Virus record (IMG/VR): IMGVR_UViG_3300032053_000025
Location: 24,622-88,621 of that record
Strand: one strand, 5' to 3'
DNA: 64,000 nt
Source of the DNA: a virus
Part shown: piece after piece, positions 1-64,000 of the stretch
How positions within the stretch are numbered: position 1 is the stretch's first letter
How the letters are laid out: the number at the start of each line of letters is the position of its first letter
The notes under the pieces: generated by a model
The model's input: only the letters and a program-made list of their open reading frames with translations
What the model was told of the DNA's origin: nothing
Database searches by the model: none
Program-made: the position numbers and the translations under genes

Positions 1-444
1 GGCGTAACCGATATAGATATTTTATCTTTTTCCGTAAAGGATACTCCTTATGATTCTTCCTCTATAGAGGCACTTAATAAAATTATGGATAAATTTCAAC
101 CTACACAAATCATAACCCACTGGCCATTTGATACACATCAATCTCATCGCAATACTGCATTGGCTTCTATATCAGCAGGACGGAACTTTAATAACATATT
201 AATGTATGAATCCTTTCCACCTAGCGGAAGAAGTTATGTAGCATTTAAACCTCAAGTATATTCGGATATTACCGATGTTTTAGCACTCAAGATGCAATCC
301 TTAAAAGCACATAAAAGTCAATATAAGAAATATGGAGAACTGTGGATAGATGCCGTAATTGGAAGAGCCCAATTAAGAGGGTGGGAATGTGGTAATAAGT
401 ATGCTGAATGTTTTGAATTATTAAGAAGCGACCTAATACTATGA
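1..444 (+). CDS. PIG-L/LmbE-family N-acetylglucosamine deacetylase-like protein, 5' partial
   Basis: The reading frame is open from base 1, so the N-terminus lies outside the window. The visible 147 residues carry the PIG-L signature THWPFDTHQSHRNT (family form: H-x-P-x-D-x-H-x-DH), which supplies zinc and catalytic residues. Further on are FKPQVYSDIT and a K-x-x-x-L-x-x-H-x-SQ segment, both typical of the C-terminal half of the family. These enzymes remove N-acetyl groups from GlcNAc-type sugars. The gene heads a run of glycan-related genes and overlaps the next gene by ATGA. Substrate unknown; one motif Asp is Ser here (QSH instead of DDH/PDH). Confidence 0.8.
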   Translation, partial: GVTDIDILSFSVKDTPYDSSSIEALNKIMDKFQPTQIITHWPFDTHQSHRNTALASISAGRNFNNILMYESFPPSGRSYVAFKPQVYSDITDVLALKMQSLKAHKSQYKKYGELWIDAVIGRAQLRGWECGNKYAECFELLRSDLIL

Positions 445-584
445 TACATTATTATCCTCATAATGATTGGATTGAACATAAATTAGAAGGCACTCAATGT
501 ATTTGCGAACCTAAAATTGATTGGCATTTAGGTATAGTTATTCATAATTCTGCCGATGGCAGAGAAGAGAAGGAGAGTATATGA
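441..584 (+). CDS. small hypothetical protein, 47 aa
   Basis: ATG at 441 overlaps the stop of the deacetylase (ATGA), and its TGA at 582-584 overlaps the next ATG at 581, so it looks translationally coupled on both sides. The product is rich in His, Trp and acidic residues and has two Cys (CIC). It has no membrane segment. No family was recognised. The tight packing is the main support for a real gene. Confidence 0.6.
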   Translation: MIHYYPHNDWIEHKLEGTQCICEPKIDWHLGIVIHNSADGREEKESI

Positions 585-1804
585 TAATTTCAATTCACCA
601 GCCCGAGGCTTTCTGTCATTTATCCCTTTTAGATACAATATCTAAATCTGAGTTGTTTATTATTGGGGACGATTTTCAATATCAGAAATCGTACTTTGAC
701 AATCGCAATAAAATTCGATCCAACTCTAAAGAAGGCTGGTCATGGCTAACTATCCCCGTTCAAGCTTCCAACAATCATATTGCTATAAAGGATATTAAGG
801 TAGCTTCGGGTGATTGGAAGAATAAATTACTCAATCAATTAACATCGAGCTATCAACATGCTCCTTATTTTAATGTTTATTTTCCTCAATTGCAAGAATT
901 ATTGAAGACACAAAGCGAATACCTTATTGATTATACTTTACCTATACTACAATGGTTCCTACTCCAATTTAAAATTTATACTCCAATTAAATTAATGAGC
1001 AAATTAAATATCCAATCTGATAATGGTTCTGATAAGGTTTTGGAAATTTGTAAAAAGGTGGGAACAAATACTTACTTATCGGGTCCAAGTGGGAAGGATT
1101 ATCTGAATTTAGCTTCCTTTAAGGAAGCAGGAATAGACTTGCAGTATCATAATTATTTACATCCTTATTACCAATCATTTCCAAAGGTAGATATGCTCCC
1201 AGGCTTATCTGCTTTAGATTGTTTATTCTCACATGGACCAAACTCAAACAATATTATGCAGGCTAAAGGTATAGGTAGCATGGCTACAATTATGGGGAAT
1301 ATTGAATATAAACATAGGTCCATTCTTGAGGTATTTGGCGGGGATGGTACGGGCCAATTATCATCATATGGTAACACAGTTGATTGTTCTAATTTAACAA
1401 TATGGGAATTAGATTTGCAAAATGTATATAAACTTAGGGATAAATATCCTCATGCTAATGTTAAGCATGTTGATTCTTTAATTGAAGCCAAAAAGACTAA
1501 TCAAACCTTTGATATTATTATAATTGATACTCCGGCATTGATGTCTAACAATAAATTATTACCTCAAATATCAAACTTACTTACCGAGGATGAGGATGGA
1601 ATACTTATATTTAGAGCAATTAAACAATCGTGGAATAATCATCCTTCAGTGGAAGTTGACCAACCCATTGAATATTGGAAATTAATTTTTCAACAGGACT
1701 TTGATATTATTAATATGAAAGAAGTGCAAAGAGAATATTTTTGGAGTGAAGGTAAGTGGAAATTATGGTTAAGCAATTACCTTTTCCAATTAAGGAGGAT
1801 ATAA
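581..1804 (+). CDS. WbqC-like protein fused to a SAM-dependent methyltransferase-like domain
   Basis: 407 aa with an AGGAG ribosome binding site. Residues 1 to about 205 match the WbqC family pattern: IHQPEAF near the N-terminus, then IIGDDFQYQKSYFDNRNKIR and W-x-x-LTIPV. WbqC proteins occur in O-antigen and other surface-glycan clusters. From about residue 248 there is a Rossmann methyltransferase pattern: ILEVFGGDGTGQ (motif I), an acidic residue in WELD, then FDIIIIDTPAL (motif IV region). A fusion of the two domains suggests sugar or lipid-linked sugar modification coupled to methylation. The exact substrate is unknown. Confidence 0.75.
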   Translation: MIISIHQPEAFCHLSLLDTISKSELFIIGDDFQYQKSYFDNRNKIRSNSKEGWSWLTIPVQASNNHIAIKDIKVASGDWKNKLLNQLTSSYQHAPYFNVYFPQLQELLKTQSEYLIDYTLPILQWFLLQFKIYTPIKLMSKLNIQSDNGSDKVLEICKKVGTNTYLSGPSGKDYLNLASFKEAGIDLQYHNYLHPYYQSFPKVDMLPGLSALDCLFSHGPNSNNIMQAKGIGSMATIMGNIEYKHRSILEVFGGDGTGQLSSYGNTVDCSNLTIWELDLQNVYKLRDKYPHANVKHVDSLIEAKKTNQTFDIIIIDTPALMSNNKLLPQISNLLTEDEDGILIFRAIKQSWNNHPSVEVDQPIEYWKLIFQQDFDIINMKEVQREYFWSEGKWKLWLSNYLFQLRRI

Positions 1805-1805
1805 A

Positions 1806-2717
1806 ATGAGTAAAATATTCAAGCCTTTTAAACTCCCTAATGACTCTGTAGATGTAAATACTCTACAATTCCCTTTATTAGCCAGCAGAAAGCTGGATGG
1901 ATTGAGACTAGTTGTCAACAAGGGTGGTATGTTTACTTGTTCATTAAAACAATTTCCCAATGTGCAATTGCAGGGCAGGTTCGAGCATTTAATGAAGATT
2001 TCCAGAGGACTAAATTTACTCTTAGATGGAGAATTATTAGCTAAGAGTTTAACTTTCTATGAATTAAGTGGGCTTTGCAGGAGGCTAGACGCACCCTTAC
2101 CAGAGGATTTATATTTTTATGCCTTTGATGCGGTACAAAACGAGCAATATGATATGGAGTTTAGCAAGAGGATATCTTATTTAGACAATATAGCAAAATA
2201 TTCTTATGTTAAGGTTCTAGAACAAAGATTAGTTAAATCTATAGAAGAAGTCTGGGCATTTTATGAAGAGGCATTAAAAGAAGGTCATTGTGATGGGCTA
2301 ATCTTGAGAAGCCCAATGGGTAGATATAAATGTGGTAGAGCAACTATCAATGAAGGTTTGGGATATAAATTAAAGCCATTCGAGACAATAGACTCCGCAA
2401 TTATAGGGGTTGTACAAGCAACTGAGGTAGATCCAAGGGCAGAAAAGACAATCAACGAGCTGGGGCGGAGTACAACCTCTAAGAAATTAGGGGATAGAAT
2501 TTTAATTGAAAAAGCCTCTGCTTTTGTTGTCAAGTATGAAGGAAAAGATTTGAAAGTTACTATTGCAATGACTGATATAGAGAAAGAAGAAATTTGGAAG
2601 AATAAGGATTCTTATATTGGAAGATGGATTGAATTCAAAGCCATGAGGGTGGGAATGCTTGAAGATGGTTTGCCAAGGCACCCCACAACCCTGAGAATGA
2701 GAACCGATAAAGACTAA
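1806..2717 (+). CDS. ATP-dependent DNA ligase
   Basis: 303 aa, starting one base after the previous stop behind AAGGAGGATATAAA. Nucleotidyltransferase motifs are in order: motif I SRKLDG with the AMP-accepting Lys29, motif III LLDGELLA, motif IIIa FYAFDAV, motif IV CDGLILRS and motif V YKLKPF. The C-terminal OB-fold ends with a PRHPTTLRMR-type segment, the usual end of small phage and bacterial ATP ligases. It seals nicks in duplex DNA during replication or repair. Length is normal for a minimal two-domain ligase. Confidence 0.92.
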   Translation: MSKIFKPFKLPNDSVDVNTLQFPLLASRKLDGLRLVVNKGGMFTCSLKQFPNVQLQGRFEHLMKISRGLNLLLDGELLAKSLTFYELSGLCRRLDAPLPEDLYFYAFDAVQNEQYDMEFSKRISYLDNIAKYSYVKVLEQRLVKSIEEVWAFYEEALKEGHCDGLILRSPMGRYKCGRATINEGLGYKLKPFETIDSAIIGVVQATEVDPRAEKTINELGRSTTSKKLGDRILIEKASAFVVKYEGKDLKVTIAMTDIEKEEIWKNKDSYIGRWIEFKAMRVGMLEDGLPRHPTTLRMRTDKD

Positions 2718-2718
2718 T

Positions 2719-2931
2719 ATGCACTATATGCCTAAAAATACCAACTATTTAGCGATACTCGATAAGACCGAATCCATAGGCAAACAAATTAACGCAAATA
2801 AAATGATTGATTTGCGTATAGCAAGGGGCGGTTGTTTTGTTGCCCGTTATTATATTAAGACTGCAAAAATTAAAGGTATTGAAGTAGACTTAATGTATGA
2901 AGTCAAGATTTATGACAATCTGAAATCATAG
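2719..2931 (+). CDS. hypothetical protein, 70 aa
   Basis: Begins two bases after the ligase stop. An in-frame ATG at 2728 is an equally possible start because neither has a clear Shine-Dalgarno sequence; coupling to the ligase is likely. The product is basic, with a C-terminal half of alternating hydrophobic residues (probable beta strands). It ends with TAG, which shows that TAG acts as a stop in this genome. No family recognised. Confidence 0.55.
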   Translation: MHYMPKNTNYLAILDKTESIGKQINANKMIDLRIARGGCFVARYYIKTAKIKGIEVDLMYEVKIYDNLKS

Positions 2932-2941
2932 GAGAATAATA

Positions 2942-3637
2942 ATGGAAATTAAGCAATACAAAGACTATCAAATCCAACTTCGATCCTCCTCAGATGCAGG
3001 AGTATTCCAAGAAATTATCATTAACAATTGTTATGGTATTGATTTTAAATGGTTTGATAAAGTAAAGACCATCATTGATATTGGTGGCCATATAGGTATA
3101 TTTAGTTTATTTATTGCTCCTTATGTTGATAAGATTTATACCTTTGAACCTTATTGGCAAAATTATAGATTATTGGTAGAAAATGTAGACCAGAATAATT
3201 TACTATCTAAAATTAAATGTCATCAAAAAGCAGTTACCCATTATGAAGGAGTAATTGATTTTTATGAATCTAAACAAACCCATGTAAGACATACTATTGT
3301 ACCTCCGGGGCAATTAAAATTTTGCGACCAAGGGGAGAAAATAATTGTGCCTTGCACTTCTCTCTTCAATATTATGTCTACTATTGGGCATCCAACCTTA
3401 TTGAAAATAGATATTGAAGGTGGAGAATATTCCTTACTATTCAATACACCCGAGCAAGCATTTAAAAATATTACTTACATTGTTATGGAAACTCACCATG
3501 ACGAATCTTCCCTTTTCAATAAAGACGATCTTATCAAAAAATTAGAAAGTTATGGCTACAAAGTTTCCTGGAAATTTAACTGGAAAGACCCAGACTATAA
3601 AATGACAACCGGAGATTTAATAGCCATAAAAGAATAG
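2942..3637 (+). CDS. FkbM-family methyltransferase
   Basis: 231 aa with an AGGAG site. The FkbM pattern is clear: TIIDIGGHIGIFSLF (SAM-binding motif I), YTFEPYWQNYRLL (acidic residue binding the ribose), and LLKIDIEGGEYSLL (the family's K-x-D-x-E-G-x-E motif). FkbM enzymes O-methylate sugars or related hydroxyls in surface polysaccharides and natural products. The gene lies between the WbqC fusion and the glycosyltransferases, so methylation of a phage-specified glycan is the likely job. The target is not visible. Confidence 0.88.
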   Translation: MEIKQYKDYQIQLRSSSDAGVFQEIIINNCYGIDFKWFDKVKTIIDIGGHIGIFSLFIAPYVDKIYTFEPYWQNYRLLVENVDQNNLLSKIKCHQKAVTHYEGVIDFYESKQTHVRHTIVPPGQLKFCDQGEKIIVPCTSLFNIMSTIGHPTLLKIDIEGGEYSLLFNTPEQAFKNITYIVMETHHDESSLFNKDDLIKKLESYGYKVSWKFNWKDPDYKMTTGDLIAIKE

Positions 3638-3644
3638 GAGTAAA

Positions 3645-4520
3645 ATGAGTTATAAACTCCAATTATTAAAAGAAAGTTTAATACCAATTACTGCCCAAGA
3701 TTTAATTAATATAGGTGGAATTCCACCTATAGACCCCACCAAACAAGTGGCTATTGTTATTGATTCCTTCCTTAGAGATAAATGTTTATTAATCCTCCTT
3801 AAAAGTATATTTAAATTCGCACCTCATTATAAAATTTATATTACAGGCCAGGGCATCTATAGTAAAGAGAAAGATGCCCTTTTTTGTTTATTGAAGGTAG
3901 CAGGCCATACCATAATTAATTGTGGCTTTGATGCAGGATTAGGTCAATGTCACAAAAAGATAGTAGAATTTGTGACTGAGCCTTATATATTTTTCTGCCA
4001 TGAGGACGCTTTATTTACTGATAAAACTAACTTAGAATCAATGGTTAATATAATCAAACTTAATAGATATAGATTAGGTTGGCTATCTCCTTCTTCCTTA
4101 TTCAATCAACCTTCCCATTTATTATTGAAAAATTTAAATTTAGCTATTACTCCTCTTGAAGTAGAATTTAAAAATAGTCATAGAGATCCATTTATTTGCG
4201 ATATTGCAGGTACTCAAGGTTTAGTTAAATCAACCTTATTTAGTTCAATCCAATATGATGCTCAATTTAAAATGAATGAAACTTTAGACTTAATGTTAAA
4301 CATGAAATTTAATACTGTTAATAGAGTAGCAATCACCAACCAATCTATATTATGGCATCAAGAACCTTGTGAGCATCCTATCTATCTTCAATATAAGCAT
4401 AGGGAATGGTATTATGACCAATTATTAAGGACTAAATGGCAATTTACAAGTATTAATGGAAGAAAAATTAAAAGGGATAATACTAAGTTTCTTTATGTTA
4501 TGGAGGAAAATAATGGATAA
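3645..4520 (+). CDS. glycosyltransferase-like protein (GT-A type)
   Basis: 291 aa behind AGGAGTAAA. Around residue 33 there is AIVIDSFLRDKCLLILLKSI, the usual opening of GT-A sugar transferases, followed by GFDAGLGQCHKKIVEF and then YIFFCHEDALF. In the last, an E-D pair takes the position of the metal-binding DxD. C-terminal His/Trp-rich segments (LWHQEPCEH) are common in phage GT2-like proteins. It overlaps the next glycosyltransferase by 8 bases. Donor and acceptor unknown. Confidence 0.65.
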   Translation: MSYKLQLLKESLIPITAQDLINIGGIPPIDPTKQVAIVIDSFLRDKCLLILLKSIFKFAPHYKIYITGQGIYSKEKDALFCLLKVAGHTIINCGFDAGLGQCHKKIVEFVTEPYIFFCHEDALFTDKTNLESMVNIIKLNRYRLGWLSPSSLFNQPSHLLLKNLNLAITPLEVEFKNSHRDPFICDIAGTQGLVKSTLFSSIQYDAQFKMNETLDLMLNMKFNTVNRVAITNQSILWHQEPCEHPIYLQYKHREWYYDQLLRTKWQFTSINGRKIKRDNTKFLYVMEENNG

Positions 4521-5268
4521 ATCTATCGCAGTAATTATGCCCTGCTTTAAACGTAACGAATTATTAGCCCAAACTGTAGAAACATATAAGCAATTTATGC
4601 CTAAAGATTGGGTATTATTAATTGGGGATCAAGACCCTTCTGAGGCTAAATTTAAGCAATATAATGCTGGCAATATTCATTATTATCCCCTCCCCTATGA
4701 TTGCGGGATTAGCTTAGCCAGAAATATGTTGATTAAAGAAGCCTCTAAATCAGGCTTCGAATACGGATTATTATCTGCCGATAGTATACCATTAATTAAA
4801 ACGCCGGATTTAACTCCATATATTGAATTCCTTAAAATGGATCCTAATCATGGAATTATCGGGCTTCCTACGAGCGATAATTTAAAGAAAGAGGATTTAT
4901 GGAATGCTAATTTGTCCATTGATTCTGAGGGAATTCATTTATGGCCCGCTAACGAGTATACCGAGTTTAATGGGATTAAATATAAGAAATGCCAGATTGT
5001 TAGCAATTTCTTTTTGTTTAAATTGCAATTAGCACTTGAGAACCCTTGGAGGGAGGAATTAAAATTAGCAGAGCATGAATCGTTTTTCATTGACCTAATG
5101 CAGAAAACTTTATACAAGGTTTTCCATACTCCCTATAGGTTCGCTACATATATTCAATCTCGACCACCAGATTATGATATTTATAGGCGAAGGTTGTATG
5201 ATACTTATATCCCGTTGCTTCGTAAACTTTATGGGCTGAGGGCCTGGATAATTTACCATAATCGTTAA
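4513..5268 (+). CDS. family 2 glycosyltransferase
   Basis: The start at 4513 (MDKSIAVIMPCF) is preferred over an upstream in-frame ATG because GGAGG lies just before it. About 251 aa. N-terminal VIMPCFKRNELLAQTVETY is the classic GT2 nucleotide-sugar binding beginning, ISLARNMLIKEA is the conserved helix, and GLLSADSIPL takes the DxD position (here ADS). The pair with the preceding gene overlaps by 8 bases, implying coupled translation and related acceptors. Confidence 0.78.
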   Translation: MDKSIAVIMPCFKRNELLAQTVETYKQFMPKDWVLLIGDQDPSEAKFKQYNAGNIHYYPLPYDCGISLARNMLIKEASKSGFEYGLLSADSIPLIKTPDLTPYIEFLKMDPNHGIIGLPTSDNLKKEDLWNANLSIDSEGIHLWPANEYTEFNGIKYKKCQIVSNFFLFKLQLALENPWREELKLAEHESFFIDLMQKTLYKVFHTPYRFATYIQSRPPDYDIYRRRLYDTYIPLLRKLYGLRAWIIYHNR

Positions 5269-5279
5269 CAGGAGGTTTA

Positions 5280-5441
5280 ATGTTATTAGGAGCTCGAGTT
5301 CTAGCTAGGATTGACAATAAAGTCAAAGAATGTAGAGTAATTGATATTCAAGGGGACAATCTACAATTGGAAGCTGTTACCGGCGAAATTATAAGCCGAA
5401 AATATTGGCAAGTAAATGGGGTTAAAAATGAGCAAGCCTAA
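5280..5441 (+). CDS. hypothetical protein, 53 aa
   Basis: ATG at 5280 follows a strong AGGAGGTTTA. The product begins MLLGARVLARIDNKVKECRV and looks like a small beta-rich domain (possible SH3/KOW-like barrel). It overlaps the next gene's ATG at 5428. No family could be named. Confidence 0.6.
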   Translation: MLLGARVLARIDNKVKECRVIDIQGDNLQLEAVTGEIISRKYWQVNGVKNEQA

Positions 5442-6156
5442 TCAGTTAATTATTCTTGGGGGAGGAGTATCGGTAACTGAAGGAATTGAATTAGGCCTTT
5501 GGGATAAAATTAAAGACCACTATGTTATGGGACTTAATTTTGCCTTCAAAACATTTAATCCAACCTTCACTTGTTTTGTTGACCCTATAAGTTTCTACCG
5601 AACATATAAGAGTGATATATTTAATCTGCCTTTAATTGTAGGTCGATATTCGAAAGATATTGTTAAGGATATTTGGCCCAATACAATTCTATTAAAGGAT
5701 ACTTGGATTTATAAGAGGGATTGCTCTGAGGGAGTTTACAATATATTTTTATGTGGAATATTTGGATTATCGTTAGCAATTTATTTAGCAGATAAGATAG
5801 ATATAAAAGAAATTTTCATGTTAGGGATAGATGGTGGAAACATAACTGGCAACCATGATAAATTTGGAAAATGGGAATCACATTACTATAGTTCAGAATT
5901 TACCCATAAGGGAACAGGTAAAATTAAGACCTATCATAAAGATGATGCTATACATAAAATGTATAAGGCTTTTGAGCAAGTTCAAGACATCAATATTTAC
6001 AATGTTTCGCCTTTAAGTAGGATTAAACAGTTTCCTAAGATTGATTATTTGACATTCTTCGATAAAATTGAGACTACAACTTATGACCAAAACTTACTTA
6101 GACTTGATATTAAACAACATTGCATAGATTTAGCAAACTTGCAAAAACAACATTAA
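5428..6156 (+). CDS. DUF115/MptE-like or GT42 (sialyltransferase)-like protein
   Basis: About 242 aa; ATG at 5428 preferred over 5416. It opens with LIILGGGVSVTEG, a nucleotide-binding start like the G-x-G-P-S-L of DUF115 and GT42 proteins. It then has CFVDPISFYRTY, EGVYNIFLCGIFGLSLAIYL and IKEIFMLGIDGG. The last two resemble the S-G-x-x-A and I-Y-x-x-G-x-D segments of the Campylobacter CST enzymes. DUF115 proteins are known partners in glycosylation of surface proteins such as flagellin. I infer a role in the same glycan pathway. The identity rests on motif similarity only. Confidence 0.55.
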   Translation: MSKPNQLIILGGGVSVTEGIELGLWDKIKDHYVMGLNFAFKTFNPTFTCFVDPISFYRTYKSDIFNLPLIVGRYSKDIVKDIWPNTILLKDTWIYKRDCSEGVYNIFLCGIFGLSLAIYLADKIDIKEIFMLGIDGGNITGNHDKFGKWESHYYSSEFTHKGTGKIKTYHKDDAIHKMYKAFEQVQDINIYNVSPLSRIKQFPKIDYLTFFDKIETTTYDQNLLRLDIKQHCIDLANLQKQH

Positions 6157-6167
6157 TAGGTTATACT
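6139..6167 (+). promoter_or_regulatory. sigma-70-like promoter candidate
   Basis: TTGCAA at 6139-6144, 17-base spacer, TATACT at 6162-6167. The element overlaps the 3' end of the preceding gene and would start transcription near 6174, just before the ATG at 6181. Same architecture as the promoters of the intergenic hub. Confidence 0.45.
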
Positions 6168-6180
6168 AGAGGTGAGAATA

Positions 6181-6498
6181 ATGTGGCTTAATTATTTATA
6201 CATTTTTGGCATTGCATTGATAGAATCCTTTGGATTAGGATTAAATGCTAAATTTCTCCAAAGGGGCAAGAAATTACCTTGCTATATTACATCCTCTATT
6301 AATGCTTTATTATATTTGACTGTGTTAGGCGTAGCAGTTGAGAATTTACACAACTGGCCCGCCAAGTTAGTGTATGTTCAGGGTTTTGCGATCGGGGACA
6401 TATTGACATTAATGTTTGATGCTAAATTAGAGAAACTTGCTAAGTCCAAAGGGATTAAAAATTTTAAGAAGAAATTAAAACGGTGGAGGGTTAAGTGA
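6181..6498 (+). CDS. small membrane protein, DUF5698/UPF0316-like
   Basis: The ATG at 6181 is preferred to the in-frame GTG at 6172 because AGAGGTG then sits at proper distance. 105 aa with three hydrophobic segments (about residues 1-20, 32-50 and 60-80) and a very basic tail (FKKKLKRWR). The pattern of short helices, a RGKKLP loop and GFAIGDILT recalls the DUF5698 family of small bacterial membrane proteins. Function unknown. Confidence 0.6.
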   Translation: MWLNYLYIFGIALIESFGLGLNAKFLQRGKKLPCYITSSINALLYLTVLGVAVENLHNWPAKLVYVQGFAIGDILTLMFDAKLEKLAKSKGIKNFKKKLKRWRVK

Positions 6499-6716
6499 AA
6501 TATCTTAGCAATAAACCATTCTCGGTGCCTGTAGGCACCTTACCATTCAATATTAAGCCTAATTGCGATTCATGCTGGCATTTTAAACGTTCAAACTTCT
6601 TTAGTAAACATCAATGTAATAATTGCCATTCATGGAAAAACTTCCTCAAAAAGGAAGTTAATTTTAAACAGGTTATTGATAATTTTCTATATCAATTATT
6701 TTTGGAGAAGAAATAA
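6495..6716 (+). CDS. small zinc-ribbon protein, 73 aa
   Basis: GTG start at 6495 overlapping the upstream TGA, with GGAGGG just before it. Two Cys pairs (CDSC and CNNC, about 18 residues apart) form a probable zinc knuckle. The rest is basic. Likely a nucleic-acid-binding accessory protein; no family named. Confidence 0.6.
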   Translation: MKYLSNKPFSVPVGTLPFNIKPNCDSCWHFKRSNFFSKHQCNNCHSWKNFLKKEVNFKQVIDNFLYQLFLEKK

Positions 6717-6717
6717 C

Positions 6718-8286
6718 ATGGCAACCTTATTTACAGCAGATTTGCATGGTAATGATACAACGATTGCTCTTCTAAGAGGATTTAAGACTAAAGAAGAGCA
6801 TGATAGTTGGCTTATTCATTGTTGGAATCAACAAGTTAATAAAAATGATTTAGTATATGTATTAGGTGATTTTTGTAAAGGTAATCACCATGAAGTAAGA
6901 TCATTTAGAATGAAATTAAAAGGTAAAATTATTTTAATCCTCGGAAACCACGACCATTGTTTCTCTCTTGAAACCGAAATATTAACAACCGCCGGATATA
7001 AATCCTTTAAATATTTAAAAATGGGAGATATTATTCCCACAATTAATAAAGAACAAAATATTATAGAAATGAACCCCATCGAAAATATAATGCAGGCATG
7101 GGTAGATCAAGCATATATGTTTAACGGAAGGTCTGCTTCGGGGGTTTTCAGTAAAAATCACGAACATATAATTTTGCAAAATACTTATTTAAAAAATAAA
7201 ACCGAACCAATAGAACGTAAATGGGTTAAATTACCTTCTTCTACCATTTGGAATTATAAATCTCGTTTATTAATGCCCGCTTCATTTATAAGTGGCCAGG
7301 AAGATATTAATATTTCAGATAACTGGCTATCGTTTTTTGGATGGTTATTTAGCGATGGGGGATTTGATAAACAAGGGGCCATTACTTTATACCAAAGTAA
7401 ACCAAAAAATATACCAATTATTGAACATTTATTAACACAACTTAAATTAACATATACGACTACTATAAGAAAAAATAAAACCCCTAATTGGTATAATAAC
7501 AAACTCATTAAGGGCAATTATCCAGCATTTGAATTTAGAATAAAGAGCGTAATAGGAAAACCAATATTAGAACAATTTTCCATAACCCACCGCCACCAAT
7601 TACCTTCTTGGTTTTTTAATCTTTCTGATAGGCAAGTGCGGTTGTTCCTTACCTCTTATAAATTGGGAAACGGAAGCAAGGGTAATTCCCCCTCAGAGTG
7701 TGTATGGGGAACAAAAGAATTATTATCCAGTCTTATGGGACTGTGTATTACGCATGGAATAGATTGTAATCTAGTGGAGCAAAATACTAGAAAGGGGGTC
7801 TATTATTTATGTTTGCGTAACAGACCTTTTGTAAAAAATATGCAGTACAAAAGAAATTATGGCATTAGAGAGATACCAGTAACCAATAGACAAATTATTT
7901 CTTATAATAATATGATGTACGATATAGAAGTTAAAAATCACACCTTTTTTATTAGACACAATGGAAAATCTTTAATTACAGGAAATTCTAACCGTATCCA
8001 AAATTTACCAGAATTATTCACTGGGATTTATGATATCAAGGAAATTAAAATCCGGGGATTCAAAACCACATTATGCCATTATTCGTTACGGACATGGCCA
8101 TCATCAAATTTTAATTCATTTATGCTCCACGGGCATAGTCATGGAGGCTTATTACCTCAAGGCAAGCAACTTGATGTTGACATAGGTTCTAATCATGGAA
8201 TCTTATATACTGAGGATGATATCTTAGCTATTATGAAACTTCGTGGGGACAATTTTAATTACATCGATAAATCCATAACTCCTTAA
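6718..8286 (+). CDS. calcineurin-like metallophosphoesterase interrupted by an intein
   Basis: Start at 6718 (MATLFTADLHG) behind GGAGAAG. The precursor is 522 aa. The N-extein (80 aa) has TADLHGND and VLGDFCKG and ends in ILGNHDH, the metal-binding GNHD motif. The C-extein (99 aa) has LCHYSLRTWP and HGHSHGG, the last metal ligands. Together they give a 179-residue phage-type phosphoesterase of normal size. The intein lies directly after the GNHD motif, so no active enzyme forms without splicing. Substrate (nucleotide, RNA 2',3'-cyclic phosphate or protein) is not determined; the DNA and RNA ligases nearby make end-processing possible. Confidence 0.85.
   Translation: MATLFTADLHGNDTTIALLRGFKTKEEHDSWLIHCWNQQVNKNDLVYVLGDFCKGNHHEVRSFRMKLKGKIILILGNHDHCFSLETEILTTAGYKSFKYLKMGDIIPTINKEQNIIEMNPIENIMQAWVDQAYMFNGRSASGVFSKNHEHIILQNTYLKNKTEPIERKWVKLPSSTIWNYKSRLLMPASFISGQEDINISDNWLSFFGWLFSDGGFDKQGAITLYQSKPKNIPIIEHLLTQLKLTYTTTIRKNKTPNWYNNKLIKGNYPAFEFRIKSVIGKPILEQFSITHRHQLPSWFFNLSDRQVRLFLTSYKLGNGSKGNSPSECVWGTKELLSSLMGLCITHGIDCNLVEQNTRKGVYYLCLRNRPFVKNMQYKRNYGIREIPVTNRQIISYNNMMYDIEVKNHTFFIRHNGKSLITGNSNRIQNLPELFTGIYDIKEIKIRGFKTTLCHYSLRTWPSSNFNSFMLHGHSHGGLLPQGKQLDVDIGSNHGILYTEDDILAIMKLRGDNFNYIDKSITP
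6958..7986 (+). mobile_element. intein with LAGLIDADG-type homing endonuclease domain
   Basis: 343 residues beginning with Cys (CFSLETEILTTAGYKS, splicing block A) and ending YDIEVKNHTFFI then LITGN, followed by Ser+1 of the C-extein (blocks F and G). The penultimate residue is Gly, not the usual His. Block B is SKNHEHIIL. In the middle, FFGWLFSDGG is a first LAGLIDADG motif with its Asp; the second, LTSYKLGNGS, has Asn where the catalytic Asp is expected. Splicing probably works but cleavage may be lost. Confidence 0.85.
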
Positions 8287-8291
8287 CTAAA

Positions 8292-8663
8292 ATGAAAATC
8301 CCATACATATCCAAACAATGCGGCAAAGTCTTACATATTTATGATCCTGTTTATCAGCAAAACTATTACTATTTTAATTGCAGAACTCATAAAGAATATG
8401 TGAAACTCCTAAAATCTAAATTTAATATCGATAGAGAGCCTAATGAAGATATAGGTGGGAATTGTTCTATACATGAGCATAGAGGTATATTTATCGTTTT
8501 TATATGGACAATTAGAAGAGGGCCGGATATTATTGCCCACGAAGTTTTACATGCAGTAAGTTGGATATTGAGAAATAGGGATATACCACTTAAAGATGAT
8601 ACCGAAGAAGCTTATGCTTATTTAACTCAATTTTTGATGAAGGAAATATTGGCTAAACGATGA
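8292..8663 (+). CDS. putative HExxH metal-dependent hydrolase
   Basis: 123 aa. Contains DIIAHEVLHAVSW, an HExxH zinc-binding helix, and EEAYAYLTQF 20-25 residues later, where the Glu could be the third ligand as in small gluzincins. No signal peptide, so probably cytoplasmic. Such short HExxH proteins are frequent in phage genomes. Whether it is a peptidase is unproven. Confidence 0.6.
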   Translation: MKIPYISKQCGKVLHIYDPVYQQNYYYFNCRTHKEYVKLLKSKFNIDREPNEDIGGNCSIHEHRGIFIVFIWTIRRGPDIIAHEVLHAVSWILRNRDIPLKDDTEEAYAYLTQFLMKEILAKR

Positions 8664-8776
8664 CACATTCAGAAGCTTCACCACTATTCCGATTATTCGT
8701 TCTTTTATTCCTGCCAATTATAGGTTTAATTGGTATGTTTGTATGTTTATTTGAGGAGGTTTATGATGGGCAATAG
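8660..8776 (+). CDS. small membrane peptide, 38 aa
   Basis: ATG overlaps the preceding TGA (ATGA). The product has one strongly hydrophobic segment (LFRLFVLFLPIIGLIGMF) and a short acidic tail. It has no independent ribosome binding site, so it would depend on coupling. It also carries the Shine-Dalgarno of the next gene. Confidence 0.45.
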   Translation: MTHSEASPLFRLFVLLFLPIIGLIGMFVCLFEEVYDGQ

Positions 8777-8927
8777 ATATGAGTTTAAAATTGCAATATT
8801 AAATAAGGCATATACTAATCAACTTATAGTTGCCTTAGCACATCAAGGTTATGGTCCTTATTTAACTTCGGAAAATGAGGTAGGTATCACAATTTCTGAT
8901 AGCGAATTAACTAAAATAAAGGAGTAA
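8766..8927 (+). CDS. hypothetical protein, 53 aa
   Basis: The ATG at 8766 (or 8763, giving one more Met) follows GAGGAGG. Small alpha/beta protein with a C-terminal ISDSELTKIKE. No family recognised. It lies immediately before the RNA ligase. Confidence 0.6.
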   Translation: MGNRYEFKIAILNKAYTNQLIVALAHQGYGPYLTSENEVGITISDSELTKIKE

Positions 8928-8929
8928 TT

Positions 8930-9523
8930 ATGGTTTATCCCGAATTTCAAGCATTTAAAAAGATACCTAGATTAAATAGAGATATAACCATCACCGAAAA
9001 AATTGATGGTTCAAATATTGTGTTTTATATTGACGAAGTAGATAATTTATTTGTCGGTAGTCATAGAAGATGGTTAGATGAACACAATGACAACCACGGC
9101 TCATATAACTGGGCTATGGAATACAAACCAGAATTATTAAAACTGGGGGTGGGCTATCACTATGCTGAAATAATGGGGGAGGGAATACAAAGAACCTATG
9201 GTTTAAAAGAAAAAAGAGTATATTTATTCAACACGAGTCGCTGGTGTTTGCATGATGCCGAGCCCGGATTGGTCAGTATAGACCCAAAAACCAAAATAGA
9301 AAAGTATCAGGAGCGGGCTCCCAAGTGTTGTTATATCGTTCCTGTATTATATGAGGGTATTTTTAGTATGGATGCCATTGATTATTGTTTAGAATTTTTA
9401 CAAGATTTTGGGAGCCGGGCTGTAATGGGATTTAATAAGCCGGAGGGATTGGTAGTGTGGCATCATGCTGCAGGTCAATACTTTAAAAAAACCATTGAAA
9501 ACGATGAGGGCAAACATGGATAA
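8930..9523 (+). CDS. RNA ligase domain protein (Rnl2-like)
   Basis: 197 aa behind AAGGAGTAATT. Nucleotidyltransferase motifs: ITEKIDGSNI (motif I, Lys24), YAEIMGEGIQRTYG (motif III), VYLFNTSRW (IIIa), PEGLVVWH (IV) and YFKKTIEND (V). The E-G-I-Q-R-x-Y-G form of motif III and the small size fit phage RNA ligases of the T4 Rnl2 type rather than DNA ligase. It would seal RNA nicks, for example in tRNA attacked by host defences. It overlaps the next gene by 8 bases. Confidence 0.8.
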   Translation: MVYPEFQAFKKIPRLNRDITITEKIDGSNIVFYIDEVDNLFVGSHRRWLDEHNDNHGSYNWAMEYKPELLKLGVGYHYAEIMGEGIQRTYGLKEKRVYLFNTSRWCLHDAEPGLVSIDPKTKIEKYQERAPKCCYIVPVLYEGIFSMDAIDYCLEFLQDFGSRAVMGFNKPEGLVVWHHAAGQYFKKTIENDEGKHG

Positions 9524-10043
9524 CCTTAAAAAACTATTCAAACAGTTCTACCAAGGCTTAATAATAACCTTCTGTGGCCTTCTGGGGGCTCTAGGGGGCG
9601 TTGTAAACAAGGACTATCGTAGATTTGCCTTACCTGTAATCCTTACATTATATGTAATATTTAAGCTTCCTGATTGGAAAGTTTTATCAATGTTATTTAT
9701 GATGTTAGCATTTTCGATCGGATATGGAATCCCAGATTCCTTAGATTCTGGATCAGTCTTAGGTAGATTCTTTATGAATATATTCAATAACAATACAATA
9801 TTATCCAATTTAGCTTGCAGGGGCATAGTAGCTATAATTATAATCCTATCATGTCTTTCAATCCCTATTATCAAGCATAATTGGATACCTTATGGGGTAT
9901 ATTCAATAATATTTCTATGCTTATTTGCTTATATAAGCTTTCAATCATGGGGAATAATACCCTTTAGGGGTAAAGAACTGAATGTGGTTGATCTAATCGT
10001 TTATAGTTTGATCGGAATTTATGTAATTTTATTGGTTAAATAA
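9516..10043 (+). CDS. integral membrane protein, 175 aa
   Basis: The start at 9516 (MDNLKKLFKQ) is preferred over upstream Met codons because a GAGGG sits before it. Five or six hydrophobic segments alternate with short charged loops, starting with a cytoplasmic-type basic N-terminus. No catalytic motif. Could be a host-membrane-modifying or exclusion protein; nothing in the sequence decides it. Confidence 0.6.
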   Translation: MDNLKKLFKQFYQGLIITFCGLLGALGGVVNKDYRRFALPVILTLYVIFKLPDWKVLSMLFMMLAFSIGYGIPDSLDSGSVLGRFFMNIFNNNTILSNLACRGIVAIIIILSCLSIPIIKHNWIPYGVYSIIFLCLFAYISFQSWGIIPFRGKELNVVDLIVYSLIGIYVILLVK

Positions 10044-10053
10044 GGAGGATAAT

Positions 10054-10275
10054 ATGATAAAATTAAAAATAGGAGATAAAGTAGAAATATTGCAATGTTC
10101 TTGTCTAACTCACAATGCTTGTGAGCCTAATTGCATTGGCTGCTTAGGAAAAGTGATTGAGACACCTAAAGATTATCTAAACGATCCTCGCTATAAGAAC
10201 CGCAATATTACAGTGCGGTTTTCTCCTACCAGTTGGTGCATGTTTAATAGAAGTGAACTTACAATATTAAAATAA
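10054..10275 (+). CDS. cysteine-rich hypothetical protein, 73 aa
   Basis: Strong AAGGAGGATAAT site. Opens IKLKIGDKVEIL, a KOW/SH3-like beginning, followed by six clustered Cys (C-S-C, C-E-P-N-C, C-I-G-C). The mix suggests a small barrel with a metal site. No named family. Confidence 0.6.
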   Translation: MIKLKIGDKVEILQCSCLTHNACEPNCIGCLGKVIETPKDYLNDPRYKNRNITVRFSPTSWCMFNRSELTILK

Positions 10276-10284
10276 GGAGACTAA

Positions 10285-10473
10285 ATGATTACAGTATCCA
10301 TATTTATTAACGGCAATCCAATATTAACCCGCTCTGCGGTAAATCAATTAAAAGACACCTTAAAAGGCGAAGCGACTTACAAGGTTGATGATGGTTCTAT
10401 TATTTTACATAAACGTAGTAAAGGTGCAATACCTTTAGCTATTAAGCTTCTTAAACTAATAAAGGAGATATAA
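10285..10473 (+). CDS. hypothetical protein, 62 aa
   Basis: AAGGAG site; the stop overlaps the next ATG by one base. Predicted beta-beta-alpha layout with IFINGNPILTRSAVNQL near the start. Appears to be one of the small conserved phage proteins of unknown role. Confidence 0.55.
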   Translation: MITVSIFINGNPILTRSAVNQLKDTLKGEATYKVDDGSIILHKRSKGAIPLAIKLLKLIKEI

Positions 10474-10766
10474 TGATTAAACATTTCTTAGTTACTATTG
10501 ATGACCATTCCAATGAATCTAATGATTATACTCCTGCCAAATTAGCCTCAATTATATTAGAAATTTTAAACGATCCCCATTGGATTATTAATGCTCTTTC
10601 AGTCGAACCTTTAGATATTGTAGACCATAATAAATATCCCTCAACATTATGTGAATGCTCTAATCATCAATCTGGTTATACCTGGACTCCCAACGACCTA
10701 CCACACTGTAATAAATGTGGCAAATTAGCCAGTCCTCCTACTAATACAACCAACAATAATCAATAG
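10473..10766 (+). CDS. hypothetical protein with C-terminal zinc-ribbon-like cysteines, 97 aa
   Basis: AAAGGAG site. The N-terminal half looks like a small alpha/beta domain; the C-terminal half has CEC and CNKC pairs about 21 residues apart, consistent with one zinc site, and an Asn/Thr-rich end. Last gene of the left plus-strand run before the convergent terminator. Confidence 0.55.
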   Translation: MIKHFLVTIDDHSNESNDYTPAKLASIILEILNDPHWIINALSVEPLDIVDHNKYPSTLCECSNHQSGYTWTPNDLPHCNKCGKLASPPTNTTNNNQ

Positions 10767-10777
10767 TAACTATCCTA

Positions 10778-10809
10778 CCTCTACAATGCCTCAAAATCGA
10801 GCGTAGAGG
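10778..10809. repeat. inverted repeat in convergent intergenic region
   Basis: CCTCTAC at 10778-10784 and GTAGAGG at 10803-10809, with an alternative pairing TGCCTC/GAGGCA inside it. No T-run follows on either strand. It may be a weak transcript end for the left arm. Confidence 0.3.
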
Positions 10810-10865
10810 CATATCCTTGCCATTATTATTCATTGAAGCATACATTCCTACTAGGCAATTCCAAT

Positions 10866-10893
10866 AAAAAGGGATAGTTATGAGCTATCCCTT
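10866..10893 (-). terminator. intrinsic terminator of the late operon
   Basis: A perfect 9-bp stem AAGGGATAG/CTATCCCTT (10869-10877 and 10885-10893) with a 7-base loop. Read on the minus strand the stem is followed by TTTTT, which fits termination of the leftward structural operon just after its last gene. Confidence 0.75.
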
Positions 10894-10920
10894 ATAATTG
10901 CAATCATTTATCTATTTTAT

Positions 10921-11178
10921 TTATGCGTCTCTCCAAATACCTAACTCCAAATAACCATGCCATGAGCCTCCCTTGCCTTTAACTAATATTGAACCTTCAA
11001 CTGTAATCGAATTATCCTCATGCTCAATAATCTTATGCAAACTTAAGGTTGATAGTCCATATCCAGCCTTAGGAGGCATAAACATCCATTTAATATCCTT
11101 ATCACCTTCTCTTATCCATTTTGAATATTCTCCTTGTTTAGTAGGAAATTTATTATTCTCTAGTCTTAAACCTTTCAT
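10921..11178 (-). CDS. hypothetical late protein, 85 aa
   Basis: Last gene of the late operon, with AAAGGAG before ATG. Trp-rich and probably all-beta (WIREGDKDIKWMFMPP, GKGGSWHGYLELGIW). Its place after the tail-tip genes suggests a virion accessory or lysis-linked role, but no domain was recognised. Confidence 0.55.
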   Translation of the reverse strand: MKGLRLENNKFPTKQGEYSKWIREGDKDIKWMFMPPKAGYGLSTLSLHKIIEHEDNSITVEGSILVKGKGGSWHGYLELGIWRDA

Positions 11179-11190
11179 TATAATTCTCCT

Positions 11191-11568
11191 TTATTTAATT
11201 GAAGCTTGTGGCTTTAAACCTATCAAACCATCTTTCCAAAATAAATGTGGTTTACCTCTATATTCCTTCCCGAAAGTTGTAGGTTCGTATTCTATCTTTC
11301 CTTTAATAAAATTTAGGATTATATTTAATACATCATTATCTTTTCTCACCATTAAAATTACTTTGGCGATTATTTGCCTATTACCTTGAGGCAATATAGC
11401 ATGGACTACTACATGATTATATGATTGATAGTCTGTCAATGTGACGGTTTTACCCATAAAGGAATATTTTAATTGTTTGATATTCTTGTTAGGCATATTA
11501 AGCCATTTGGAATCTTCTGGAGATCCCCCGATAAATTCGGTTAAATCTTCAAATATAATGCTGTACAT
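11191..11568 (-). CDS. hypothetical late protein, 125 aa
   Basis: GGAGGGTAAA precedes the ATG. No transmembrane segment or known motif; contains a FLIGGSPEDS-like acidic loop and a central basic beta region. Neighbours are tail-tip-associated proteins. Confidence 0.5.
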   Translation of the reverse strand: MYSIIFEDLTEFIGGSPEDSKWLNMPNKNIKQLKYSFMGKTVTLTDYQSYNHVVVHAILPQGNRQIIAKVILMVRKDNDVLNIILNFIKGKIEYEPTTFGKEYRGKPHLFWKDGLIGLKPQASIK

Positions 11569-11577
11569 TTTACCCTC

Positions 11578-12087
11578 CTAATTAAATCCCATTGCAACTT
11601 TTACTTGCAAATTAGTATAAATTGCAGGTTGATTCTCCCAAATATCATTAATGATTTCTATACCTACAAATAGATCCATATTGTATGATTCCGCAATTAT
11701 ATTTGATTTGGGGGAATGTTCGTGCATAATAAAGGTAGTATTAATCATAATTGCACTACAATTATCAAACCTTTGCAAATCGTCAATTAATTCTTGAGGC
11801 CCCTTAAAAATTAGATTTGTATGTATAGAAGGAATTTTACAAATTGGAATTCCTAGTATAGGCACACTAAAAGCAGAAATATAAGTGTCAGATCCCACGG
11901 ACCAATAATCTATAGTTTGCCAATCGCTTTCATAATGATTGGCTTTCTTCATATAATTAATTTCTAAGGTTCGGGTTTTCTTAGTTAATCTATCTTGGGA
12001 TTGTTTTAATTTACTTATTTCTTCTTTAGAAGTTATAGTTTTAACCCAAGTTTTATATATTTTGTTTTTAGTGGATTTATATTGCAT
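11578..12087 (-). CDS. late protein with shared N-terminal motif, copy 3, 169 aa
   Basis: GGAGTCC before ATG. Begins MQYKSTKNKIYKTWVK, which lines up with the starts of the two preceding proteins (12077-13135 and 13110-13565): Tyr, Lys-Asn-Lys and Trp at the same spacing. A second shared point is YESDWQTI against YETAWQVI of copy 2, followed by a beta-rich domain. It overlaps copy 2 by 11 bases. Probably a paralogous virion protein; see findings. Confidence 0.6.
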   Translation of the reverse strand: MQYKSTKNKIYKTWVKTITSKEEISKLKQSQDRLTKKTRTLEINYMKKANHYESDWQTIDYWSVGSDTYISAFSVPILGIPICKIPSIHTNLIFKGPQELIDDLQRFDNCSAIMINTTFIMHEHSPKSNIIAESYNMDLFVGIEIINDIWENQPAIYTNLQVKVAMGFN

Positions 12088-13135
12088 ATTTTTTGGACTC
12101 CATAAAAGTATTAGGGGCGGTTAAACTCACAATTAATTTAACTTTAGCTTGCATTAATTTAGTTTGATACCAAGGTAGATTAGTCGAGGTATCTATAGTT
12201 TTAGTCCAACTCACAGGCTCCACATTCTCATAATATACATCCCATAATGGAATCCAATCCTCCCAAACATCCCCACTTAATTCTAATGGAAATCTACATA
12301 TAGTCTGCCCCTCAACTATTAATCTATACCTATTATCCCCTGTTTTTACAAAATATTGATTAGACCAAATTGAATCTACAATTGAAGCCGAAGTTACCTC
12401 TTCGGATTCAGTATATAAAATACTTTTATACCTGCCAGTTCTATATACCTCCCCACCGGGGCCGGCAGATGTAAATCCACTATTATACAAATCATATATA
12501 GGTAAAGTTGAATCAAACGGGCGACGCACATGCACTGAAACCATACCCGCAAAGGAAAAAAAACCATCCTTTTCCTCCTGAGTCTGTAATCGCCAGCCCA
12601 CGTAGGGAGTCGTTGACCAATAAGGGAAAATAGGGTATTTGCAATAAGAATTTTCGTCCCAAGGATGATAATACAAAAAATGAGCAGTAGCAGTGCCAGG
12701 AACGGGGTGGTCCTGGCCTTTATAGATTAATTCTCCTTCGCTATAAAGCTCCATTTCATCATAATGATAAGTAAAGGTCCCTACATTATCGGCAATTCCA
12801 GAAAAAGGAAGTGCCCCCGGAATATTAAATATAGCTTTAGCATTAACATAAGGAAGCATATCTTCACTAATATCTAAATCAATAGAAAAAGTATATGGAA
12901 TCGGAGTATAAAATACCTTATTCATTATATCTGGCACATTCCTATAATCAATTGAAACTTGGGTGCCACCCACTTGAATAACCTGCCATGCAGTTTCATA
13001 AGCAGGTTTAGCAATTAAACTATCCTGGGTAAGAATAGGAGTAACCTTATGAATAATTTTATTAGTCTTATTCTTAATTGTCTGGGATTGCTCCCACATT
13101 TTAGCAATTTTATTTTTGTTTTGTTTGTATAACAC
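12077..13135 (-). CDS. late protein with shared N-terminal motif, copy 2, 352 aa
   Basis: GTG start at 13135 with GGAGGGAC upstream, inside the 3' end of copy 1. N-terminus MLYKQNKNKIAKMWEQ matches its neighbours, then a linker and a long Trp/Tyr-rich beta domain (YETAWQVIQVGG onward). It is likely a tail-tip or fibre protein by position, just after the 1076-aa tail protein. No catalytic motif seen. Confidence 0.6.
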   Translation of the reverse strand: MLYKQNKNKIAKMWEQSQTIKNKTNKIIHKVTPILTQDSLIAKPAYETAWQVIQVGGTQVSIDYRNVPDIMNKVFYTPIPYTFSIDLDISEDMLPYVNAKAIFNIPGALPFSGIADNVGTFTYHYDEMELYSEGELIYKGQDHPVPGTATAHFLYYHPWDENSYCKYPIFPYWSTTPYVGWRLQTQEEKDGFFSFAGMVSVHVRRPFDSTLPIYDLYNSGFTSAGPGGEVYRTGRYKSILYTESEEVTSASIVDSIWSNQYFVKTGDNRYRLIVEGQTICRFPLELSGDVWEDWIPLWDVYYENVEPVSWTKTIDTSTNLPWYQTKLMQAKVKLIVSLTAPNTFMESKKYAI

Positions 13136-13565
13136 CTATGTCCCTCCAATTATTAATATACAAATAAAAATTTGCTAATAATGGGCCTTGACCTGCCCAG
13201 CTCCCAACAGAAATATAAACAAAGGCATAGAAATTATTATTCAATTCTCGAACAAACATAACAACAGAATTCATGCTTGGTTCTACCCCATAATCTGCTT
13301 TAGAAAAAGGAATAAATACAGGTACCAATTTTAAATCTGAACTATCAGAAGCTTCCCAATTATCTAATTTAATTTCAGCATAATAAGGAGCATCATAAAC
13401 CACATTATAATTCTCTTCAATTAGGTATATATTTTTCCCTTTTTGATAGTTGGCAGACTTATAATTAATATTCAATCGTTCAATTTGGGCAACTGTAAGT
13501 TCATTACGTTGGATTTGTTCCCAAATTAAAGATAATTTATTTTTTGTTTGGTTATAGTTTTCCAT
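13110..13565 (-). CDS. late protein with shared N-terminal motif, copy 1, 151 aa
   Basis: Begins MENYNQTKNKLSLIWEQ, the same Y-x(2,3)-KNK-x(4)-W-E/V-Q/K pattern as the following two genes. The remainder is beta-rich with no membrane segment. Its start overlaps the stop of the 1076-aa tail protein by one base and its end overlaps copy 2 by 26 bases. Confidence 0.6.
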   Translation of the reverse strand: MENYNQTKNKLSLIWEQIQRNELTVAQIERLNINYKSANYQKGKNIYLIEENYNVVYDAPYYAEIKLDNWEASDSSDLKLVPVFIPFSKADYGVEPSMNSVVMFVRELNNNFYAFVYISVGSWAGQGPLLANFYLYINNWRDIGVIQTKQK

Positions 13566-16500
13566 TATTTTATTTCTTCTCCAGTAGATACATCATATTT
13601 AGAACATTGCTTAATAAGTTTCTCTGGGATAGGTAAAGGTTCTACAGGATAATAATTATTCACCCCACCTGAAACGGGGATTGAATTTGCTTGTGTATCA
13701 AAAGGAACATTGTCTGCTTGAAGATCCGCAGACATGCTTGAAGCATCAATAGTTAAAGTCTTAACAATTAAAGGGAATCCATTATCATTCTTATAAATAT
13801 TTAGCATCGTGGTGTTGACCAAATTAATCCTGCTTAATAATGTTACCCCATAAAATTCGATTGCATCTAAAGTTAACTTAATTGAAGCTGAAGTTTCAAT
13901 TTTACTTGTATCCCCATTAGAATCACATAATAGTTTATATTCTTCTAAGGCTACGGCCTTGGCAAAAGCAACATTATCATAATGTTCGGCAATAACCCAA
14001 TATAAACCATCTTCCTTCTCTTCTAATTTAGCCTTAGCAATATATCTTCCATTTGCACAAGATACCTCTTTATAAGGAGCAGAGCCTACATAATAATATC
14101 CCAACTCAGTCTCTTTATTTTCGCGCACCGACTGCCTTTTGTAACCAGCATTTACAAACTTAAACAAACTATTAGCCACAGGCTGAAGAGAAGTTCCAAC
14201 ATAATAAGAACCCCAAACCCCATTAGGCATCCAACCATAACCAAAATCTCCAGGAAGGCCAAATTTTTCAATAGATACCCACCAAAAATAAGTAAAATTG
14301 GGTACAAATTCAAATGTACCATTATTCAATTTATCTATCTCATAAGTCCCGGGATTAAACGAACTCCATAAAGCTACTTGCTCCTCAATTTGAGTACCTA
14401 AATCAACCATTATACCTCTGCAATCTTCGTCAGAAGCCTGCTCATTAGTAGGAACTATAGTTTTGACTATAGGTTTATTTATTTTAATATTGTTTACAAT
14501 AACATCATACCAATGTAATTGAGAATTTAATGTAACCAAAGGAAGTTCAATAATATTAGCGTTTTTAGCAGCATAACCTAAACAAGAAAGGCTTATTAAT
14601 TCGGATTTACTATCCATATCAATATCATTAATATAACCATCAAAAACAAGCCTGCTTCTAATGTAAATTTTAATCCTATTCTTACTTGTTATAGGAGAAT
14701 CAACTCCTGCTAAAGTATGATTGGGGTCATCATGTTTCCTTATTAAATTAAAAGTAGCGGTAGCAGTAAATGCAGTTTCATCACCACTATCTTGATAAGT
14801 AACTTTAATTGAAGGTAATTGTACATCGCTTAATAAAACATCGGTACCCCCAACATCTAAATATACAGAAAAATCATCTAAAATAATATTATCGAAAGTT
14901 GAAGGAGATAAATTTGCGAGTTTGTTAAAACATAGTTTAGTATTAACAAAATAAACATACTTTTGTAAAAATGCAAGTTTAGTATTGATAATCTTCTTAA
15001 ATACAAAGGCTAATAATGTTTGAATCTTATATGAAGTTTCCTTAAGAAACGCTAATTTAGTATTGATAATTGAAGCTTCGCTTTCATCCAATAAATATAA
15101 ACTATCTTCCTCTGTATCCCCTACATAAGTAAAATTAAAATCCTCTTTGATACTTATTGAGTTTAATTGTATTGTATCTCCCGTAGGAAAAGTAGTTCTT
15201 ATTGAAGGATCTAATAAATCGAATTTGACTATATTTCCATTATCACAAGCAATATAACCTTGATGAGTGGTAAAATTAATTGCTATGGCTTTAGCCTTGC
15301 TTTCGGACAAAGTATAGGTTTCGGAAGTGGGAATAGCTTCATCAATATTTACTTTGATTAGGGTAGCTGGAGTTGTATCTGTAATTATATATAAACTATC
15401 ATCATGAATAAATTTAGATTCATATAAACTTCCAAATCTAATATTGGAAGTTATTGAAGCATTGGCAACCTTGTAAAATTGGATATTTGAGGTTATTGAT
15501 TCTTGAACATTAGACTTGTAAAATTTAATGTTTGAATTAATTAACTCTTGAATTCCTATTTTATAAAATGTAATATTAGAATTAAGAACTTCTTGGACTC
15601 CAGCTTTGTAAAATTTGATATTAGAATTAATAGAGGAAACTACTGTTTTATAAAATGTAATTAACGAGATTATACTCTCCGAATTAGTTGATCCATAAAA
15701 ATAAATATTAGAAGTTATAGTTTGATTGTTCGTCTTTTTAAATAGAACATTAGAATTAATTGATTCTGAGCCCCTTAAAGTAATAAATTTGATATTGGAG
15801 GTTATAGATTCAGTTGCAGTTTTATAGAATTTGATTAAAGAATTAATGCTTTGATTATTAATTTTCTTAAATAAAATATTAGATGTTATTGATGAGGTTG
15901 CTACTTTGAAAAATTTAATTATTGAGGTTATTGTTTGGGAATTAGTAACTACTTCATTAAACTCATAACATCCCATGTCGGGATTTGCCCCTGAATAAGT
16001 TTCTACATATCCGGAAACCACAACCCCTGCATTTTTACAGGGGGAATTTGTAGGCCATGTAGCTACAGTTGCCGAATCGAACAAAGGATTGGTAATTATA
16101 TCATTTGCTCCCAAATTACCATTGCTCCGATTTGTCGTATTATTATAAAAACAATTATAGTTTTCTGTTATTGTATTCCCATATAAAGCAACTCGATTGC
16201 CCTCAAATATACAATCATATGCTGTTATGGTTCCATTATCTGTTCTAAACGCCGAAGAATTGCTCCCCCCATATGTTACTCCAAAACCCCGTATTGTACT
16301 TTTATAACCTTTGGTTCCTCCACCTAAATTATATGTAGCAAAAACTATGTTTGTCCAGTTAATCGCTCGTATGAAACAATTTCTAATATAAACCAAATTT
16401 CCAGTATTGGTGCTTGTAGCAATAACAGTATTATATGTTTTTTCTCCAGCAATAAAATCCTTATCATAAATAATAGTTAAATCTTGTAATGTAATATTAC

Positions 16501-16795
16501 ATCCTGTTGCTGTAAAACCCAACCAAGTACCCCACGAAGAATTCCAACTCTGAACCGAAGTTGCGGGTTTAATAATTACTTTAGTCCAATCCCCCGAAGT
16601 ACCCCGTATAGTAAGAGTAGCTAAAGTAGATATCAACCCAACTTCATCGTCATATGTCCCATCTGCCAACCATATAGTGTCGGTGGTTGCAGCAACAGAG
16701 ACTGCCTTGCCAACAGTTTTGTATGGATGTGCCTGACTCCCATCACCCGGAGCGGCATCCAAACCATCTATGTCATCTACATACCAATTTGCCAT
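13565..16795 (-). CDS. large modular tail protein: beta-helix, tandem repeats, hub-like C-terminus
   Basis: 1076 aa with TAGGAG before ATG. Residues 1 to about 280 look like a right-handed parallel beta-helix (NWYVDDIDGLDAAPGDGS, then HPYKTVGKAV and IWLADGTY, the DUF1565-type opening). Residues about 283-460 hold some twelve 14-15-residue repeats (S-I-x-S-N-I-x-F-Y-K). A propeller-like stretch of about 115 residues follows, then four I-N-T-K-L-x-F repeats. The C-terminal 430 residues (IKVTYQDSGD, IKIYIRSRLVFDGYI, LSCLGYA) resemble tail hub proteins of the phage D/XkdQ type. It follows the tape measure and tail genes, so it is probably a tail-tip hub carrying a fibre. Confidence 0.7.
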   Translation of the reverse strand: MANWYVDDIDGLDAAPGDGSQAHPYKTVGKAVSVAATTDTIWLADGTYDDEVGLISTLATLTIRGTSGDWTKVIIKPATSVQSWNSSWGTWLGFTATGCNITLQDLTIIYDKDFIAGEKTYNTVIATSTNTGNLVYIRNCFIRAINWTNIVFATYNLGGGTKGYKSTIRGFGVTYGGSNSSAFRTDNGTITAYDCIFEGNRVALYGNTITENYNCFYNNTTNRSNGNLGANDIITNPLFDSATVATWPTNSPCKNAGVVVSGYVETYSGANPDMGCYEFNEVVTNSQTITSIIKFFKVATSSITSNILFKKINNQSINSLIKFYKTATESITSNIKFITLRGSESINSNVLFKKTNNQTITSNIYFYGSTNSESIISLITFYKTVVSSINSNIKFYKAGVQEVLNSNITFYKIGIQELINSNIKFYKSNVQESITSNIQFYKVANASITSNIRFGSLYESKFIHDDSLYIITDTTPATLIKVNIDEAIPTSETYTLSESKAKAIAINFTTHQGYIACDNGNIVKFDLLDPSIRTTFPTGDTIQLNSISIKEDFNFTYVGDTEEDSLYLLDESEASIINTKLAFLKETSYKIQTLLAFVFKKIINTKLAFLQKYVYFVNTKLCFNKLANLSPSTFDNIILDDFSVYLDVGGTDVLLSDVQLPSIKVTYQDSGDETAFTATATFNLIRKHDDPNHTLAGVDSPITSKNRIKIYIRSRLVFDGYINDIDMDSKSELISLSCLGYAAKNANIIELPLVTLNSQLHWYDVIVNNIKINKPIVKTIVPTNEQASDEDCRGIMVDLGTQIEEQVALWSSFNPGTYEIDKLNNGTFEFVPNFTYFWWVSIEKFGLPGDFGYGWMPNGVWGSYYVGTSLQPVANSLFKFVNAGYKRQSVRENKETELGYYYVGSAPYKEVSCANGRYIAKAKLEEKEDGLYWVIAEHYDNVAFAKAVALEEYKLLCDSNGDTSKIETSASIKLTLDAIEFYGVTLLSRINLVNTTMLNIYKNDNGFPLIVKTLTIDASSMSADLQADNVPFDTQANSIPVSGGVNNYYPVEPLPIPEKLIKQCSKYDVSTGEEIK
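15430..15945 (-). repeat. tandem 14-15-residue coding repeats
   Basis: About twelve degenerate copies of a 42-45-base unit encoding the consensus S-I-x-S-N-I-x-F-Y-K-x-x-x-[QS]-E. Divergence between copies is high at DNA level, so they are old or under protein-level selection. Four shorter related units (I-N-T-K-L-x-F) recur near 14880-15075. Confidence 0.8.
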
Positions 16796-16796
16796 T

Positions 16797-17216
16797 TTAT
16801 TCTCCTACCATAAAGTTGCCAGTTAAATCGTCTATTTGAAATATAATCTTATGATTTTCATTGGTTATTGAATTATACTGTAACCCCAATATATGTTTAG
16901 TATTAATTATATCTTCTATTTGTTGCCCTACTGCAAGCAAGGTATCCCGTTTCCTATAATAAATTAATCTTATATTATGCTTGCCTTTATTAAATTCAAA
17001 TACTTCTTCCTGCCGTTCGCCAAATCCTATTATACCTAATAAAACATCAACCATAAATACTTTAGATTTATCCTTGTTTAATAATAAGAAATATGATATA
17101 TCGGAGAATCGTTCCCGTACTTCGGTCCAATGTATATCTAAACCGTCGGCCCCATGTTGTTCGATTGTGGAGTTATCCTTAAATATAACTATCCAATTAA
17201 AATTTAGTTCGTTCAT
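16797..17216 (-). CDS. hypothetical late protein, 139 aa
   Basis: The start at 17216 (MNELNFNWIVIF) is chosen because AAGGAAATATA lies directly upstream; a longer frame to 17270 overlaps the remnant of the HNH gene. Small alpha/beta protein with W-I-V-I-F-K-D-N-S, a GADGLDIHW loop and R-L-I-Y-Y-R. Position just before the tail hub gene suggests a virion role. No family named. Confidence 0.55.
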   Translation of the reverse strand: MNELNFNWIVIFKDNSTIEQHGADGLDIHWTEVRERFSDISYFLLLNKDKSKVFMVDVLLGIIGFGERQEEVFEFNKGKHNIRLIYYRKRDTLLAVGQQIEDIINTKHILGLQYNSITNENHKIIFQIDDLTGNFMVGE

Positions 17217-17239
17217 TATATTTCCTTTTGTTAAATGGT

Positions 17240-18145
17240 TTACATCTTGTCTTGAAAAAAATTTACCCAATAAGTTCTATTATAATTGGCTCGGACATTA
17301 CATATAAGGCATAAAGTAAGCAAATTATTTTTATTACAATTGTCTTTGTTATAATCTATATGATGTACATGCAAAATCTCGTTAAATTAGGCTAAATGTT
17401 CTTCTTCGGTCATGCCACAATTCTGGCATTTGTAGTCGTCGCGTTTACGGATTAAATCTTTTAACTGGCAATTAAATTCATATGGATATTCTCCTTTAGA
17501 ACATCCACCCAACCAATTTGGGTTTTTATCTCCTCGGAATTTTTCACCATTACCATAATTCGGGTTGTTTGGTCCTTCCATATGTCTATTCAACTGGGCC
17601 ATACTGAATTTAGCTTTAACTTCGGGGCGTTTAGAGGAAGAACGATCCCCCCGTAATTTAAAATTAGGTCTATAGCCTTTAATATATTCAGAAAACCCAT
17701 ATAGATTTAAATATTTGCAGATAGTCCCATAACTCAACCCATACATCTTGGCAATATCAGTACTAGACTTCAATTCTACTACATACAATCTATATAAATC
17801 TTCTTTTTTAATTTTGACTTCGTTTCCCTTGCTTCCACAATTTCTAATAGAAACTCCTGCTTTTTTTAATCGAACTATAAGAGCACCACAAGACATATTA
17901 AATTGCTTAGATAACTCCGTTGTGGGTTTGCCTTCTTGGCAATACAATTTTATTAACAAATCAGAATCAATATACCTGCGTTCTTTACACAAATTATGAT
18001 GGCGAGGAATATCATATCTCCATAAATTTTTTATCACTGCTTTGCGAGTACAATTTAGGATAATGGAAACGTCTCCCGCTGAATTATTTTCTTCGACATA
18101 TAATTTATATAAAAGTTGTTTATCTAAAACTATTTTCTTGCTCAT
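17240..18145 (-). pseudogene. HNH homing endonuclease broken by an in-frame stop
   Basis: ATG at 18145 with CCAGGAG gives 252 aa, stopping at TAA (17387-17389) just before the catalytic part. Reading on in the same frame gives 48 more codons containing ILHVHHIDYNKDN and LCLICN, the missing HNH core, and ends at TAA 17240-17242. The intact part has three tandem helix-turn-helix repeats of about 45 residues, a NUMOD3-like segment (NNPNYGNGEK) and the first Cys pair CQNC. One base change therefore separates this from a 301-aa free-standing homing endonuclease inserted in the late operon. Confidence 0.85.
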
Positions 18146-18226
18146 TAATGGCTCCTGGCGGTTCCATTGTATTGAACCCGCCTATCTATAACATTTTATT
18201 GTTATAACTACTTGCGATTAAACAAG

Positions 18227-18721
18227 TTACAACTCGTCCCATTGGACTTTGATGACCTTCTCATTTCCAACTCCTGTAGGCGTACTTACACTCGAACTAG
18301 TCTGCAAAACAATATACTTAGAATATCCAACTTCGGTAAATAAAGTCTCATCTTCAAGAGACTCATCTTCCAAGGATTGAATAGCCAAAGCACTTTCGAT
18401 AGCTGTAGGAATTGCACTTACAGCCTTAGCAGATTCAGTATTAACTGGTTGTGTATAAGTCTGATTAGCTATAGCCTTAATTAACTCATCCGTTTTGTAA
18501 GTTCCCGATAACTTAAACAATTTCATGTTTGATAATTCGGCAAATGTTCCACCAACCTTAATTTTAAGATATTTCTCAAACGAAAATTCTCCTACTGCAA
18601 CCTTATAGGTTGAAGTATTAAGATTAGGCGAATCGTTTGACCCGAAGTTTAAATTTGTTAAACTATCGGTAACTGATTGTCCAACACCATTTGCTTCCGA
18701 AAAACTCACGCTTGCTGGCAT
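18227..18721 (-). CDS. virion-associated protein of unknown function, 164 aa
   Basis: The ATG at 18721 (MPASVSFSEANG) is preferred to a GTG nine bases upstream because AAAGGGGGTGAG then sits at the right distance. Ser/Thr-rich N-terminus with LNFGSNDSPNLNT, a central FEKYLKIKVGG beta region and a repeated acidic SLEDESLEDET. It resembles phage structural proteins seen next to tail genes, but I cannot name a fold. Confidence 0.55.
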   Translation of the reverse strand: MPASVSFSEANGVGQSVTDSLTNLNFGSNDSPNLNTSTYKVAVGEFSFEKYLKIKVGGTFAELSNMKLFKLSGTYKTDELIKAIANQTYTQPVNTESAKAVSAIPTAIESALAIQSLEDESLEDETLFTEVGYSKYIVLQTSSSVSTPTGVGNEKVIKVQWDEL

Positions 18722-18759
18722 GGTTCTCACCCCCTTTCTTTAAATTGTTGTATATCTAT

Positions 18760-19323
18760 CTAACTAATTGTAAATATCTCATAACTATTCCCCGATTCGA
18801 TACTAACCTTCACCAAATCAATAGGAGTATTCGATGTATAAATCCATAAGTTACCACTTGCATCTAAATCGATCCTTTTAGCATTACTTACTAATTGCCC
18901 AGACTCATCTAAAGTTAATGTTGAAACAAATGTAAATGCAGCATAATCCACTAATATTATTGAGGTTATTGAACCTCCAATTAAAAAGTATAAGTAAGTA
19001 TCATCATTAATTAAATCTACCGAAGGTTCTGTAATTCCTAAAGGTAAAGCTAAGTATGTTGCAACCATTGTAGATATTACTACTTGGACGGCCAAATTAG
19101 TGTCATCATCTAAACATAAATATAGATTAAGCCCGCCAACCATAATCCTTGTAATTTCGGTGGCGGTTATTGCTAATTCATAGTAAACTATAGAAGGATC
19201 GAATGCGGAGCATTTTAATAAATAGCAAGTATCTTCTACAGAGTCTGTGACTCCTAAATAAAGATAATTGCCAGATATTATGCTGGCTGTTATTGTTCGA
19301 TTTGGATATGTATAATTTTTCAT
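18760..19323 (-). CDS. beta-propeller-like late protein, 187 aa
   Basis: AAGGAC before ATG. Almost wholly beta, with repeated short strands such as SGNYLYLGVTD, LNLYLCLDDD, DDTYLYFLIGG and SGNLWIYTSN, spaced like blades of a propeller. The propeller-like segment of the 1076-aa tail protein has the same character. A receptor-contact or tail-tip accessory role is plausible. Confidence 0.5.
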   Translation of the reverse strand: MKNYTYPNRTITASIISGNYLYLGVTDSVEDTCYLLKCSAFDPSIVYYELAITATEITRIMVGGLNLYLCLDDDTNLAVQVVISTMVATYLALPLGITEPSVDLINDDTYLYFLIGGSITSIILVDYAAFTFVSTLTLDESGQLVSNAKRIDLDASGNLWIYTSNTPIDLVKVSIESGNSYEIFTIS

Positions 19324-19343
19324 TTGATTGTCCTTTAATTAAC

Positions 19344-19979
19344 TCACGCTGTGGTAAATATCACTACCAGGCATGGCGTTTCTAACGCCCCTTCACTATT
19401 GGCTTTGATTATGCATTTAAGATTACAATATAAATCCTTTGCGGCCTCAAGAGGGCCCTTACCATCGTTCAAAAATAAAAAGTGCCCATCTGCGCTAGAA
19501 CCAAGCTTAGATCCAACCCAATGGTCTCCTGGAGGAGTTAAAGTAGTACAAATCCCCCACCAAAAACTTTGGGTCGGGTCACCCTCACCTAATGATAGAA
19601 AATCAATGGTATCCAAATCACTAGAATCCCATAACTCTAAAACCGGCTCACTACCAGTAATGCCTGAGAAGGCAAAACAGAATGGATATTGACCTGCCCC
19701 ATCAGCACTACCAAATCCTAACACTTCCTTCAATAAATTAGCATCATTATCGGCCAAGAAGCATTTTGGCACCTCTACAGCTATAGCACCAATAGGCACA
19801 CCAGCGGCCACTATCTTGGCCGTAATAGGCAAGGATTCTCCATCAGCAACACTTACACTACCATTACTAAATAACAAATAATCTAATACCAAAGAAAGTA
19901 ATGTAAATTCTACTCCACTTTCTCCTCTTGCAGAATCTATATCTCCAGTATTAACATATATTGAACACGTTGTAGACAT
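19344..19979 (-). CDS. hypothetical tail-region protein, 211 aa
   Basis: Strong GGAGGAATAAT site. Gly/Ala/Ser-rich and acidic, with no charged clusters or membrane segment (GSADGAGQYPFCFAFSG, SFWWGICTTLTPPGDHW). Its composition fits a virion beta-sandwich. It lies between the tape-measure/Dit-like pair and the propeller-like protein. Confidence 0.5.
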   Translation of the reverse strand: MSTTCSIYVNTGDIDSARGESGVEFTLLSLVLDYLLFSNGSVSVADGESLPITAKIVAAGVPIGAIAVEVPKCFLADNDANLLKEVLGFGSADGAGQYPFCFAFSGITGSEPVLELWDSSDLDTIDFLSLGEGDPTQSFWWGICTTLTPPGDHWVGSKLGSSADGHFLFLNDGKGPLEAAKDLYCNLKCIIKANSEGALETPCLVVIFTTA

Positions 19980-20022
19980 TATTTATTCCTCCTTATAAAA
20001 TCTTTTAAACTACTATTATCTA

Positions 20023-20439
20023 TCACCAAGAATTGCAACGAAAAGTCAGTTTTAATTCAACTACATTCGTAATATTTCCATTAGGCACTCTTTCAATTGC
20101 TAGCAATCTTTTAACATTACAATCATAAGTAGCAATCGAAGATTTATCTATTTTTAATACTCCTGGATAATTAATTGGAATTGCCGACTCTAAAGTGTCT
20201 ATTAATGCCATTAAGGCTGTATAATTTGCGCCTTTAAGAAAGAAATGAATAGTTAAATCATAAGCTTTTAAACCACCATCAATAACTAAACTTCCTTTGG
20301 CCCTAGGATTTTCATGTTCTATAATATGCTTTTCCGTGTGAGGAAAAGGACCACTATCCTTTTGTACATATAGAAATGTATATACTAGCGTAGTGCCGTC
20401 TGCTTGAAATAACTTGAATGAAGGTTTCCAGTCTGCCAT
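20023..20439 (-). CDS. distal-tail (Dit)-like or tail-assembly protein
   Basis: ATG at 20439 (MADWKPSFKLFQ) with GGAGGATAAA inside the end of the tape-measure gene. 138 aa: beta strands with GSLVIDGGLKAYDLTIHFFL and a C-terminal ELKLTFRCNSW. Following the tape measure directly is the usual place of the distal tail protein, and the G-x-L-x-I-D-G-x-x-x-x-x-x-L-x-I pattern is frequent there. Inference from position and pattern. Confidence 0.5.
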   Translation of the reverse strand: MADWKPSFKLFQADGTTLVYTFLYVQKDSGPFPHTEKHIIEHENPRAKGSLVIDGGLKAYDLTIHFFLKGANYTALMALIDTLESAIPINYPGVLKIDKSSIATYDCNVKRLLAIERVPNGNITNVVELKLTFRCNSW

Positions 20440-20440
20440 T

Positions 20441-23158
20441 TTATCCTCCCTTACCACCAAAAGTTTGTTCTTTGATTCTTCTATTTAATGCTTGTGCGAT
20501 TCCCGAAGAAGGATTATCTATTGAATTTTTAAATGCAGATAGAACCTTATCAACTAAAGATTCAGAGTCAATATTTACATTGATTTGAGACTCTACTTGT
20601 ACAGGAATTGTTTGATTGATTATTGATGGGCTTCTTTTAGCCTCTTCAAAACCTTGAAAGATTGCATCCCTAATGCCAGATAAGCCACGTTCGCTGAAAT
20701 CCTGTGGAAGAGGATTTCCTGCTTCATCTCGTAAAGGAGATAATCCCCTGGGAGGCTCAATTCCCTTAGCCATAGGAGTAGTTAATTCGGGGGTTAATTT
20801 ATATTTGTCCCTAATCCCCATTAGATATCGTAAACTCGCAGTTTGGTCAGGAAACATAATATCTTCCAAAACCCCTGCGGTTTTGTAAAATTCTTTTGCT
20901 TGATAATCCTTAAACATATCTGCAAATTCGGCTTTAAAGGCATCTAAAGATTTGCCACTTAACGATTCTACTTTGCCCCCCTGTAAAACCTTAGCAATAT
21001 CAATTGCTACATCGGAACCATATTTTTGGGATACTTCAAAAATCTTCATTTGATCTGAAGTAACTTTATTTTGATGTAATTTTTCTCTCGTAATTTCCTG
21101 TTCTAAAGACAATTTTCGTTTCAACAAATCATTATTATCTAAAGTTATTCCTAAAGCATCATGCAATCGAGCTTCCTGTTCTAATAAGGTTTTGGCAGAA
21201 GCTCCCCTTAATTTCAATTTCTCCATTTCAGCATTAATTAACATATCGGTTAATTTAGTTTCTTCTGCTAAGGCCGCTTCGGCTTCTTCCTTAGTCAAAG
21301 CCAAGACTCCATTTTTATCAGTTAAACCTTTAACCTGTTTATCAATCTCAGTATTTTCTGCTTTGCCGAGTTCAATTATCTCTTGCTCCCATTTTTTATA
21401 TTGTATTTGAGAAGCAATAACATTCTGCAAACCAGAGTTGCCCTTAATTTCGGGATATTTTCCTTGGTCATACATCTGCATTTGGGATTTAATGGTAGCA
21501 ACTTCGGGGGCATATTTTTCCCTAACACTCAATACGATTTCTTTCACTCTCTCTAGTTTAGTAAATTCATCTAATTTTTTATTCGCAACCTCTAACTCCG
21601 TGAAATCTACCTTTCCTAAACGAGGATTGACTTGTGTTAAGTTATTTAAAGCTACATCAATAGCCTTCACCATAGCAATGGTAGAATTAGATTGTGGGGC
21701 TTTTGAATACACATCCCTTAATTTAATTAATTCCTTAAAATTAGCAATACTCGATAATTTGGTTTCTATATTGGTGCGTTCAATAGCATTAGCTTTAGCC
21801 ATTTCGGATTGATCGACTTTACTTCTATCAATTAAAGAAGAAATAACCAGGAGAATTTTAGACATCATGTCTAAACTTTCTTTAAAAGGAGCCGTATTTG
21901 CAACTACAGTAGTCAGCAAATTCCAAGAGGAGGTTAATTGTTTAGCTTTATAGGCAGTAGTGCCCATCATAATTTGCAGGGCCTTCTCAGCTTGTCCCGC
22001 TGAGGATAATGAGTCCACTCTAGCTAAAACTGCCCTATCATAATTCTGCATTAAAGCCATAAATGCAGTCATCTGCCTTCTTGAAGCTATCCCTTGTGCA
22101 ATATCCAATTTTTGTTTTTGAGTTAAATTATCCCATTTAGCGGCAACTTCATCTAAAATTGTTCCAGCACTTCTATATATGCCCGTATTTTGTTGTACTG
22201 CTTTGCCTGAAGCATCCATATAAACAGGAACCCTAGCTATACTTGATATTACTTTTGCCCCTGTAGTTAAAATTCGAGAATACATGAACTGTAAAGAATT
22301 GCCGGCTTCAGTGCCGGATTTTCTTGTAACTTCGATGATTCCAGTTACATGGCCTAAAAAGGAATCTATAGTTATACCCAACTGATTAGCGGTAGCTCCT
22401 GCACGTTTAGTTGCTTCTGCTAAATCAGTCGCAGTAACGGCATATTGCCGTTCAACATTAATCCATTTGTCTAATATTTGTGCACTCTCATTAATTGGGA
22501 GGTTGAAGCCTTCTATGGCTGCGGTTAAGGCATTGACCGTTTCTTTTAATCCCATACCCATAGTTACAGAACCTATCATAGCTAGACGGGTAAGTTGAAT
22601 CGTATCCGCAACTGTTCTTCCTTGCTGTTGGAAGGTTTTGGCTGCTTCAATAGCTTCAGAAGCAGAAGTACCATAAGCCTGCGCCAATCCAATTAAGGCA
22701 ATCTTCATATAACTATATTCTTGAGTTGTACCTTTACCTACAATTTGAATATGTGCTAACGCAGTTTCCATTTCAACTAAAAATTTAGATTGCTCTTGAA
22801 TTAATGAGAATACACCCATCATAGCCATCCTTAAAGCCATCCATACAGGGGCAACAATAGCAGCTCGCCTCAAGGCTCGTTCAAAATCACCCATTGCACT
22901 TGCGGATTTTGGTGCACCTCTATTAATCATTTCAAAAGTCTTACCAGAAGCAGTTGAAATTTTCAACATAGACTGCTCACTAACTTTTCCATATTTATCC
23001 ATAACAGGAATAGACATCCCTACAGCTTTGGTCACAGTTTCACTAGATTTCCCCATACCATTAAGATAAAGTTGAGCCTTGGTTAGGTCGGAATCTAACT
23101 TCTGCAAACCTGTAGTATCCGCAGTTACTTGTATAAGTTTTTTATACACATCATCCAT
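20441..23158 (-). CDS. tail tape-measure protein
   Basis: 905 aa. Contains the TP901-type core: EYSYMKIALIGLAQAYG, TVADTIQLTRLAMIGS, AVTATDLAEATKRAGATANQ, LGITIDSFLGHVTGIIE, SRRQMTAFMALMQNYDRA, and TTAYKAKQLTSSWNLL. Hydrophobic helices near residue 100 and long coiled-coil stretches (about 440-720) follow. It sets tail length: at roughly 1.5 angstrom per residue the tail would be about 130-140 nm, an inference from the family rule. Confidence 0.9.
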   Translation of the reverse strand: MDDVYKKLIQVTADTTGLQKLDSDLTKAQLYLNGMGKSSETVTKAVGMSIPVMDKYGKVSEQSMLKISTASGKTFEMINRGAPKSASAMGDFERALRRAAIVAPVWMALRMAMMGVFSLIQEQSKFLVEMETALAHIQIVGKGTTQEYSYMKIALIGLAQAYGTSASEAIEAAKTFQQQGRTVADTIQLTRLAMIGSVTMGMGLKETVNALTAAIEGFNLPINESAQILDKWINVERQYAVTATDLAEATKRAGATANQLGITIDSFLGHVTGIIEVTRKSGTEAGNSLQFMYSRILTTGAKVISSIARVPVYMDASGKAVQQNTGIYRSAGTILDEVAAKWDNLTQKQKLDIAQGIASRRQMTAFMALMQNYDRAVLARVDSLSSAGQAEKALQIMMGTTAYKAKQLTSSWNLLTTVVANTAPFKESLDMMSKILLVISSLIDRSKVDQSEMAKANAIERTNIETKLSSIANFKELIKLRDVYSKAPQSNSTIAMVKAIDVALNNLTQVNPRLGKVDFTELEVANKKLDEFTKLERVKEIVLSVREKYAPEVATIKSQMQMYDQGKYPEIKGNSGLQNVIASQIQYKKWEQEIIELGKAENTEIDKQVKGLTDKNGVLALTKEEAEAALAEETKLTDMLINAEMEKLKLRGASAKTLLEQEARLHDALGITLDNNDLLKRKLSLEQEITREKLHQNKVTSDQMKIFEVSQKYGSDVAIDIAKVLQGGKVESLSGKSLDAFKAEFADMFKDYQAKEFYKTAGVLEDIMFPDQTASLRYLMGIRDKYKLTPELTTPMAKGIEPPRGLSPLRDEAGNPLPQDFSERGLSGIRDAIFQGFEEAKRSPSIINQTIPVQVESQINVNIDSESLVDKVLSAFKNSIDNPSSGIAQALNRRIKEQTFGGKGG

Positions 23159-23159
23159 T

Positions 23160-23513
23160 TTATTTATCCTTTTTCTTTGGAGTAAAGAAACTAATTCTTG
23201 CTTGTGGTTCTGGTCCTTGTTTAGATTTAGGATTATCTATTTCTTTTTGTTCTCTATCTATCTTCCCTACAAAATAAGCCTCAGATCTAATTTGGTCTTT
23301 AATAACTTCTTCACAAAGGTTAGGTTTTTTTATTGCCAAATCTTGGTATAATTGATGTATTTCATTCAGATACGACATAAAGAATAATTGCAATCTAGTA
23401 AAATCCGAAGTGTTATTAAATAATTGAACCCCATCAAGCTCCTTCGAGTTATTAAATAAACTCTGCCATTTATAAGACCTCGCCAGGATTCGTAGTGGCT
23501 CTTCTTTATACAT
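23160..23513 (-). CDS. hypothetical protein upstream of tape measure, 117 aa
   Basis: Overlaps the previous gene by 8 bases. Helical, with LQLFFMSYLNEIHQLYQDL in the middle and a basic Pro/Lys tail. The position between tail tube and tape measure is that of tail assembly chaperones, and the helical middle fits. No slippery frameshift site joining it to its neighbour was found. Confidence 0.5.
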   Translation of the reverse strand: MYKEEPLRILARSYKWQSLFNNSKELDGVQLFNNTSDFTRLQLFFMSYLNEIHQLYQDLAIKKPNLCEEVIKDQIRSEAYFVGKIDREQKEIDNPKSKQGPEPQARISFFTPKKKDK

Positions 23514-23742
23514 TTTTCGCCCTAATCTTTTTAATTATTCGGTTAAATTTTCGTTTAGTTTCTACAAACTCAATTTTGTCCTGCAAAAGCAGGAACCCTT
23601 GTAGTAGTATTTGTTCGGATAATATAAACTTCTGTTTAATCCCCGAGTGATTCTTAAACATAGATTTTAAAGTAGAATAATTCTTATCCATATCTGAATA
23701 AATTGTATTTAATATACGAATTTGCTGGGTTAATTTATCCAT
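23506..23742 (-). CDS. hypothetical helical protein, 78 aa
   Basis: Highly charged and helical throughout (IRILNTIYSDMDKNYSTLK, then FVETKRKFNRIIKKI). Overlaps its downstream neighbour by 8 bases. Likely part of the tail-assembly chaperone group by position. Confidence 0.5.
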   Translation of the reverse strand: MDKLTQQIRILNTIYSDMDKNYSTLKSMFKNHSGIKQKFILSEQILLQGFLLLQDKIEFVETKRKFNRIIKKIRAKNV

Positions 23743-23753
23743 AGAAACCTCGC

Positions 23754-24410
23754 TTATTGCTCGTTGTCTTTATTAATCTTATATATCACCATAGAAAAAT
23801 AATTCGTGGCTTGCATTTTAATTTGTTCTTTAGCATTCATAAATAATTCATAACTATCAAACGCCTTAACCCACTTATCTTCTTGAAATTTTTCCAATGC
23901 AAGATATGTAGAAAAGGAAGTATTAAGGTAAACCAATTCAGACTCTATAGTATAAGATAAATGTTCAATCTTCTCTTCAGATATATTATTTATGTCCTGT
24001 TTTAATTGATAAATTTGACCCCTTAAATTGACAATCATTGGGTCGTCGTTATTAGAGACATCGCCAAACTCAGCTAATTTAAGCTGTAAATCTTTGATTT
24101 GTTCGTTGATTTGCAATTGTTCGTTTGTCATTGCCTCAATATCTACACCCTTAGCCTTCAGCAATATTATAACCTGCTTCCTGAATAGAAATTTACTATC
24201 CTTTAGAAGTTCAGTATGCCTTTTTAACATTGCTTCTCTTAACAATTGTTGTTTAGGATAATCTAAGGCTTTAACCTTATACTTAACTTCATTAAAATCC
24301 CATTCAATTTCATTATCCTTGAGCATTTGCTCAAGCCTTTGTAAATCTTCTTGCAATATTAATTTATCGGTTGCTTCTTGTGCAATTTGGTCTCTGTCTA
24401 AATTTTCCAT
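23754..24410 (-). CDS. tail assembly chaperone candidate with coiled coil, 218 aa
   Basis: The start at 24410 (MENLDRDQIAQ) has GGAGAATAAA upstream; earlier Met codons have none. Long coiled coils (about residues 15-35 and 90-150) separated by a KYKVKALDYPKQQLLREAML segment like those in phage tail chaperones. It lies between the tail tube and the tape measure, as chaperones do. Confidence 0.5.
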   Translation of the reverse strand: MENLDRDQIAQEATDKLILQEDLQRLEQMLKDNEIEWDFNEVKYKVKALDYPKQQLLREAMLKRHTELLKDSKFLFRKQVIILLKAKGVDIEAMTNEQLQINEQIKDLQLKLAEFGDVSNNDDPMIVNLRGQIYQLKQDINNISEEKIEHLSYTIESELVYLNTSFSTYLALEKFQEDKWVKAFDSYELFMNAKEQIKMQATNYFSMVIYKINKDNEQ

Positions 24411-24453
24411 TTTATTCTCCATAATTGGCGCGGCCACAAAAATAGCCAGTCCG

Positions 24454-24699
24454 TTACTTCGGCTGGCTCTGAGTAAAATCTATAATGGTCGGAATTTTAG
24501 CATTGATAATTCGTTTCAATCCCCGGGCATTCTCATATATAACGTTCCGGGCAATAGACAAATATACCTGCTTCAATTGATCTTGGGATAATGGAGGATT
24601 AGCAACTTGCAAATCTTCCAACCTCTTAATCAAAGTCCCGACTAAAATTCTTGATTGATCATCAATAAGATTAAATATAATTCCGAGTAAATTTTCCAT
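24454..24699 (-). CDS. hypothetical protein, 81 aa
   Basis: Start at 24699 (MENLLGIIFNL) behind GGAGGAT. Short helical protein (IIFNLIDDQSRILVGTLIKRL) directly downstream of the tail-tube gene. May belong to the tail-assembly set. Confidence 0.45.
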   Translation of the reverse strand: MENLLGIIFNLIDDQSRILVGTLIKRLEDLQVANPPLSQDQLKQVYLSIARNVIYENARGLKRIINAKIPTIIDFTQSQPK

Positions 24700-24739
24700 A
24701 CAGTCTATCCTCCGCATACATGAATATCTATGGGATGGA

Positions 24740-24761
24740 GGGAGAGCACCGAGGCTCTCCC
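24740..24761 (-). promoter_or_regulatory. hairpin directly downstream of the tail-tube gene
   Basis: Perfect 8-bp stem GGGAGAGC/GCTCTCCC with a 6-base loop, 20 bases after the tail-tube stop. No T-run follows, so it is probably an mRNA-stabilising or processing hairpin rather than a terminator. Compare the hairpin after the capsid gene. Confidence 0.55.
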
Positions 24762-24781
24762 TAACACCAATCCCGATTATG

Positions 24782-25999
24782 TTATATGTCTCCTTCGGTC
24801 TCGCTGATTGTCAACGATTGCCCCGTAAGGGTATTTCCTTGTGATGTATAAGCCCCAACTGCGGTTGTACCTTTCAATTCAGATATTGCTAAATTAATCG
24901 CCTTATACCCTATTGAAAAAGTATCCTTAGTATTGTCGGTGTATATTTTTACCTTTATGGTGTTATCATCGGCAAAATCCCTTAATGATAATTTGCCGAA
25001 TCCTGCGGCTTGACCAGAAAGTGCTTCTTCCAATGTATAAGTTTCAAGCAACTTTCCTATTGTAATTGTAACTGTCTTTTTGTTTACCCCGAACAATATT
25101 TTTTCGGGATTGCCGATTTCTCCTTCATCGGCCCTATCTAATTTGACATCGATTGTAACACTCTGTATTCTTGTCAATCGACCACCAGTAACCAAGAATA
25201 AATCTGCACAATCGGCCTTTAAGGCTCCCACATCGGAAGTATTGGTAGTAAATACTGTTTGCCCGCCTATAAAGGTAGTTGCGGTATACCAATATTTTAT
25301 TGTTTCCCCAACTGCACAATCATCAACAGTTAAAACCCCACCAAGATAAGAATAATCCGTAACTTTTGTAAGTTCAGTGGCTACTCCTAGTGCAGTAATT
25401 TTAACTACTCTCAAAATTACATCTGCTGTTTTAGGGTCTGCAACTGCAACAGGGTCAGAAACCGTAATATCCACGTGGTCTAATGACTCGAGATCCCCAG
25501 ACTCTACAACTTTTTGTTTGAAAATTAAATACTTATTATCCCCTTGCCAGTTAATCCAGTCCTCACTAATAAAATCGAAACTACGTTCAATTTGAGCCGT
25601 AGGGCTTCCTATAGTGATTGAAAAACCAGACACTCTAGCTTTAGGAATCCATAAGGTGCCTAAAAAGGTGCCCCCATCTTTAGTTAAATAGCTTGCAAAA
25701 TCAAATACAGAAGTGGAAAAATCACTTAATGTTAATGTATCATCTGAATCTGCAACATTGGCTATTTTACGAAAGAAGTCTAACTTGCCATATTCTTTCT
25801 GTGTTAATCTAACAGGAACATTGGGAGTGCCTTCTACCCAATCTACTGTACCATCGGTACCTACTTCTTCAATTTCTTCTCTGTTGGATGTGCCTGTATT
25901 ATCGATATTTTGAACTCTATCGATTTGCGCCCAATCGCCTAAACCCATCACAGGTATACATCTTAATCCCACAGCCGAAAACCTGACCATATTACTCAT
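24782..25999 (-). CDS. major tail tube protein
   Basis: 405 aa with GGAGGGC upstream of ATG. Beta-rich; VGTDGTVDWVEGTPNVPVRL and a long region of alternating strands, then ARVSGFSITIGSPTAQIERS, match the tail-tube style, in which a single abundant protein precedes the chaperones and tape measure. The extra central domain (about residues 175-260) looks Ig-like. No ATPase, sheath or protease motif is present. With no second large protein beside it, a contractile sheath appears absent. Confidence 0.7.
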   Translation of the reverse strand: MSNMVRFSAVGLRCIPVMGLGDWAQIDRVQNIDNTGTSNREEIEEVGTDGTVDWVEGTPNVPVRLTQKEYGKLDFFRKIANVADSDDTLTLSDFSTSVFDFASYLTKDGGTFLGTLWIPKARVSGFSITIGSPTAQIERSFDFISEDWINWQGDNKYLIFKQKVVESGDLESLDHVDITVSDPVAVADPKTADVILRVVKITALGVATELTKVTDYSYLGGVLTVDDCAVGETIKYWYTATTFIGGQTVFTTNTSDVGALKADCADLFLVTGGRLTRIQSVTIDVKLDRADEGEIGNPEKILFGVNKKTVTITIGKLLETYTLEEALSGQAAGFGKLSLRDFADDNTIKVKIYTDNTKDTFSIGYKAINLAISELKGTTAVGAYTSQGNTLTGQSLTISETEGDI

Positions 26000-26122
26000 A
26001 TTTTTTGCCCTCCTTTGGCAAAAGCTAAATTTTATTAACCGTTTCTCTCCAATAGAATTGGTTAATGATATTTATTACAATTCTTTTTAAAATCATACGA
26101 TTATCTATAAGCACTTACTTAA

Positions 26123-26374
26123 TTATTTACCCAACTTGCCTCTGACATATCCGTTTAAGTCTGCTAAATCGACTTTAACCGAAGCAACATCATCCTTGAT
26201 ATTTCCCAGTTCTTTTGTATTCGCAGTGACATCGTCCTGCAAATGTTTTAAATGATTTGACTCTATTCTGCGAGTAACTAAAAAATTATATACCAATGCA
26301 ATGCCAGTGAAGCCGAACCCAGCTACCGTCAGTATTGATGGAAAAACAAGCATTCGAGTAAATGACCAGTCCAT
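26123..26374 (-). CDS. membrane-anchored coiled-coil protein (holin-like candidate), 83 aa
   Basis: Start at 26374 (MDWSFTRMLVF) with TTGAGGA upstream. One long transmembrane helix (about residues 6-30, FPSILTVAGFGFTGIALVYN) followed by a charged heptad-pattern tail (LQDDVTANTKELGNIKDDV). This layout occurs in small phage membrane proteins near lysis genes, but no lysin is visible nearby. Confidence 0.5.
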   Translation of the reverse strand: MDWSFTRMLVFPSILTVAGFGFTGIALVYNFLVTRRIESNHLKHLQDDVTANTKELGNIKDDVASVKVDLADLNGYVRGKLGK

Positions 26375-26375
26375 A

Positions 26376-26900
26376 TTAATCCTCAACTTTCGTTTTTGTA
26401 ACATGCAAAGTTATCAAAGTTCTAAATCTATCATCGAGTTCCAATTGAGATTTATCAATATCCCCACCTACGGGAACATCATCAATTAAATCTACTATGA
26501 TTCTACCATCAGTATCAGGTCCCGATTCGAAACTTGCATCGGAAGAAACCCCACCAATAGTAGTATATTCGTAGTATGTAAATCCATTTTTTAAATAATC
26601 ACAAATCATATCCGTTAAATCTTCAACTTGTCCACCCGAAGTTCCTTTAACATGGATTAATATTAGACTTTTTCTTAATTTAGAATTAGATCCAACTTCT
26701 ACATTGTCTCGTATTGTTGACCCCAACAAAACGCAAATTACTGCGTTTTTAGTTTCTCTGCTTAAAGGAGTATTAGCAAATTCTTTGAAGGATTTTACAC
26801 ATGTAACATTAGTATAGGGATTTGGATTTGCAGTTAATCCTGCCGATATTGCAATTATACAACTCTTGATTATATTTCGTTTTTCTCTATAGATACCCAT
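26376..26900 (-). CDS. tail terminator/completion-like protein, 174 aa
   Basis: CGGGAGAG precedes ATG. Alpha/beta layout with an N-terminal helix, a central ILIHVKGTSGGQVEDLTDMI and C-terminal strands (LITLHVTKT), as in small tail terminators. It lies immediately before the tail tube in transcription order, after the head-closure genes, which is where terminators are found. Confidence 0.5.
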   Translation of the reverse strand: MGIYREKRNIIKSCIIAISAGLTANPNPYTNVTCVKSFKEFANTPLSRETKNAVICVLLGSTIRDNVEVGSNSKLRKSLILIHVKGTSGGQVEDLTDMICDYLKNGFTYYEYTTIGGVSSDASFESGPDTDGRIIVDLIDDVPVGGDIDKSQLELDDRFRTLITLHVTKTKVED

Positions 26901-27266
26901 TTAGCTCTCCCGATAAAGTTGGATACGGCAATAAATACTGCTCAGGTCTTTTATTTGGCAACGACCGTCATTTGTTTTGTAGCCTACATACTCAACCCCA
27001 TCTATGACAAATTTCTGAGATAGTTTAAGTAGAGGTTTATAACGAATAAAAGTGATAATCTCCATTCCTTGGGATGTAGATATACCGCCCATCTTCCATT
27101 TAACTTGTTCAGAAGTTAAAGGGTTGCAGATAGCTTGAATTGGAATGGAACCTGTAAGGATAACTTTCTTATCCTGTTCTTCGGGGTCGCTTATAATACT
27201 GCGACCTACATATACTTGGATTTTTTTGCCTTGTTCGGACATTAAATCATCTAAAGGGTCGAGCAT
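26901..27266 (-). CDS. head-closure/connector-like protein, 121 aa
   Basis: TAAGGAG site. Small beta protein (VYVGRSIISDPEEQDKKVIL, FVIDGVEYVGYKTNDGRCQI) resembling phage head-tail stoppers, where an IDG-x-x-Y-x-V turn is frequent. Ends exactly where the next gene's start region begins. Confidence 0.5.
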   Translation of the reverse strand: MLDPLDDLMSEQGKKIQVYVGRSIISDPEEQDKKVILTGSIPIQAICNPLTSEQVKWKMGGISTSQGMEIITFIRYKPLLKLSQKFVIDGVEYVGYKTNDGRCQIKDLSSIYCRIQLYRES

Positions 27267-27278
27267 TTATATTACTCC

Positions 27279-27788
27279 TTATTTATTAAGTGTAGCCACC
27301 AATTGATTCACTTCATTAGTAATCTGAAAGGTTGCAACTTCGATGTAATTCATAGCTGTAATCGCCTTCCGGGGGGTCATGGGGTAAAACCCTTTTTCAA
27401 ATCTACCTATACCCGACCCAGGTTTGAATTCCCCTCTAATTTTAGGGTTTTCATCATATCCGGGAGGAATCGTTCTTCCGCTTTTTGCCACCCCCCAGTT
27501 TAACCATCTCCAAAAAGGGGCCATAGAGTTCATCTTATCAAGATCCCCAATCCAGAACCCATATCCCTTACCTAATTCATTAAAAAACTTATATTCAATA
27601 GCATTTTCTAATTTGCTATCGCTACCAGGACGAGTTTTCTTATTCTTAATAATGGAAATCATTAATTGATGAACTCGTTGGCCCAGCAAATCCAACTTAG
27701 CAGGTAACTCCTGCTCAAAAATCTTGTGCATCCTCGAACCAAAATCAATTAAATTCTCTCCGCTATCTATAACTCTAATGCTTATCAT
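27279..27788 (-). CDS. HK97 gp10-like neck protein, 169 aa
   Basis: N-terminal helix with FGSRMHKIFEQELPAKLDLL, then GYGFWIGDLDKMNSMAPFWRW and a C-terminal GFYPMTPRKAITAMNYIE. Phage gp10-like proteins have the same order: helix, aromatic loop, then a P-x-x-x-x-R/K-A segment. Sits with the connector genes. Confidence 0.5.
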   Translation of the reverse strand: MISIRVIDSGENLIDFGSRMHKIFEQELPAKLDLLGQRVHQLMISIIKNKKTRPGSDSKLENAIEYKFFNELGKGYGFWIGDLDKMNSMAPFWRWLNWGVAKSGRTIPPGYDENPKIRGEFKPGSGIGRFEKGFYPMTPRKAITAMNYIEVATFQITNEVNQLVATLNK

Positions 27789-27795
27789 AAATCAC

Positions 27796-28137
27796 CTATA
27801 ACAAATCATTATCCTTAATCTCATATTCAAATCTGCCCAAGAAATAACTATTGGTGCCTATTATTGCTTTTAGAGTTAAATAATGAGATTCAAGAGCAGA
27901 CATATCATTAGTATTAGCTTTAGGAATATGAATTGACAATAGCCCCCCAGATTCAGCAACACAATCAGAACTTTCCAATAATTGTGAATCTGAAACTCCT
28001 AACTCTGCTTCAAATGTAAGATCAGTAAAATCCGTAACTAAATCTCCATAAGAGTCGTAGATAGCAAATGTTAAATATATATCCTCATTCTGGAAAAATT
28101 TAGATTTTTGCTCTAATAAAACTGCGGAATATTGCAT
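27796..28137 (-). CDS. hypothetical connector-region protein, 113 aa
   Basis: TAGGAGTAAATT before ATG. Beta-sandwich-like (DIYLTFAIYDSYGDLVTDF, then ESHYLTLKAIIGTNSYFLGRF). Similar Ig-like proteins occur in virions. Unassigned. Confidence 0.45.
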   Translation of the reverse strand: MQYSAVLLEQKSKFFQNEDIYLTFAIYDSYGDLVTDFTDLTFEAELGVSDSQLLESSDCVAESGGLLSIHIPKANTNDMSALESHYLTLKAIIGTNSYFLGRFEYEIKDNDLL

Positions 28138-28154
28138 AATTTACTCCTATCAAT

Positions 28155-28721
28155 TTAGCTTAAATCTAGTATAGTGTTACAACCTATTCTATCATGAGAA
28201 AATTTTAAGATTAGTTTTTCTATTCTTTCTTCTTTGGATAACTTGTTTGGGTATCTTACCGATACTGTGCCTGTACTATAAGAAACAAAATCGGGTCTAA
28301 TTAAAATTGAGGCTACCATTACAATTAAAGATTGTTCTTTGACTTGAGGTATTGGATATACTTCGGTTTCGTCTGCACTTAGATCGAAGTGTATTGAATA
28401 ATTATAGCTATCTAAATACACTAAAGCAGACTTGATAAAATCCAATAATTCGGCGGTTGAATATTTATAATAAGTAAAAGTTATACTTACTACATTCCCA
28501 CTTGCAACACTACCTACATTGATAGTTACTGTTTGTGAAGCATAAGTATAAAGATTGGTTGCTAAGGTAGTTCCGTTGACCGCCACCGAAGTAACCGCTT
28601 GAACGTTAGAGCAAGCTATAGTGAATGTTCGACCACTACCGGCCTCATAGACCTCAGTGTCCGTCCTTAATTTATCCTCCACAGTGCTACGGATTTTAGT
28701 CTCGATCTTGTTTATAGTCAT
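28155..28721 (-). CDS. head-tail adaptor-like protein, 188 aa
   Basis: The start at 28721 (MTINKIETKIRS) has GAGGGATAAAA. N-terminal beta domain (FTIACSNVQAVTSVAVNGTT) and C-terminal helices (TAELLDFIKSALVYLDS; SKEERIEKLILKFSHD) like gp6-type adaptors, which have an alpha-helical bundle. First gene after the 199-aa protein and capsid, consistent with a connector. Confidence 0.5.
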   Translation of the reverse strand: MTINKIETKIRSTVEDKLRTDTEVYEAGSGRTFTIACSNVQAVTSVAVNGTTLATNLYTYASQTVTINVGSVASGNVVSITFTYYKYSTAELLDFIKSALVYLDSYNYSIHFDLSADETEVYPIPQVKEQSLIVMVASILIRPDFVSYSTGTVSVRYPNKLSKEERIEKLILKFSHDRIGCNTILDLS

Positions 28722-29295
28722 TTTTATCCCTCGGGTCATACTTCAATATTTTTGTTGGTTCATATATTATCTTAGCTAAAAGCAATTCATTTCCTCGTAA
28801 TCCTACACAAACCCAACCATTAATATAAAATACTTTTAATATAGGGTCAGCACTTTTCAATTTAACAAAAAGTGTGGAAACATTTATATTCTTTTTCCCA
28901 CCCTTATAATCATTGACTTCGATTGCCTCTTGAAATAACGTATCAATAACAAAATTCAAATATGTTAATAGTCTATTAGCCCCTTGAGGGGTTTTTGCCA
29001 ATAAAACTAAATATTTTCGAGTTGGAACCATCTTGGAGATATTGGTATTTATATCTGTAATTTCTACTTGTTTATCTGCGAAACCTGTAATAACTCCTAT
29101 TGCATCATTTTCGCCAAATATAACCTTATCCCCAAATTTTAACTTCTTAAATAATACATCTAAGTTAGATTTAATTGATAGGCGCAATCTTTGTTGAGTA
29201 ATGTAAAATTCACTGAATATGTCTGGAGTTTCTTTGATTTGGATTGCAATTTGAAGCTTTTCTTGCTTAGTTAATGTGCTTTTTAGTTTAAACAT
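28696..29295 (-). CDS. hypothetical head-region protein, 199 aa
   Basis: GAGG before ATG, and a 26-base overlap with the next gene. Helical N-terminus, then a barrel-like segment (FGDKVIFGENDAIGVITGFA) and a longer alpha/beta part. Next to the capsid gene but without a recognised fold. Confidence 0.45.
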   Translation of the reverse strand: MFKLKSTLTKQEKLQIAIQIKETPDIFSEFYITQQRLRLSIKSNLDVLFKKLKFGDKVIFGENDAIGVITGFADKQVEITDINTNISKMVPTRKYLVLLAKTPQGANRLLTYLNFVIDTLFQEAIEVNDYKGGKKNINVSTLFVKLKSADPILKVFYINGWVCVGLRGNELLLAKIIYEPTKILKYDPRDKNDYKQDRD

Positions 29296-29330
29296 GTGTG
29301 CCTCGGTTGTGGTAAATCATTGATTAAAAT

Positions 29331-29358
29331 AGGAACGGGGGAGCAATCTCCCGTTCCT
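29331..29358 (-). promoter_or_regulatory. strong hairpin directly downstream of the capsid gene
   Basis: AGGAACGGG (29331-29339) pairs with CCCGTTCCT (29350-29358), with further pairs closing a 4-base loop. It starts 8 bases after the capsid stop and lacks a T-run. Probably protects or processes the capsid mRNA. Confidence 0.6.
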
Positions 29359-29365
29359 AACTTAC

Positions 29366-30388
29366 TCACGCATGAAGGTAGCTAGAAAGATCCCCGGACT
29401 TGATTATAGCATTGGGGAGGTTGCAAAACCATATAATGCTCTCGTAACCATACACACCAAAACCCAGAACTTCAGTACCAGCAACCTGAGTCGGTGCAGG
29501 GTCAACAAAGATAGCCCTATAGGTTTTCGCATCAATTTCGGCACCCATCATCTTCGCAATAGCGGGAGAAATCTTCCGTCTTACAAAGGTAATAGGTTTG
29601 CCCATTCCGATACGAGTATTCCGAGCCATAAAGATCATTTTGTTAGCATCCAACAGTGCAGTAACGGCACTGTCATCCGCATATCCACCGGAACCGATAT
29701 TATGAGCTCCACCGGTCCATTTTACTGTCCCGAAGATTTTCATAACATCAATGCCGAGTTCCTTGAGTTTAGCAAGCAACCCAACATTGTAATTCCAAGT
29801 GTCCGCATAATCTTTATCATAGGTGTCAATTTTTTCCTTTATCGTAGACCCACACAGTAAAAGATAATCGTTTCCGTAATCTTCAACTGCATGCTTCATG
29901 GCAAAAATTATGTCATAAATGTCGTCCGCCGATTCAGGAAGTACTGCCGCTATTGCATCTTCCAACGCATGAGTTCCACCAACCATTCCAGGAGTCTTGC
30001 CATCTATAATGGCGTTAAGAATCATGCGAAGCTCCAATTTATCAAGAGCCCCTATAATTCTTTCTTTCTTCCTAGAAAAGATTGTAGTGTCGGGAGAATC
30101 CATTACATCAGGCACCAACACATACTGCTTTTTGGAATTCAAATGCTTAAAAGTCAACAGCGTGTCCGCTACAGGACTCGTCTTTACAGCCGTAATAACG
30201 CCGGTGGAAGTGGCTACGTCCAATATTTCGTCCGCATCCGTATCCTGAGCATCATAACGGTACACATGTTCCCCGGGTTCGGCTTCATCCAAATTAGCGA
30301 GTGCGCTAACCTCAACAGGAGTGTTGAGTGACGGATTAACCGGAACGCCGATGGTCTTTGCTATTTTCAATACTAATTCTTCGTACAT
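29366..30388 (-). CDS. major capsid protein
   Basis: 340 aa. The ATG at 30388 (MYEELVLKIAKTIG) is preferred to GTG at 30400 because AAGGTGGT is then well placed. Mixed alpha/beta HK97-like composition with LTFKHLNSKKQYVLVPDVMD, TIFSRKKERIIGALDKLELR (spine-helix-like), GNDYLLLCGSTIKEK and IFMARNTRIGMG; ends with FGVYGYESIIW. Local GC is visibly higher than in neighbouring genes, as expected of a highly expressed gene. It follows the protease/scaffold gene and precedes connectors, the standard order. Confidence 0.8.
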   Translation of the reverse strand: MYEELVLKIAKTIGVPVNPSLNTPVEVSALANLDEAEPGEHVYRYDAQDTDADEILDVATSTGVITAVKTSPVADTLLTFKHLNSKKQYVLVPDVMDSPDTTIFSRKKERIIGALDKLELRMILNAIIDGKTPGMVGGTHALEDAIAAVLPESADDIYDIIFAMKHAVEDYGNDYLLLCGSTIKEKIDTYDKDYADTWNYNVGLLAKLKELGIDVMKIFGTVKWTGGAHNIGSGGYADDSAVTALLDANKMIFMARNTRIGMGKPITFVRRKISPAIAKMMGAEIDAKTYRAIFVDPAPTQVAGTEVLGFGVYGYESIIWFCNLPNAIIKSGDLSSYLHA

Positions 30389-30465
30389 TTTTGTTACCAC
30401 CTTTTTTGAGATTTGTTACATTTACTTTATCTTTTTATACAATCTATCTTTACTACATTATCTTC

Positions 30466-32214
30466 CTATTTTTTGGACCAGTGTAATCTTGCTACCATTT
30501 TATCGTCAACTTCTTTACGCACCTTTTTATAATGCTCATCATCCGCACTAGGTTTATCTCCCACATGAGTTGAGGCCGTTTTTAACACAACTTTCTTAGC
30601 TATTGCCAATTGATACTGAGCCTCATCAATCAACTGGTCATCAGTTAAATCCTTGGCTAAATCGCCAAGTTCACTACGCCTATCTCCAACCAATTTTGCT
30701 TGGGCAAAATATAATACTTTCGCTTCACCCAACTGCTTAGTTAAATCCACTATCTGAGTTTCTTGAGTTAAACTTGCAATTGCTAAAGTATCAACTTTAG
30801 TCAAAGTTTCAACTAAAGAAGCCTTCGCCAATTTTGAATCGTTCTTCGCTTTGCGGATTTTTTCCGCAGCCTTCTTCAATAATACCTGTATACTTGCCTT
30901 ATCCATCTTCCAAACCGCTGGATCCATTGCTAATTCCTCCTTATTAGGAATATGCTTCGCTTCCGCAAAGCTTTCAATTTCTCGTTTAGTATTGTGTGCA
31001 ATATCTAATGGTGTTTTTAATCCACATTTAGCACATTTTACTTCTATCTTATCCATGTCAGAGGAAATTGCATAGGGGTTTTCCATATTGCAAGCCAAAC
31101 ATCTGACAGTACCCTGACGTAAAAACTTCAACCTCTTTAATAATTCATTGGGAGTTTGATCTTTAAACTTTACATCATACTCTTTTGCACAGGATTGGCA
31201 TTTTAAAGTTGCCTCTAATGTGGCATTCTTTAAGATTAACCAATTGCTTCCTCTGCAATTTGCACATGAAAAATCGAAATCAATCTTCTGTGCAGGCAGT
31301 AATACTTTGCCTGCCTTGTCTACTATTGATAAACAATTTGGGCATTTTATTGGGCTTGTTGAGCCTTGTATGAATATTGACTCGAAGTTGCTTCCGCAAT
31401 GCGCACAGATTATTTTTATAGGCCCTTCGGGAGTTGGAGGCACAATTGGGGGAGGTACAATTGTTGCTCCTAATTGCTGGTCTGCTTGAGCAAATAACAT
31501 ACTTTTGCAGACTTCGTTACAACCACCTTCACCTTTACATTTATCACACATTAAAGTGTTGTCCTTTAAAAAGGAAGTATTTAATGATGCAACCGCCAAA
31601 TCACTCATCAATAAAGTATCATAATGCTGTTTTGCTACTTCTAATACTAACGCATCGGGAGAAGCCGCAATAGTGTTCCCATCTAAATTTAACAAAATAG
31701 CACAACCGGCAAACTGAAATTTCTCAATTATATAATTTCCATTAGCTAAATTTTTGACATCTTTTTTATTATGCCAGACTTCATAAGACACCTTAAGGGT
31801 TTTCTTCTTAAACATTTCCTGAACTTTAGCCCATTCAGTATTAAATATTTTTTTATAAAAGGTCCCCCAAATTATAACCTTTTTCTCCTTTTCTATGTAG
31901 CGAAATTCAATAACCGCCCCACAAACATAACGCCGCACGTGATCTATATTAACAGGCTTCGCAATAAGAGTGGGTAATTTGCGTAAAATCTCAACACTAG
32001 GCAAAATTTCTTTATTATTATTTGCCTTGTCTGCCCAACAATAAGAAGCCTTGAAAATAGCTAAATCTACGGAATCTTCAAGAACAATTCCCTTAGCTTT
32101 TGCAATTTGCAATATCTCACTACGCTCCTCAGCAGTTTCTAAGAATAATACCTCGGAATTTTCCTGCATTTCCATTAAAAAATTCTCTAATTCTATCATA
32201 TTATAATCCATCAT
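30466..32214 (-). CDS. prohead protease-zinc ribbon-scaffold fusion candidate
   Basis: 582 aa, GGAGGAATA before ATG. Residues 80-148 (IAKPVNIDHVRRYVCGAVIEF and LKVSYEVWH) resemble prohead serine proteases, with His92 and Ser143 as candidate catalytic residues. Then come Cys-pair modules: CDKC/CNEVC (223-236), CAHC/CPNC (270-294), CANC/CQSC (317-342) and CLAC/CAKC (372-397). The last 150 residues are charged coiled coil, as in scaffolds. Its place just upstream of the capsid gene agrees. The protease call rests on pattern and position. Confidence 0.6.
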   Translation of the reverse strand: MMDYNMIELENFLMEMQENSEVLFLETAEERSEILQIAKAKGIVLEDSVDLAIFKASYCWADKANNNKEILPSVEILRKLPTLIAKPVNIDHVRRYVCGAVIEFRYIEKEKKVIIWGTFYKKIFNTEWAKVQEMFKKKTLKVSYEVWHNKKDVKNLANGNYIIEKFQFAGCAILLNLDGNTIAASPDALVLEVAKQHYDTLLMSDLAVASLNTSFLKDNTLMCDKCKGEGGCNEVCKSMLFAQADQQLGATIVPPPIVPPTPEGPIKIICAHCGSNFESIFIQGSTSPIKCPNCLSIVDKAGKVLLPAQKIDFDFSCANCRGSNWLILKNATLEATLKCQSCAKEYDVKFKDQTPNELLKRLKFLRQGTVRCLACNMENPYAISSDMDKIEVKCAKCGLKTPLDIAHNTKREIESFAEAKHIPNKEELAMDPAVWKMDKASIQVLLKKAAEKIRKAKNDSKLAKASLVETLTKVDTLAIASLTQETQIVDLTKQLGEAKVLYFAQAKLVGDRRSELGDLAKDLTDDQLIDEAQYQLAIAKKVVLKTASTHVGDKPSADDEHYKKVRKEVDDKMVARLHWSKK

Positions 32215-32777
32215 TATTCCTCCAGAAGCCCAACCGCAATTAAAATATTAGTAATATCTTTCCGCCCCGTGCTAACAATCAGCCTATTTACTCCTATTTT
32301 TTTCACACCATTAAAATCCCTGCTTACTTGAATCTTGCCTAATTTTATTCCTTGTAAATTTCCTTCTATTAAACTTGTAAATCCCTTAATCCCACTTAGA
32401 AGTTTCTTTATTGAAATATTAAAATCCTTGATTCCTGATATTTGTTGGTCTTTTAAAACTGTAAATTGTTTGGTGCCTGTAAATTTTCTATCAATCTTAC
32501 CTTCACACAGTTTGTTGCCTACTAAACCAAACTGCAAACTTGAATCAAATCCTTTGCTTCCTAAAATGCTATATTCTAATTCAACTGGAAATTGTTTAAC
32601 CCCATTTAAATCAAACTCATATTTGAATGGTACGTATACTGCTAATTTCTTCCTCTTTTTTGTGGTGGTTCCTCCATGTCTTTTAACAACCGGAGGGATT
32701 ATAATTTCTTCAACCCCACCTAAACCCCAAGTAATTAATTTTTGTAAGTATCCTAAACCTCTTGTAATTAGGTTCAT
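32214..32777 (-). CDS. late protein with G-x-K-x-F repeats, 187 aa
   Basis: Starts MNLITRGLGYLQKLITWGLG, containing two L-I-T-x-G-L-G units, then a basic linker. Residues about 55-165 are six to eight repeats of 13-16 residues with G-[VTIS]-K-x-F (NGVKQF, GSKGF, TGTKQF, SGIKDF, SGIKGF). Looks like a fibrous or solenoid virion protein. Its stop overlaps the protease gene start. Confidence 0.5.
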   Translation of the reverse strand: MNLITRGLGYLQKLITWGLGGVEEIIIPPVVKRHGGTTTKKRKKLAVYVPFKYEFDLNGVKQFPVELEYSILGSKGFDSSLQFGLVGNKLCEGKIDRKFTGTKQFTVLKDQQISGIKDFNISIKKLLSGIKGFTSLIEGNLQGIKLGKIQVSRDFNGVKKIGVNRLIVSTGRKDITNILIAVGLLEE

Positions 32778-33232
32778 TAAATTATTGGCTCCCTCTTAAA
32801 AGGATCTGTCATTGTAGGTAATCCATTGGAATCTAAAAGATTAAATTGATATAAAACCGCTATTCCGTCCTCAGCATATAAAATAAGCTTATTTTCCTTG
32901 ATTTCCCATTTGCCCTTCTCGATATTTAAAATTGTAGTTACATTCAATCCAATTGTAGTTAAACTTGCTTGTTCGGCTAAACCACCTGTATTATTAGTAG
33001 CCGATTGGTATCGTTCGTAATTATTTAATGAGGCACCGCCATCGGTGCGTATTGCATAATCTTTGGTGTCATCATACTCGGCAAATTCATAGGAATAAAA
33101 TCCCTCGGCAACTTCATTCATTGAGGCATCAGTAATTACTAAAGAATTATCCGATAAATCTCTAATTCTGATAGTGGGAGTTAATCCGGTCTTAGGTATT
33201 CCATTATCTGTAAAGAATGAAGTTATTAACAT
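32777..33232 (-). CDS. virion Ig-like protein, 151 aa
   Basis: Begins LITSFFTDNGIPKTGLTPTI followed by RIRDLSDNSLV, a pattern of baseplate/upper-fibre (BppU-like) N-terminal beta sandwiches. Then E-V-A-E-G-F-Y-S-Y-E-F. The C-terminal part is a separate small beta domain. It overlaps the fibre gene by 7 bases. Confidence 0.55.
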   Translation of the reverse strand: MLITSFFTDNGIPKTGLTPTIRIRDLSDNSLVITDASMNEVAEGFYSYEFAEYDDTKDYAIRTDGGASLNNYERYQSATNNTGGLAEQASLTTIGLNVTTILNIEKGKWEIKENKLILYAEDGIAVLYQFNLLDSNGLPTMTDPFKREPII

Positions 33233-34932
33233 ATTTTATCCTTGTCAGTATAAATATATTTTTTACCTGTTATTTTTTCAAGGTCTTTAACGGCATTAAA
33301 CATGTCTACAGTAATTTCTTTTTTTCCTTTTTCACTATGATATGACCAAGCCATTCCATCACTTTCTATTTGTGTCATCTCTATAATTTCTTTCGGAATA
33401 TTTTTAAAATTATGTGGTGAAATTGTAGTAATATTTCCTGCCTCATCTCTTACTCTACATTCTGCCAAACCTACTGAATAAAAATTATCAATATAAAATA
33501 TGTTTTCTGCATCGGCATTTAAAATTGTTATTATAATTGAATCAATAGCATCTTTATTTGCATCACTTACTGCAGAAATATCCCAAGTTACTGATTCCTG
33601 AGTATTTGCAACTAATACAGTATAAGTTTTTTCTGTAGTAGTTCCCCCACTATCATGTATTCCTATTTTTATATTCGCTCCAGTTCTTGAAGAATATATA
33701 TCGAATTTTAGAGTTTTTATTTTTGTCAAATCTATTACTGGAGATACTGTACGAGTAAGGGTTTTATTAAGACTGCCTGTTATCGCCGCCACTCCTTTTA
33801 ATGAATAAGAACCTTGAGTTTTGATGGTGACTTCGGAGTAGGATTGAAGAGAATGTAAATTTAACTCCATCATTTCTACTTCATTCATAAAAAATGCTGT
33901 TGTAGAATTATCATTACCAGCAGTTCCAATTATTCTATAATATCTATAAGAGGTGGAATTTGAAAAGGTAAATTCTTGCCATTCATACTTCCCCCCATCT
34001 CCATCACCAGAACTGATTGTAGTCCAATTAGAATTATCATTAGAACCATCAAAATTAAAATTACCAAAACAATATGCTACATTTTGTAAATTAATAAATC
34101 TTAACTTTCTTACCTTCTTTGTTACTCCGCTACCAAAATCATATTTCCACCAACCGCCATTAACCCCGTCATTTATTAAATAAGTAGCCGTATTACCATC
34201 TGCTGAAAGAGATGCTGGATTACCTACTCTTTCAGCATTTGATGTGGCAGTTCCACCAGTTACAACATTAGAACCATAAGTATCATTCAATCCATTACTC
34301 ACATACGCTGCCTGTGCCGCTCCATCAGAAGCATATTCCATATTATCTATTGCAATATCTGTAGCATCTGCATACAGCTGAACCTCATCTACCGGACTTG
34401 AACTCGGAATTGTTCCTTTTTTTATTGCTATAACACCTACTCCATTTGTACCTACAGTACCTCCATTTACTAAAATATTTATCAAACCTTGATATAAAGG
34501 ATCAAAATAAGTTTTTAACGTAGATTTTACAACACTCCATAGATTTTTCTTTAAAACATTTGAAGCGGCACTATCAATAATTGGAATTTCATCATTATCA
34601 GCAAAAGAGGTTTTATCCGTTGCTGCATGTAATAAAGTAGCTATTGTGGTCGCTGTTTCTACCGGAGACAATTCAGTCCAAGAAGAAATATATTTATAAA
34701 ATTTATCCTCGTCTTTAATATAAACTATCATTCCTTCTTTAGGGGTAATAAAATCCCAACCTGCACCATTGTCATCAACTATATAATTATCCTTTAAATT
34801 CCAAGCACCAGTCGCCCCAGCTCCAACAATATATCGTTTGCCTTTAGAATAGGCAGGAGGACTTGTTAAATCTTTGTCCTCTACTGCGGGTTGAAAAAAT
34901 GAAGTCTCTCGTGGGTCAACCTTGTACGACAT
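33226..34932 (-). CDS. tail fibre/receptor-binding protein with discoidin-like domain
   Basis: 568 aa. Residues 1-90 are a DUF2793-like anchor (GKRYIVGAGATGAW, then WDFITPKEGMIVYIKDEDKFY). Residues about 225-355 have a discoidin (F5/8 type C) pattern: GNTATYLINDGVNGGWWKYDFG, RKLRFINLQ, SNWTTISSGD and RYYRIIGT. Residues about 375-490 form another carbohydrate-binding-like beta sandwich. The C-terminus (EIIEMTQIESDGMAWSY) is short. Likely binds host surface glycans. Confidence 0.65.
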   Translation of the reverse strand: MSYKVDPRETSFFQPAVEDKDLTSPPAYSKGKRYIVGAGATGAWNLKDNYIVDDNGAGWDFITPKEGMIVYIKDEDKFYKYISSWTELSPVETATTIATLLHAATDKTSFADNDEIPIIDSAASNVLKKNLWSVVKSTLKTYFDPLYQGLINILVNGGTVGTNGVGVIAIKKGTIPSSSPVDEVQLYADATDIAIDNMEYASDGAAQAAYVSNGLNDTYGSNVVTGGTATSNAERVGNPASLSADGNTATYLINDGVNGGWWKYDFGSGVTKKVRKLRFINLQNVAYCFGNFNFDGSNDNSNWTTISSGDGDGGKYEWQEFTFSNSTSYRYYRIIGTAGNDNSTTAFFMNEVEMMELNLHSLQSYSEVTIKTQGSYSLKGVAAITGSLNKTLTRTVSPVIDLTKIKTLKFDIYSSRTGANIKIGIHDSGGTTTEKTYTVLVANTQESVTWDISAVSDANKDAIDSIIITILNADAENIFYIDNFYSVGLAECRVRDEAGNITTISPHNFKNIPKEIIEMTQIESDGMAWSYHSEKGKKEITVDMFNAVKDLEKITGKKYIYTDKDKIC

Positions 34933-34942
34933 ATATTTTCCT

Positions 34943-36370
34943 TTATTTTTTTATTGCATTAACCAAATAAATTATATTCCCAGTTGGATTATCTTGTAAT
35001 CGCCATTCACCCTGCCAACCAAATTTATATATATCTTGAATATCTATCAAACTACCCAATCTTTCCTTAATTACTTGCTCATTATAAACTCTTAAATGAC
35101 TTTCATCCAAAAAATTGGGTACTGAAAATATTAACCTTTTTTCTTTAGGTATATTTGATAAAATCTTATAATCATCTAAATGCTCTAATACTTCGGTGGC
35201 AATATAGGTATCATATTCGCCTTCATAATTTGATTTATCATAAGCATTACCCACAACAACTTGAGGACTATTGGCAATTTTAACTGCTTCGTGTGAGAAA
35301 TCAAACCCGTTATAATTTTTAATAAAATTTTTTAAATTTGCAATTCCACATCCGATATCTAAACATCTATCTTCGCCAACTAACTGCCCTATTTTATTGT
35401 ACAGATGGTAATACCTAGACATGTCTGAAGAATTTGCAAATAATTTGTCATAATAATCCGATTTTTTTTCAACTTTAGATCGTATAGTTAATACGTTATT
35501 ATTGGTTGCTAATTCTGCATATTCTAACCATTTAATCCGGTTATTCGGTCCACATAACTCTGCCATAAATTCTATGGCTTCTTTAAAATCTGCGTTTACT
35601 TTAATTGCTTGTAAGCAGGCATCCTTGGCCTCATCATTTTTGTTAAGTGCCCAATAACATCTAGCCAACATTAACCAGGCTTCTGCCCATTCGGGGGGCC
35701 AATTTGTCCGGGTCAAATAATCTTTATACCAGTAAATTGCAGTAATCCAATCCTTACGATACCAAAATTCCCGCGCCAGATAGAAACATTCACGAATCAG
35801 ATTAGGATTATTACTTAATTCTTGTTTCAATATCCTTAATGCTCTATCAGGATCGTGTTGATGTGCCTTGCTATAGCCAAAGGTAATTTTTATATCCGAC
35901 TTGTTATTATCGGTATAACTCAAATAATTATGAATGTTACCTTTCCAATATACTTCTGGGCATCGCTTGAATAATCGAGGAAAATAAAATTGGTCGCCCG
36001 TTATATTGGCTTCCATTATACAATTAATAGTTTTTTGATTGTGTGATTCCGCAAATTCTATTGCCTTGCGGATTTTTAGTAGCCCTCCGATTTCGAGAGA
36101 TTCATCTGCATCAATGCTAAGGATAAAATCGGTATCGGCTTTGGATAAAATAAAATTGCGGGCGGAACAAAATGAATCGTGCCAAACATCCTCGGTATAA
36201 ATATTATCGGTATATTTCTTTGCTATTTCAATAGTATTATCTTGGCTGCCGGTGTCTGAAATATAGAGTGCATCTGCCTCTTTTATACTTTCAAGGCACT
36301 TGGCCAGACATTCCGACTCATTTTTTACAATTAGGCACACACCAATAGTAAGCTTTTTATTTTGTTCCAT
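34943..36370 (-). CDS. glycosyltransferase (GT2)-TPR-methyltransferase fusion
   Basis: 475 aa. Residues 5-120 are GT2: TIGVCLIVKNESECLAKCL, ISDTGSQDNTIEIAKKY and FILSIDADESL (DxD). Residues about 185-270 are TPR-like (WITAIYWYKDYL, AWLMLARCYWALNKNDEA). Residues about 320-475 are a class I methyltransferase: CLDIGCGIANLKNF, YIATEVLEHLDD and LIFSVPNF. No clear ribosome binding site precedes the ATG. It sits between two fibre genes in the structural operon. GT2-TPR proteins often act on surface or protein glycans, so virion glycosylation is a reasonable inference. Confidence 0.8.
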   Translation of the reverse strand: MEQNKKLTIGVCLIVKNESECLAKCLESIKEADALYISDTGSQDNTIEIAKKYTDNIYTEDVWHDSFCSARNFILSKADTDFILSIDADESLEIGGLLKIRKAIEFAESHNQKTINCIMEANITGDQFYFPRLFKRCPEVYWKGNIHNYLSYTDNNKSDIKITFGYSKAHQHDPDRALRILKQELSNNPNLIRECFYLAREFWYRKDWITAIYWYKDYLTRTNWPPEWAEAWLMLARCYWALNKNDEAKDACLQAIKVNADFKEAIEFMAELCGPNNRIKWLEYAELATNNNVLTIRSKVEKKSDYYDKLFANSSDMSRYYHLYNKIGQLVGEDRCLDIGCGIANLKNFIKNYNGFDFSHEAVKIANSPQVVVGNAYDKSNYEGEYDTYIATEVLEHLDDYKILSNIPKEKRLIFSVPNFLDESHLRVYNEQVIKERLGSLIDIQDIYKFGWQGEWRLQDNPTGNIIYLVNAIKK

Positions 36371-36448
36371 AAAATATTAAAGCATATATTGCCAATTATA
36401 GTTTTATAAAATTGTTCCCAATAAACACGATTCCGATTTGCTAAAGAA

Positions 36449-37024
36449 TTATGTGGTAGAAATAATTAAGCAGCCATAGTCAGAAGAATACGTAGCACCC
36501 GGCCCAGTTTGGCCTTGGGGCCCTGTAATACCAATAGTTCCTCGATCCCCTTTACTTCCTTTGGTACCCTGTATGCCCTGAGATCCTAATGTACCTCGAT
36601 CTCCCTTAGTTCCCTGAATACCTTGAGAACCCAAGGTACCTCTATCGCCCTTACTACCTTTGGTGCCTTGAATTCCGGCAGTCCCTTGTATACCTTGGGA
36701 CCCTAAAGTTCCTCTATCACCTTTGGTGCCTTGAATACCCTGTTGGCCCAAATATTCTGCCCAAGTAGTGCCACTAGTACAATGATAATACTTATCTTCG
36801 TCGTCTACCCATACTATCATACCTTCCAAAGGTGTGTCATAAAGAAAAGAAGTAGCCGCTACATTACAATAAGCTATCTGTCCTACATTTGCGCCATCAG
36901 TAAGTAAATACCTATCACCTTTTGCGGCTGCTCCAGTTAAACTAATTAATCCTGCCGCTGTAACTCTGTCCTTCACACTTGGTTGCCAAACAAAATTTTC
37001 TAAAACGGGTACTCTGTAACTCAT
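36449..37024 (-). CDS. collagen-like fibre protein with DUF2793-type anchor
   Basis: 191 aa. Residues 1-92 (MSYRVPVLENFVWQPSVKDR, LEGMIVWVDDEDKYY) match the anchor of the 568-aa fibre. Residues about 93-180 are collagen-like G-x-y triplets (GQQGIQGTKGDRG and so on), interrupted rarely. A short C-terminal cap (YSSDYGCLIIS) follows. Such triplets form trimeric shafts on tail fibres or capsids. Confidence 0.75.
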   Translation of the reverse strand: MSYRVPVLENFVWQPSVKDRVTAAGLISLTGAAAKGDRYLLTDGANVGQIAYCNVAATSFLYDTPLEGMIVWVDDEDKYYHCTSGTTWAEYLGQQGIQGTKGDRGTLGSQGIQGTAGIQGTKGSKGDRGTLGSQGIQGTKGDRGTLGSQGIQGTKGSKGDRGTIGITGPQGQTGPGATYSSDYGCLIISTT

Positions 37025-37036
37025 ATTAATTCTCCT

Positions 37037-37234
37037 TTACTCCAAAATAAAAAACTTCAATATGGAATCATAGATTCCAGTTATCTTAGCATTCAAACTA
37101 TCTTTTACCAATTTTTCTGTAGGATAATGGGTATCATCTGGAGTGGCTTGGAAAGAAGAAACCTTGTTGGTTTTATCTTCCTTCCCATTAATATCCTGAA
37201 CTCCACTAGTTTTGCGAGTTAATATTGATTTCAT
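37037..37234 (-). CDS. small fibre-associated protein, 65 aa
   Basis: AAGGATAATCA before ATG. Contains SSFQATPDDTHYPTEKLVKD, a segment often found in phage tail-fibre proteins, followed by a short helix. Possibly a fibre trimerisation or chaperone fragment. Confidence 0.5.
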   Translation of the reverse strand: MKSILTRKTSGVQDINGKEDKTNKVSSFQATPDDTHYPTEKLVKDSLNAKITGIYDSILKFFILE

Positions 37235-37243
37235 TGATTATCC

Positions 37244-37573
37244 TTATTCGCACAAACCTTCACCAGCAATCTGGATTGAAGTTTTTGTAGATTTTAACCC
37301 TTGACGCAAGTCTAAACTTGCGTTCCATTGTAAGTCTATTTTAGCTTTACCTTCGGGAGGTAAAGATGTAGGTGCCGATAAAATTGAAATTTCGGCATTA
37401 TTTAACGTTACTTTGATATTGATAATTGGGATAAATTTACCTCTATCATCCTTTTCATCGTTTAGAATGTAGACTGACAAATTTGATTGAGTGCCTGCTG
37501 GCACTACACCAAATGTAATCTCATCATCTAAAGAGATTTCTTCAGTATATTGGCTGTCTTTATAGAGTTTCAT
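37244..37573 (-). CDS. Ig-like virion protein, 109 aa
   Basis: GAGGACAAATA before ATG, overlapping the portal stop by one base. All-beta sequence with ITFGVVPAGTQSNLSVYIL and APTSLPPEGKAKIDLQW, typical of Ig-like or ASPM-type sandwiches. Likely a capsid decoration or fibre domain. Confidence 0.5.
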   Translation of the reverse strand: MKLYKDSQYTEEISLDDEITFGVVPAGTQSNLSVYILNDEKDDRGKFIPIINIKVTLNNAEISILSAPTSLPPEGKAKIDLQWNASLDLRQGLKSTKTSIQIAGEGLCE

Positions 37574-39645
37574 TATTTGTCCTCTTTTTTATTCAAGGAT
37601 TGTAAATAGTCGATTAATTGGGTTTGTTTTGCCATTAATGCAGCCTTCGCCTTCTGGAACAATCCCGCTTCTTCCGCTTTCTTTAAATTTCTTACTTGGC
37701 TCCATGCAACCTTAAATGAATATGCCTCGATTTTCTTGTTGTTGCCGGGAAATTTCTTTTGAGCAGACTTCCATGCAGAATTAAATACCTGCATGAATTT
37801 TCGTTGGCCCTCAATTCCTAATTCGGTCTGAACTGCTTGAGGAAGCTCAGCAATATTTTGATATGGGGCTCCAGCAAGTTCCAACTCTTTCTGAGCCCGA
37901 TCTAATAACCATTTTTTAGCTTTTTTGATATCCCAATCATTCTGCTTATTGAAGATAAAAGACTGGATCTCAACTTTCTCCGAATCAATTCGTTTAGCGA
38001 CCAAGGCAGAAATTCCTAACTCTGCATCAATAACTTCGGTCTTAAATGATTCTTTGTCACATTCTTTTGGATCGATTTGTCGCACACGAATATAGTTGGT
38101 AGTGCTAAAATCTCTCTTCCATTTGGCGACTGAAAAATTCTCCTCAATCTCTTCATCACCATATAAAACATCATCGTCTAAATATTCTCCCTCAGAACTT
38201 TGAGGCTGTAAGGATGCTTGCTTAAAATTCATTTTTTCTGGGCCCTGCTTACTTTCGGGCATTTTCTCAACTTTATCGGGATACTGTTTTTGTCTTAATA
38301 TTTCCTCACCGGTAACATTTTGTTCGTTGTTCTGGGTAATCTTCGCGTACATAAAATATTCGTCCCCTTGCTTGGATTCCCTTAAACGATACCGTCTTTC
38401 CAACTCATAATCAACTTGTCCCTTAGAAGTAATAAAATCAGCAGTCTCATTAGAAATCAATCCTCTATCCGACATACTTCTCATCATTGTACAGAAAGCA
38501 TCCGACATAAATTCCGTAACCGGCTTATAGCCAACAATCCACTTCTTAGAATTAGATTTAGTCGAATTTACATTCTTCTCTTTAATCAACGATATTAAAT
38601 CATTTAAAATTGCGGCGAAATCTTTAATCCCAGTATTAACTTCTTTCATAAAAACTAAAGGCGATAATACACTTTCTCTTCGGCTTGCGGACGAAATATC
38701 CACGACCTCTACAAATCCGAACCCTGCCAATATATTCTTCTCAGCAGAAGTAAATAAAGCCTGTTTAAACATAGGTTCAACTTCGGGAATAATCTGATTA
38801 ATTTTCTCACCAAAATTCCCGACCCTTAATGGCATTTTATTCGATAACTGCAATCCATCGTTCCCATTAACATCAAATCGATTTACTTTATCCATCATTT
38901 CTTGTAAATCATTTTTGATTACTTTTAATTCTTCTTTACTCCAAGTAATCCCGGCCTTTAATAAATCGGGATCCCCCTCTAAAACCTGTAGCATATAAGG
39001 TATAACTTTTTCAACAAGATTTATTTCCTTGTCTTTTAACATATCTATAATTTTCCAGTTTTTATAAATGCCACGTCTAAATAAAAATGGTACTGGATAT
39101 TTATCGAAAATTCTAACCCCGGGCTTATATAAGAAGTGAGATTCTGCTTCAATTGGTTCTCTATCCTTAACATCTGAACCTATAAAATAATCGTAAGCAA
39201 ATAAATCCTGTTTGCCAGTTTTTTCCTTGTCCTCTGCATACACACTTCCACCATCTGCAAAAACCATAGAAACAGGTAAATTTATACCATCAATTTCTTC
39301 CCATTTAAGAATCTTCAATACTGGGAAGGATGCACATTTCCATAATTCTTTATAATACTCTTTCTGTAATCCTCTTAAACCAACTTCAATACCCATACCT
39401 CGATATTCTTTGTTAATTTTCTCCAACCAATTTTCATTTAAGGTTTTGTCTAAGGCTTGGGTATCAGTATCAATAAACATATCAACTGTAGCGCAACCAA
39501 CCATAAAATCGCATAAAGAATCTACAATCCCCGAAGTATCAGAAGAAGTCATGGCTAAAGCCAATTTGGCCTGGGCATGGAATTCCGTTTCCATCATCAC
39601 AGACCTAAACAATAAATGATACATTAATGATGCTAAATTTTGCAC
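37573..39645 (-). CDS. portal protein with C-terminal ChaB-like domain
   Basis: 690 aa, GTG start with AAGGAGTATATT. The N-terminal 440 residues are portal-like: SLCDFMVGCATVDMFIDTDT, GLQKEYYKELWKCASFPVLK, and a stem/clip region ending before TADFITSKGQVDYELERRYR. Residues about 510-590 form a separate alpha/beta unit. Residues 594-653 (PYQNIAELPQAVQTELG, FNSAWKSAQ, SFKVAWSQVR) match ChaB. The gene follows the large terminase with one small gene between them, as portals do. Confidence 0.78.
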   Translation of the reverse strand: MQNLASLMYHLLFRSVMMETEFHAQAKLALAMTSSDTSGIVDSLCDFMVGCATVDMFIDTDTQALDKTLNENWLEKINKEYRGMGIEVGLRGLQKEYYKELWKCASFPVLKILKWEEIDGINLPVSMVFADGGSVYAEDKEKTGKQDLFAYDYFIGSDVKDREPIEAESHFLYKPGVRIFDKYPVPFLFRRGIYKNWKIIDMLKDKEINLVEKVIPYMLQVLEGDPDLLKAGITWSKEELKVIKNDLQEMMDKVNRFDVNGNDGLQLSNKMPLRVGNFGEKINQIIPEVEPMFKQALFTSAEKNILAGFGFVEVVDISSASRRESVLSPLVFMKEVNTGIKDFAAILNDLISLIKEKNVNSTKSNSKKWIVGYKPVTEFMSDAFCTMMRSMSDRGLISNETADFITSKGQVDYELERRYRLRESKQGDEYFMYAKITQNNEQNVTGEEILRQKQYPDKVEKMPESKQGPEKMNFKQASLQPQSSEGEYLDDDVLYGDEEIEENFSVAKWKRDFSTTNYIRVRQIDPKECDKESFKTEVIDAELGISALVAKRIDSEKVEIQSFIFNKQNDWDIKKAKKWLLDRAQKELELAGAPYQNIAELPQAVQTELGIEGQRKFMQVFNSAWKSAQKKFPGNNKKIEAYSFKVAWSQVRNLKKAEEAGLFQKAKAALMAKQTQLIDYLQSLNKKEDK

Positions 39646-39657
39646 AATATACTCCTT

Positions 39658-39930
39658 TTAACGGCAATTATTGCAAACCGCTATTTCTTTTGCTATTTCA
39701 GATCCTTTAGTTACAAAATCTTTTAAGATTTCATATTTTAATGTTAAGAGTTCTGCCTTTGCTAAATTGCGTTCCTCAATAGAATTGAAATTGCTTACCG
39801 ATTTTTTATGAGTGAGGGGATGTTTGGTTACTAAATGGTAATAAATTTTGTTGCGAGTTTTGATAACTTTGCGAATTATTGGTGTATAATCTTCGACTAT
39901 GCTGGTGCAAGATTGACACTTGTAAGACAT
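39658..39930 (-). CDS. small zinc-ribbon protein, 90 aa
   Basis: TGGAGGTTGT before ATG. One Cys pair at each end (CQSC near residue 5; CNNC at the C-terminus) around a helical middle, so the termini could be joined through one zinc. Lies between terminase and portal genes. Role unknown. Confidence 0.55.
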   Translation of the reverse strand: MSYKCQSCTSIVEDYTPIIRKVIKTRNKIYYHLVTKHPLTHKKSVSNFNSIEERNLAKAELLTLKYEILKDFVTKGSEIAKEIAVCNNCR

Positions 39931-39942
39931 ACAACCTCCATT

Positions 39943-41589
39943 TTAAACGCCCGTTTTACAGTGGCGTTTTTGTACTTCTGATTCCGGCGTTGAAAAGCCG
40001 GCGAATTCTATTAGGAATTCTGCGATGGAAAAAACTTCGATACTTTGATATAAATGGTCTTCTTTTGCTATACAAACAAAAACCACTCCATCTGATCGGA
40101 CCATCGATACTACTTTTTGAATTTGCTCATCAAATTTATAATCTAGAGGCATAAACAAAAATCCATTATAAGCCAAATGGCAGAATCGTTCATGAGCCCA
40201 AAATTTCATTTTCTCGAATCGCTTGATTAGTTGGTGATTCTCGTCCCGTTTAGGTTTTCCATCATCGTCAAGAACATAACCGACTTCAATGTTCTCATTA
40301 AATGAAACCCGGATTAATTTTTTATTATCAATTTCAGGGTCTGCCTCTAAACTATTTAATATGCTACGGCCACATCCATCAGTACTATCTATCGATATAT
40401 ACGGTGCCTTAAATTTCTCATATAAAAATTTAAAAATTGGTTCTTGCTCAACATTAGTAAGCCCACGTAAAGTTATATTATAAAGATATCTCCATTTCTT
40501 ATTTACTAACGCCCATACCATAATTTCTGTGATTCCAATATCACTAATATCGGCAGATACTATTATTTTGTCGGCATTGGGTGGTCGATCTACGATAATT
40601 CTATGTTTGTAAAGAAAAAAATTCTTTTTATTTAATTCATAGTTCTTTATTGTATTGGCTTCGTCTAATTCCCCGTTAGCTTTATGCGGATACACCAAAT
40701 CCCGCAACCTTTGCATATCAAAAGCTACTTCGGTATTTTGAATAACTTCTCCATCCACATATATCTTGAACGGAATACTTAATTCTCCACCATATTTTTT
40801 AATAGCATTTTGTCTTTGTTTCAAATTAAAGTCGGGATTTATCATCTGTGGAAGATTTAATACTCTTCCTTTTTTTCTATTCTCAACATCATAAAACTGT
40901 TTACCTGCTGGGGATAAATCCGTAAAATCGGTCATTCCACTTACTCGAAATACCGTTCCGGCAGAATGAATTGAATCTTGCCGTTTTTCATAAACTATAT
41001 CTGACTCTAAACTAGCTTCTTCGACCACAAGCCGTTTGAAATGTTTTTGCAAAAACTGGTCGCCTGCTCGGGTTCCACAAGCGACATTCATGTTTACACT
41101 TTGTAAAACCGTTCCTAATTTGGTGGTAATATAATAACTACGATCAATAGAAGCAATAAAATGCTCCAAAATTGGATGACTTTCAAAAGCTTTAACAATG
41201 GGTTCTAGTGCACCTTTTAAATGCCCCATATCAAAAGAACTGAACCCCATCGATTCGTTGACGGCAAATAAAATATAGAGGCAGGAATCTATTTTCGAAA
41301 TAAAGGCGGTCTTGCCGTAATTCCTAGCCGCAAAATTATAAATCGAACCACAATTACTCCGCATTTCCATTTTTTCTTGTTCGGATAAATTAGTGCCCTC
41401 TAAGGCCAAACCATACTCATGTGATAGCAATGGAAATTGACCTAAGCGAGTCTTAACAAATTTATCCTCGGAGAACGATGTAAGGTTATCTACACTTGAA
41501 AATAAAGTTTCAGCGAGTGCGATACTGTCGGTCATCGTTTCGATCATACGACGATCTTCGTCGGTCAAAATAATTTTAGGTTCAAGCAT
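39943..41589 (-). CDS. terminase large subunit
   Basis: 548 aa. ATPase: NFAARNYGKTAFISK (Walker A), KRLVVEEASL (Walker B with catalytic Glu), VFRVSGMTD (coupling motif). RNase H-like nuclease: IIVSADISDIG (first Asp), YISIDSTDGCG (second Asp), and IAKEDHLYQSIEVF (third Asp region). Normal length for the family. No strong ribosome binding site; translation may be coupled to the small zinc-ribbon gene just upstream. Confidence 0.9.
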   Translation of the reverse strand: MLEPKIILTDEDRRMIETMTDSIALAETLFSSVDNLTSFSEDKFVKTRLGQFPLLSHEYGLALEGTNLSEQEKMEMRSNCGSIYNFAARNYGKTAFISKIDSCLYILFAVNESMGFSSFDMGHLKGALEPIVKAFESHPILEHFIASIDRSYYITTKLGTVLQSVNMNVACGTRAGDQFLQKHFKRLVVEEASLESDIVYEKRQDSIHSAGTVFRVSGMTDFTDLSPAGKQFYDVENRKKGRVLNLPQMINPDFNLKQRQNAIKKYGGELSIPFKIYVDGEVIQNTEVAFDMQRLRDLVYPHKANGELDEANTIKNYELNKKNFFLYKHRIIVDRPPNADKIIVSADISDIGITEIMVWALVNKKWRYLYNITLRGLTNVEQEPIFKFLYEKFKAPYISIDSTDGCGRSILNSLEADPEIDNKKLIRVSFNENIEVGYVLDDDGKPKRDENHQLIKRFEKMKFWAHERFCHLAYNGFLFMPLDYKFDEQIQKVVSMVRSDGVVFVCIAKEDHLYQSIEVFSIAEFLIEFAGFSTPESEVQKRHCKTGV

Positions 41590-41597
41590 AATTATAT

Positions 41598-41759
41598 TTA
41601 GTCTTCTGAGCCGGCAAAGAGGTCCTTCAAAAATTGAGGTATCTCAACTTCACCGAATTGAGTATTGCAATTTAAGCATCTTCCATTAAAAAGAGTATGC
41701 TCTTGTTTACATCCTTTACATCTTCCGAAGCGATAATCGTTGTCTTTTTCTTTACACAT
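41598..41759 (-). CDS. small zinc-ribbon protein, 53 aa
   Basis: ATG at 41759 behind GGAGTAATTTG. Two Cys pairs (CKGC and CLNC about 16 residues apart, plus an N-terminal Cys) indicate a zinc ribbon; the C-terminus is acidic (FLKDLFAGSED). Ends eight bases before the terminase start, suggesting coupling. Confidence 0.65.
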   Translation of the reverse strand: MCKEKDNDYRFGRCKGCKQEHTLFNGRCLNCNTQFGEVEIPQFLKDLFAGSED

Positions 41760-41781
41760 CAAATTACTCCATTAATTGAGA

Positions 41782-42495
41782 TTATTGTAAAAGGTAAAAA
41801 TCTATAAGATCGTTATAAACTTTCCCAGTAACACTATCAGTAGCTAATTTAACAGTCAGCATATGCTTCCCATTCAATAAACCAGAAACATCAAATTCGC
41901 CATTTACCAACTCATAAACTAAAGACGAAGTTTCAACAGTCAGCCGAGGGGCAACTTCTGAATCAACAAATACTTTTAAATATCCAGTATCACCACTTTC
42001 TTGAACTTTCAATGAGGCGATTACTCTAACTTTTTTAGGTGCATATTTGCCCGTAACTTTAGATAAAGCAGTTTCAATAATTCCCACATCAGCAACACCA
42101 ATAACACACTGCTCCTCTTCTCCACCAACATAAGGTGTGGCTTTAACATCATCCTCACATTTAGCTAAGGTTACTAAACCATCTTTTAATTTTTCCACAT
42201 CATCAATGCGACCCAATTTGACATTCGGGAGTTCACCAGTAACTTTTAATGTAGCCAAATCCACCCCACCATCGGCTATTTTAGATCCACCAACGGCCCC
42301 ATCTTTAATTTTTGCAGCTTCTACTGCATCATCCGCTAATTTATCAACATTAACTGCACCATCGGCTAATTTTATTGCGGGCAATTCGCCCACAACTTTA
42401 ACTGAGGCCAAATCAATAGCACCATCAGCTAACATATCCGCGTTAATTGTTCCTGCCGCAATGAAGGCAGTTGAAACTTTTCTTAGATTTAACAT
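41782..42495 (-). CDS. tail-fibre-like protein with A-D-G-A-V repeats, 237 aa
   Basis: CGGAGG site. Residues 14-120 are repeats of about 11-14 residues (MLADGAIDLASVKVVGELPA, KLADGAVNVDKL and so on), typical of phage fibre shafts. Residues 130-237 form a C-terminal beta domain. Its location upstream of terminase shows that fibre genes are split between both ends of the packaging genes. Confidence 0.6.
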   Translation of the reverse strand: MLNLRKVSTAFIAAGTINADMLADGAIDLASVKVVGELPAIKLADGAVNVDKLADDAVEAAKIKDGAVGGSKIADGGVDLATLKVTGELPNVKLGRIDDVEKLKDGLVTLAKCEDDVKATPYVGGEEEQCVIGVADVGIIETALSKVTGKYAPKKVRVIASLKVQESGDTGYLKVFVDSEVAPRLTVETSSLVYELVNGEFDVSGLLNGKHMLTVKLATDSVTGKVYNDLIDFYLLQ

Positions 42496-42519
42496 TTTAT
42501 TTTTCCTCCGAAAAATTTT

Positions 42520-42879
42520 TTATCCTATTGCCCACAATCTAATTTTTCCGTGGGACTTCAAATATATCTTATTTCTTTCAATCTGATTAAATGGCAATGC
42601 TTCACCGGCATATAAAACTCCGTCCACTTTGTTGCCATCCCAACTAAATAAAAGAACATTTGCCGAATCGTTTGATATTTGCACATTAGAAGCACTGAAT
42701 CCAAACTCAATTAATTGCCATTGAGGGCCTTCTAAGTTATTTTCATCATACATTTCAAAAAACCAATTGGTGCCTAATGCCTGTTTGAGTTGCAAAAGTT
42801 GAGAAGCTACATTTAAGCCTTTATAAGAGGCATTGGTATCAACTTGCAGATTTTTTAGCAACTCATTATTAAGTTCCAT
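42520..42879 (-). CDS. hypothetical late protein, 119 aa
   Basis: Overlaps the preceding gene by 11 bases. Beta-rich with WFFEMYDENNLEGPQWQLIE and SNDSANVLLFSWDG; resembles small capsid or fibre accessory sandwiches. Unassigned. Confidence 0.45.
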   Translation of the reverse strand: MELNNELLKNLQVDTNASYKGLNVASQLLQLKQALGTNWFFEMYDENNLEGPQWQLIEFGFSASNVQISNDSANVLLFSWDGNKVDGVLYAGEALPFNQIERNKIYLKSHGKIRLWAIG

Positions 42880-43720
42880 CGGATTCTCTATCTGTAGATT
42901 CCATTAAAGGGTCTATATTCTCAGTGCAATAAAGCTTGCGTTCTAACCATTTTCCATAAGAGTCATCCTGGCATTGACTGCCAAGTAAAACTTTGCATAC
43001 ATCAAGTAAGGTTATTTTGGATTCTTTATATAAGTTCCACAGCCAATCATTAGCTAGAATTTTATCCCTGAAAAAACTGTGTTTGAGAACGTCGTATGCC
43101 TCTGGGCGAAGGAGAAATAATAATGGTTTCCCGCAACTTGGACACTCCTTGTATTTGGAAACCTGGTTCAGTTCTTCGCTCCAAATTTTCATTTTTTTCA
43201 ACCATTGATTCCACTCAACCAATGGATCGTTCTTCTTCTTCTCTTCCGATAGTCCCAACAATTTTTTAATTTCAATTACTTTAGTGGTAAGTTCGGCTAA
43301 CGATCTCAATTCATTAATTGGCACCCTGGGATTTGTACCATTTCTCTGTGCATCTATGGCTTCCCTATTAAGAAAAGTTTGAATTCTATGAATCTGGGTT
43401 TCAAAATTAATACATGATTTCAATAAATCTTTATCCGATTCATTGGTAATATTATTTCCAGTAATATATTTATTAAAAAGAGTTAACGCAAAGGCCGCCT
43501 CTTCAGAACCAACCCAAGTACCGACCTCATTAGTAACCATTTCAATAATCGTGGGTTCTGCCGGAGTTGCATTAACAATGGTTCCATATTTCATATTGAA
43601 TTTTTCTTTCGCCACTCGCTCAAATTCTTCTACCGGCAAATTTGCAAAGGCCGGGAACACTTTTAATTTGGCTTTATAAGATTCAAAACTAATATGGGCT
43701 TTTTCGATTTTTTTCTTCAT
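42869..43720 (-). CDS. putative terminase small subunit, 283 aa
   Basis: First gene of the late operon. Helical, with FANLPVEEFERVAKEKFNMK (possible DNA-binding helices), a central coiled coil, and one Cys pair (CPSCGKPLLFLL). Small terminases lie just upstream of the large subunit and are helical DNA-binding proteins, hence the suggestion; three small genes intervene here. No diagnostic motif. Confidence 0.4.
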   Translation of the reverse strand: MKKKIEKAHISFESYKAKLKVFPAFANLPVEEFERVAKEKFNMKYGTIVNATPAEPTIIEMVTNEVGTWVGSEEAAFALTLFNKYITGNNITNESDKDLLKSCINFETQIHRIQTFLNREAIDAQRNGTNPRVPINELRSLAELTTKVIEIKKLLGLSEEKKKNDPLVEWNQWLKKMKIWSEELNQVSKYKECPSCGKPLLFLLRPEAYDVLKHSFFRDKILANDWLWNLYKESKITLLDVCKVLLGSQCQDDSYGKWLERKLYCTENIDPLMESTDRESDGT

Positions 43721-43750
43721 TTTAAACTTAAATAGTGCAATGGGTTATAT

Positions 43751-43822
43751 AAAATAAAAAAGCCACTAAATATGCAAATTGGCATAGTTTCTTCCTATGC
43801 TAATTCACAGATCAAGTGGCTT
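43751..43822 (-). terminator. intrinsic terminator at the 3' end of the 1-kb RNA
   Basis: AAGCCACT (43760-43767) pairs with AGTGGCTT (43815-43822); inside it, GCATAG/CTATGC forms a second stem. On the minus strand the outer stem is followed by TTTTTATTTT. The next gene starts only about 30 bases further on. Confidence 0.75.
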
Positions 43823-44740
43823 ATACCTATTTAACTAAGTTTAACCCGGATACCGGAAACTCAATAATGCTAAATAGTAAAGTATTTGTCTGTTAGTTTG
43901 AACTCAATTGTAAAATCCTGTAAGAGTATGGTTAAAACCCGATTTTCCATCGGGACCCTAATTTAGTTTATGGTTGTTTTACCAGATTAAACTACCACAC
44001 CTTACGGTGCAGGATATTTAAGAACCGATTACGCGATGCCCTCGGTTCGGGCCTCGAACCCTCTTAACCATAATGGTTTGGGCAATCCCCATATTATGTA
44101 GTGATTACCCTAAAGTTTTAATATCCTTTGTCCGAATATCCACCTGTGGTGGGTTTAAACCAAGGATTTCGTTCTGCAAACCAAGAATCTTTTTCCATGA
44201 AATCTGCCTCCAAATTTAACGGGTTCTTTGGGGAGGACAACCCGTAAGACTCTGCAAATTAACCTAATCTACTCCTTTGGTTAATTATTCCAAAGTATCC
44301 TATTCGATTAAGCCTATCTTTTGACTACTCCCCTTCCTCAGTGGCGACCTGAATAGGAACGGTTCGGGTTTCGTCGGTATAATATTTCCGGCATAAGCCG
44401 GTACTACATCAAGTCCTCAGCCTAAAGAGTAGGCACCCAATTTTCGAGATTGGGGATCAGAACCGGGTTTTGGCAAGACCTGACTTAGGAGGTCCCGTTA
44501 TCTTGCCGAGGTGAGACTAAAAACCACCTTTGCGGTGGCAGAGGATAGTTTTATGGAACCCTTGGAAAGAATCCCTAACTATCCTTGGTTGATTATAACC
44601 CTCTTTATGCTTACCACTTACAAGTGGCAGATAATAAAGAAGGAGCAAATAATTGAGGACATCATACATCTATGAAAGATAGCATATTTGAGGGAATATC
44701 CCTGCCGAAATCTTAGACAATAGACACTCTATATGTCCTC
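43752..44740 (-). ncRNA. large structured non-coding RNA, about 990 nt (GOLLD/ROOL-like class candidate)
   Basis: No open reading frame of useful length on either strand. It has its own promoter (44747-44775) and terminator (43751-43822). GAGGACAT at the 5' end pairs with 44655-44662. Perfect hairpins seen include 43938-43954, 43998-44009 (CACC-GTAA-GGTG on the RNA, a GNRA loop), 44388-44401, 44436-44454 and 44524-44538. Longer stems join 44543-44550 with 44577-44584, and 44220-44225 with 44239-44244. Length, phage setting and hairpin density match the general description of GOLLD and ROOL RNAs. Sequence-level identity was not tested. Confidence 0.7.
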
Positions 44741-44746
44741 ATTATA

Positions 44747-44775
44747 AGTATACCACATGAAACCTTAATTTACAA
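44747..44775 (-). promoter_or_regulatory. promoter of the 1-kb RNA
   Basis: On the minus strand: TTGTAA (44770-44775), 17-base spacer ending TGTGG, TATACT (44747-44752). Predicted start near 44740, exactly where the first paired GAGGACAT begins. Confidence 0.75.
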
Positions 44776-44930
44776 GTATTTTGCCCATTTATTTTCACCA
44801 ATAATAAACCTAAGTGCTATATAAGGTTAGGTGGAAAAGAACACATGGTAGTGAAAAATAGTTTATTTAAATATTACTGATTATTGATGTAAAGTGATTT
44901 TTTTGGCTTGAAAATTGTAGTTTACAAGGA

Positions 44931-45590
44931 TTATCTCTTTAATCTATCAGTTCCCTCCACCGTCACATTCCCCTGCGATTTTGGTAATTCTCCCACATAT
45001 GCACAAGGCCACGGAAGGCCGCAGACAACACAATAACCATGCAATTTTCCTTCTTGTGGGTTATGCTCACCCCCACAACAAGCTCGGTGAGCTATGGTCT
45101 GAGCAGTTCGCTCAATTAAGTTCCCTTGTGATTTCAGGGCGGAGAGTTCGTTGGATAAATCTATAACATTTTTCGCGTTTGCTCTTGCTTCTTTCCACGC
45201 TTCTGTTTCGTCTAATAATCGTTTTACATCTGCAAGCTCCGTATCCTTGGCGGAGAGTTCGGATTGGAGCTCCGCAATCTCATCATGCAACTCATCCACA
45301 ATCCCCACATGAGCAATCAGGGCGGCATCGAGAGATTTGTTCCAACTCTCTTGTTGTGGTGTTAACATTGTTTCTGGCGGTCTAATTTTCTCTTGCGAGG
45401 GCCAGTCCGATGATGCTGATAGGACGGCTTCGGTGAAGGAGAGTAAAATATTTCCATCATCAGATACAATAACCGTCTTATTACCTTTACAAGCTGGACA
45501 AGTTATCTTTGCTGATGATGACACACTCTCTGGGTTATCAATGGTTCCTAATCCCCTACAACTTGGACAAACAATAGGATATGTTCTCAC
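44931..45590 (-). CDS. DnaJ-type zinc-finger/coiled-coil protein, 219 aa
   Basis: GTG at 45590 is preferred because AGAGAGGTGC precedes it; a frame from 45632 would begin at the predicted transcript start. Residues about 8-40 have CPSCRGLGTI and CPACKGNK, DnaJ-type C-x-x-C-x-G-x-G modules. Residues 90-165 are coiled coil (VDELHDEIAELQSELSAKD). The C-terminus has CCGG and CVVCGLPWPC. GC content by eye is clearly above the surroundings, suggesting a recent arrival. Function unknown. Confidence 0.6.
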   Translation of the reverse strand: MRTYPIVCPSCRGLGTIDNPESVSSSAKITCPACKGNKTVIVSDDGNILLSFTEAVLSASSDWPSQEKIRPPETMLTPQQESWNKSLDAALIAHVGIVDELHDEIAELQSELSAKDTELADVKRLLDETEAWKEARANAKNVIDLSNELSALKSQGNLIERTAQTIAHRACCGGEHNPQEGKLHGYCVVCGLPWPCAYVGELPKSQGNVTVEGTDRLKR

Positions 45591-45636
45591 TTCCGCACCT
45601 CTCTTTTTAAATATGGTTAAAATAATCCTCACTTAT

Positions 45637-45665
45637 AGTATAACATAAGTTTACTTAGTTTGCAA
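45637..45665 (-). promoter_or_regulatory. sigma-70-like promoter
   Basis: Minus-strand TTGCAA (45660-45665), 17-base spacer, TATACT (45637-45642). Drives the zinc-finger/coiled-coil gene leftward. Confidence 0.65.
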
Positions 45666-45846
45666 GTTTTGTTCAGAAAAATAATATACCATTAAATCTC
45701 ATTTCTCCAAAATCCCTAGAAATTCATAAACCATCAAAATTTACACACCTTATATATACGCCAATTTATATCTTATTTTTTTCACCCTATTATATAGAAA
45801 ATATGTTATTTGTCTTTATTGATTATTTACCTATGTTACATAATAT

Positions 45847-45969
45847 ACTCTCCCTAGAGGGAGAGTTAATAGTTTAATTAAGGGATCTCTTTAATAGAGA
45901 TCCCTATTAACTCTTTTAGTTATATTATTGAAAAGCATAATATAACTAGGTATTTCTAATCGAAATACC
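45847..45969. repeat. cluster of perfect hairpins
   Basis: In 123 bases: ACTCTCCC/GGGAGAGT (45847-45866, 4-base loop); AGGGATCTCT/AGAGATCCCT (45881-45905, 5-base loop) enclosed by GAGTTAATAG/CTATTAACTC (45863-45913); a 12-bp TAGTTATATTAT stem (45917-45948); and GGTATTTC/GAAATACC (45949-45969). The first hairpin and the enclosing stem share bases, so they exclude each other. Confidence 0.85.
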
Positions 45970-46124
45970 ACTTCTAGCTTTTTAAAATTATATAAATAAA
46001 AACAAGTAAAGATTTAATAATGGAGATAATAAAGTAGATGATATTAAAGTGATAATAAGCGTCGGCCTCAAAGCTGAATAAACCCAATATAATTTATGGG
46101 TGCCTTCCAGGATTAGAACAGGTA

Positions 46125-46152
46125 CCTGCTAAATCCAACCTACCCGGGGTAG
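46125..46152. repeat. 28-base related element, copy A
   Basis: Aligns without gaps to 46992-47019 at 21 of 28 positions; the shared core is TGCTAAA and GGGGTAG. It lies in a palindrome-rich patch (CAGGTACCTG at 46119-46128, CTACCCGGGGTAG at 46140-46152). Confidence 0.5.
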
Positions 46153-46984
46153 CTACTATCATTTCATACAATTCTATGTATAATAATCTACAACAATGAA
46201 GCTATTAATAAGCTTAATCAACTCATACTAATTTAGTATTAATTAGGAGTTTAATAGTAATTGAGCTTGATAAAGAATAAATACATAACAAAATTGATAA
46301 GTTAATGTATTGTTGGGTAATTACTGAATAGTACTTATTAGTAATTAACCGGTAATTAAAATACCATATTGTAGATTCCACGGAATGGTTTGATATAGGT
46401 TGATAAGGTTTGAATAAATAGTGATAATAAAATCAAATAAAGCATAAAATAACCCAAATGCCCAAATTAAGGCATAGGATAGGCAAGGTTGCATTATTAT
46501 TAAAAAGAGTATGGATATGGCTTAAAATAATTTAAATGGCAAGGACAAGCCTTAGAACGATAATTTGAGGCATTGTAGTAACCATAATTAAAGTTTGGCA
46601 TAGGAATTCCAGGAAGTATAATAATTAAGATTAGATTAAATAGCATAATTAATTGTCAGATAGATCAATAATCATAATAAAATGAGCAATTAATTGGAGA
46701 AAATAATGTAAAGGATGTTAAAGATTGCATAAGGATGGTAAGTAAAAGTAGATAAAAGTAAAGAATGTTAAGGTTAGCATATTGGTAGGGAAAGGATAGG
46801 ATAATATACACCATAAATAAGGCTATAAAATAGATTAAATACTGTAAGAGGCGGAGTCTTGCAAGGTTGGAAAATTTAAAGTAGAATATGAGTATGGAAT
46901 GAGTATGGTAAGGTTGGATAAATGCCGATAATTGGATGATTATTCATCGATAGAGTATAACCGTGGTATGTATTTTGAGGCAGA

Positions 46985-47019
46985 TCGGCGGGCTTGCTAA
47001 AACGGACCCGCCGGGGGTA
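46985..47019. repeat. GC-rich hairpin containing related element, copy B
   Basis: CGGCGGG (46985-46991) pairs with CCCGCCG (47006-47012) around a 14-base loop, a strong GC stem in AT-rich surroundings. Element copy B spans 46992-47019. Confidence 0.6.
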
Positions 47020-47333
47020 GGGTATAGGTAAACTATTGCAGTATAACATAATAGAGTCTTATAATCTAATAGAGATTATAATACAAACATGACTTTTTTC
47101 CACCACCATTTTTTAATGCAAATGATTGATAAATTATACCTATAAATTACAATAGTAAGTATGTTTTATACTCACTATTTAAGCATAAGTAAGTAGATAA
47201 ACTACTTACTTTTTAAGCATAGTTTGCCCCGTTTACTACTCATTAATAGAGGATATTATACCTGTATAATTAATGTTTCTAATCAATCTATTTAATGTTA
47301 TTTATTGTGATATTTTAGGTTAGTTATAACAAT

Positions 47334-47449
47334 AAAAAAGCCTAAGTAATTAAACTTAGGCTTTCTTTTGACTCTGTAAAGGGGAAGGTTAACGCTCATT
47401 TTATGGTTGAGTAACCAGTTATTTTAGTCTGATACTTCCTATCCTTTAC
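47334..47449 (-). ncRNA. small structured RNA of about 115 nt
   Basis: Own promoter at 47456-47484 and own terminator at 47337-47364. On the RNA, CTGTAAAGG near the 5' end pairs with CCTTTACAG just before the terminator. Adjacent GGAAG/CTTCC extends the helix, and TGGTT-ACTC-AACCA forms an inner hairpin. No translatable frame. A trans-acting regulator or RNA-polymerase-binding RNA is possible; no known family was recognised. Confidence 0.65.
47337..47364. terminator. bidirectional intrinsic terminator
   Basis: 11-bp stem AAAGCCTAAGT/ACTTAGGCTTT with loop AATTAA. T-runs on both strands: TTTTTT on the minus side and CTTTT on the plus side. It ends the small RNA and any read-through from the two minus-strand genes. 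Confidence 0.85.
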
Positions 47450-47455
47450 AGTTAA

Positions 47456-47484
47456 AGTATACATCATACTTTACTATTTGTCAA
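47456..47484 (-). promoter_or_regulatory. promoter of the small RNA
   Basis: Minus strand TTGACA (47479-47484), 17-base spacer, TATACT (47456-47461). Predicted start near 47449. Confidence 0.75.
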
Positions 47485-47537
47485 GAAAATAACCAACTTT
47501 TCTTAGGCTTACCAATTAGATACTATTAGGCCTCTTA

Positions 47538-47804
47538 TTATCTATTACACCTAGGAATAAATGCTTTTACTCTTGCATGCCTGTATACTTGACTATAACC
47601 ATGCAAATACGCGTCTTCATGAGCCTTAGTACTATTAGGATAAATTTTGCCGTTCAATTCCCCGAATTGATAAACTGTTTTATTATGCAACTTACGCGGA
47701 ATAAATACCGATAGTTCCGCTTGGCCGTCAGGTAAACACCCAGTTGTACTACTTACGCTCCATTTACCTTGTGTTACTATTATGCTTGAATTATAGGGGA
47801 TCAT
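47538..47804 (-). CDS. hypothetical protein, 88 aa
   Basis: AGAGGAGGTGC before ATG. Ser/Thr-rich beta N-terminus, then HEDAYLHGYSQVYRHARVKAF, a basic His/Tyr-rich stretch. Early-type gene running leftward from the hub with the 57-aa gene upstream. Unassigned. Confidence 0.55.
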   Translation of the reverse strand: MIPYNSSIIVTQGKWSVSSTTGCLPDGQAELSVFIPRKLHNKTVYQFGELNGKIYPNSTKAHEDAYLHGYSQVYRHARVKAFIPRCNR

Positions 47805-47855
47805 TTTAGCACCTCCTCTTATTGAATAGTTATTAATAAATTTTCGATCCTCCTG

Positions 47856-48029
47856 TTAAATTAGCCCTGCTATTCTTGCATTAGTCAAGTCAATTAATTC
47901 TTGATCTGTAATAAGTTTCATCATGTAAGATTTTTCAATAGTAATCTTACGGTGACAAATTGCCCATAAAACCAACTTATGTTGTAATCGTTCAACGCTC
48001 AAATTTTCTAAGATATTATTTTGAACCAT
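47856..48029 (-). CDS. small hypothetical protein, 57 aa
   Basis: ATG at 48029 follows AAGGGAGGCTTAAA; ends at TAA 47856-47858. Helical, with one Trp and one Cys. First gene behind the leftward promoter at 48078-48105. Confidence 0.6.
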   Translation of the reverse strand: MVQNNILENLSVERLQHKLVLWAICHRKITIEKSYMMKLITDQELIDLTNARIAGLI

Positions 48030-48077
48030 TTTAAGCCTCCCTTTTTTCCTTCGGTTGCTTTTACCTTCTACAATTAA

Positions 48078-48105
48078 AGTATACCCTATTTTTTCTATTT
48101 GTCAA
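48078..48105 (-). promoter_or_regulatory. leftward promoter
   Basis: Minus strand TTGACA (48100-48105), 16-base spacer, TATACT (48078-48083). The 35 bases 48072-48106 are identical, inverted, to 50643-50677. Confidence 0.75.
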
Positions 48106-48167
48106 GCTTAAAATTAATAATAATTCCATTATTTTTGTAAACTTATAAACAAGGTTGCTATTTTACC

Positions 48168-48196
48168 TTGACATTTCAGAAATTCTCTGTTATACT
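48168..48196 (+). promoter_or_regulatory. rightward promoter with tandem 8-mer downstream
   Basis: TTGACA (48168-48173), 17-base spacer, TATACT (48191-48196). Two adjacent TTGTGCAA copies lie at 48215-48230, inside the early transcribed region, possibly an operator. No convincing gene lies between here and the next promoter. Confidence 0.65.
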
Positions 48197-48351
48197 CAAG
48201 CTACAGTAAGCACCTTGTGCAATTGTGCAAAATACACTTTAAAAAATATTTTAAGAAGTATGAGGATATTGAAAACATCCCTATATAGAAACATAAAAAT
48301 TGGCAATGGAATTTTGATTATATGCTTAAACAATAAATTACAAATATTTTC

Positions 48352-48380
48352 TTGACAAAATTGAAAATGCAGGTTATACT
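48352..48380 (+). promoter_or_regulatory. rightward promoter of the right arm
   Basis: TTGACA (48352-48357), 17-base spacer, TATACT (48375-48380), 22 bases before the first right-arm ATG. Confidence 0.8.
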
Positions 48381-48401
48381 TTAAACACAAGGAGGAATAA
48401 A

Positions 48402-48632
48402 ATGGATATAAAAGAATTACAGAAAATCATCCCTGAAGCGCAAACAGTAAAAGATAATTTTGGCGGAGATTATTATTTTATCCCCGCTGAGATATTGAGC
48501 AAGCGGAAAGCTTGGAATAAATATTCAAAACTTGGTTTTATTCCTTGTTTAAATAGGCAATATTTGCAAAAAGGAAATATATATCTATACAATAATACTC
48601 TAAAGAATTACTTGGTTATTAACATTTCTTAA
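48402..48632 (+). CDS. hypothetical protein, 76 aa
   Basis: AAGGAGGAATAAA before ATG and directly behind a consensus promoter, so probably an early, strongly expressed gene. Basic alpha/beta protein with IPAEILSKRKAWNKYSKLGF. No family recognised. Confidence 0.65.
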   Translation: MDIKELQKIIPEAQTVKDNFGGDYYFIPAEILSKRKAWNKYSKLGFIPCLNRQYLQKGNIYLYNNTLKNYLVINIS

Positions 48633-48642
48633 AAGGAGGCTT

Positions 48643-48828
48643 ATGTATATCAAAATGATTATATCTATTGCAGGTGGCAAGATCAGAGCGGTCAAAAAGT
48701 TTCGAGATGGCCAAGGTATAGCAGTATTATTTAAGGAGTCTTCCGGCAATGTTGCAGTAATGACTAAACAAGGGAAAATAAAATTTTGTAATATTAACCA
48801 AGCAAATATGTTTTTAAGGAGGCTATAA
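48643..48828 (+). CDS. hypothetical protein, 61 aa
   Basis: AAAGGAGG before ATG. Small basic beta protein (GGKIRAVKKFRDGQGIAVLF). One base separates its stop from the next gene's ATG. Function unknown. Confidence 0.6.
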   Translation: MYIKMIISIAGGKIRAVKKFRDGQGIAVLFKESSGNVAVMTKQGKIKFCNINQANMFLRRL

Positions 48829-48829
48829 A

Positions 48830-49048
48830 ATGAAACAATGTAAACTATCACAAGAAACCCAGGCAATTTTAACCGCAATTTTGATCGAAATTGAGCATGT
48901 AAGAAACCAGGCCAACGAACGCCAGGACTTCCCACCTTCAGATTATCCTTACCGGCCTTGTCAAGCAATCATCGCCGGCCATCTAGGTTTTGAAAACCGG
49001 AACGAATGGCATACCACCGAATTTTTAGGATTTGAGGCTAAATTATAA
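48830..49048 (+). CDS. hypothetical protein, 72 aa
   Basis: AAGGAGGCTATAAA before ATG. Helical N-terminus (LSQETQAILTAILIEIEHVR), then a Pro/Tyr-rich turn and GHLGFENRNEWHTTEFLGF. Last gene before the structured RNA region at 49.1 kb. Confidence 0.6.
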   Translation: MKQCKLSQETQAILTAILIEIEHVRNQANERQDFPPSDYPYRPCQAIIAGHLGFENRNEWHTTEFLGFEAKL

Positions 49049-49059
49049 AACAAATCTCC

Positions 49060-49088
49060 TTGACAAAATAACATCTATATGCTATACT
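49060..49088 (+). promoter_or_regulatory. promoter of the 49.1-kb RNA
   Basis: TTGACA (49060-49065), 17-base spacer, TATACT (49083-49088). Confidence 0.75.
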
Positions 49089-49094
49089 TCAAAT

Positions 49095-49280
49095 GTATAA
49101 TGTAACAAACCTTAGTAAGCCTGTTAGTCAGGCGGGAGGTAATTATGCAAAGGAAAGTATAAAGCTCTTATTTTACCGGCAGCCGGGAGTTAAGCATTAA
49201 TAACAGATAAATCTTGTGCGGAGCCTTTAAGGGTGATGATAGACAAGATATTGATCTAAGCCTATACTCCCGGCCTTTTT
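49095..49280 (+). ncRNA. terminated structured RNA, about 185 nt, with a five-codon frame
   Basis: Begins after a consensus promoter. Contains GCCTG-TTAGT-CAGGC (49119-49133). A GGGAGGT follows, in front of a five-codon ATG frame (49145-49162). GCCGGGAGT (49182-49190) pairs with ACTCCCGGC (49266-49274), followed by CTTTTT. Inside that stem, ATCTTGT/ACAAGAT (49211-49217 and 49243-49249) pair. The layout fits either a small regulatory RNA or an attenuator with leader peptide for the genes to the right. Confidence 0.6.
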
Positions 49281-49283
49281 AAA

Positions 49284-49412
49284 TTAAGGATATTATTTAT
49301 AGGGAATTGTGGCGTGGTAGCCTGTCTTCCTGGTGGAATAGAAACTGTTCAATTCAGTTTCGAGGTGCAATGACCAGTTGCCTTTCCTTCTATAATTGGG
49401 GATATAAATAGG
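49284..49412 (+). promoter_or_regulatory. structured leader before the 49.4-kb gene
   Basis: TATTTATA (about 49283-49290) can pair with TATAAATA (about 49402-49409), with AATT/AATT inside. AAACTG-TTCAATT-CAGTTT and GCAA-TGACCAG-TTGC form inner hairpins. No frame of interest. Could be a riboregulator; it is not a normal tRNA. Confidence 0.35.
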
Positions 49413-49419
49413 GGGGTTA

Positions 49420-49731
49420 ATGATGGAACGAAGAAAAAGGAAAAAATCAATATTTACACCTAATGATTTTGTAATGATTAAACAACGCGAGCTAGATAAA
49501 ATGGAAATTAAACGTACTAAAGATCAGCAATCTATATCTAAGGAATTTATAATAAGTTTAGATAAAAGCCCTATAGTAAAATTGGCTTATATGAGAATGT
49601 GCTTAGACTTTTCTTTGCCTATACCAGTTAATCGATGGGTTGAATTTGTAGATTTATTGGTATTGATTAGGCAGAAAATAATTGATCATCATTTACAATC
49701 GCAAATGAAAGATGTTTTTCAAACCGTTTAA
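49420..49731 (+). CDS. basic hypothetical protein, 103 aa
   Basis: GGGGGG before two adjacent ATGs (49420 and 49423). Very basic N-terminus (MMERRKRKKSIF), helical middle (FVMIKQRELDKMEIKRT) and a Leu-rich end. Possibly binds nucleic acid. Unassigned. Confidence 0.6.
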   Translation: MMERRKRKKSIFTPNDFVMIKQRELDKMEIKRTKDQQSISKEFIISLDKSPIVKLAYMRMCLDFSLPIPVNRWVEFVDLLVLIRQKIIDHHLQSQMKDVFQTV

Positions 49732-49745
49732 CTAAGGAGGCTCAA

Positions 49746-50392
49746 ATGAAAAAATATGAATTATTAAAAAATGACAGTATTGAAGTTAATGGAAAAAAGT
49801 TATTCGGATTAAAGCTTTAATTTCTTTTGGCTTTGTTGCAAAGGGAGACTTAGGGGGTTATATTGAATCCGAAAACAATTTAACACAATACGGTGGGGCT
49901 TGGGTGTCCGGTGAGGCTTCGGTGTACGGTAATGCTTCGGTGTCCGGTGAGGCTTCGGTGTACGGTAATGCTTCGGTGTCCGGTAAGGCTTCGGTGTACG
50001 GTAAGGTTCGGGTGTACGGTGAGGCTTGGGTGTTATTTGGCTATATAAACGGAAAATTTACTCTCAAATATTCTTTAGCTATGCAATTGGGATTATGTTT
50101 TGTTAATGAAAAAGTAATATTGTATAAAAGAGTAAACAAAATATCCAAAGGAAAATATAGCTCGTGCCATGATAGGAATTTTGTTTATGAAGATGGTAAG
50201 GTTGCTATTGCTAAGAATCCCGATATATCAGATGCTTCTTGTGCTTCCGGTTTGCATTTATCATTAGCATTATATTGGGAATTGGGGGATACTTTAATTG
50301 CATGCGAAGTGAAAGAAGAAGATGTAATAACAATTCAACAAGGAAAAGTAAGATGTAAAAAATGCAAAGTAATTGGAGAAGTTACTTTTTAA
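49746..50392 (+). CDS. hexapeptide-type repeat protein read through a -1 frameshift (DUF7666-like C-terminus)
   Basis: AAGGAGG precedes ATG 49746. The first frame (MKKYELLKNDSIEVNGKK) stops at TAA 49818-49820. The rest, in the -1 frame, reads RIKALISFGFVAKGDLGGYI onward, and the family is normally continuous across this point. The join lies at A-AAA-AAG (about 49792-49798), in frame for -1 slippage as in dnaX. One missing C near 49805 would explain it equally well. Then come eight 6-residue repeats (A-S-V-x-G-x), a left-handed beta-helix type, and a C-terminal domain with CASGLHLS and CKKCKV. Confidence 0.65.
49899..50042 (+). repeat. tandem 18-base coding repeats
   Basis: Eight copies of an 18-base unit close to GCTTCGGTGTNCGGTNAN, with alternate copies more alike (36-base period). 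Near-identity suggests recent slippage or unequal exchange. Confidence 0.9.
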
Positions 50393-50420
50393 GTATTACT
50401 CAAACAAGGAGGACAAAACA

Positions 50421-50588
50421 ATGAAATATGACATTCTGTTATCTGATTTAAAAAGCAAAGCCAAGAAAAGAGTGATGGAACAAATTAAAACTGAAAGGGA
50501 GCAGTTAGTTTGTCCTACATTATTGGGAGCCAAAATTGTAATTGGCATGACGTGTGAGCCTTATGATTTTCTATATTTGAAAGGATAA
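50421..50588 (+). CDS. hypothetical protein, 55 aa
   Basis: ATG at 50421 with AAGGAGG; the earlier in-frame ATG lies inside the preceding gene. Basic helical N-terminus (LSDLKSKAKKRVMEQIKTE) and a hydrophobic end. Unassigned. Confidence 0.6.
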   Translation: MKYDILLSDLKSKAKKRVMEQIKTEREQLVCPTLLGAKIVIGMTCEPYDFLYLKG

Positions 50589-50643
50589 CATGAAAAAATT
50601 ATACTGTATAAGAAATAATAACAGAATAATTATTAAAACTGCC

Positions 50644-50671
50644 TTGACAAATAGAAAAAATAGGGTATACT
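50644..50671 (+). promoter_or_regulatory. rightward promoter
   Basis: TTGACA (50644-50649), 16-base spacer, TATACT (50666-50671). Same 35-base sequence as the inverted promoter at 48072-48106. The leader downstream has a small GGAC/GTCC hairpin (about 50687-50704). Confidence 0.8.
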
Positions 50672-50724
50672 TTAATTATAGGAGAGCCGGACATTAGGCC
50701 GGGTCCAAAAAACGGGAGGGAAAT

Positions 50725-50877
50725 ATGACAAGATATGAATACGAAGATAAAAATGGGGATTTTTTCCCGCTCAACGCCACTACCGATAGTAGAGCAAAAA
50801 AAGAAGCTAAAAAATATAAAGACGTAAAAAGAATAATTGCCTTACGGGAATCTGACGGCCAAAGATACACATTGTAA
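50725..50877 (+). CDS. small basic protein, 50 aa
   Basis: GGGAGGG before ATG at 50725. The charged product MTRYEYEDKNGDFFPL followed by RAKKEAKKYKDVKR has a basic helix in the middle. It sits behind a strong promoter, so it is likely an early host-takeover peptide, as an inference. Confidence 0.6.
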   Translation: MTRYEYEDKNGDFFPLNATTDSRAKKEAKKYKDVKRIIALRESDGQRYTL

Positions 50878-50986
50878 ATAATAACTAATCTCTTCACCCA
50901 ACTAGGAGGTTTAAATTGGAACAGTAAATTTTAAAAAGAGGATAAATGGGTATATCAAGAACAATTCAAATCGGAGGGCAAATAAC

Positions 50987-51514
50987 ATGGAAAAAAAATT
51001 CCCATTTAATTTAAGAAAAATTCATCCCGGCATTGATTGGGTAATGAGAGCTGTAGCAGGTAAAAAAGAAGAACGCGAGGCTCTTAAATGTGTTTTGTAC
51101 GAGGAAAATACTTTGGTTGCCTGTGATGGCAAACGACTGCATATTTTAAAGGATGATGAGTTAAGCGGGGTTTTCCCGGAACCTGGGTTATATGAAATTA
51201 TTACAGCAAAAGACAACACAATTTTGCGCAAAAAAGAGGATTTAGAATTTCCTAAATATAAGCAAGTTATCCCAGAAACATCGAAGACGGAATTAAAATT
51301 GTTTATAGAGGATGATACTTTAAGTATTAGTAAGGCGATAATAATATTAGGCCGCTTACGCTTAGATTGGGGAATTAATTTTGATTATGTTAAGGCTTTA
51401 GCAAGTGATCAATGGGAATTAACTTGTGATGTAGAAAAATCAAATGGGTATAAATTAACTGCTGGAAATAAAATAGCAGTAATTATGCCTATAAACATGA
51501 AGGTAAAGGATTAA
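50987..51514 (+). CDS. beta-sliding-clamp-like protein, 175 aa
   Basis: GGAGGG site. Features of bacterial DnaN: LVACDGKRLHIL (compare the A-T-D-G-x-R-L strand), FPKYKQVIP (compare FPDYRxVLP) and a C-terminal IAVIMPI (compare YVIMPM). It has about half the length of DnaN, enough for one to one and a half domains, so a ring would need more subunits. Just ahead of the RuvB-like ATPase, consistent with a replication role. Confidence 0.6.
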   Translation: MEKKFPFNLRKIHPGIDWVMRAVAGKKEEREALKCVLYEENTLVACDGKRLHILKDDELSGVFPEPGLYEIITAKDNTILRKKEDLEFPKYKQVIPETSKTELKLFIEDDTLSISKAIIILGRLRLDWGINFDYVKALASDQWELTCDVEKSNGYKLTAGNKIAVIMPINMKVKD

Positions 51515-51515
51515 T

Positions 51516-52604
51516 ATGGCTACAATCTTTTTAGAATTATTGGTAATCTTGGCTATATGTTATTTATGTATGCCAAAAAAGCCACAGGAAGCTCCAAGCG
51601 GGGCTTGTTTTGATGGGGGTGTAATAACTATGAGACAAACTTCCGGGGCTCCCAAAGAGATTAAATCTGGTATTGATACAACTTTAATTAAGCCTTATGA
51701 TAAGCCTGTAAAAATCTATATATACCGGCCTCAGACGTTAGATCAATTTATAGGACAAGAACAGGCAAAGGATGAGATAAGATCCTTTGTCAAGGTTGTG
51801 CAGGAATTGAAACCCAATTCTCACCTTTTAGTTTCCGGTTGGGCAGGAACCGGAAAATCGACGATAGTATATGTTCTAGCTAATTTATTGCAAGCGAAAA
51901 TGTTTTATCGAACACCTCAACAATTAATGGATAATGATGCAGTAATTGAGATATGCAATAAGATAGGAGAAGCAAAAGAAAAACAAGTAATTTTGTTTTT
52001 GGATGAGATTCACGGTTTAGATTCAAAGGTTGCAGAAACCCTCTATATGGTGATGGAAGATTCGAAATTAGCAGGGGTTGATATTAGACCTTTTATATTG
52101 GCCGGGGCAACAACAGAATTAAATATTTTACAGAAAAAATTAAGCCCTTTGGTTGATAGATTTTCTACGAAAATAGTTTTAGATAGGTATAGCTCTGAGG
52201 ATCTTTATAAAATCATAACCCAATATAAACGGCAATTATATCCCGAGATTAAATTGGAGGATGAGGATTTAAGGACTATATCAAAAAATGCCAAACGAAC
52301 GCCAAGAATTGCAATAGGGCTATTAATGAAAGATTTGGTAGAAAAAGATATTGATAAAGTAATGAACCAAAGCGGGATTATAGTTGATGGTTTAACTAAT
52401 ATTGATATTAGGTTGTTACAAGTATTAAAGGATAATATTAAACCTATGGGGGCCGAGGCCTTGGCCCAAAGAGCATCTATACCCACGTCAGATTATTTAG
52501 TTGTTTATGAACCATTTTTAGCTGCGGAAGGTTACATCAATCGAACCCCTCGCAGGGTGCTCGGGGACAAAGGGAAACAAATTTTAGAGCAATTAGGGAG
52601 TTAA
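51516..52604 (+). CDS. RuvB-like AAA+ ATPase with N-terminal membrane helix
   Basis: 362 aa. Residues 1-20 are hydrophobic (FLELLVILAICYLCM), a likely membrane anchor, followed by a linker of about 40 residues. From residue 70 it reads as RuvB: RPQTLDQFIGQEQAKDEI, GWAGTGKST (Walker A, 108-116), ILFLDEIH (Walker B), ILAGATTE (sensor 1), PLVDRFS (Arg finger, 215), RTPRIA (sensor 2), and the winged-helix end INRTPRRVLGDKGKQIL. No RuvA or RuvC was seen. It could be a branch-migration motor or serve the clamp-like protein before it. Confidence 0.85.
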   Translation: MATIFLELLVILAICYLCMPKKPQEAPSGACFDGGVITMRQTSGAPKEIKSGIDTTLIKPYDKPVKIYIYRPQTLDQFIGQEQAKDEIRSFVKVVQELKPNSHLLVSGWAGTGKSTIVYVLANLLQAKMFYRTPQQLMDNDAVIEICNKIGEAKEKQVILFLDEIHGLDSKVAETLYMVMEDSKLAGVDIRPFILAGATTELNILQKKLSPLVDRFSTKIVLDRYSSEDLYKIITQYKRQLYPEIKLEDEDLRTISKNAKRTPRIAIGLLMKDLVEKDIDKVMNQSGIIVDGLTNIDIRLLQVLKDNIKPMGAEALAQRASIPTSDYLVVYEPFLAAEGYINRTPRRVLGDKGKQILEQLGS

Positions 52605-52618
52605 AAGGAGGTAATAAA

Positions 52619-52918
52619 ATGAATAAGAGAGAAGCAATTTTAAACGCAAAGTTGTTGTTGAAAAGAATGAAAACTTCGGGCTGGCAGATAAGAGTTTAGG
52701 AAAATTTAGGATGGCATTATGTTCTTACTAATCAAAGTGTCAGGATTGATAATGAGCATAGCAAACAGACTACGGCCATGCTTGCTCCTCATTATTCTTT
52801 TTGGGAAGTAATCCACCATAAGGATCCTAACGAGGCGGTTAAGATATTATTAAATCGTGCCCAAGAAGTTGCACTTGAGCATCTGGACATTGTTTTATCT
52901 GGTAAAAAGATAAGATAA
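52619..52918 (+). pseudogene. 99-codon gene with in-frame amber stop at codon 27
   Basis: AAGGAGGTAATAAA precedes ATG 52619. After 26 codons (ending KTSGWQIRV) comes TAG (52697-52699). The same frame then continues for 72 codons (ENLGWHYVLTNQSVRIDNEH and so on) to TAA at 52918. The downstream part has no start site of its own, so the frame is best read as one gene with Trp or Gln changed to TAG. TAG is an ordinary stop elsewhere here, so nonsense mutation is more likely than recoding. Confidence 0.7.
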
Positions 52919-52929
52919 GGAGAAATAAA

Positions 52930-53262
52930 ATGAAGATCAACAAACAACTCAAAGACGGCAGTATAGAATCAATCAAGCAATGGTTAGCTCATCAAGTTAT
53001 TTTTAAGCATATTCCAAACAAGAAGGCACTCACTAATCAAGTCAATCGAATTATTGCAATCAAGCGTAAACGAAATTCAATCTATGCCCAGAAATTAATT
53101 GATAGTCCCCTATTTATTTTATCCTTGAAACAAACGAGGATCGATGTTAAACGGGACCAATTAACAGGCAGGCAAATTCCTTTAACTTGGAGTAAGAACA
53201 TCTCAAAGATCGCCCGGTATGTAAGATTAAATGAGCCTGGAGGCTTACAATGGCAGATATAG
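52930..53262 (+). CDS. basic hypothetical protein next to recombinase, 110 aa
   Basis: AAGGAG site. Very basic and helical (VNRIIAIKRKRNSIYAQKL), overlapping the recombinase gene by 13 bases. The coupling suggests a partner of the recombinase, for instance a directionality factor or DNA-binding accessory; no motif proves it. Confidence 0.55.
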   Translation: MKINKQLKDGSIESIKQWLAHQVIFKHIPNKKALTNQVNRIIAIKRKRNSIYAQKLIDSPLFILSLKQTRIDVKRDQLTGRQIPLTWSKNISKIARYVRLNEPGGLQWQI

Positions 53263-54029
53263 ATTTATTTAGAGATTGGTTATTATTGAATCGATTTTCA
53301 GTTACCCGCTACGCGGATAATATGCGAGTTTATTTCCGTCAAGAACCAATCTTTGATGAGGTTAGTTTTAACAGGTTTATTTTAAAACAAAGGCTTAATC
53401 ATTTGCCTGGCACTCTAAACAATTATATTAAGGCGGCTCAAGCATATAGTAAATTTGTTGGGGTACAGTTTAAATTGCCTCAGTATTTTGAGGTCACTGA
53501 TAAGTTACCTGCCTATATGTCATTTGAATTTTTTGAAAAGGAGATTATACCCGCACTACCTTTGATGTTTGAGCATCAACATTTAAAGATTAAAGCTCTA
53601 TTATATTTTATGTTTTTTTGCGGTCAGCGTAAACACGAAATTGAGGTTATGAAACGTTCGCAAATAAATTTTAAGGAGGGTACATTTTTAGCTTACAATT
53701 TAAAATCAAAGAATGAAAGATTAATACCATTGGCCTTCAAATTGATACCTATATTGAAGGAATATTTTGTTCAAGAACCAGAGGTTAATAATGCTTTCAA
53801 TTTGGGAGGAGGTTCATTGCAGTATATCTTCGATAAGTTAAAAACTAACTGGCCGGATAAACATATACATCCTCATATGTATAAACATTCTTGTGCTATT
53901 CATTTGCAAAGGAATGGATTTACTACGAGGGAAATTCAACATGTTTTGGGGCATCGATCAATTTTGACAACTGCGAAGTATGAACGAGTACACTTGGAAT
54001 TTTTGCAGAAGAAATTCAACCAACTTTAA
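53250..54029 (+). CDS. tyrosine recombinase (Xer/phage integrase family)
   Basis: 259 aa, GGAGG before ATG. Core-binding N-domain (1-85), catalytic domain after. Catalytic residues: Arg127 (FCGQRKHEIE), Lys154 (beta-hairpin LKSKNERLIPL), His209 with Lys212 where Arg is normal (HMYKH), His235 (LGHRS) and nucleophile Tyr244 (TAKYERV). It could integrate the phage, resolve dimers or invert fibre DNA. No attachment site is established; see the 50-base repeat nearby. Confidence 0.85.
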   Translation: MADIDLFRDWLLLNRFSVTRYADNMRVYFRQEPIFDEVSFNRFILKQRLNHLPGTLNNYIKAAQAYSKFVGVQFKLPQYFEVTDKLPAYMSFEFFEKEIIPALPLMFEHQHLKIKALLYFMFFCGQRKHEIEVMKRSQINFKEGTFLAYNLKSKNERLIPLAFKLIPILKEYFVQEPEVNNAFNLGGGSLQYIFDKLKTNWPDKHIHPHMYKHSCAIHLQRNGFTTREIQHVLGHRSILTTAKYERVHLEFLQKKFNQL

Positions 54030-54042
54030 AAGGAGGAATAAA

Positions 54043-54933
54043 ATGAGAGATTTATTTAAGTTTGTATTGGTTTTAGTTTTATCTTTGCTTCTTACGATAT
54101 GGCTTTATGTTTTTTCCTTTGGTTGTGTCGGAGTTGATTGTGTCAAAGATTCAAATGTATTTGATTCCAATGATGGAAAAGCAGGCGATATTCTTGCTTA
54201 CTGCGGAGAAAAAGGAAATGATTCAATTGGAATTTGGACAGACCCGAAAGACATTACAGCATTAAGAGGAGAAGACGGTTCTGATGGTTATACGCCGATT
54301 AAAGGTGTAGATTATTTCGACGGAGTTGATGGTGTAGGCATGGATGGTATTAATGGCTATACCCCAGTCAAAGGCATAGACTATTTTGACGGTTTGAATG
54401 GTAAGGATGGCGTTGGGAAGGACGGGGCTAACGGAAGTGATGGCAAAGACGGGGTAGGTAAAGATGGAACCGATGGCAAGACTCCTATAAAGAATGTTGA
54501 TTACTTCGATGGGTTAAATGGTATCAACGGAACGAATGGAAAGGACGTTGACCCTAAGCTAGTAAATGCGCTGACAGAAAAAAATAACGAGCAAGATAAT
54601 AGGATTAACAGTGTTGAAAAGCAAGTTAAAGGATTATCACAAACACAATATAATATCAGAACAGAATTAAAGTTTATTAGGCAGAAGCATTTGGAAATGG
54701 GAATATATGGGGTTTACAATACTAATAGACGAATTTGTTCCGAGGTTGGAATCAATGTGGTTATTCCGGTGGGAGAAGGATACCAAGACAAAGAAAACAA
54801 ACGGATAAATAGGCGGCTGTCTAATATAGAAAAGCAAATAAGCAATGCCGTAGTACTTGAAAAGGTAATTGATAAATCTGGCAAGGTTTTAAGTATGGGT
54901 ATAAGCTCGTTAAAAGTAGAAAAAAGTTTTTAA
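54043..54933 (+). CDS. collagen-like lipoprotein/surface protein, 296 aa
   Basis: ATG at 54043 (MRDLFKFVLVLVLSLLLT) with AAGGAGGAATAAA. The signal segment ends FSFGC, a lipobox-like site. Residues about 75-180 have G-x-y-rich repeats with DYFDGLNG and KDGVGKDG blocks and three G-Y/K-T-P-I/V-K copies. Residues 185-235 are coiled coil. Early-region location and export suggest an infected-cell surface protein, possibly superinfection exclusion, rather than a virion part. Its last 50 bases are duplicated downstream. Confidence 0.6.
   Translation: MRDLFKFVLVLVLSLLLTIWLYVFSFGCVGVDCVKDSNVFDSNDGKAGDILAYCGEKGNDSIGIWTDPKDITALRGEDGSDGYTPIKGVDYFDGVDGVGMDGINGYTPVKGIDYFDGLNGKDGVGKDGANGSDGKDGVGKDGTDGKTPIKNVDYFDGLNGINGTNGKDVDPKLVNALTEKNNEQDNRINSVEKQVKGLSQTQYNIRTELKFIRQKHLEMGIYGVYNTNRRICSEVGINVVIPVGEGYQDKENKRINRRLSNIEKQISNAVVLEKVIDKSGKVLSMGISSLKVEKSF
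54884..54933 (+). repeat. 50-base direct repeat, copy 1
   Basis: Identical over 50 bases to 55374-55423. This copy is the 3' end and stop codon of the collagen-like gene. Confidence 0.95.
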
Positions 54934-54952
54934 GTATAAGGAGGTAAATAAT

Positions 54953-55117
54953 ATGTCAAATATTGATGGTATCGACGAATGGCTAAGATCCGAATGTATT
55001 GATTTTTTAAGCAATAGAAATATTTTAGACTTATATGTAATGCCCATAGAAGAATTAAGAAAACAATGCCGAAGGGTTAAAGGGATAGGTATAGAGGCTA
55101 AAAGTGCCTCAAAATAG
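54953..55117 (+). CDS. small hypothetical protein, 54 aa
   Basis: AAGGAGGTAAATAAT before ATG at 54953; TAG at 55115-55117. Acidic N-half (NIDGIDEWLRSECIDF) and basic C-half (LRKQCRRVKGIGIEAK). Lies between the two 50-base repeats. Unassigned. Confidence 0.6.
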   Translation: MSNIDGIDEWLRSECIDFLSNRNILDLYVMPIEELRKQCRRVKGIGIEAKSASK

Positions 55118-55203
55118 CCTTTAGAGTACCCTACAATCGATTATTATTGATTGGTAAGGATAATCTATGGCAACTCAAAATAGGAATATAATTAGTCTCA
55201 AAC

Positions 55204-55232
55204 TTGCAAATTGAGAAATATTGTGTTATACT
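55204..55232 (+). promoter_or_regulatory. promoter of the 55.2-55.6 kb RNA
   Basis: TTGCAA (55204-55209), 17-base spacer, TATACT (55227-55232). Confidence 0.7.
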
Positions 55233-55238
55233 ATGAGT

Positions 55239-55566
55239 ACAGGGATATAATCCCGATTAGGACTATGGCGGTATGCAGGCTTTACCTAAAATAACCGCAT
55301 CGGATTAGTACGATTAGCATAACTAATTATTGTTATGGGCCGAGTAATGGATGACAAAAAGGAAGTTCCATCGAGGTTTTAAGTATGGGTATAAGCTCGT
55401 TAAAAGTAGAAAAAAGTTTTTAATATTGGGGGGGATTAAGAGAAGAGCTTTAGTGAAATTGAAGCTATCTCATTTAGCCGGAAAGCAAGAGCAAAATTAC
55501 GGATTGAGCCGTCCAAGAATATAAATCCGCATAAAGCTTGGTAAATCTTGCTAATCCCCTCTTTTA
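55239..55566 (+). ncRNA. structured RNA candidate, about 330 nt, ending in a terminator stem
   Basis: Starts after a consensus promoter. A 5' module has GGGATATAATCCC and GCGGT/ACCGC hairpins. The middle holds 50-base repeat copy 2. The 3' module is closed by GGGGATTA/TAATCCCC (55431-55438 and 55552-55559), followed by TCTTTT, and contains AGCTT/AAGCT and ACGG/CCGT hairpins. No frame with a ribosome binding site. Could also be two adjacent RNAs. Confidence 0.55.
55374..55423 (+). repeat. 50-base direct repeat, copy 2
   Basis: Second, non-coding copy of the 3' end of the collagen-like gene, 490 bases downstream of the first and in the same orientation. Confidence 0.95.
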
Positions 55567-55602
55567 AATAGTAATTAATGCTATACTTTAATTAAGATTA
55601 AA

Positions 55603-55674
55603 TGGGGAAGATATGTGAATTGGGCTAAACTCTGAGGATACGCAGGATGTAGGTTCGAGTCCTGCTCTCCCCCA
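55603..55674 (+). tRNA. tRNA-like element with aberrant D and anticodon arms
   Basis: The 3' part is a canonical T-arm: GTAGG-TTCGAGT-CCTGC. TGGGGAAGA (55603-55611) pairs with TCTCCCCCA (55666-55674) with one A-C mismatch, a longer-than-normal acceptor helix. The D-loop region has TTGGG but only a 2-bp stem, and the anticodon stem (TCTG/CAGG) leaves an 8-base loop, so no anticodon can be assigned. A TATACT box at 55582-55587 precedes it. A degenerate tRNA or tRNA mimic. Confidence 0.45.
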
Positions 55675-55693
55675 AAATTTAAAGGAGGAATAA

Positions 55694-55930
55694 ATGTTTA
55701 ATTTTTTAAAGGGATTATTTGAACAACCACAACAGAAAAAGAAAGAACCAGAAGAAGTTTTTTGTAATAATTGTTGCCATAATTATTGTGATGAATGTAG
55801 ACATGAAAATAATCTTCGAAAGAGAAGAACGCCTCAAGAACTTTTTTATGATTCTATAAAAACTCAAGATGAACTTAATGTAGACAACAAGTGTTTGTGG
55901 TTTGAAAAGAATTCCTGCTATCCCTATTAA
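55694..55930 (+). CDS. cysteine-rich protein, 78 aa
   Basis: AAAGGAGGAATAA before ATG. Cys cluster CNNCCHNYCDECRHE plus two later Cys, likely a zinc site. Acidic linker before it. A nucleic-acid-binding role is possible; family not recognised. Confidence 0.6.
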   Translation: MFNFLKGLFEQPQQKKKEPEEVFCNNCCHNYCDECRHENNLRKRRTPQELFYDSIKTQDELNVDNKCLWFEKNSCYPY

Positions 55931-56068
55931 AGTACAGCGCCGGAGGCTGGAACGAAGTCTCCTGCTTGGAGAAAGCCTCGGAGGTATATAGAGACCTAAT
56001 AGGGCAGTTGAAAATATGATCGATGGGCTTCATATGAAGCCAGGTAATAACCAATTATAAGGAAATTT
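55931..56068 (+). promoter_or_regulatory. structured intergenic region with a 16-base palindrome
   Basis: TCTCC-TGCTT-GGAGA (55958-55972) is nested in AGGCT/AGCCT (55944-55948 and 55974-55978). GGCTTCATATGAAGCC at 56026-56041 is a perfect 16-base palindrome, a possible operator. No gene was found here. Confidence 0.5.
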
Positions 56069-56185
56069 ATGATAGTCGGAATTAATTTGGCCGATAGCTT
56101 AGAGTGCAACAAGGTTGTTATTATTATTAAATTTTTGGGCCGGGATATTACTATTACAGGGAGAAAAGATTTTATTAACCTATAA
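56069..56185 (+). CDS. small hypothetical protein, 38 aa
   Basis: ATAAGGAAATTT before ATG; ends TAA 56183-56185. Alternating hydrophobic strands (KVVIIIKFLGRDITITGR). Unassigned. Confidence 0.45.
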   Translation: MIVGINLADSLECNKVVIIIKFLGRDITITGRKDFINL

Positions 56186-56217
56186 TCCTAATTTTATCAA
56201 ACAATATAGGAGATACC

Positions 56218-56277
56218 ATGAGTAAAGAATTTTTAACTTATAATAATCCGGTATTTGAGTTACAAAGAAAGGAATAA
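56218..56277 (+). CDS. tiny peptide frame, 19 aa
   Basis: AGGAGATACC before ATG; MSKEFLTYNNPVF then a charged end. Stops two bases before the next ATG, so it may be a coupled leader peptide. Weak evidence. Confidence 0.35.
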   Translation: MSKEFLTYNNPVFELQRKE

Positions 56278-56279
56278 AA

Positions 56280-56600
56280 ATGATTAAACCAGGCTTAGGT
56301 GGATTTTTAATTTTCAAGAAAGATATAGAGAACAAAACAGTGCAGATTAAGCATTATAAAGGTATGCAGGAATTCTGGGTATATCGAACAAAGAAAACCA
56401 AGTCTGATATTTATTTGGCGAATGGCAAAAAATTTGAGCATGAAGGTAATGTAGAGTTATTTTGCATTATTACTTGCAAAGAAAATGACTCAAATATGAT
56501 CGAACAAGATAAAGGATATTTAGTACACGGGATTAAGTTTACAAATCAGGAAACTCCTGATTTGGATAATTATTTAAGCAAGACTAATAGACACCAATAA
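56280..56600 (+). CDS. hypothetical protein, 106 aa
   Basis: AAAGGAATAAAA before ATG. Beta-rich N-half (GGFLIFKKDIENKTVQIKHY) and acidic C-half. No motif recognised. Confidence 0.55.
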   Translation: MIKPGLGGFLIFKKDIENKTVQIKHYKGMQEFWVYRTKKTKSDIYLANGKKFEHEGNVELFCIITCKENDSNMIEQDKGYLVHGIKFTNQETPDLDNYLSKTNRHQ

Positions 56601-56608
56601 GGAATCAA

Positions 56609-56716
56609 ATGAATATAAATTACGATAGGGTGGCCTTTGGTATAGTAATGTTGGGAATTGTTTGCTATTTAGGTATAATGATAGCATTTTTAATTGCTAT
56701 TGGATTACAAGTATAA
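56609..56716 (+). CDS. single-span membrane peptide, 35 aa
   Basis: AAGGAATCAA before ATG at 56609. One hydrophobic helix of about 24 residues (FGIVMLGIVCYLGIMIAFLI). Coupled by position with neighbours. Confidence 0.5.
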   Translation: MNINYDRVAFGIVMLGIVCYLGIMIAFLIAIGLQV

Positions 56717-56727
56717 GTGAGGGATGT

Positions 56728-56949
56728 ATGGACGCTCTATCAACATTAAATCCAAAACAGCGTAAAATATACCTCGAACTTTTGCGTAATTTAATTACAT
56801 TCCAATTACCGGAAGCTGTTCAACAATTAGGATTAGAAGGGGCGGAAGAATCTGTATTAGAATTAATTGAGCAGAAGAAAATTATTGTTGCTTATAATGG
56901 TGAGACTAAAAGATGTTGGTTAGAAATGACCGAGGAGATTAAATGGTAG
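56728..56949 (+). CDS. hypothetical protein, 73 aa
   Basis: ATG at 56728 (MDALSTLNPKQRKIY) with GTGAGGG; an upstream in-frame ATG lies inside the membrane-peptide gene. Helix-rich, winged-helix-like order (LNPKQRKIYLELLRNL, then GAEESVLELIEQKKIIVAY). Possibly DNA-binding. Overlaps the next gene by 7 bases. Confidence 0.55.
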   Translation: MDALSTLNPKQRKIYLELLRNLITFQLPEAVQQLGLEGAEESVLELIEQKKIIVAYNGETKRCWLEMTEEIKW

Positions 56950-57164
56950 ATAAAAAACGGATTAAAAGAATTATAGGTAAGATTGAAAAATTATGGTTGT
57001 CAAATCCAGATTTTAGATTTGGATCGTTGATAGTAAATATGGTTAATTTTTTCAATCAAGATGATGCCCAGATGAATATTGCAACTATAGAGGATTGGGA
57101 TTTGGAAGTAATTTTAGATAAGGTTGAGGTTGTTACTAAACAATTGAGGAGATTAAATGAATAA
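56943..57164 (+). CDS. small conserved phage protein, DUF1040-like, 73 aa
   Basis: Begins VDKKRIKRIIGKIEKLWLSN, then PDFRFGSLIVNMV. The R-I-x-x-I-x-x-I-E-x-x-W-x-x-x-P-D-x-R-x-G-x-L-I-x-N pattern is that of small phage/YihD-type proteins. Overlaps its neighbours on both sides. Function unknown. Confidence 0.6.
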   Translation: MVDKKRIKRIIGKIEKLWLSNPDFRFGSLIVNMVNFFNQDDAQMNIATIEDWDLEVILDKVEVVTKQLRRLNE

Positions 57165-57336
57165 ATCAATGGTTGGAACTATTCTATTTTGGTTGGGGGC
57201 TTGTTTTGGTGTGGGAGCGATCCTGAACGCTTTATTGAAAGATATACCATCTATATTAACACTAATTGTAGCCGGCTTTATGGTGGCTGGGGGGCTATAC
57301 ATACAAAATATTTTTAAAACCGAAAGTTGGAGATAA
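57157..57336 (+). CDS. two-span membrane protein, 59 aa
   Basis: ATG at 57157 overlaps the previous stop by 8 bases, and a GAGGAG lies upstream. Two hydrophobic helices (TILFWLGACFGVGAIL and ILTLIVAGFMVAGGLYI) joined by a short charged loop. Holin-like in shape only. Confidence 0.55.
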   Translation: MNKSMVGTILFWLGACFGVGAILNALLKDIPSILTLIVAGFMVAGGLYIQNIFKTESWR

Positions 57337-57347
57337 GGAGGAATATC

Positions 57348-57674
57348 GTGCCAGTATTTTTACTTAAACTATTACCATTTATTAGCGGATTTTTATGGAA
57401 GGCCATAAAGAGGTTCGGATCGGTTTTATTTGTGGGACTATTAATTTGGACCACATATTCTTATTGTCATAGAAAGTATGATAATTTTAGGATAACATTA
57501 ATTAATATGGGCCGAACTGAACAAAAGTCTATTGACGATGCTATATTGGCAAAATGGCAAAAAGAACATCCCCAGAATGTATATGGGGCCGGTAGTCAGA
57601 TTACCCAGAATGCGTGTGATAAAGATTTCAAGGCAATTGGTCTCTATATTTTTGGTTTCAAACTTGGGATTTAA
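57348..57674 (+). CDS. membrane-anchored protein, 108 aa
   Basis: GTG at 57348 chosen because AAGGAGGAATATC precedes it. Two N-terminal hydrophobic segments (VFLLKLLPFISGFLW; GSVLFVGLLIWTTYSY), then a soluble tail (KYDNFRITLINMGRTEQKSI). A spanin-like or inner-membrane accessory role is possible. Unassigned. Confidence 0.55.
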   Translation: MPVFLLKLLPFISGFLWKAIKRFGSVLFVGLLIWTTYSYCHRKYDNFRITLINMGRTEQKSIDDAILAKWQKEHPQNVYGAGSQITQNACDKDFKAIGLYIFGFKLGI

Positions 57675-57687
57675 CAAGGAGTCTTAC

Positions 57688-57870
57688 ATGCCAGAAGAAC
57701 AATTAAATTTCGATCAATTTCAAACTTCTTATGCTCCAAACTCGGAAATGTTTAGTATTCAGGATGCCTTAAGGCAAGAAGTAATAGTCATTCGAGCCGA
57801 CCAGCTTGCCGAGTTAGCTAAAGAGTATTGTTTAATTTTCGGCTACAAATTAGTTAAAAAGGAAGAATAA
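57688..57870 (+). CDS. small acidic protein, 60 aa
   Basis: ATG at 57688 with AAGGAGTC. Acidic N-half, helical C-half (LAELAKEYCLIFGYKL). Its stop region merges into the 57870-57949 hairpin. Confidence 0.55.
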   Translation: MPEEQLNFDQFQTSYAPNSEMFSIQDALRQEVIVIRADQLAELAKEYCLIFGYKLVKKEE

Positions 57871-57949
57871 GGGAGGGCATTCCCAGCCCAATATAAAGCC
57901 GTTTTAAGGATGTAATAATCCTTGAACTACGATAGGGGAATACCTCCCT
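57870..57949 (+). ncRNA. long intergenic hairpin with inner stem-loop
   Basis: AGGGAGG + ATTCCC (57870-57884) pairs with GGGAAT + CCTCCCT (57936-57949), about 13 bp with a small bulge. AAGGAT-GTAATA-ATCCTT (57906-57923) lies inside. No T-run. It could be an mRNA processing or stability element, or a small RNA cut from the operon. Confidence 0.5.
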
Positions 57950-57973
57950 ACCAATTAAATAAGGAGCAATATT

Positions 57974-58261
57974 ATGCCCTATATTTCTATAAGTTTGCGG
58001 AATAAATTGGAAAATTTCCCAGAGGCTCAAGATGAATGCCGAGGAAAAATTGTAGTATTGGCAGAACAAATTGATTCTGAAGGGGAGTTAAATTATGTTA
58101 TTACTCGCCTATGCCATGAATTTGCTCGTAAGAAAGGTATAAAATATGCTGTTTATAATACCATAATAGGGGTATTGGAATGTGCAAAGTTAGAACTATA
58201 TAGAAAATGGATTGCTCCTTATGAAGAAGAGAAGGAAAAAGCTAATGGCCCAGTAAACTAA
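57974..58261 (+). CDS. conserved phage protein, DUF6899-like, 95 aa
   Basis: AAGGAGC site. GELNYVITRLCHEFARKKG, then YNTIIGVLECAKLELYRKW and IAPYEEEKEKANG are the conserved segments of a small phage family seen in many genomes. Function unknown. Confidence 0.65.
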   Translation: MPYISISLRNKLENFPEAQDECRGKIVVLAEQIDSEGELNYVITRLCHEFARKKGIKYAVYNTIIGVLECAKLELYRKWIAPYEEEKEKANGPVN

Positions 58262-58267
58262 ATCGAG

Positions 58268-58350
58268 GTCGGGTAGCTCCCGACTAAACTGAGCACTGGA
58301 ATTGACCAGTGCAAGTGGAGTACCTCAGCCAATATTAACAATTACTCCAC
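58268..58350 (+). ncRNA. three consecutive intergenic hairpins
   Basis: GTCGGG-TAGCT-CCCGAC (58268-58284), GCACTGG-AATTGA-CCAGTGC (58293-58312) and GTGGAGT/ACTCCAC (58315-58321 and 58344-58350). The following gene lacks a strong ribosome binding site, so the structure may control it. Confidence 0.5.
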
Positions 58351-58365
58351 ACAATTAATTAAACA

Positions 58366-58662
58366 ATGTCCAAGAATATATCATTACTCATAACCGAACT
58401 AACAAAGAAGTATGGGATTAATTATCAATCAAAAAATCCCGAGTATATACAACTATGTAAAGATACACATAGAATGCAAGAAATTTGCAGGTCCTTACGA
58501 GAAATGATGGGTGATCTTTCTGAAATCGAGGATAGACACGATTTGAATGGATTGGGCAAACTATTGGCAGATGATGTCAAAAAAATGGAAGTTTTATTGC
58601 ACGATTTAACCAAGATTTCTACCCATATCAAAGTTAAAGAAAATGAAACTTCTAAAAATTAA
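58366..58662 (+). CDS. hypothetical helical protein, 98 aa
   Basis: ATG at 58366 with no good Shine-Dalgarno behind the hairpin array. Helical and charged (MQEICRSLREMMGDLSEIED). Overlaps the next gene by 20 bases. Confidence 0.5.
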   Translation: MSKNISLLITELTKKYGINYQSKNPEYIQLCKDTHRMQEICRSLREMMGDLSEIEDRHDLNGLGKLLADDVKKMEVLLHDLTKISTHIKVKENETSKN

Positions 58663-58816
58663 TATCGCCAAATACCATTTATGGGAGCTTCATGGTAAAA
58701 ATCTAAGCTTTACTTTTTTTCATTTCAAGAATACCTTTGAACTTTCTTTAAGAATATTTGACAACCGATGGATTTTCCGAAGGGAGAACAATGAGAATTC
58801 GGCAGTTCGATTTTAG
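58643..58816 (+). CDS. small hypothetical protein, 57 aa
   Basis: ATG at 58643; AAAGAAA upstream is weak, so coupling is likely. Phe/Trp-rich beta protein (LSFTFFHFKNTFELSLRIF, then DNRWIFRRE). Similar in shape to the following gene product. Confidence 0.45.
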   Translation: MKLLKINIAKYHLWELHGKNLSFTFFHFKNTFELSLRIFDNRWIFRRENNENSAVRF

Positions 58817-58997
58817 GTTTTATATTGATGATAATACGAAGAAGTCCGCATTTATTTGCAATTTATTTTCAATCTACACTCATCCTAAACCTTGGAAGTT
58901 TATCAGCAAAATTACAGTAGCAATTACAATATTAAACATTGAATTTATCTGGGAAATTAGAAAGGATTTATGTAATGGAAACTGTAATAAAAGATAG
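58791..58997 (+). CDS. small hypothetical protein, 68 aa
   Basis: ATG at 58791 with AAGGGAGAACA. Its beta strands (ITVAITILNIEFIWEIRK) recall the previous gene's end, so the pair may be distant paralogues. Overlaps both neighbours. Confidence 0.5.
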   Translation: MRIRQFDFRFYIDDNTKKSAFICNLFSIYTHPKPWKFISKITVAITILNIEFIWEIRKDLCNGNCNKR

Positions 58998-59136
58998 AAT
59001 GTTAGTTCATCTCAAACGAATGTTTGCTCTCTATGGAATAGAAGGCTCAGAGCAAAAGATATGCGAGATTTATAAGAATTTACCAATTATTAAGCAGAAG
59101 TATCTCGCACTTTACTGGAGTGTATTAAGAACATAA
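58975..59136 (+). CDS. small hypothetical protein, 53 aa
   Basis: ATG at 58975 with AAAGGATTT. Helical and basic (KDRMLVHLKRMFALYGI). Unassigned. Confidence 0.5.
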   Translation: METVIKDRMLVHLKRMFALYGIEGSEQKICEIYKNLPIIKQKYLALYWSVLRT

Positions 59137-59165
59137 GAAGGAACCAAATTAATAGTGAGGTAAAT

Positions 59166-59756
59166 ATGGATGAGAATAATGGATTAAATGCTTCAGAGAC
59201 AGATTATAAGTTTATGGTTTATTTGGTGGGTAGTATGGAAAAAACTACTGCAAATGATGACGGTACGGCCCAGCGGGTTGAAGTGGAAAAAGAATTATTA
59301 TTAAGAAATATTTTTCCTATTAATCCCGTTAAATTAGAGGCAATTAAAACAGGCAGACCCACAGATGAAATGAAAGAAAAAATGAGGGGATGGATAGCCT
59401 CGGGCAATTGGGAATTGTTTAAAGAAGCTTCTTATGAGATATGGAAAGGTCGGGATATTATCACCGAAGATAGTAATTTATATCATGTTCCTGGAGATAT
59501 TGATTATGTTGCTATGTCAGATTTTATTATTTTTACATATCATAAAGGATCAAAACCATGCGGATCTTTCGGCGAGAGTTATGATTGTATGAGGCAAGGC
59601 AAACCTATTTATTTAGTCACAGATTTTTTAAAGGCAGAGTTGCCTGTAAGTTTGCTTCAATGGATTATGGTTTCAGAAGGAGAAGTATTTAATTCATTGT
59701 CAAAATTGTTAGATTTTATCGATAAAAAATATAAATTGCACAGGAAGGAGAAATAA
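59166..59756 (+). CDS. nucleoside 2-deoxyribosyltransferase-like protein, 196 aa
   Basis: N-terminal YLVGSMEKTTANDDGTAQ and then LLRNIFPINPVKLE follow the deoxyribosyltransferase pattern (YLAGP..., R, G-x-x-x-x-x-P). YVAMSDFIIFTYHKGSKPCG then SFGESYDCMRQGKPIYLVT gives the Asp and catalytic-type Glu region. Such enzymes exchange or hydrolyse bases of deoxynucleosides or deoxynucleotides. Starts a run of nucleotide-pool genes, overlapping the next by one base. Confidence 0.65.
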   Translation: MDENNGLNASETDYKFMVYLVGSMEKTTANDDGTAQRVEVEKELLLRNIFPINPVKLEAIKTGRPTDEMKEKMRGWIASGNWELFKEASYEIWKGRDIITEDSNLYHVPGDIDYVAMSDFIIFTYHKGSKPCGSFGESYDCMRQGKPIYLVTDFLKAELPVSLLQWIMVSEGEVFNSLSKLLDFIDKKYKLHRKEK

Positions 59757-60085
59757 TGGAGTTTGAAACTTACCAATATTTTGCTCGTAAAACTGCGGTA
59801 TTTCCCAAAGAATTCACAGTTATATATCCTGCAATGGGGGTAGCAAGTGAGTCTGGAGAATGTTTAGAGAAAATTAAAAAACAATTAAGAGATAAAAACT
59901 GTAATTGGGAAGATGTTGAGTTTAAAGAAAAAGTTGCAAAAGAAATGGGAGATGTATTATGGTATCTTGCTAATCTTGCTGAAGATTTAGGGATGAATTT
60001 AAATGATATTGCAGAACTCAATTTAAAAAAACTTAAAGATAGGCAGGATAGAGGAGTATTAAAAGGGGAAGGAGATAATAGATAA
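59756..60085 (+). CDS. MazG-like nucleotide pyrophosphohydrolase
   Basis: 109 aa. GVASESGECLEKIKKQL (E-x-x-E metal-binding helix), KEMGDVLWYLANLAEDLG (E-x-x-D), and the end NLKKLKDRQDRGVLKGEGDN are the MazG hallmarks. Hydrolyses nucleoside triphosphates to monophosphates; in phages thought to shape nucleotide pools or ppGpp signalling. Confidence 0.88.
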   Translation: MEFETYQYFARKTAVFPKEFTVIYPAMGVASESGECLEKIKKQLRDKNCNWEDVEFKEKVAKEMGDVLWYLANLAEDLGMNLNDIAELNLKKLKDRQDRGVLKGEGDNR

Positions 60086-60456
60086 TGAAAAATTTTGACA
60101 AGGTACAAGATAGCGGTAACCGCCGGGAATTTAATACCGGAAGTGTAAGAGATACCCGGGAGGGTAAGGGTAGGTTTGATTTAATTACCCCCATAGGGCT
60201 TAAAAGATTGGCCAAGCACTATGAAAATGGTGCAAAAAAATATGGGGATCGAAATTGGGAAAAAGGTCAACCATTATCTTGTTATTTAGATTCGCTTATT
60301 AGGCATGCCTATTGTTTATTGGAGGGAAAAAAAGACGAAGATCATGCCGCAGCTATAGCATGGAATGCTTTAGCCTATATACATACAGAAGAAATGATAA
60401 GTCAAGAAAAACTGCCCAAAGAATTAGACGATATGCCTATGAATAAAAAGGAGTAA
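60085..60456 (+). CDS. DUF5664-type dATP/dGTP diphosphohydrolase-like protein
   Basis: 123 aa. KGRFDLITPIGLKRLAKHYE, GAKKYGDRNWEKGQPL, LDSLIRHAYCLLEGKKDEDH and AIAWNALAYIH follow the family pattern of paired His/Glu/Asp. The gene overlaps the MazG-like gene by one base, so both probably act on deoxynucleotides. Function is by family name only. Confidence 0.75.
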   Translation: MKNFDKVQDSGNRREFNTGSVRDTREGKGRFDLITPIGLKRLAKHYENGAKKYGDRNWEKGQPLSCYLDSLIRHAYCLLEGKKDEDHAAAIAWNALAYIHTEEMISQEKLPKELDDMPMNKKE

Positions 60457-60459
60457 ACA

Positions 60460-60807
60460 ATGTCTCGCCCAGAAGTATTGCAAGGATATACCACTAAGGT
60501 TAAAACTGGATGTGGGGCCTTATTTTTAACTATTAATTTTGACCAAGATAGGCCTTTTGAGATATTTCTCAATTCGTCAAAGTTAGGAGGTTGCTCGGGC
60601 AACCAAAATGCTATTGCAAGACTATTAACTTTATGTTTTAAAAATAATGTTTCTATCGAAGATATTGTAGATCAATTGCAAGGAATTTCTTGTCCTGCCT
60701 GTACAAGGGCCAAGGCAAAATTGGGAAAAGACGAGATTGTGGATTACCCCACTTCCTGTCCTGACGCAGTGGCTAGATTTATCAAGAAAATGGTGAAACA
60801 TGATTAA
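60460..60807 (+). CDS. TSCPD-domain protein (ribonucleotide-reductase-associated)
   Basis: 115 aa. GYTTKVKTGCGALFLTINFD, PFEIFLNSSKLGGC, IARLLTLCFKNNVS and YPTSCPDAVARFI define the TSCPD domain. This domain normally ends class II (B12) reductases or stands alone beside them. No reductase catalytic subunit is in the window. Confidence 0.8.
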   Translation: MSRPEVLQGYTTKVKTGCGALFLTINFDQDRPFEIFLNSSKLGGCSGNQNAIARLLTLCFKNNVSIEDIVDQLQGISCPACTRAKAKLGKDEIVDYPTSCPDAVARFIKKMVKHD

Positions 60808-60937
60808 ATCTTATCCTATAAATAGCTCAATCGGTGAATCCTGGTGGCAGGATGAGGAAACTATTGGAGATAGGCAATTTAAAGATATAATGGATTCATT
60901 AGGCATATTGATGAACGCATATATGCTCCACTACTAA
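60800..60937 (+). CDS. small hypothetical protein, 45 aa
   Basis: ATG at 60800 overlaps the previous stop. Acidic, with WWQDEETIGDRQFKDIM. Coupled, unassigned. Confidence 0.5.
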   Translation: MIKSYPINSSIGESWWQDEETIGDRQFKDIMDSLGILMNAYMLHY

Positions 60938-60946
60938 GGAATCTTA

Positions 60947-61693
60947 ATGGATAACAATATTCAATTATATTTAGGAGATTGTTTAAAAATTATGCCTTCT
61001 TTGGCAGATAAATCTATAGATATGATTCTATGTGACCTCCCTTACGGAACGACTGCTTGTAAGTGGGATACTATAATTCCATTTGAACCTCTATGGGAGC
61101 AATATAAGAGAATTATTAAAGATAATGGGGCGATAGTATTAACTGCGAGCCAACCTTTTACGAGTGCTTTGGTGATGAGTAATGTGAAGATGTTTAAGTA
61201 TGAGTGGATATGGGAGAAACACAAAGGAACTAATTTTTTTGCAGTAAAAAGAGAACCACTTAAAATACACGAGTCGGTTTTAGTTTTTGGGGGCAAAAAG
61301 TATAACCCACAAATGATAGATGGGAAATCGTATAAACCAAGAGGTTCACACAATATAGTTAGAAGTCATAGCATTGTAAATGCCAATAAGAACATAGGAT
61401 ATTCAAAAGAATTTGACCCGTCTAAAAGATACCCTGTATCAATTCAAAAATTTTCTAATCATAATCAGAAAGAAAATTGTTTCCACCCCACCCAAAAGCC
61501 AGTAGCCCTATTTGAGTATCTTATCAAAACCTACACCAACGAAGGGGACTTAGTTTTAGATAATTGTATGGGGTCGGGAACCACTGGGGTTGCCTGTAAG
61601 AATCTCAACTGTAAATTCATAGGTATAGAAATGGATGAAAATTATATGAAGATAGCCACTGAAAGAATTAAAAATACCATTAAAGGAGTATAA
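60947..61693 (+). CDS. DNA methyltransferase (N6-adenine/N4-cytosine type)
   Basis: 248 aa. Catalytic ILCDLPYGTTACKWD (DPPY variant DLPY) near residue 25; TASQPFTSALVMSN and KYEWIWEKHKGTNFF; then NCMGSGTTGVACKNLN (SAM motif I) and FIGIEMDENYMKIA at the end. The order catalytic motif first, SAM motif last is the beta class. Could protect phage DNA from restriction. No cognate nuclease is beside it. Confidence 0.9.
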   Translation: MDNNIQLYLGDCLKIMPSLADKSIDMILCDLPYGTTACKWDTIIPFEPLWEQYKRIIKDNGAIVLTASQPFTSALVMSNVKMFKYEWIWEKHKGTNFFAVKREPLKIHESVLVFGGKKYNPQMIDGKSYKPRGSHNIVRSHSIVNANKNIGYSKEFDPSKRYPVSIQKFSNHNQKENCFHPTQKPVALFEYLIKTYTNEGDLVLDNCMGSGTTGVACKNLNCKFIGIEMDENYMKIATERIKNTIKGV

Positions 61694-62706
61694 TGGAACA
61701 AAAAATAATACTCGTGGATTTCGGGCATTTCCAGCACACGGCCATATTTGCTAAAGCCTCCGCCATAAGGCGGCAAGAAGACATGGCTTTAACCAATCCT
61801 CAATTAGCTGAGCAAATGTTAGTTTTACCTTCTACTTATACATCTATGATGATGATTTTAACTGTTTTATCTAAGGTAGGTGTAAACTGCGATGTCGACG
61901 ATAAAATAATTATATGCTGTGATGGCAGGCACTCATGGCGAAAAAATTTAGAAATTCAATATAAATTTATGAGGCAAACTGTAAGGGAGCAATGTACTGA
62001 AGTAAATTGGCTTAATGAATATGAATATCAAAACCAACTTCTACACACAATCGACGATAATACACCATTCTTCGTTATTCATGGACACGAAGGCTTAGAA
62101 GCCGATGATTGGATTGCTGAAGCTTGCAGAGTATTCAAAGACCAAGAAGTTGTAATTATAGGTAGAGATAGTGATTATCATCAATTATTAAATTTAGATA
62201 ATGTTAAAATTTATAATCCTCATGGTTCAGCAAAGAAATGTCCGTATAAAATTTTATCCTTAAATAGGGAGAAGGAAAAACAATTAGCATATAAATCCCT
62301 TATTCATAAAATTAAAAAAGAAGCTACAGATGGTTTAACTTCAGAAGTATTAACCGAAAAAGAAAATCAAATTAGAAGGCAGATTGTATCTTTATTGGAG
62401 TTACCTCAAGATATTGTAGATAGAATGAGACCTACTTTGGAAGATATTGGAAGGTCAACCAAAGAACATTTGAATTTAGAAGCATTCACTCCAGGTATAA
62501 GAAAATTATTCCCCAAGATTTGGGATGAAAAATATAAAATAACATACCATGATTGTTATCAGAGATTGGTTAATAAGCAGTTAAGGGAAGATAAAAAGAA
62601 GGCTAAATTAAAAGAGGATAAAAAGAAAGCTAAACTAAAGGAGAAATTATGTATGTTACAGGGGGCTTCGGAAATCAATGGACAGGCGACGAAGCAATTG
62701 ATTTAG
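61693..62706 (+). CDS. FEN/RNase H-type 5' nuclease
   Basis: 337 aa. Acidic residues: VDFGHF near the start, IIICCDGRHSWRKNL, HEGLEADDWIAEACRVF, and VVIIGRDSDYHQLL with YNPHG after it, the T4 RNase H pattern. It removes RNA primers or flaps, and works naturally with the DNA ligase in the left arm. The C-terminus has a doubled basic EDKKKAKLK unit, partly inside the start of the next gene. Confidence 0.75.
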   Translation: MEQKIILVDFGHFQHTAIFAKASAIRRQEDMALTNPQLAEQMLVLPSTYTSMMMILTVLSKVGVNCDVDDKIIICCDGRHSWRKNLEIQYKFMRQTVREQCTEVNWLNEYEYQNQLLHTIDDNTPFFVIHGHEGLEADDWIAEACRVFKDQEVVIIGRDSDYHQLLNLDNVKIYNPHGSAKKCPYKILSLNREKEKQLAYKSLIHKIKKEATDGLTSEVLTEKENQIRRQIVSLLELPQDIVDRMRPTLEDIGRSTKEHLNLEAFTPGIRKLFPKIWDEKYKITYHDCYQRLVNKQLREDKKKAKLKEDKKKAKLKEKLCMLQGASEINGQATKQLI

Positions 62707-62810
62707 TTATTTTGAGGATAGGATATAATAAAGAAGACCGAAGTTTGTATTTTACTTTGGGTGCGTTTGGAGTTGGATTTTCTATAGAGATAAACTTTGA
62801 GGAGGAGTAA
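62649..62810 (+). CDS. small hypothetical protein, 53 aa
   Basis: ATG at 62649 with AAAGGAGAAATT, overlapping the nuclease gene by 58 bases. Beta-hairpin-rich (LYFTLGAFGVGFSIEINF) and acidic end. Its tail contains the ribosome binding region of the next gene. Confidence 0.5.
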   Translation: MYVTGGFGNQWTGDEAIDLVILRIGYNKEDRSLYFTLGAFGVGFSIEINFEEE

Positions 62811-62829
62811 AATAAAAAGGAGGAATAAA

Positions 62830-62994
62830 ATGGAAGATTTTATAAGAGGTATAGTAGTTGCTCATGAGAATGGATTAATGAGTCCTGCTTTAGCATCGTT
62901 TTATATCCGAATGAAAGCAGAATCCGAAGTGGACGGACTTGGGGTGAGTATGGCCGAATTAGAAATGATCGCTAAGAGAAATAAAGTATATTAA
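62830..62994 (+). CDS. small hypothetical protein, 54 aa
   Basis: ATG at 62830 with AAGGAGGAATAAA; the longer frame from 62797 lacks a site. Helical (RGIVVAHENGLMSPALASFY). Unassigned. Confidence 0.55.
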   Translation: MEDFIRGIVVAHENGLMSPALASFYIRMKAESEVDGLGVSMAELEMIAKRNKVY

Positions 62995-63006
62995 AAGGAG
63001 GATTAA

Positions 63007-63264
63007 GTGGAACTAAAAGAAGTATTAGCAAAAATAATAGCAATCATAGCAGAAGTAAAAGAAGCAGGATTAGATACAATCAAGCAAGAAATGAAATTAG
63101 ACGAATTGGGCATTGATATGCTTGATGGTACAGAAATTGCATTAATGTTGGAAGATGAGTTTCAACTTTCTATTCCCGTTGATGATGCTGAGGAGTGGAA
63201 AACTGTAATGGATATGGTTAATTATATTCAGGCTAGACAGAATAACGAATCTCCACATAATTAA
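63007..63264 (+). CDS. acyl-carrier-protein-like protein lacking the carrier serine
   Basis: 85 aa, GTG start with AAGGAGG. The four-helix ACP pattern is plain: LDELGIDMLDGTEIALMLED, then FQLSIPVDDAEEW and TVMDMVNYI. The phosphopantetheine Ser of the D-S-L motif is Met (GIDMLD). It therefore cannot carry an acyl chain in the usual way; possibly a decoy or a protein-binding scaffold. Confidence 0.75.
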   Translation: MELKEVLAKIIAIIAEVKEAGLDTIKQEMKLDELGIDMLDGTEIALMLEDEFQLSIPVDDAEEWKTVMDMVNYIQARQNNESPHN

Positions 63265-63297
63265 ATATTGAAATTTCAAGTTGAAAGGAGGAATCAT

Positions 63298-63411
63298 ATG
63301 GATGAAAAAGTAGTCGAGGTTAAGGAAGAAGTGAAAGTAAAAAGAGGAAGAGGCAGGCCTTCGGGATCTAAAAATAAGAAAGGAACTAAGGCGAATCCTA
63401 TAGTCGCCTAA
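63298..63411 (+). CDS. AT-hook-like peptide, 37 aa
   Basis: AAAGGAGGAATCAT before ATG. After an acidic start, KVKRGRGRPSGSKNKK contains the R-G-R-P AT-hook core, which binds the minor groove of AT-rich DNA. Likely a small DNA-binding peptide. Confidence 0.6.
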   Translation: MDEKVVEVKEEVKVKRGRGRPSGSKNKKGTKANPIVA

Positions 63412-63457
63412 TCTAACGATTAATTAACAGTAATCTACCGATTAAAGGAGAAATAAA

Positions 63458-63607
63458 TTGGATAACAAAACGATTAAAAATATAGCCATAGCAGTTGGGG
63501 CTATAGTGATAGGGTTGTTTTTGGTTATGGGCAGGCATTATGTAGTGTTGGTATTGGAATTGATATGTGCAGGAGTATATTTCGGTACCGATATATTTAA
63601 CAAATAA
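63458..63607 (+). CDS. small membrane protein, 49 aa
   Basis: TTG start at 63458 behind AAAGGAGAAATAAA. Two hydrophobic segments (IAIAVGAIVIGLFLVM; YVVLVLELICAGVYF). Unassigned. Confidence 0.5.
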   Translation: MDNKTIKNIAIAVGAIVIGLFLVMGRHYVVLVLELICAGVYFGTDIFNK

Positions 63608-63634
63608 AAGCAAAATAAACAAGGAGGATTATAA

Positions 63635-64000
63635 GTGCTATTATTGAGGATAGGTAAGACAAAATTGGAATGTAAAAAGCAGGATAACACGGTAAAGCAG
63701 TTTAAGGCTAATGCGGCATCTATTGCTAAAGCCAAATCTGATTTTAAGATTGGAGATGCAATATTCTGCAAGTTTGATCCTACAACGTTCGAGATTATTG
63801 AAATTAGCAAGCCTGAAGCCAAAGGTACTTATAATGGCGGAAAAGGTGGCTATAATGGGAAGAAATCCTTTGGAGGAACCTATAATACTAAGCCTATGGT
63901 ATTTGGAAGTGTACTCAATCTAATTTCAAATTTTGTTGAGGCTAAGGTAATTAAGACTGTAAAAGAAGCTAAAGAAGCCATAACTGAGCTTATGGCTCAG
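63635..64000 (+). CDS. hypothetical protein with Gly/Asn/Tyr-rich linker, 3' partial
   Basis: GTG at 63635 after AAGGAGGATTATAA; open to the window end (122 codons). N-terminal barrel-like part (AKSDFKIGDAIFCKFDPTTF), then a Gly-rich linker (NGGKGGYNGKK) and a helical part. The barrel plus glycine linker recalls single-stranded DNA-binding proteins; not proven. Confidence 0.5.
   Translation, partial: MLLLRIGKTKLECKKQDNTVKQFKANAASIAKAKSDFKIGDAIFCKFDPTTFEIIEISKPEAKGTYNGGKGGYNGKKSFGGTYNTKPMVFGSVLNLISNFVEAKVIKTVKEAKEAITELMAQ

Follow-up and report, generated by a model that had tools for sequence, protein, structure and literature searches.

Between a switch and the first particle-building gene, an uncultivated phage carries a promising candidate for a folded non-coding RNA gene of about 1,000 letters. 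Coding analysis and structure prediction support a large, strongly folded, non-coding phage RNA that has a promoter of its own and whose end looks like a terminator. Most likely, it is an orphan among the large structured RNAs of phages, resembling GOLLD and ROOL in kind (size, host type and fold density) and not in family. The window, i.e., the whole 64,000-nucleotide stretch of DNA analysed, derives from an 88.6 kb IMG/VR virus record. Within it, a 1,210-base gap (43721–44930) holds the element, with a zinc-finger ORF (233 aa) on one side and an ORF of 283 aa on the other. The features of this region are as follows.

44931–45632, minus strand: gene with a DnaJ/anti-TRAP-type zinc finger, upstream of the element (233 aa)
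44747–44775, minus strand: sigma-70-type extended −10 promoter, TTGTAA-N17-TATACT, with TG preceding the −10 and a predicted start at G44740
43752–44740, minus strand: structured non-coding RNA, the late leader RNA, of ~980–990 nt, with no sense frame above 50 aa and a folding z-score signal
42869–43720, minus strand: terS, small-terminase-like, immediately downstream of the element (283 aa)
39943–41589, minus strand: terL, probable large terminase (548 aa), with relatives in 20 IMG/VR loci at ~31–40% identity

Coding content and neighbouring genes

In the element, the longest stop-to-stop frame is 50 aa in the sense direction and 65 aa in antisense, which bears out the original prediction that the minus strand from 44740 to 43752 lacks a usable frame. 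None of eight frame segments tested from the element gave a meaningful PHROG match. At the element's 5′ end, GTG TCT ATT GTC TAA (compared with ATG TCT ATT GAC in L028) may be what is left of a leader ORF, but was rejected as too short.

Downstream, the 283-aa gene is probably the small terminase gene, a function assigned from its position. In 16 related loci a homologue (E 2e-9 to 2e-26) neighbours TerL, which confirms synteny. The 548-aa gene is probably the large terminase, named from position, size and conservation, and its protein has no Pfam or PHROG match. The order of the two genes and their joint conservation fit a terminase pair, while database models name neither.

Upstream, the zinc-finger protein matches PF15777 (E 3.6e-7, just below the cut-off) and PDB 1exk (E 0.0021), and very weakly the Q-like antitermination family phrog_6060 (E 0.0015). 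A promoter-like site precedes its gene at 45665–45637, and no homologue of the gene was found in the related loci examined. The adjoining 1.9 kb (45640–47540) is AT-rich and ORF-poor, separates the late module from the divergent early one and shows a modest folding signal on both strands. It is possibly an origin or control region, and gaps of 1.6–2 kb occur near the matching place in G008 (85102–87058), G009 (86164–87776) and G012 (90526–92290). A further ORF-poor region at 54934–56279 has a sigma-70-type promoter at 55204 and, near 55604–55676, a tRNA-like sequence, with the arm GGTTCGAGTCC and the end CTCCCCCA, that ARAGORN passes over.

The late promoter and its leader in related phages

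A 7-base spacing from the −10 places the start at G44740, which is the first base of GAGGACAU. The predicted placement of TTGTAA-N17-TATACT for a start at a paired 5′ helix is borne out, the helix having a pair probability of 0.90. As a single match the motif is ordinary, with 9 promoter-like sites observed against 6.3 expected in 2.3 kb. Across the whole record the extended −10 pattern occurs 10 times (Markov mean 4.3, maximum 11). Because this count is near chance, the promoter claim rests on conservation in relatives. On the late strand, just one further extended −10 promoter is convincing, and it lies in front of the adjacent zinc-finger gene; the other two minus-strand pattern matches (45710 and 1420) are weak. 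That promoter excepted, the pattern search of the ~33 kb late module returned no further convincing minus-strand promoter.

Relatives were collected by TerL, which gave the 20 IMG/VR loci. As other seeds, TerS and DNA polymerase proteins gave zero relatives and the tape measure protein gave one; bacterial genome contigs held no TerL relative. Comparison of the element and its flank with the TerL-relative loci by blastn revealed one convincing match, which is the promoter block a short way ahead of terS. TATGTGGTATACTTATAGTAGAGG or close variants, with TTG upstream at normal spacing, lie 134–196 bases before terS in five loci (L026, L028, L029, L030 and L031). In each, the promoter is followed by a leader of 100–165 nt that closes with a hairpin and a T-run. 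Since L030 and L031 have identical terS, they are not independent, and the five loci amount to four distinct sequences. A similar leader is found in L011, L013 and L032, the latter two with an extra gene ahead of terS. In eight loci the first late gene is preceded by a promoter and a terminator-like hairpin; the arrangement is unclear in the other relatives, and G001 has only ~50 bases before terS. The original prediction treated the promoter as the element's own. Its motif and position stand, but this reading missed that it is the terS/late promoter common to the relatives.

Several of these leaders contain a short Phe/Tyr/Ile-rich ORF. Such ORFs (e.g., MSMNIFLYINSIF, MSMSFLYINLGVSIY and MSNNFSIYNYILTEQNPM) sit between the late promoter and the hairpin (L011, position 32; L013, 3200; L026, 5196; L028, 5202; L029, 3238; L031, 5203; L032, 4003) and could be attenuation-type leader peptides. 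Upstream of the late promoter/terS, tRNA genes are present in L027 (24), L026 (7), L030/L031 (4) and L028 (1). In L006 (9173–11911; G001) and L011 (1078–3876), the TerL genes are interrupted by intein-like segments several hundred residues long, inserted at two different positions, one of which is the GK of the ATP-binding motif.

On our best reading, the element is the inherited late-operon leader expanded to ~990 nt. Promoter and terminator belong to this inherited leader, and the novel part is the ~850 nt of structured RNA inside. The lambda late leader (pR′–6S RNA–tR′, with Q antitermination) has the same order of promoter, terminated leader RNA and late genes. It differs in length (~194 nt against ~990 nt), and a Q homologue is not established for the phage studied here.

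The enlarged leader might act solely in cis, similarly to the HK022 put RNA or a Q-type system: the RNA, alone or with a phage protein, would modify the polymerase, which would then pass the terminal hairpin and continue into the late operon, and no free function would follow. The partner could be the product of 44931–45632, a candidate read-through factor into terS on the basis of position and a weak profile match. Such a role agrees with the location of the element, which follows the sole convincing late-operon promoter and precedes terS, with the same-placed promoter, short leader and hairpin of the relatives, some with the Phe/Tyr/Ile-rich ORF, and with the weak resemblance of the upstream zinc finger to Q-type antiterminators. 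However, 100–165 nt suffices in the relatives, so 990 nt is far beyond need, and the candidate partner combines a Q match at only E 0.0015 with the lack of a homologue in the related loci examined. We consider a purely cis-acting leader rather unlikely.

Folding signal and predicted structure

The transcribed strand of the whole element folds at −316.1 kcal/mol, with z-scores of −7.1 (20 shuffles) and −7.45 (40 shuffles), and of −6.6 once the terminator hairpin is removed. The signal is not confined to the terminal hairpins, because RNA 87–860, the middle left after removal of the 5′ helix and the 3′ hairpins, still scores z −5.7; the antisense of this middle gives −2.3. The antisense of the whole element also beats shuffled sequence (z −4.1), which counts against our best explanation. 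Six equal-length, same-strand coding stretches of the phage served as controls and ranged from +1.7 to −3.1, and in sliding windows the signal starts and stops at the limits of the element. GOLLD and ROOL form homo-multimeric RNA cages; for the element, co-folding as a homodimer (−641.4 against 2 × −316.1 kcal/mol) yields a marginal gain that says little.

In the predicted structure, many hairpins have a pair probability above 0.85, in line with the earlier description of the element as hairpin-dense, and long-range helices are among the high-probability ones. Its domains, all on the minus strand, are listed from the 5′ end.

44655–44740, minus strand: 5′ domain closed by GAGGACAU/AUGUCCUC, the latter at 44662–44655 (pair probability 0.90)
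43883–44651, minus strand: body inside a predicted long-range helix UAUUUG/CAAAUA (RNA 90–95 / 853–858; probability 0.83)
44472–44507, minus strand: hairpin GGCAAGAU/GUCUUGCC (probability 0.92)
44233–44418, minus strand: central multi-branched domain with closing helices GAGGAC/GUCCUC and AACCCG/CGGGUU (probability 0.94–0.95)
43752–43822, minus strand: terminator-like 63-nt imperfect hairpin (43822–43760; outer stem probability 0.96), then TTTTATTT

Read by eye, a possible H-type pseudoknot would pair CGGG (244–247) with CCCG (274–277) in the GGCAAGAU/GUCUUGCC hairpin. A kissing loop CUCGA/UCGAG was rejected as about chance level among that many loops. The GNRA loop proposed earlier did not survive: CCACC-GCAAA-GGTGG encloses a GCAAA pentaloop, and the predicted structure contains zero strict GNRA tetraloops. 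The element had also been said to end in a stem with a T-run; the 63-nt imperfect hairpin followed by TTTTATTT agrees with this, but a simple terminator scan did not flag it, probably because the long stem is interrupted. Within the element, GGGUUCGAGGCCC (44061–44049, minus strand) resembles a tRNA T-loop, a motif that serves tertiary contacts in large RNAs.

Searches for homologues of the body by blastn in phages and plasmids returned only chance matches of ~36 bases or fewer, and in the IMG/VR TerL relatives, whole records included, the promoter block alone matched. Scans for exact patterns gave zero loci for GGTTCGAGGCCCGAACCGA and none in genomes for GGCAAGATAACGGGACCT, while the 16 loci found with CGACGAAACCCGAACC were all chance. 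Of the 4 loci matched by GGGGAGTAGTCAAAAG, three fall on a small phage gene (phrog_2423) and the fourth coincides with a terminator-like hairpin; these were judged chance. A pattern scan also aligned 29 bases (27 of them identical) with the beginning of this common small gene; the alignment breaks off sharply at either end, no frame continues in the window, and this match too was judged chance. A single-sequence covariance model (R1) of the 186-nt central domain found only itself in 19 records and 0.85 Mb.

A body that is lineage-specific and absent from relatives could instead be a non-functional or decayed insert (a pseudogene, a tRNA-array remnant or a mobile-element scar) whose leftover hairpins give the folding signal. 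The tRNA genes upstream of the same promoter in several relatives, which indicate a variable neighbourhood, and the 29-base phrog_2423 match are consistent with this origin. The z-score of the middle, the bias toward the transcribed strand and the long-range helices at 0.94–0.95 argue against it, as do frame segments that match no protein family, the lack of ARAGORN tRNA calls and the chance status of the 29-base match. We therefore regard decayed DNA as improbable.

Known phage RNAs and a possible role

The original prediction took the element for a member or distant relative of GOLLD and ROOL, or for a new class; membership is not supported by the searches. Zero Rfam families matched across the window at gathering score; for the element, relaxing the threshold to E 10 brought up weak matches only, all irrelevant. 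Intron families were missing from these, and a group I or group II intron identity was accordingly rejected. Direct covariance searches of the record and 17 related records scored nothing with GOLLD (RF02032) and nothing with ROOL (RF03087), the controls of the latter search being silent too; cmscan agreed. The element fails both sequence-structure models and is therefore not filed under either family. GOLLD RNAs combine a conserved 3′ domain with a variable 5′ domain and frequently, though not obligatorily, lie near phage tRNA genes.

GOLLD nevertheless shares with the element a large size (GOLLD is often over 800 nt), a multi-domain, non-coding nature and carriage by phages, and its expression is reported to increase during lysis (PMC12286853). 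In contrast, the element has no covariance-model match, and ARAGORN found no tRNA gene in its 88.6 kb record. ROOL is likewise a large structured phage-borne non-coding RNA; its model spans 574 positions against ~990 nt and does not match. A GOLLD or ROOL too distant for Rfam to recognise would fit the size, phage location and fold density, as would an intron-like ribozyme, and the relatives' tRNA genes lie near this spot as they do near GOLLD and ROOL (PMC12286853). Set against the negative results at both Rfam thresholds, intron families included, the silence of RF03087 and RF02032 in 18 records and the tRNA-free record, this origin appears very improbable.

Also comparable are the lnc001 and lnc002 RNAs of phage K (PMC9241854) and an ~800-nt RNA of vibriophage ICP1 (PMC7567579), which are unclassified, abundant and shown by RNA-seq. 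These are orphan non-coding phage transcripts of 0.6–1.2 kb, as the element is predicted to be, and the ICP1 RNA also lies away from tRNA genes; unlike the element, they are not at terS. By the same fold score, lnc002, which was detected by RNA-seq (PMC9241854), reaches z −4.5, a signal comparable to that of the element, and lnc001 reaches −1.3. The element has no significant sequence similarity to either phage K RNA.

In sum, the absence of coding, the strand-biased folding, the promoter and leader hairpin shared with relatives and the adjacency to terS lead to an explanation that we hold with moderate confidence: a leader of the late (terminase, head and tail) operon has grown, in one lineage, into a large structured RNA that is released as a discrete molecule. 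A host-type RNA polymerase would start at 44740 and copy ~980 nt, which would fold into several domains. Usually it would stop at the 43822–43760 hairpin, leaving a discrete and stable RNA; polymerase passing the hairpin would produce late mRNA beginning with terS, a read-through that would need a regulated step. As is suspected for GOLLD and ROOL, the RNA may act in trans, perhaps as a multimer, and not merely in cis.

The phi29 packaging RNA offers a further parallel as a phage structural RNA, the element's gene adjoining the terminase genes. It is ~174 nt long and its partner is the phi29-type ATPase, whereas the element is far longer and has no Rfam match. Only tentatively do we suggest that the element belongs to a previously undescribed class of large ornate phage RNAs that has no relationship to GOLLD or ROOL; its late promoter would tie its abundance to late expression, and it may aid packaging or assembly.

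Very large structured phage RNAs are few, and the element is an example outside the GOLLD and ROOL models. It occupies a defined regulatory site (late promoter, leader, hairpin and terS), which connects such RNAs with late expression or packaging, and the short leaders of its relatives make comparisons with and without the RNA possible. The arrangement suggests that such RNAs may arise within an existing regulatory leader.

Follow-up and report, generated by a model that had tools for sequence, protein, structure and literature searches.

Does DNA replication start at a cluster of four perfect hairpins in a noncoding zone of a large phage genome, or do these hairpins serve another purpose? Origins are unknown for most metagenome-derived phages, and the locus at 45847-45969 had been proposed as one on the basis of its hairpins, a change in base composition, and divergent transcription. 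We analyzed it within a window of 64,000 nucleotides, which covers bases 24622 to 88621 of a viral contig that is 88,621 bases long; positions of the cluster and its surroundings are those of the window.

Phage genome and replication genes

The contig ends overlap by ~140 bp, and the genome is therefore probably complete and circularly permuted. Tail proteins and, from reading the sequences by eye, a probable terminase and a probable portal identify the virus as a tailed phage; the ORF at 39943-41589, also judged by eye, is the probable large terminase gene (TerL). The replication and recombination genes specify a family B DNA polymerase (polymerase B), a primase-polymerase (Prim-Pol) with an intein, RecA, DNA ligase, a RuvB-like AAA+ protein, and a tyrosine recombinase. 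An SMC-like ATPase gene adjoins a metallophosphoesterase gene, and this pair resembles T4 gp46/47. The PHROGs label of clamp loader for the AAA+ protein (51516-52604) was discarded because its tblastn matches are RuvB proteins. The Prim-Pol ORF (L002, contig 1753-4932) matches PF09250 with an E value of 2.7e-12, and the next ORF starts at contig 4932, where this one ends. With the Prim-Pol segments that flank the intein, searches of Pfam and PHROGs returned a weak PriCT-1 match only and detected neither an SF3 helicase nor a winged helix.

Judging from sequence comparisons, no close relative of the phage is detectable in the collections searched. Viral contigs yielded no relatives for the RuvB-like AAA+ protein, the product of 42869-43720, polymerase B, RecA, or the probable TerL, nor did bacterial genomes when approached via TerL and polymerase B. 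The distant polymerase and RecA matches have identities below 35%, over part of the protein only. A DNA search in phages gave no match, and a pattern scan for TerL motifs picked out 20 contigs, none of which is a tblastn relative.

Three further features of the coding regions deserve mention. The C-terminal half of Prim-Pol carries an inserted intein-splicing domain and a LAGLIDADG endonuclease domain. A sugar-modification gene cluster (L003, 6562-11145) encodes an IspD-like cytidylyltransferase-short-chain dehydrogenase fusion, a LicD protein, and glycosyltransferases. The small protein gene at 49904-50392, with a GTG start, contains in-frame 18-bp tandem repeats (49889-50050).

A nonrandom cluster of perfect hairpins

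All four hairpins announced in the preliminary description are present, and an additional inverted repeat is nested among them:

45847-45866: hairpin H1, 8-bp perfect stem, 4-nt loop
45881-45905: hairpin H2, 10-bp perfect stem, 5-nt loop
45917-45948: hairpin H3, 12-bp perfect stem, 8-nt loop
45949-45969: hairpin H4, 8-bp perfect stem, 5-nt loop, abutting H3 with no gap
45862-45914: 11-bp perfect inverted repeat (arms 45862-45872 and 45904-45914), enclosing H2 and overlapping and competing with H1

The plus strand thus has two folds close in energy, the four separate hairpins at -48.7 kcal/mol and a multibranched junction at -51.2 kcal/mol, whose closing helix consists of 7 pairs, one of them G-U.

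This cluster is not due to chance. When perfect hairpins are counted with stems of at least 8 bp and loops of 3 to 8 nt, the 64-kb window contains 25, compared with 12.1 ± 3.9 in shuffled sequences (n = 60), and shuffled windows never hold more than 2 hairpins per 125 bp, versus four in the cluster. Shuffling the local 600 bp 1,000 times gave a mean of 0.23 hairpins and a maximum of 3; four were never reached. Against shuffles, the 141 bases of the cluster fold with z scores of -8.0 and -8.5 as RNA and of -8.2 and -8.8 as single-stranded DNA, and the stems fold equally well under either set of parameters.

The palindromes differ from each other, and no sequence is common to the four stems. Neither a repeat family nor iterons were found near the cluster, the iteron search returning only short degenerate repeats. 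In the 5.2 kb searched for DnaA boxes, the noncoding zone contains none, and a single box with one mismatch lies inside a gene. A pattern scan for H2 gave no exact match.

Base composition and duplex stability

Three tracts of distinct composition flank the hairpins:

45633-45846: G-poor tract to the left of H1, AT-rich at 22% GC and partly within the least stable 300 bp; candidate unwinding element
45970-46200: A-rich, skew-neutral spacer between the hairpins and the C-poor tract
46200-47030, plus strand: C-poor, purine-rich tract with no ORF; AT skew +0.16, TAA enriched, TAT/TATA depleted

Base composition had been said to change sides at the cluster. The switch is real but spans ~350 bp rather than being sharp: GC skew is -0.42 in the G-poor tract, 0.00 in the cluster, -0.04 in the spacer, and +0.42 in the C-poor tract, which contains the contig's peak of positive skew (500-bp window at 46481). 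The position of the skew minimum, suggested earlier as a check on the origin, was determined contig-wide (88.6 kb). The cumulative curve reaches its minimum at 46228, ~260 bp to the right of the hairpins, which leaves the origin unrefuted. The bottom of the curve is flat from ~45.8 to 46.35 kb, and its maximum lies at ~10161.

Cumulative skew climbs to 47.1 kb and then drops until 48.2 kb, exactly over two small leftward ORFs; its extremes fall at gene divergence and convergence. In most genes, an excess of G over C goes with an excess of A over T, and the sign of the AT skew is that of purine-rich transcripts. This coupling and the sign change of the skew within the operon at 47.5-48.05 kb, whose genes run leftward, argue that skew follows transcription. 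An origin at 46 kb would not predict negative skew on the side where this operon sits, and a test of replication as the cause of the skew came out against it, since skew is negative over the leftward ORFs at 47538-48030, to the right of the minimum, although a single small operon makes this a limited test. Transcription direction suffices to account for all of the skew, which is therefore no proof of an origin.

Of all 300-bp windows in the contig, the one at 45749-46048 has the least stable duplex, with other noncoding windows close behind. The R-loop energy of a plus-strand transcript of the C-poor tract is among the top 4% of 1-kb windows yet within the range of ordinary genes, and R-loop energetics are therefore indecisive as support. 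A ~10.5-bp periodicity in this tract was weak and equaled in other windows and was dropped; TRAP- or CsrA-like binding motifs are not enriched there.

Transcription around the cluster

The following signals frame the noncoding zone:

45665-45637, minus strand: promoter-like site (extended -10) of gene 44931-45632
47059-47081: perfect 9-bp hairpin at the right end of the C-poor tract
47151-47211: two similar tandem hairpins, 34 bp apart
47334-47367, both strands: bidirectional terminator-like hairpin
48105-48078, minus strand, and 48168-48196, plus strand: opposed near-consensus promoters

Transcription does not diverge around the cluster, contrary to what had been proposed, because the flanking ORFs (44931-45632 and 47538-47804) both run leftward. 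The real divergence lies near 48.1 kb, ~2 kb away, between the two opposed promoters. The gene at 44931-45632 encodes zinc-binding motifs and has weak Anti-TRAP and DnaJ zinc-finger matches. To the right of the C-poor tract, the ORF at 47538-47804 is accompanied by a second small leftward ORF at ~48030-47857, read by eye. Given the terminator at 47334-47367, the tract may be transcribed rightward, with this transcript meeting the leftward ones at that point.

A 42-bp promoter region occurs in two copies of opposite orientation with 95% identity (48065-48106 and 50643-50684) and is probably a shared early promoter. The promoter-like sites of gene 44931-45632 (45633-45665) and of the ~1-kb RNA candidate described below (44743-44775) are alike (TTGYAAAYTAAG ... 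TATACT) and differ from the TTGACA early promoters; they possibly form a second promoter class.

What the hairpins may do

Tentatively, and with more room for doubt than for belief, we read the cluster as the structural core of a noncoding origin/control region, whose hairpins would provide a DNA structure for a Prim-Pol-type replication apparatus. The flanking AT-rich DNA would melt, aided by transcription from nearby promoters, and the four palindromes would extrude as hairpins on each strand. The phage's own Prim-Pol, polymerase B, and AAA+ protein may then recognize these hairpins as structure and lay the first primers, and forks would depart in both directions. Directly observed are the hairpins and their nonrandomness, the weak duplex, the skew minimum, the lack of ORFs, and the replication gene set, whereas initiation of replication at this site, a role of the hairpins as DNA, and their recognition by Prim-Pol are inferred. 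Position, melting, absence of ORFs, and gene content support this reading, as does the near-absence of G-U pairs, which would be expected if both DNA strands must fold: the minus-strand fold has none among its 45 pairs and the plus-strand fold has 2 among 47, compared with 38 of 327 in the neighboring RNA candidate of ~1 kb described below. This last argument is modest because a search for perfect stems favors, by design, stems without G-U pairs. Against an origin stand the dependence of skew on gene direction, the lack of iterons, DnaA boxes, and a common stem sequence, and the remoteness of the Prim-Pol gene. To call the locus typical of bidirectional origins, as the preliminary description did, is thus an overstatement, the more so with the divergence 2 kb off; compatible with such an origin is a fair wording.

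A structured RNA is nearly as likely as an origin, which still leaves it doubtful. It could be either a small RNA of ~125-140 nt or the 5' domain of a long noncoding RNA that is transcribed rightward over 46.0-47.35 kb and ends at the bidirectional terminator. RNA folding of the cluster is very strong (z about -8), and the compact plus-strand junction, built on the 11-bp inner repeat and the closing helix, is the lower in energy of the two folds. A TATACT at 45844-45849, seen by eye and with no good -35, would place the start at ~45856, the base of the junction fold; the purine-rich tract and the terminator also fit a rightward transcript, and further RNA-like elements adjoin the cluster. However, no strong promoter was found at the cluster on either strand, G-U pairs are almost absent, and the plus strand of 46050-47050 folds no better than shuffles (z = -0.5). 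Rfam 15 gave no match at gathering score in the whole window and none at E values up to 5 in 43.7-48.7 kb. If the cluster is RNA, its hairpins, the C-poor tract, and the ~1-kb RNA candidate would make up an unusually RNA-rich control zone.

The hairpins also resemble tandem terminators and might act as a transcription insulator that separates the right-hand operon and the C-poor tract from the left-hand genes, or the reverse. Four terminator-like sites fall in 45600-46200, where 0.3 are expected; three of them, all on the minus strand, coincide with hairpins, two overlapping ones with H1 and one with H4. Yet these sites have only 5 T in 8 and no uninterrupted T run, whereas an intrinsic terminator is defined by a GC-rich stem with a T run immediately behind it; H2 and H3 have no T-rich tail on either strand; and a clean terminator already exists at 47334-47367, all of which makes an insulator unlikely. 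Slimmer still is the chance of another protein-binding or processing site, such as a packaging start (pac), a recombination or resolution site, or an operator array. The cluster is palindromic noncoding DNA and lies upstream of the probable TerL gene, at a distance of 4.3 kb, as might suit pac or recombination, and the phage encodes a tyrosine recombinase, but the recombinase gene is 7 kb distant, and the dissimilarity of the palindromes speaks against an operator array. The probability that the origin and these three alternatives leave over belongs to an explanation that we have not thought of.

Comparison with known origins

Plasmid-borne and phage origins offer partial parallels to the origin proposed here. 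In pRN1, a stem-loop of ~100 nt is needed for replication by a PF09250-type protein, the ORF904 Prim-Pol, and similar stem-loop origins have been proposed by the same authors for some phages, e.g., BIP-1 (PMC4234260). The likeness lies in a noncoding stem-loop structure of ~100 nt and a replication protein with a PF09250 primase-polymerase domain. Unlike the single large stem-loop of pRN1, which lies directly 3' of the replication gene, the cluster consists of four separate perfect hairpins at contig 70468-70590, not beside the Prim-Pol gene but ~43 kb off on the circular map, and the intein-carrying Prim-Pol has no detected SF3 helicase domain.

The oriV of RSF1010 contains the ssiA/ssiB hairpins, which are recognized by the primase RepB' (PMC4434180). 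Single-stranded-DNA hairpins serving as priming sites beside an AT-rich region, with bidirectional forks, are what we propose for the phage; here, however, there are no iterons, no two matching 40-nt ssi hairpins, and no GTG 3' of the hairpins as in ssiA. The complementary-strand origin of phage G4 likewise comprises several tandem stem-loops in an intergenic region of ~140 nt, but G4 is a single-stranded DNA phage that uses the host DnaG primase. The T4 origins oriF and oriG are R-loop origins (PMC4412123). Promoters and DNA that melts easily are common to them and our locus, and the phage's replication genes are partly T4-like; in contrast, no middle promoter has been shown here, the R-loop energy of the tract does not stand out from that of genes, and hairpin arrays are not what defines a T4 origin. 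Membership in the pRN1, RSF1010, G4, or T4 origin families is not claimed.

A more specific proposal is that this tailed dsDNA phage, of a lineage with no detectable relatives, initiates replication at an array of four perfect hairpins that differ from one another; its own intein-bearing Prim-Pol system would read them structurally, and a flanking C-poor noncoding transcript would open the duplex. This would be a type of origin not described for large tailed phages, and we consider it quite improbable. If the origin is real, the locus would offer a compact way to find out if PF09250-type primases of large phages work from hairpin origins, as that of pRN1 appears to.

Neighboring RNA candidates

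About 1 kb to the left of the cluster, a region without ORFs on the minus strand (44742-43752) is a candidate for a large structured noncoding RNA of ~990 nt, and a better candidate than the hairpins for a new large phage RNA. It has an extended -10 promoter-like site (44775-44747) and a terminator-like end (AAGCCACT...AGTGGCTTTTTT), and its 980-nt core (44780-43800) folds with a z score of -7.5 against 30 shuffles. G-U pairs are twice as frequent in the sense fold (38 of 327) as in the antisense fold (17 of 292). Rfam gave no match for this candidate, and a 17-nt pattern from its region matched a single, unrelated contig.

A second candidate, a small RNA of ~120 nt on the minus strand (47326-47452), combines a 9-bp closing helix with a terminator and folds with a z score of -5.8. 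It is preceded by a consensus promoter at 47484-47456 (TTGACA, 17 bp, TATACT).
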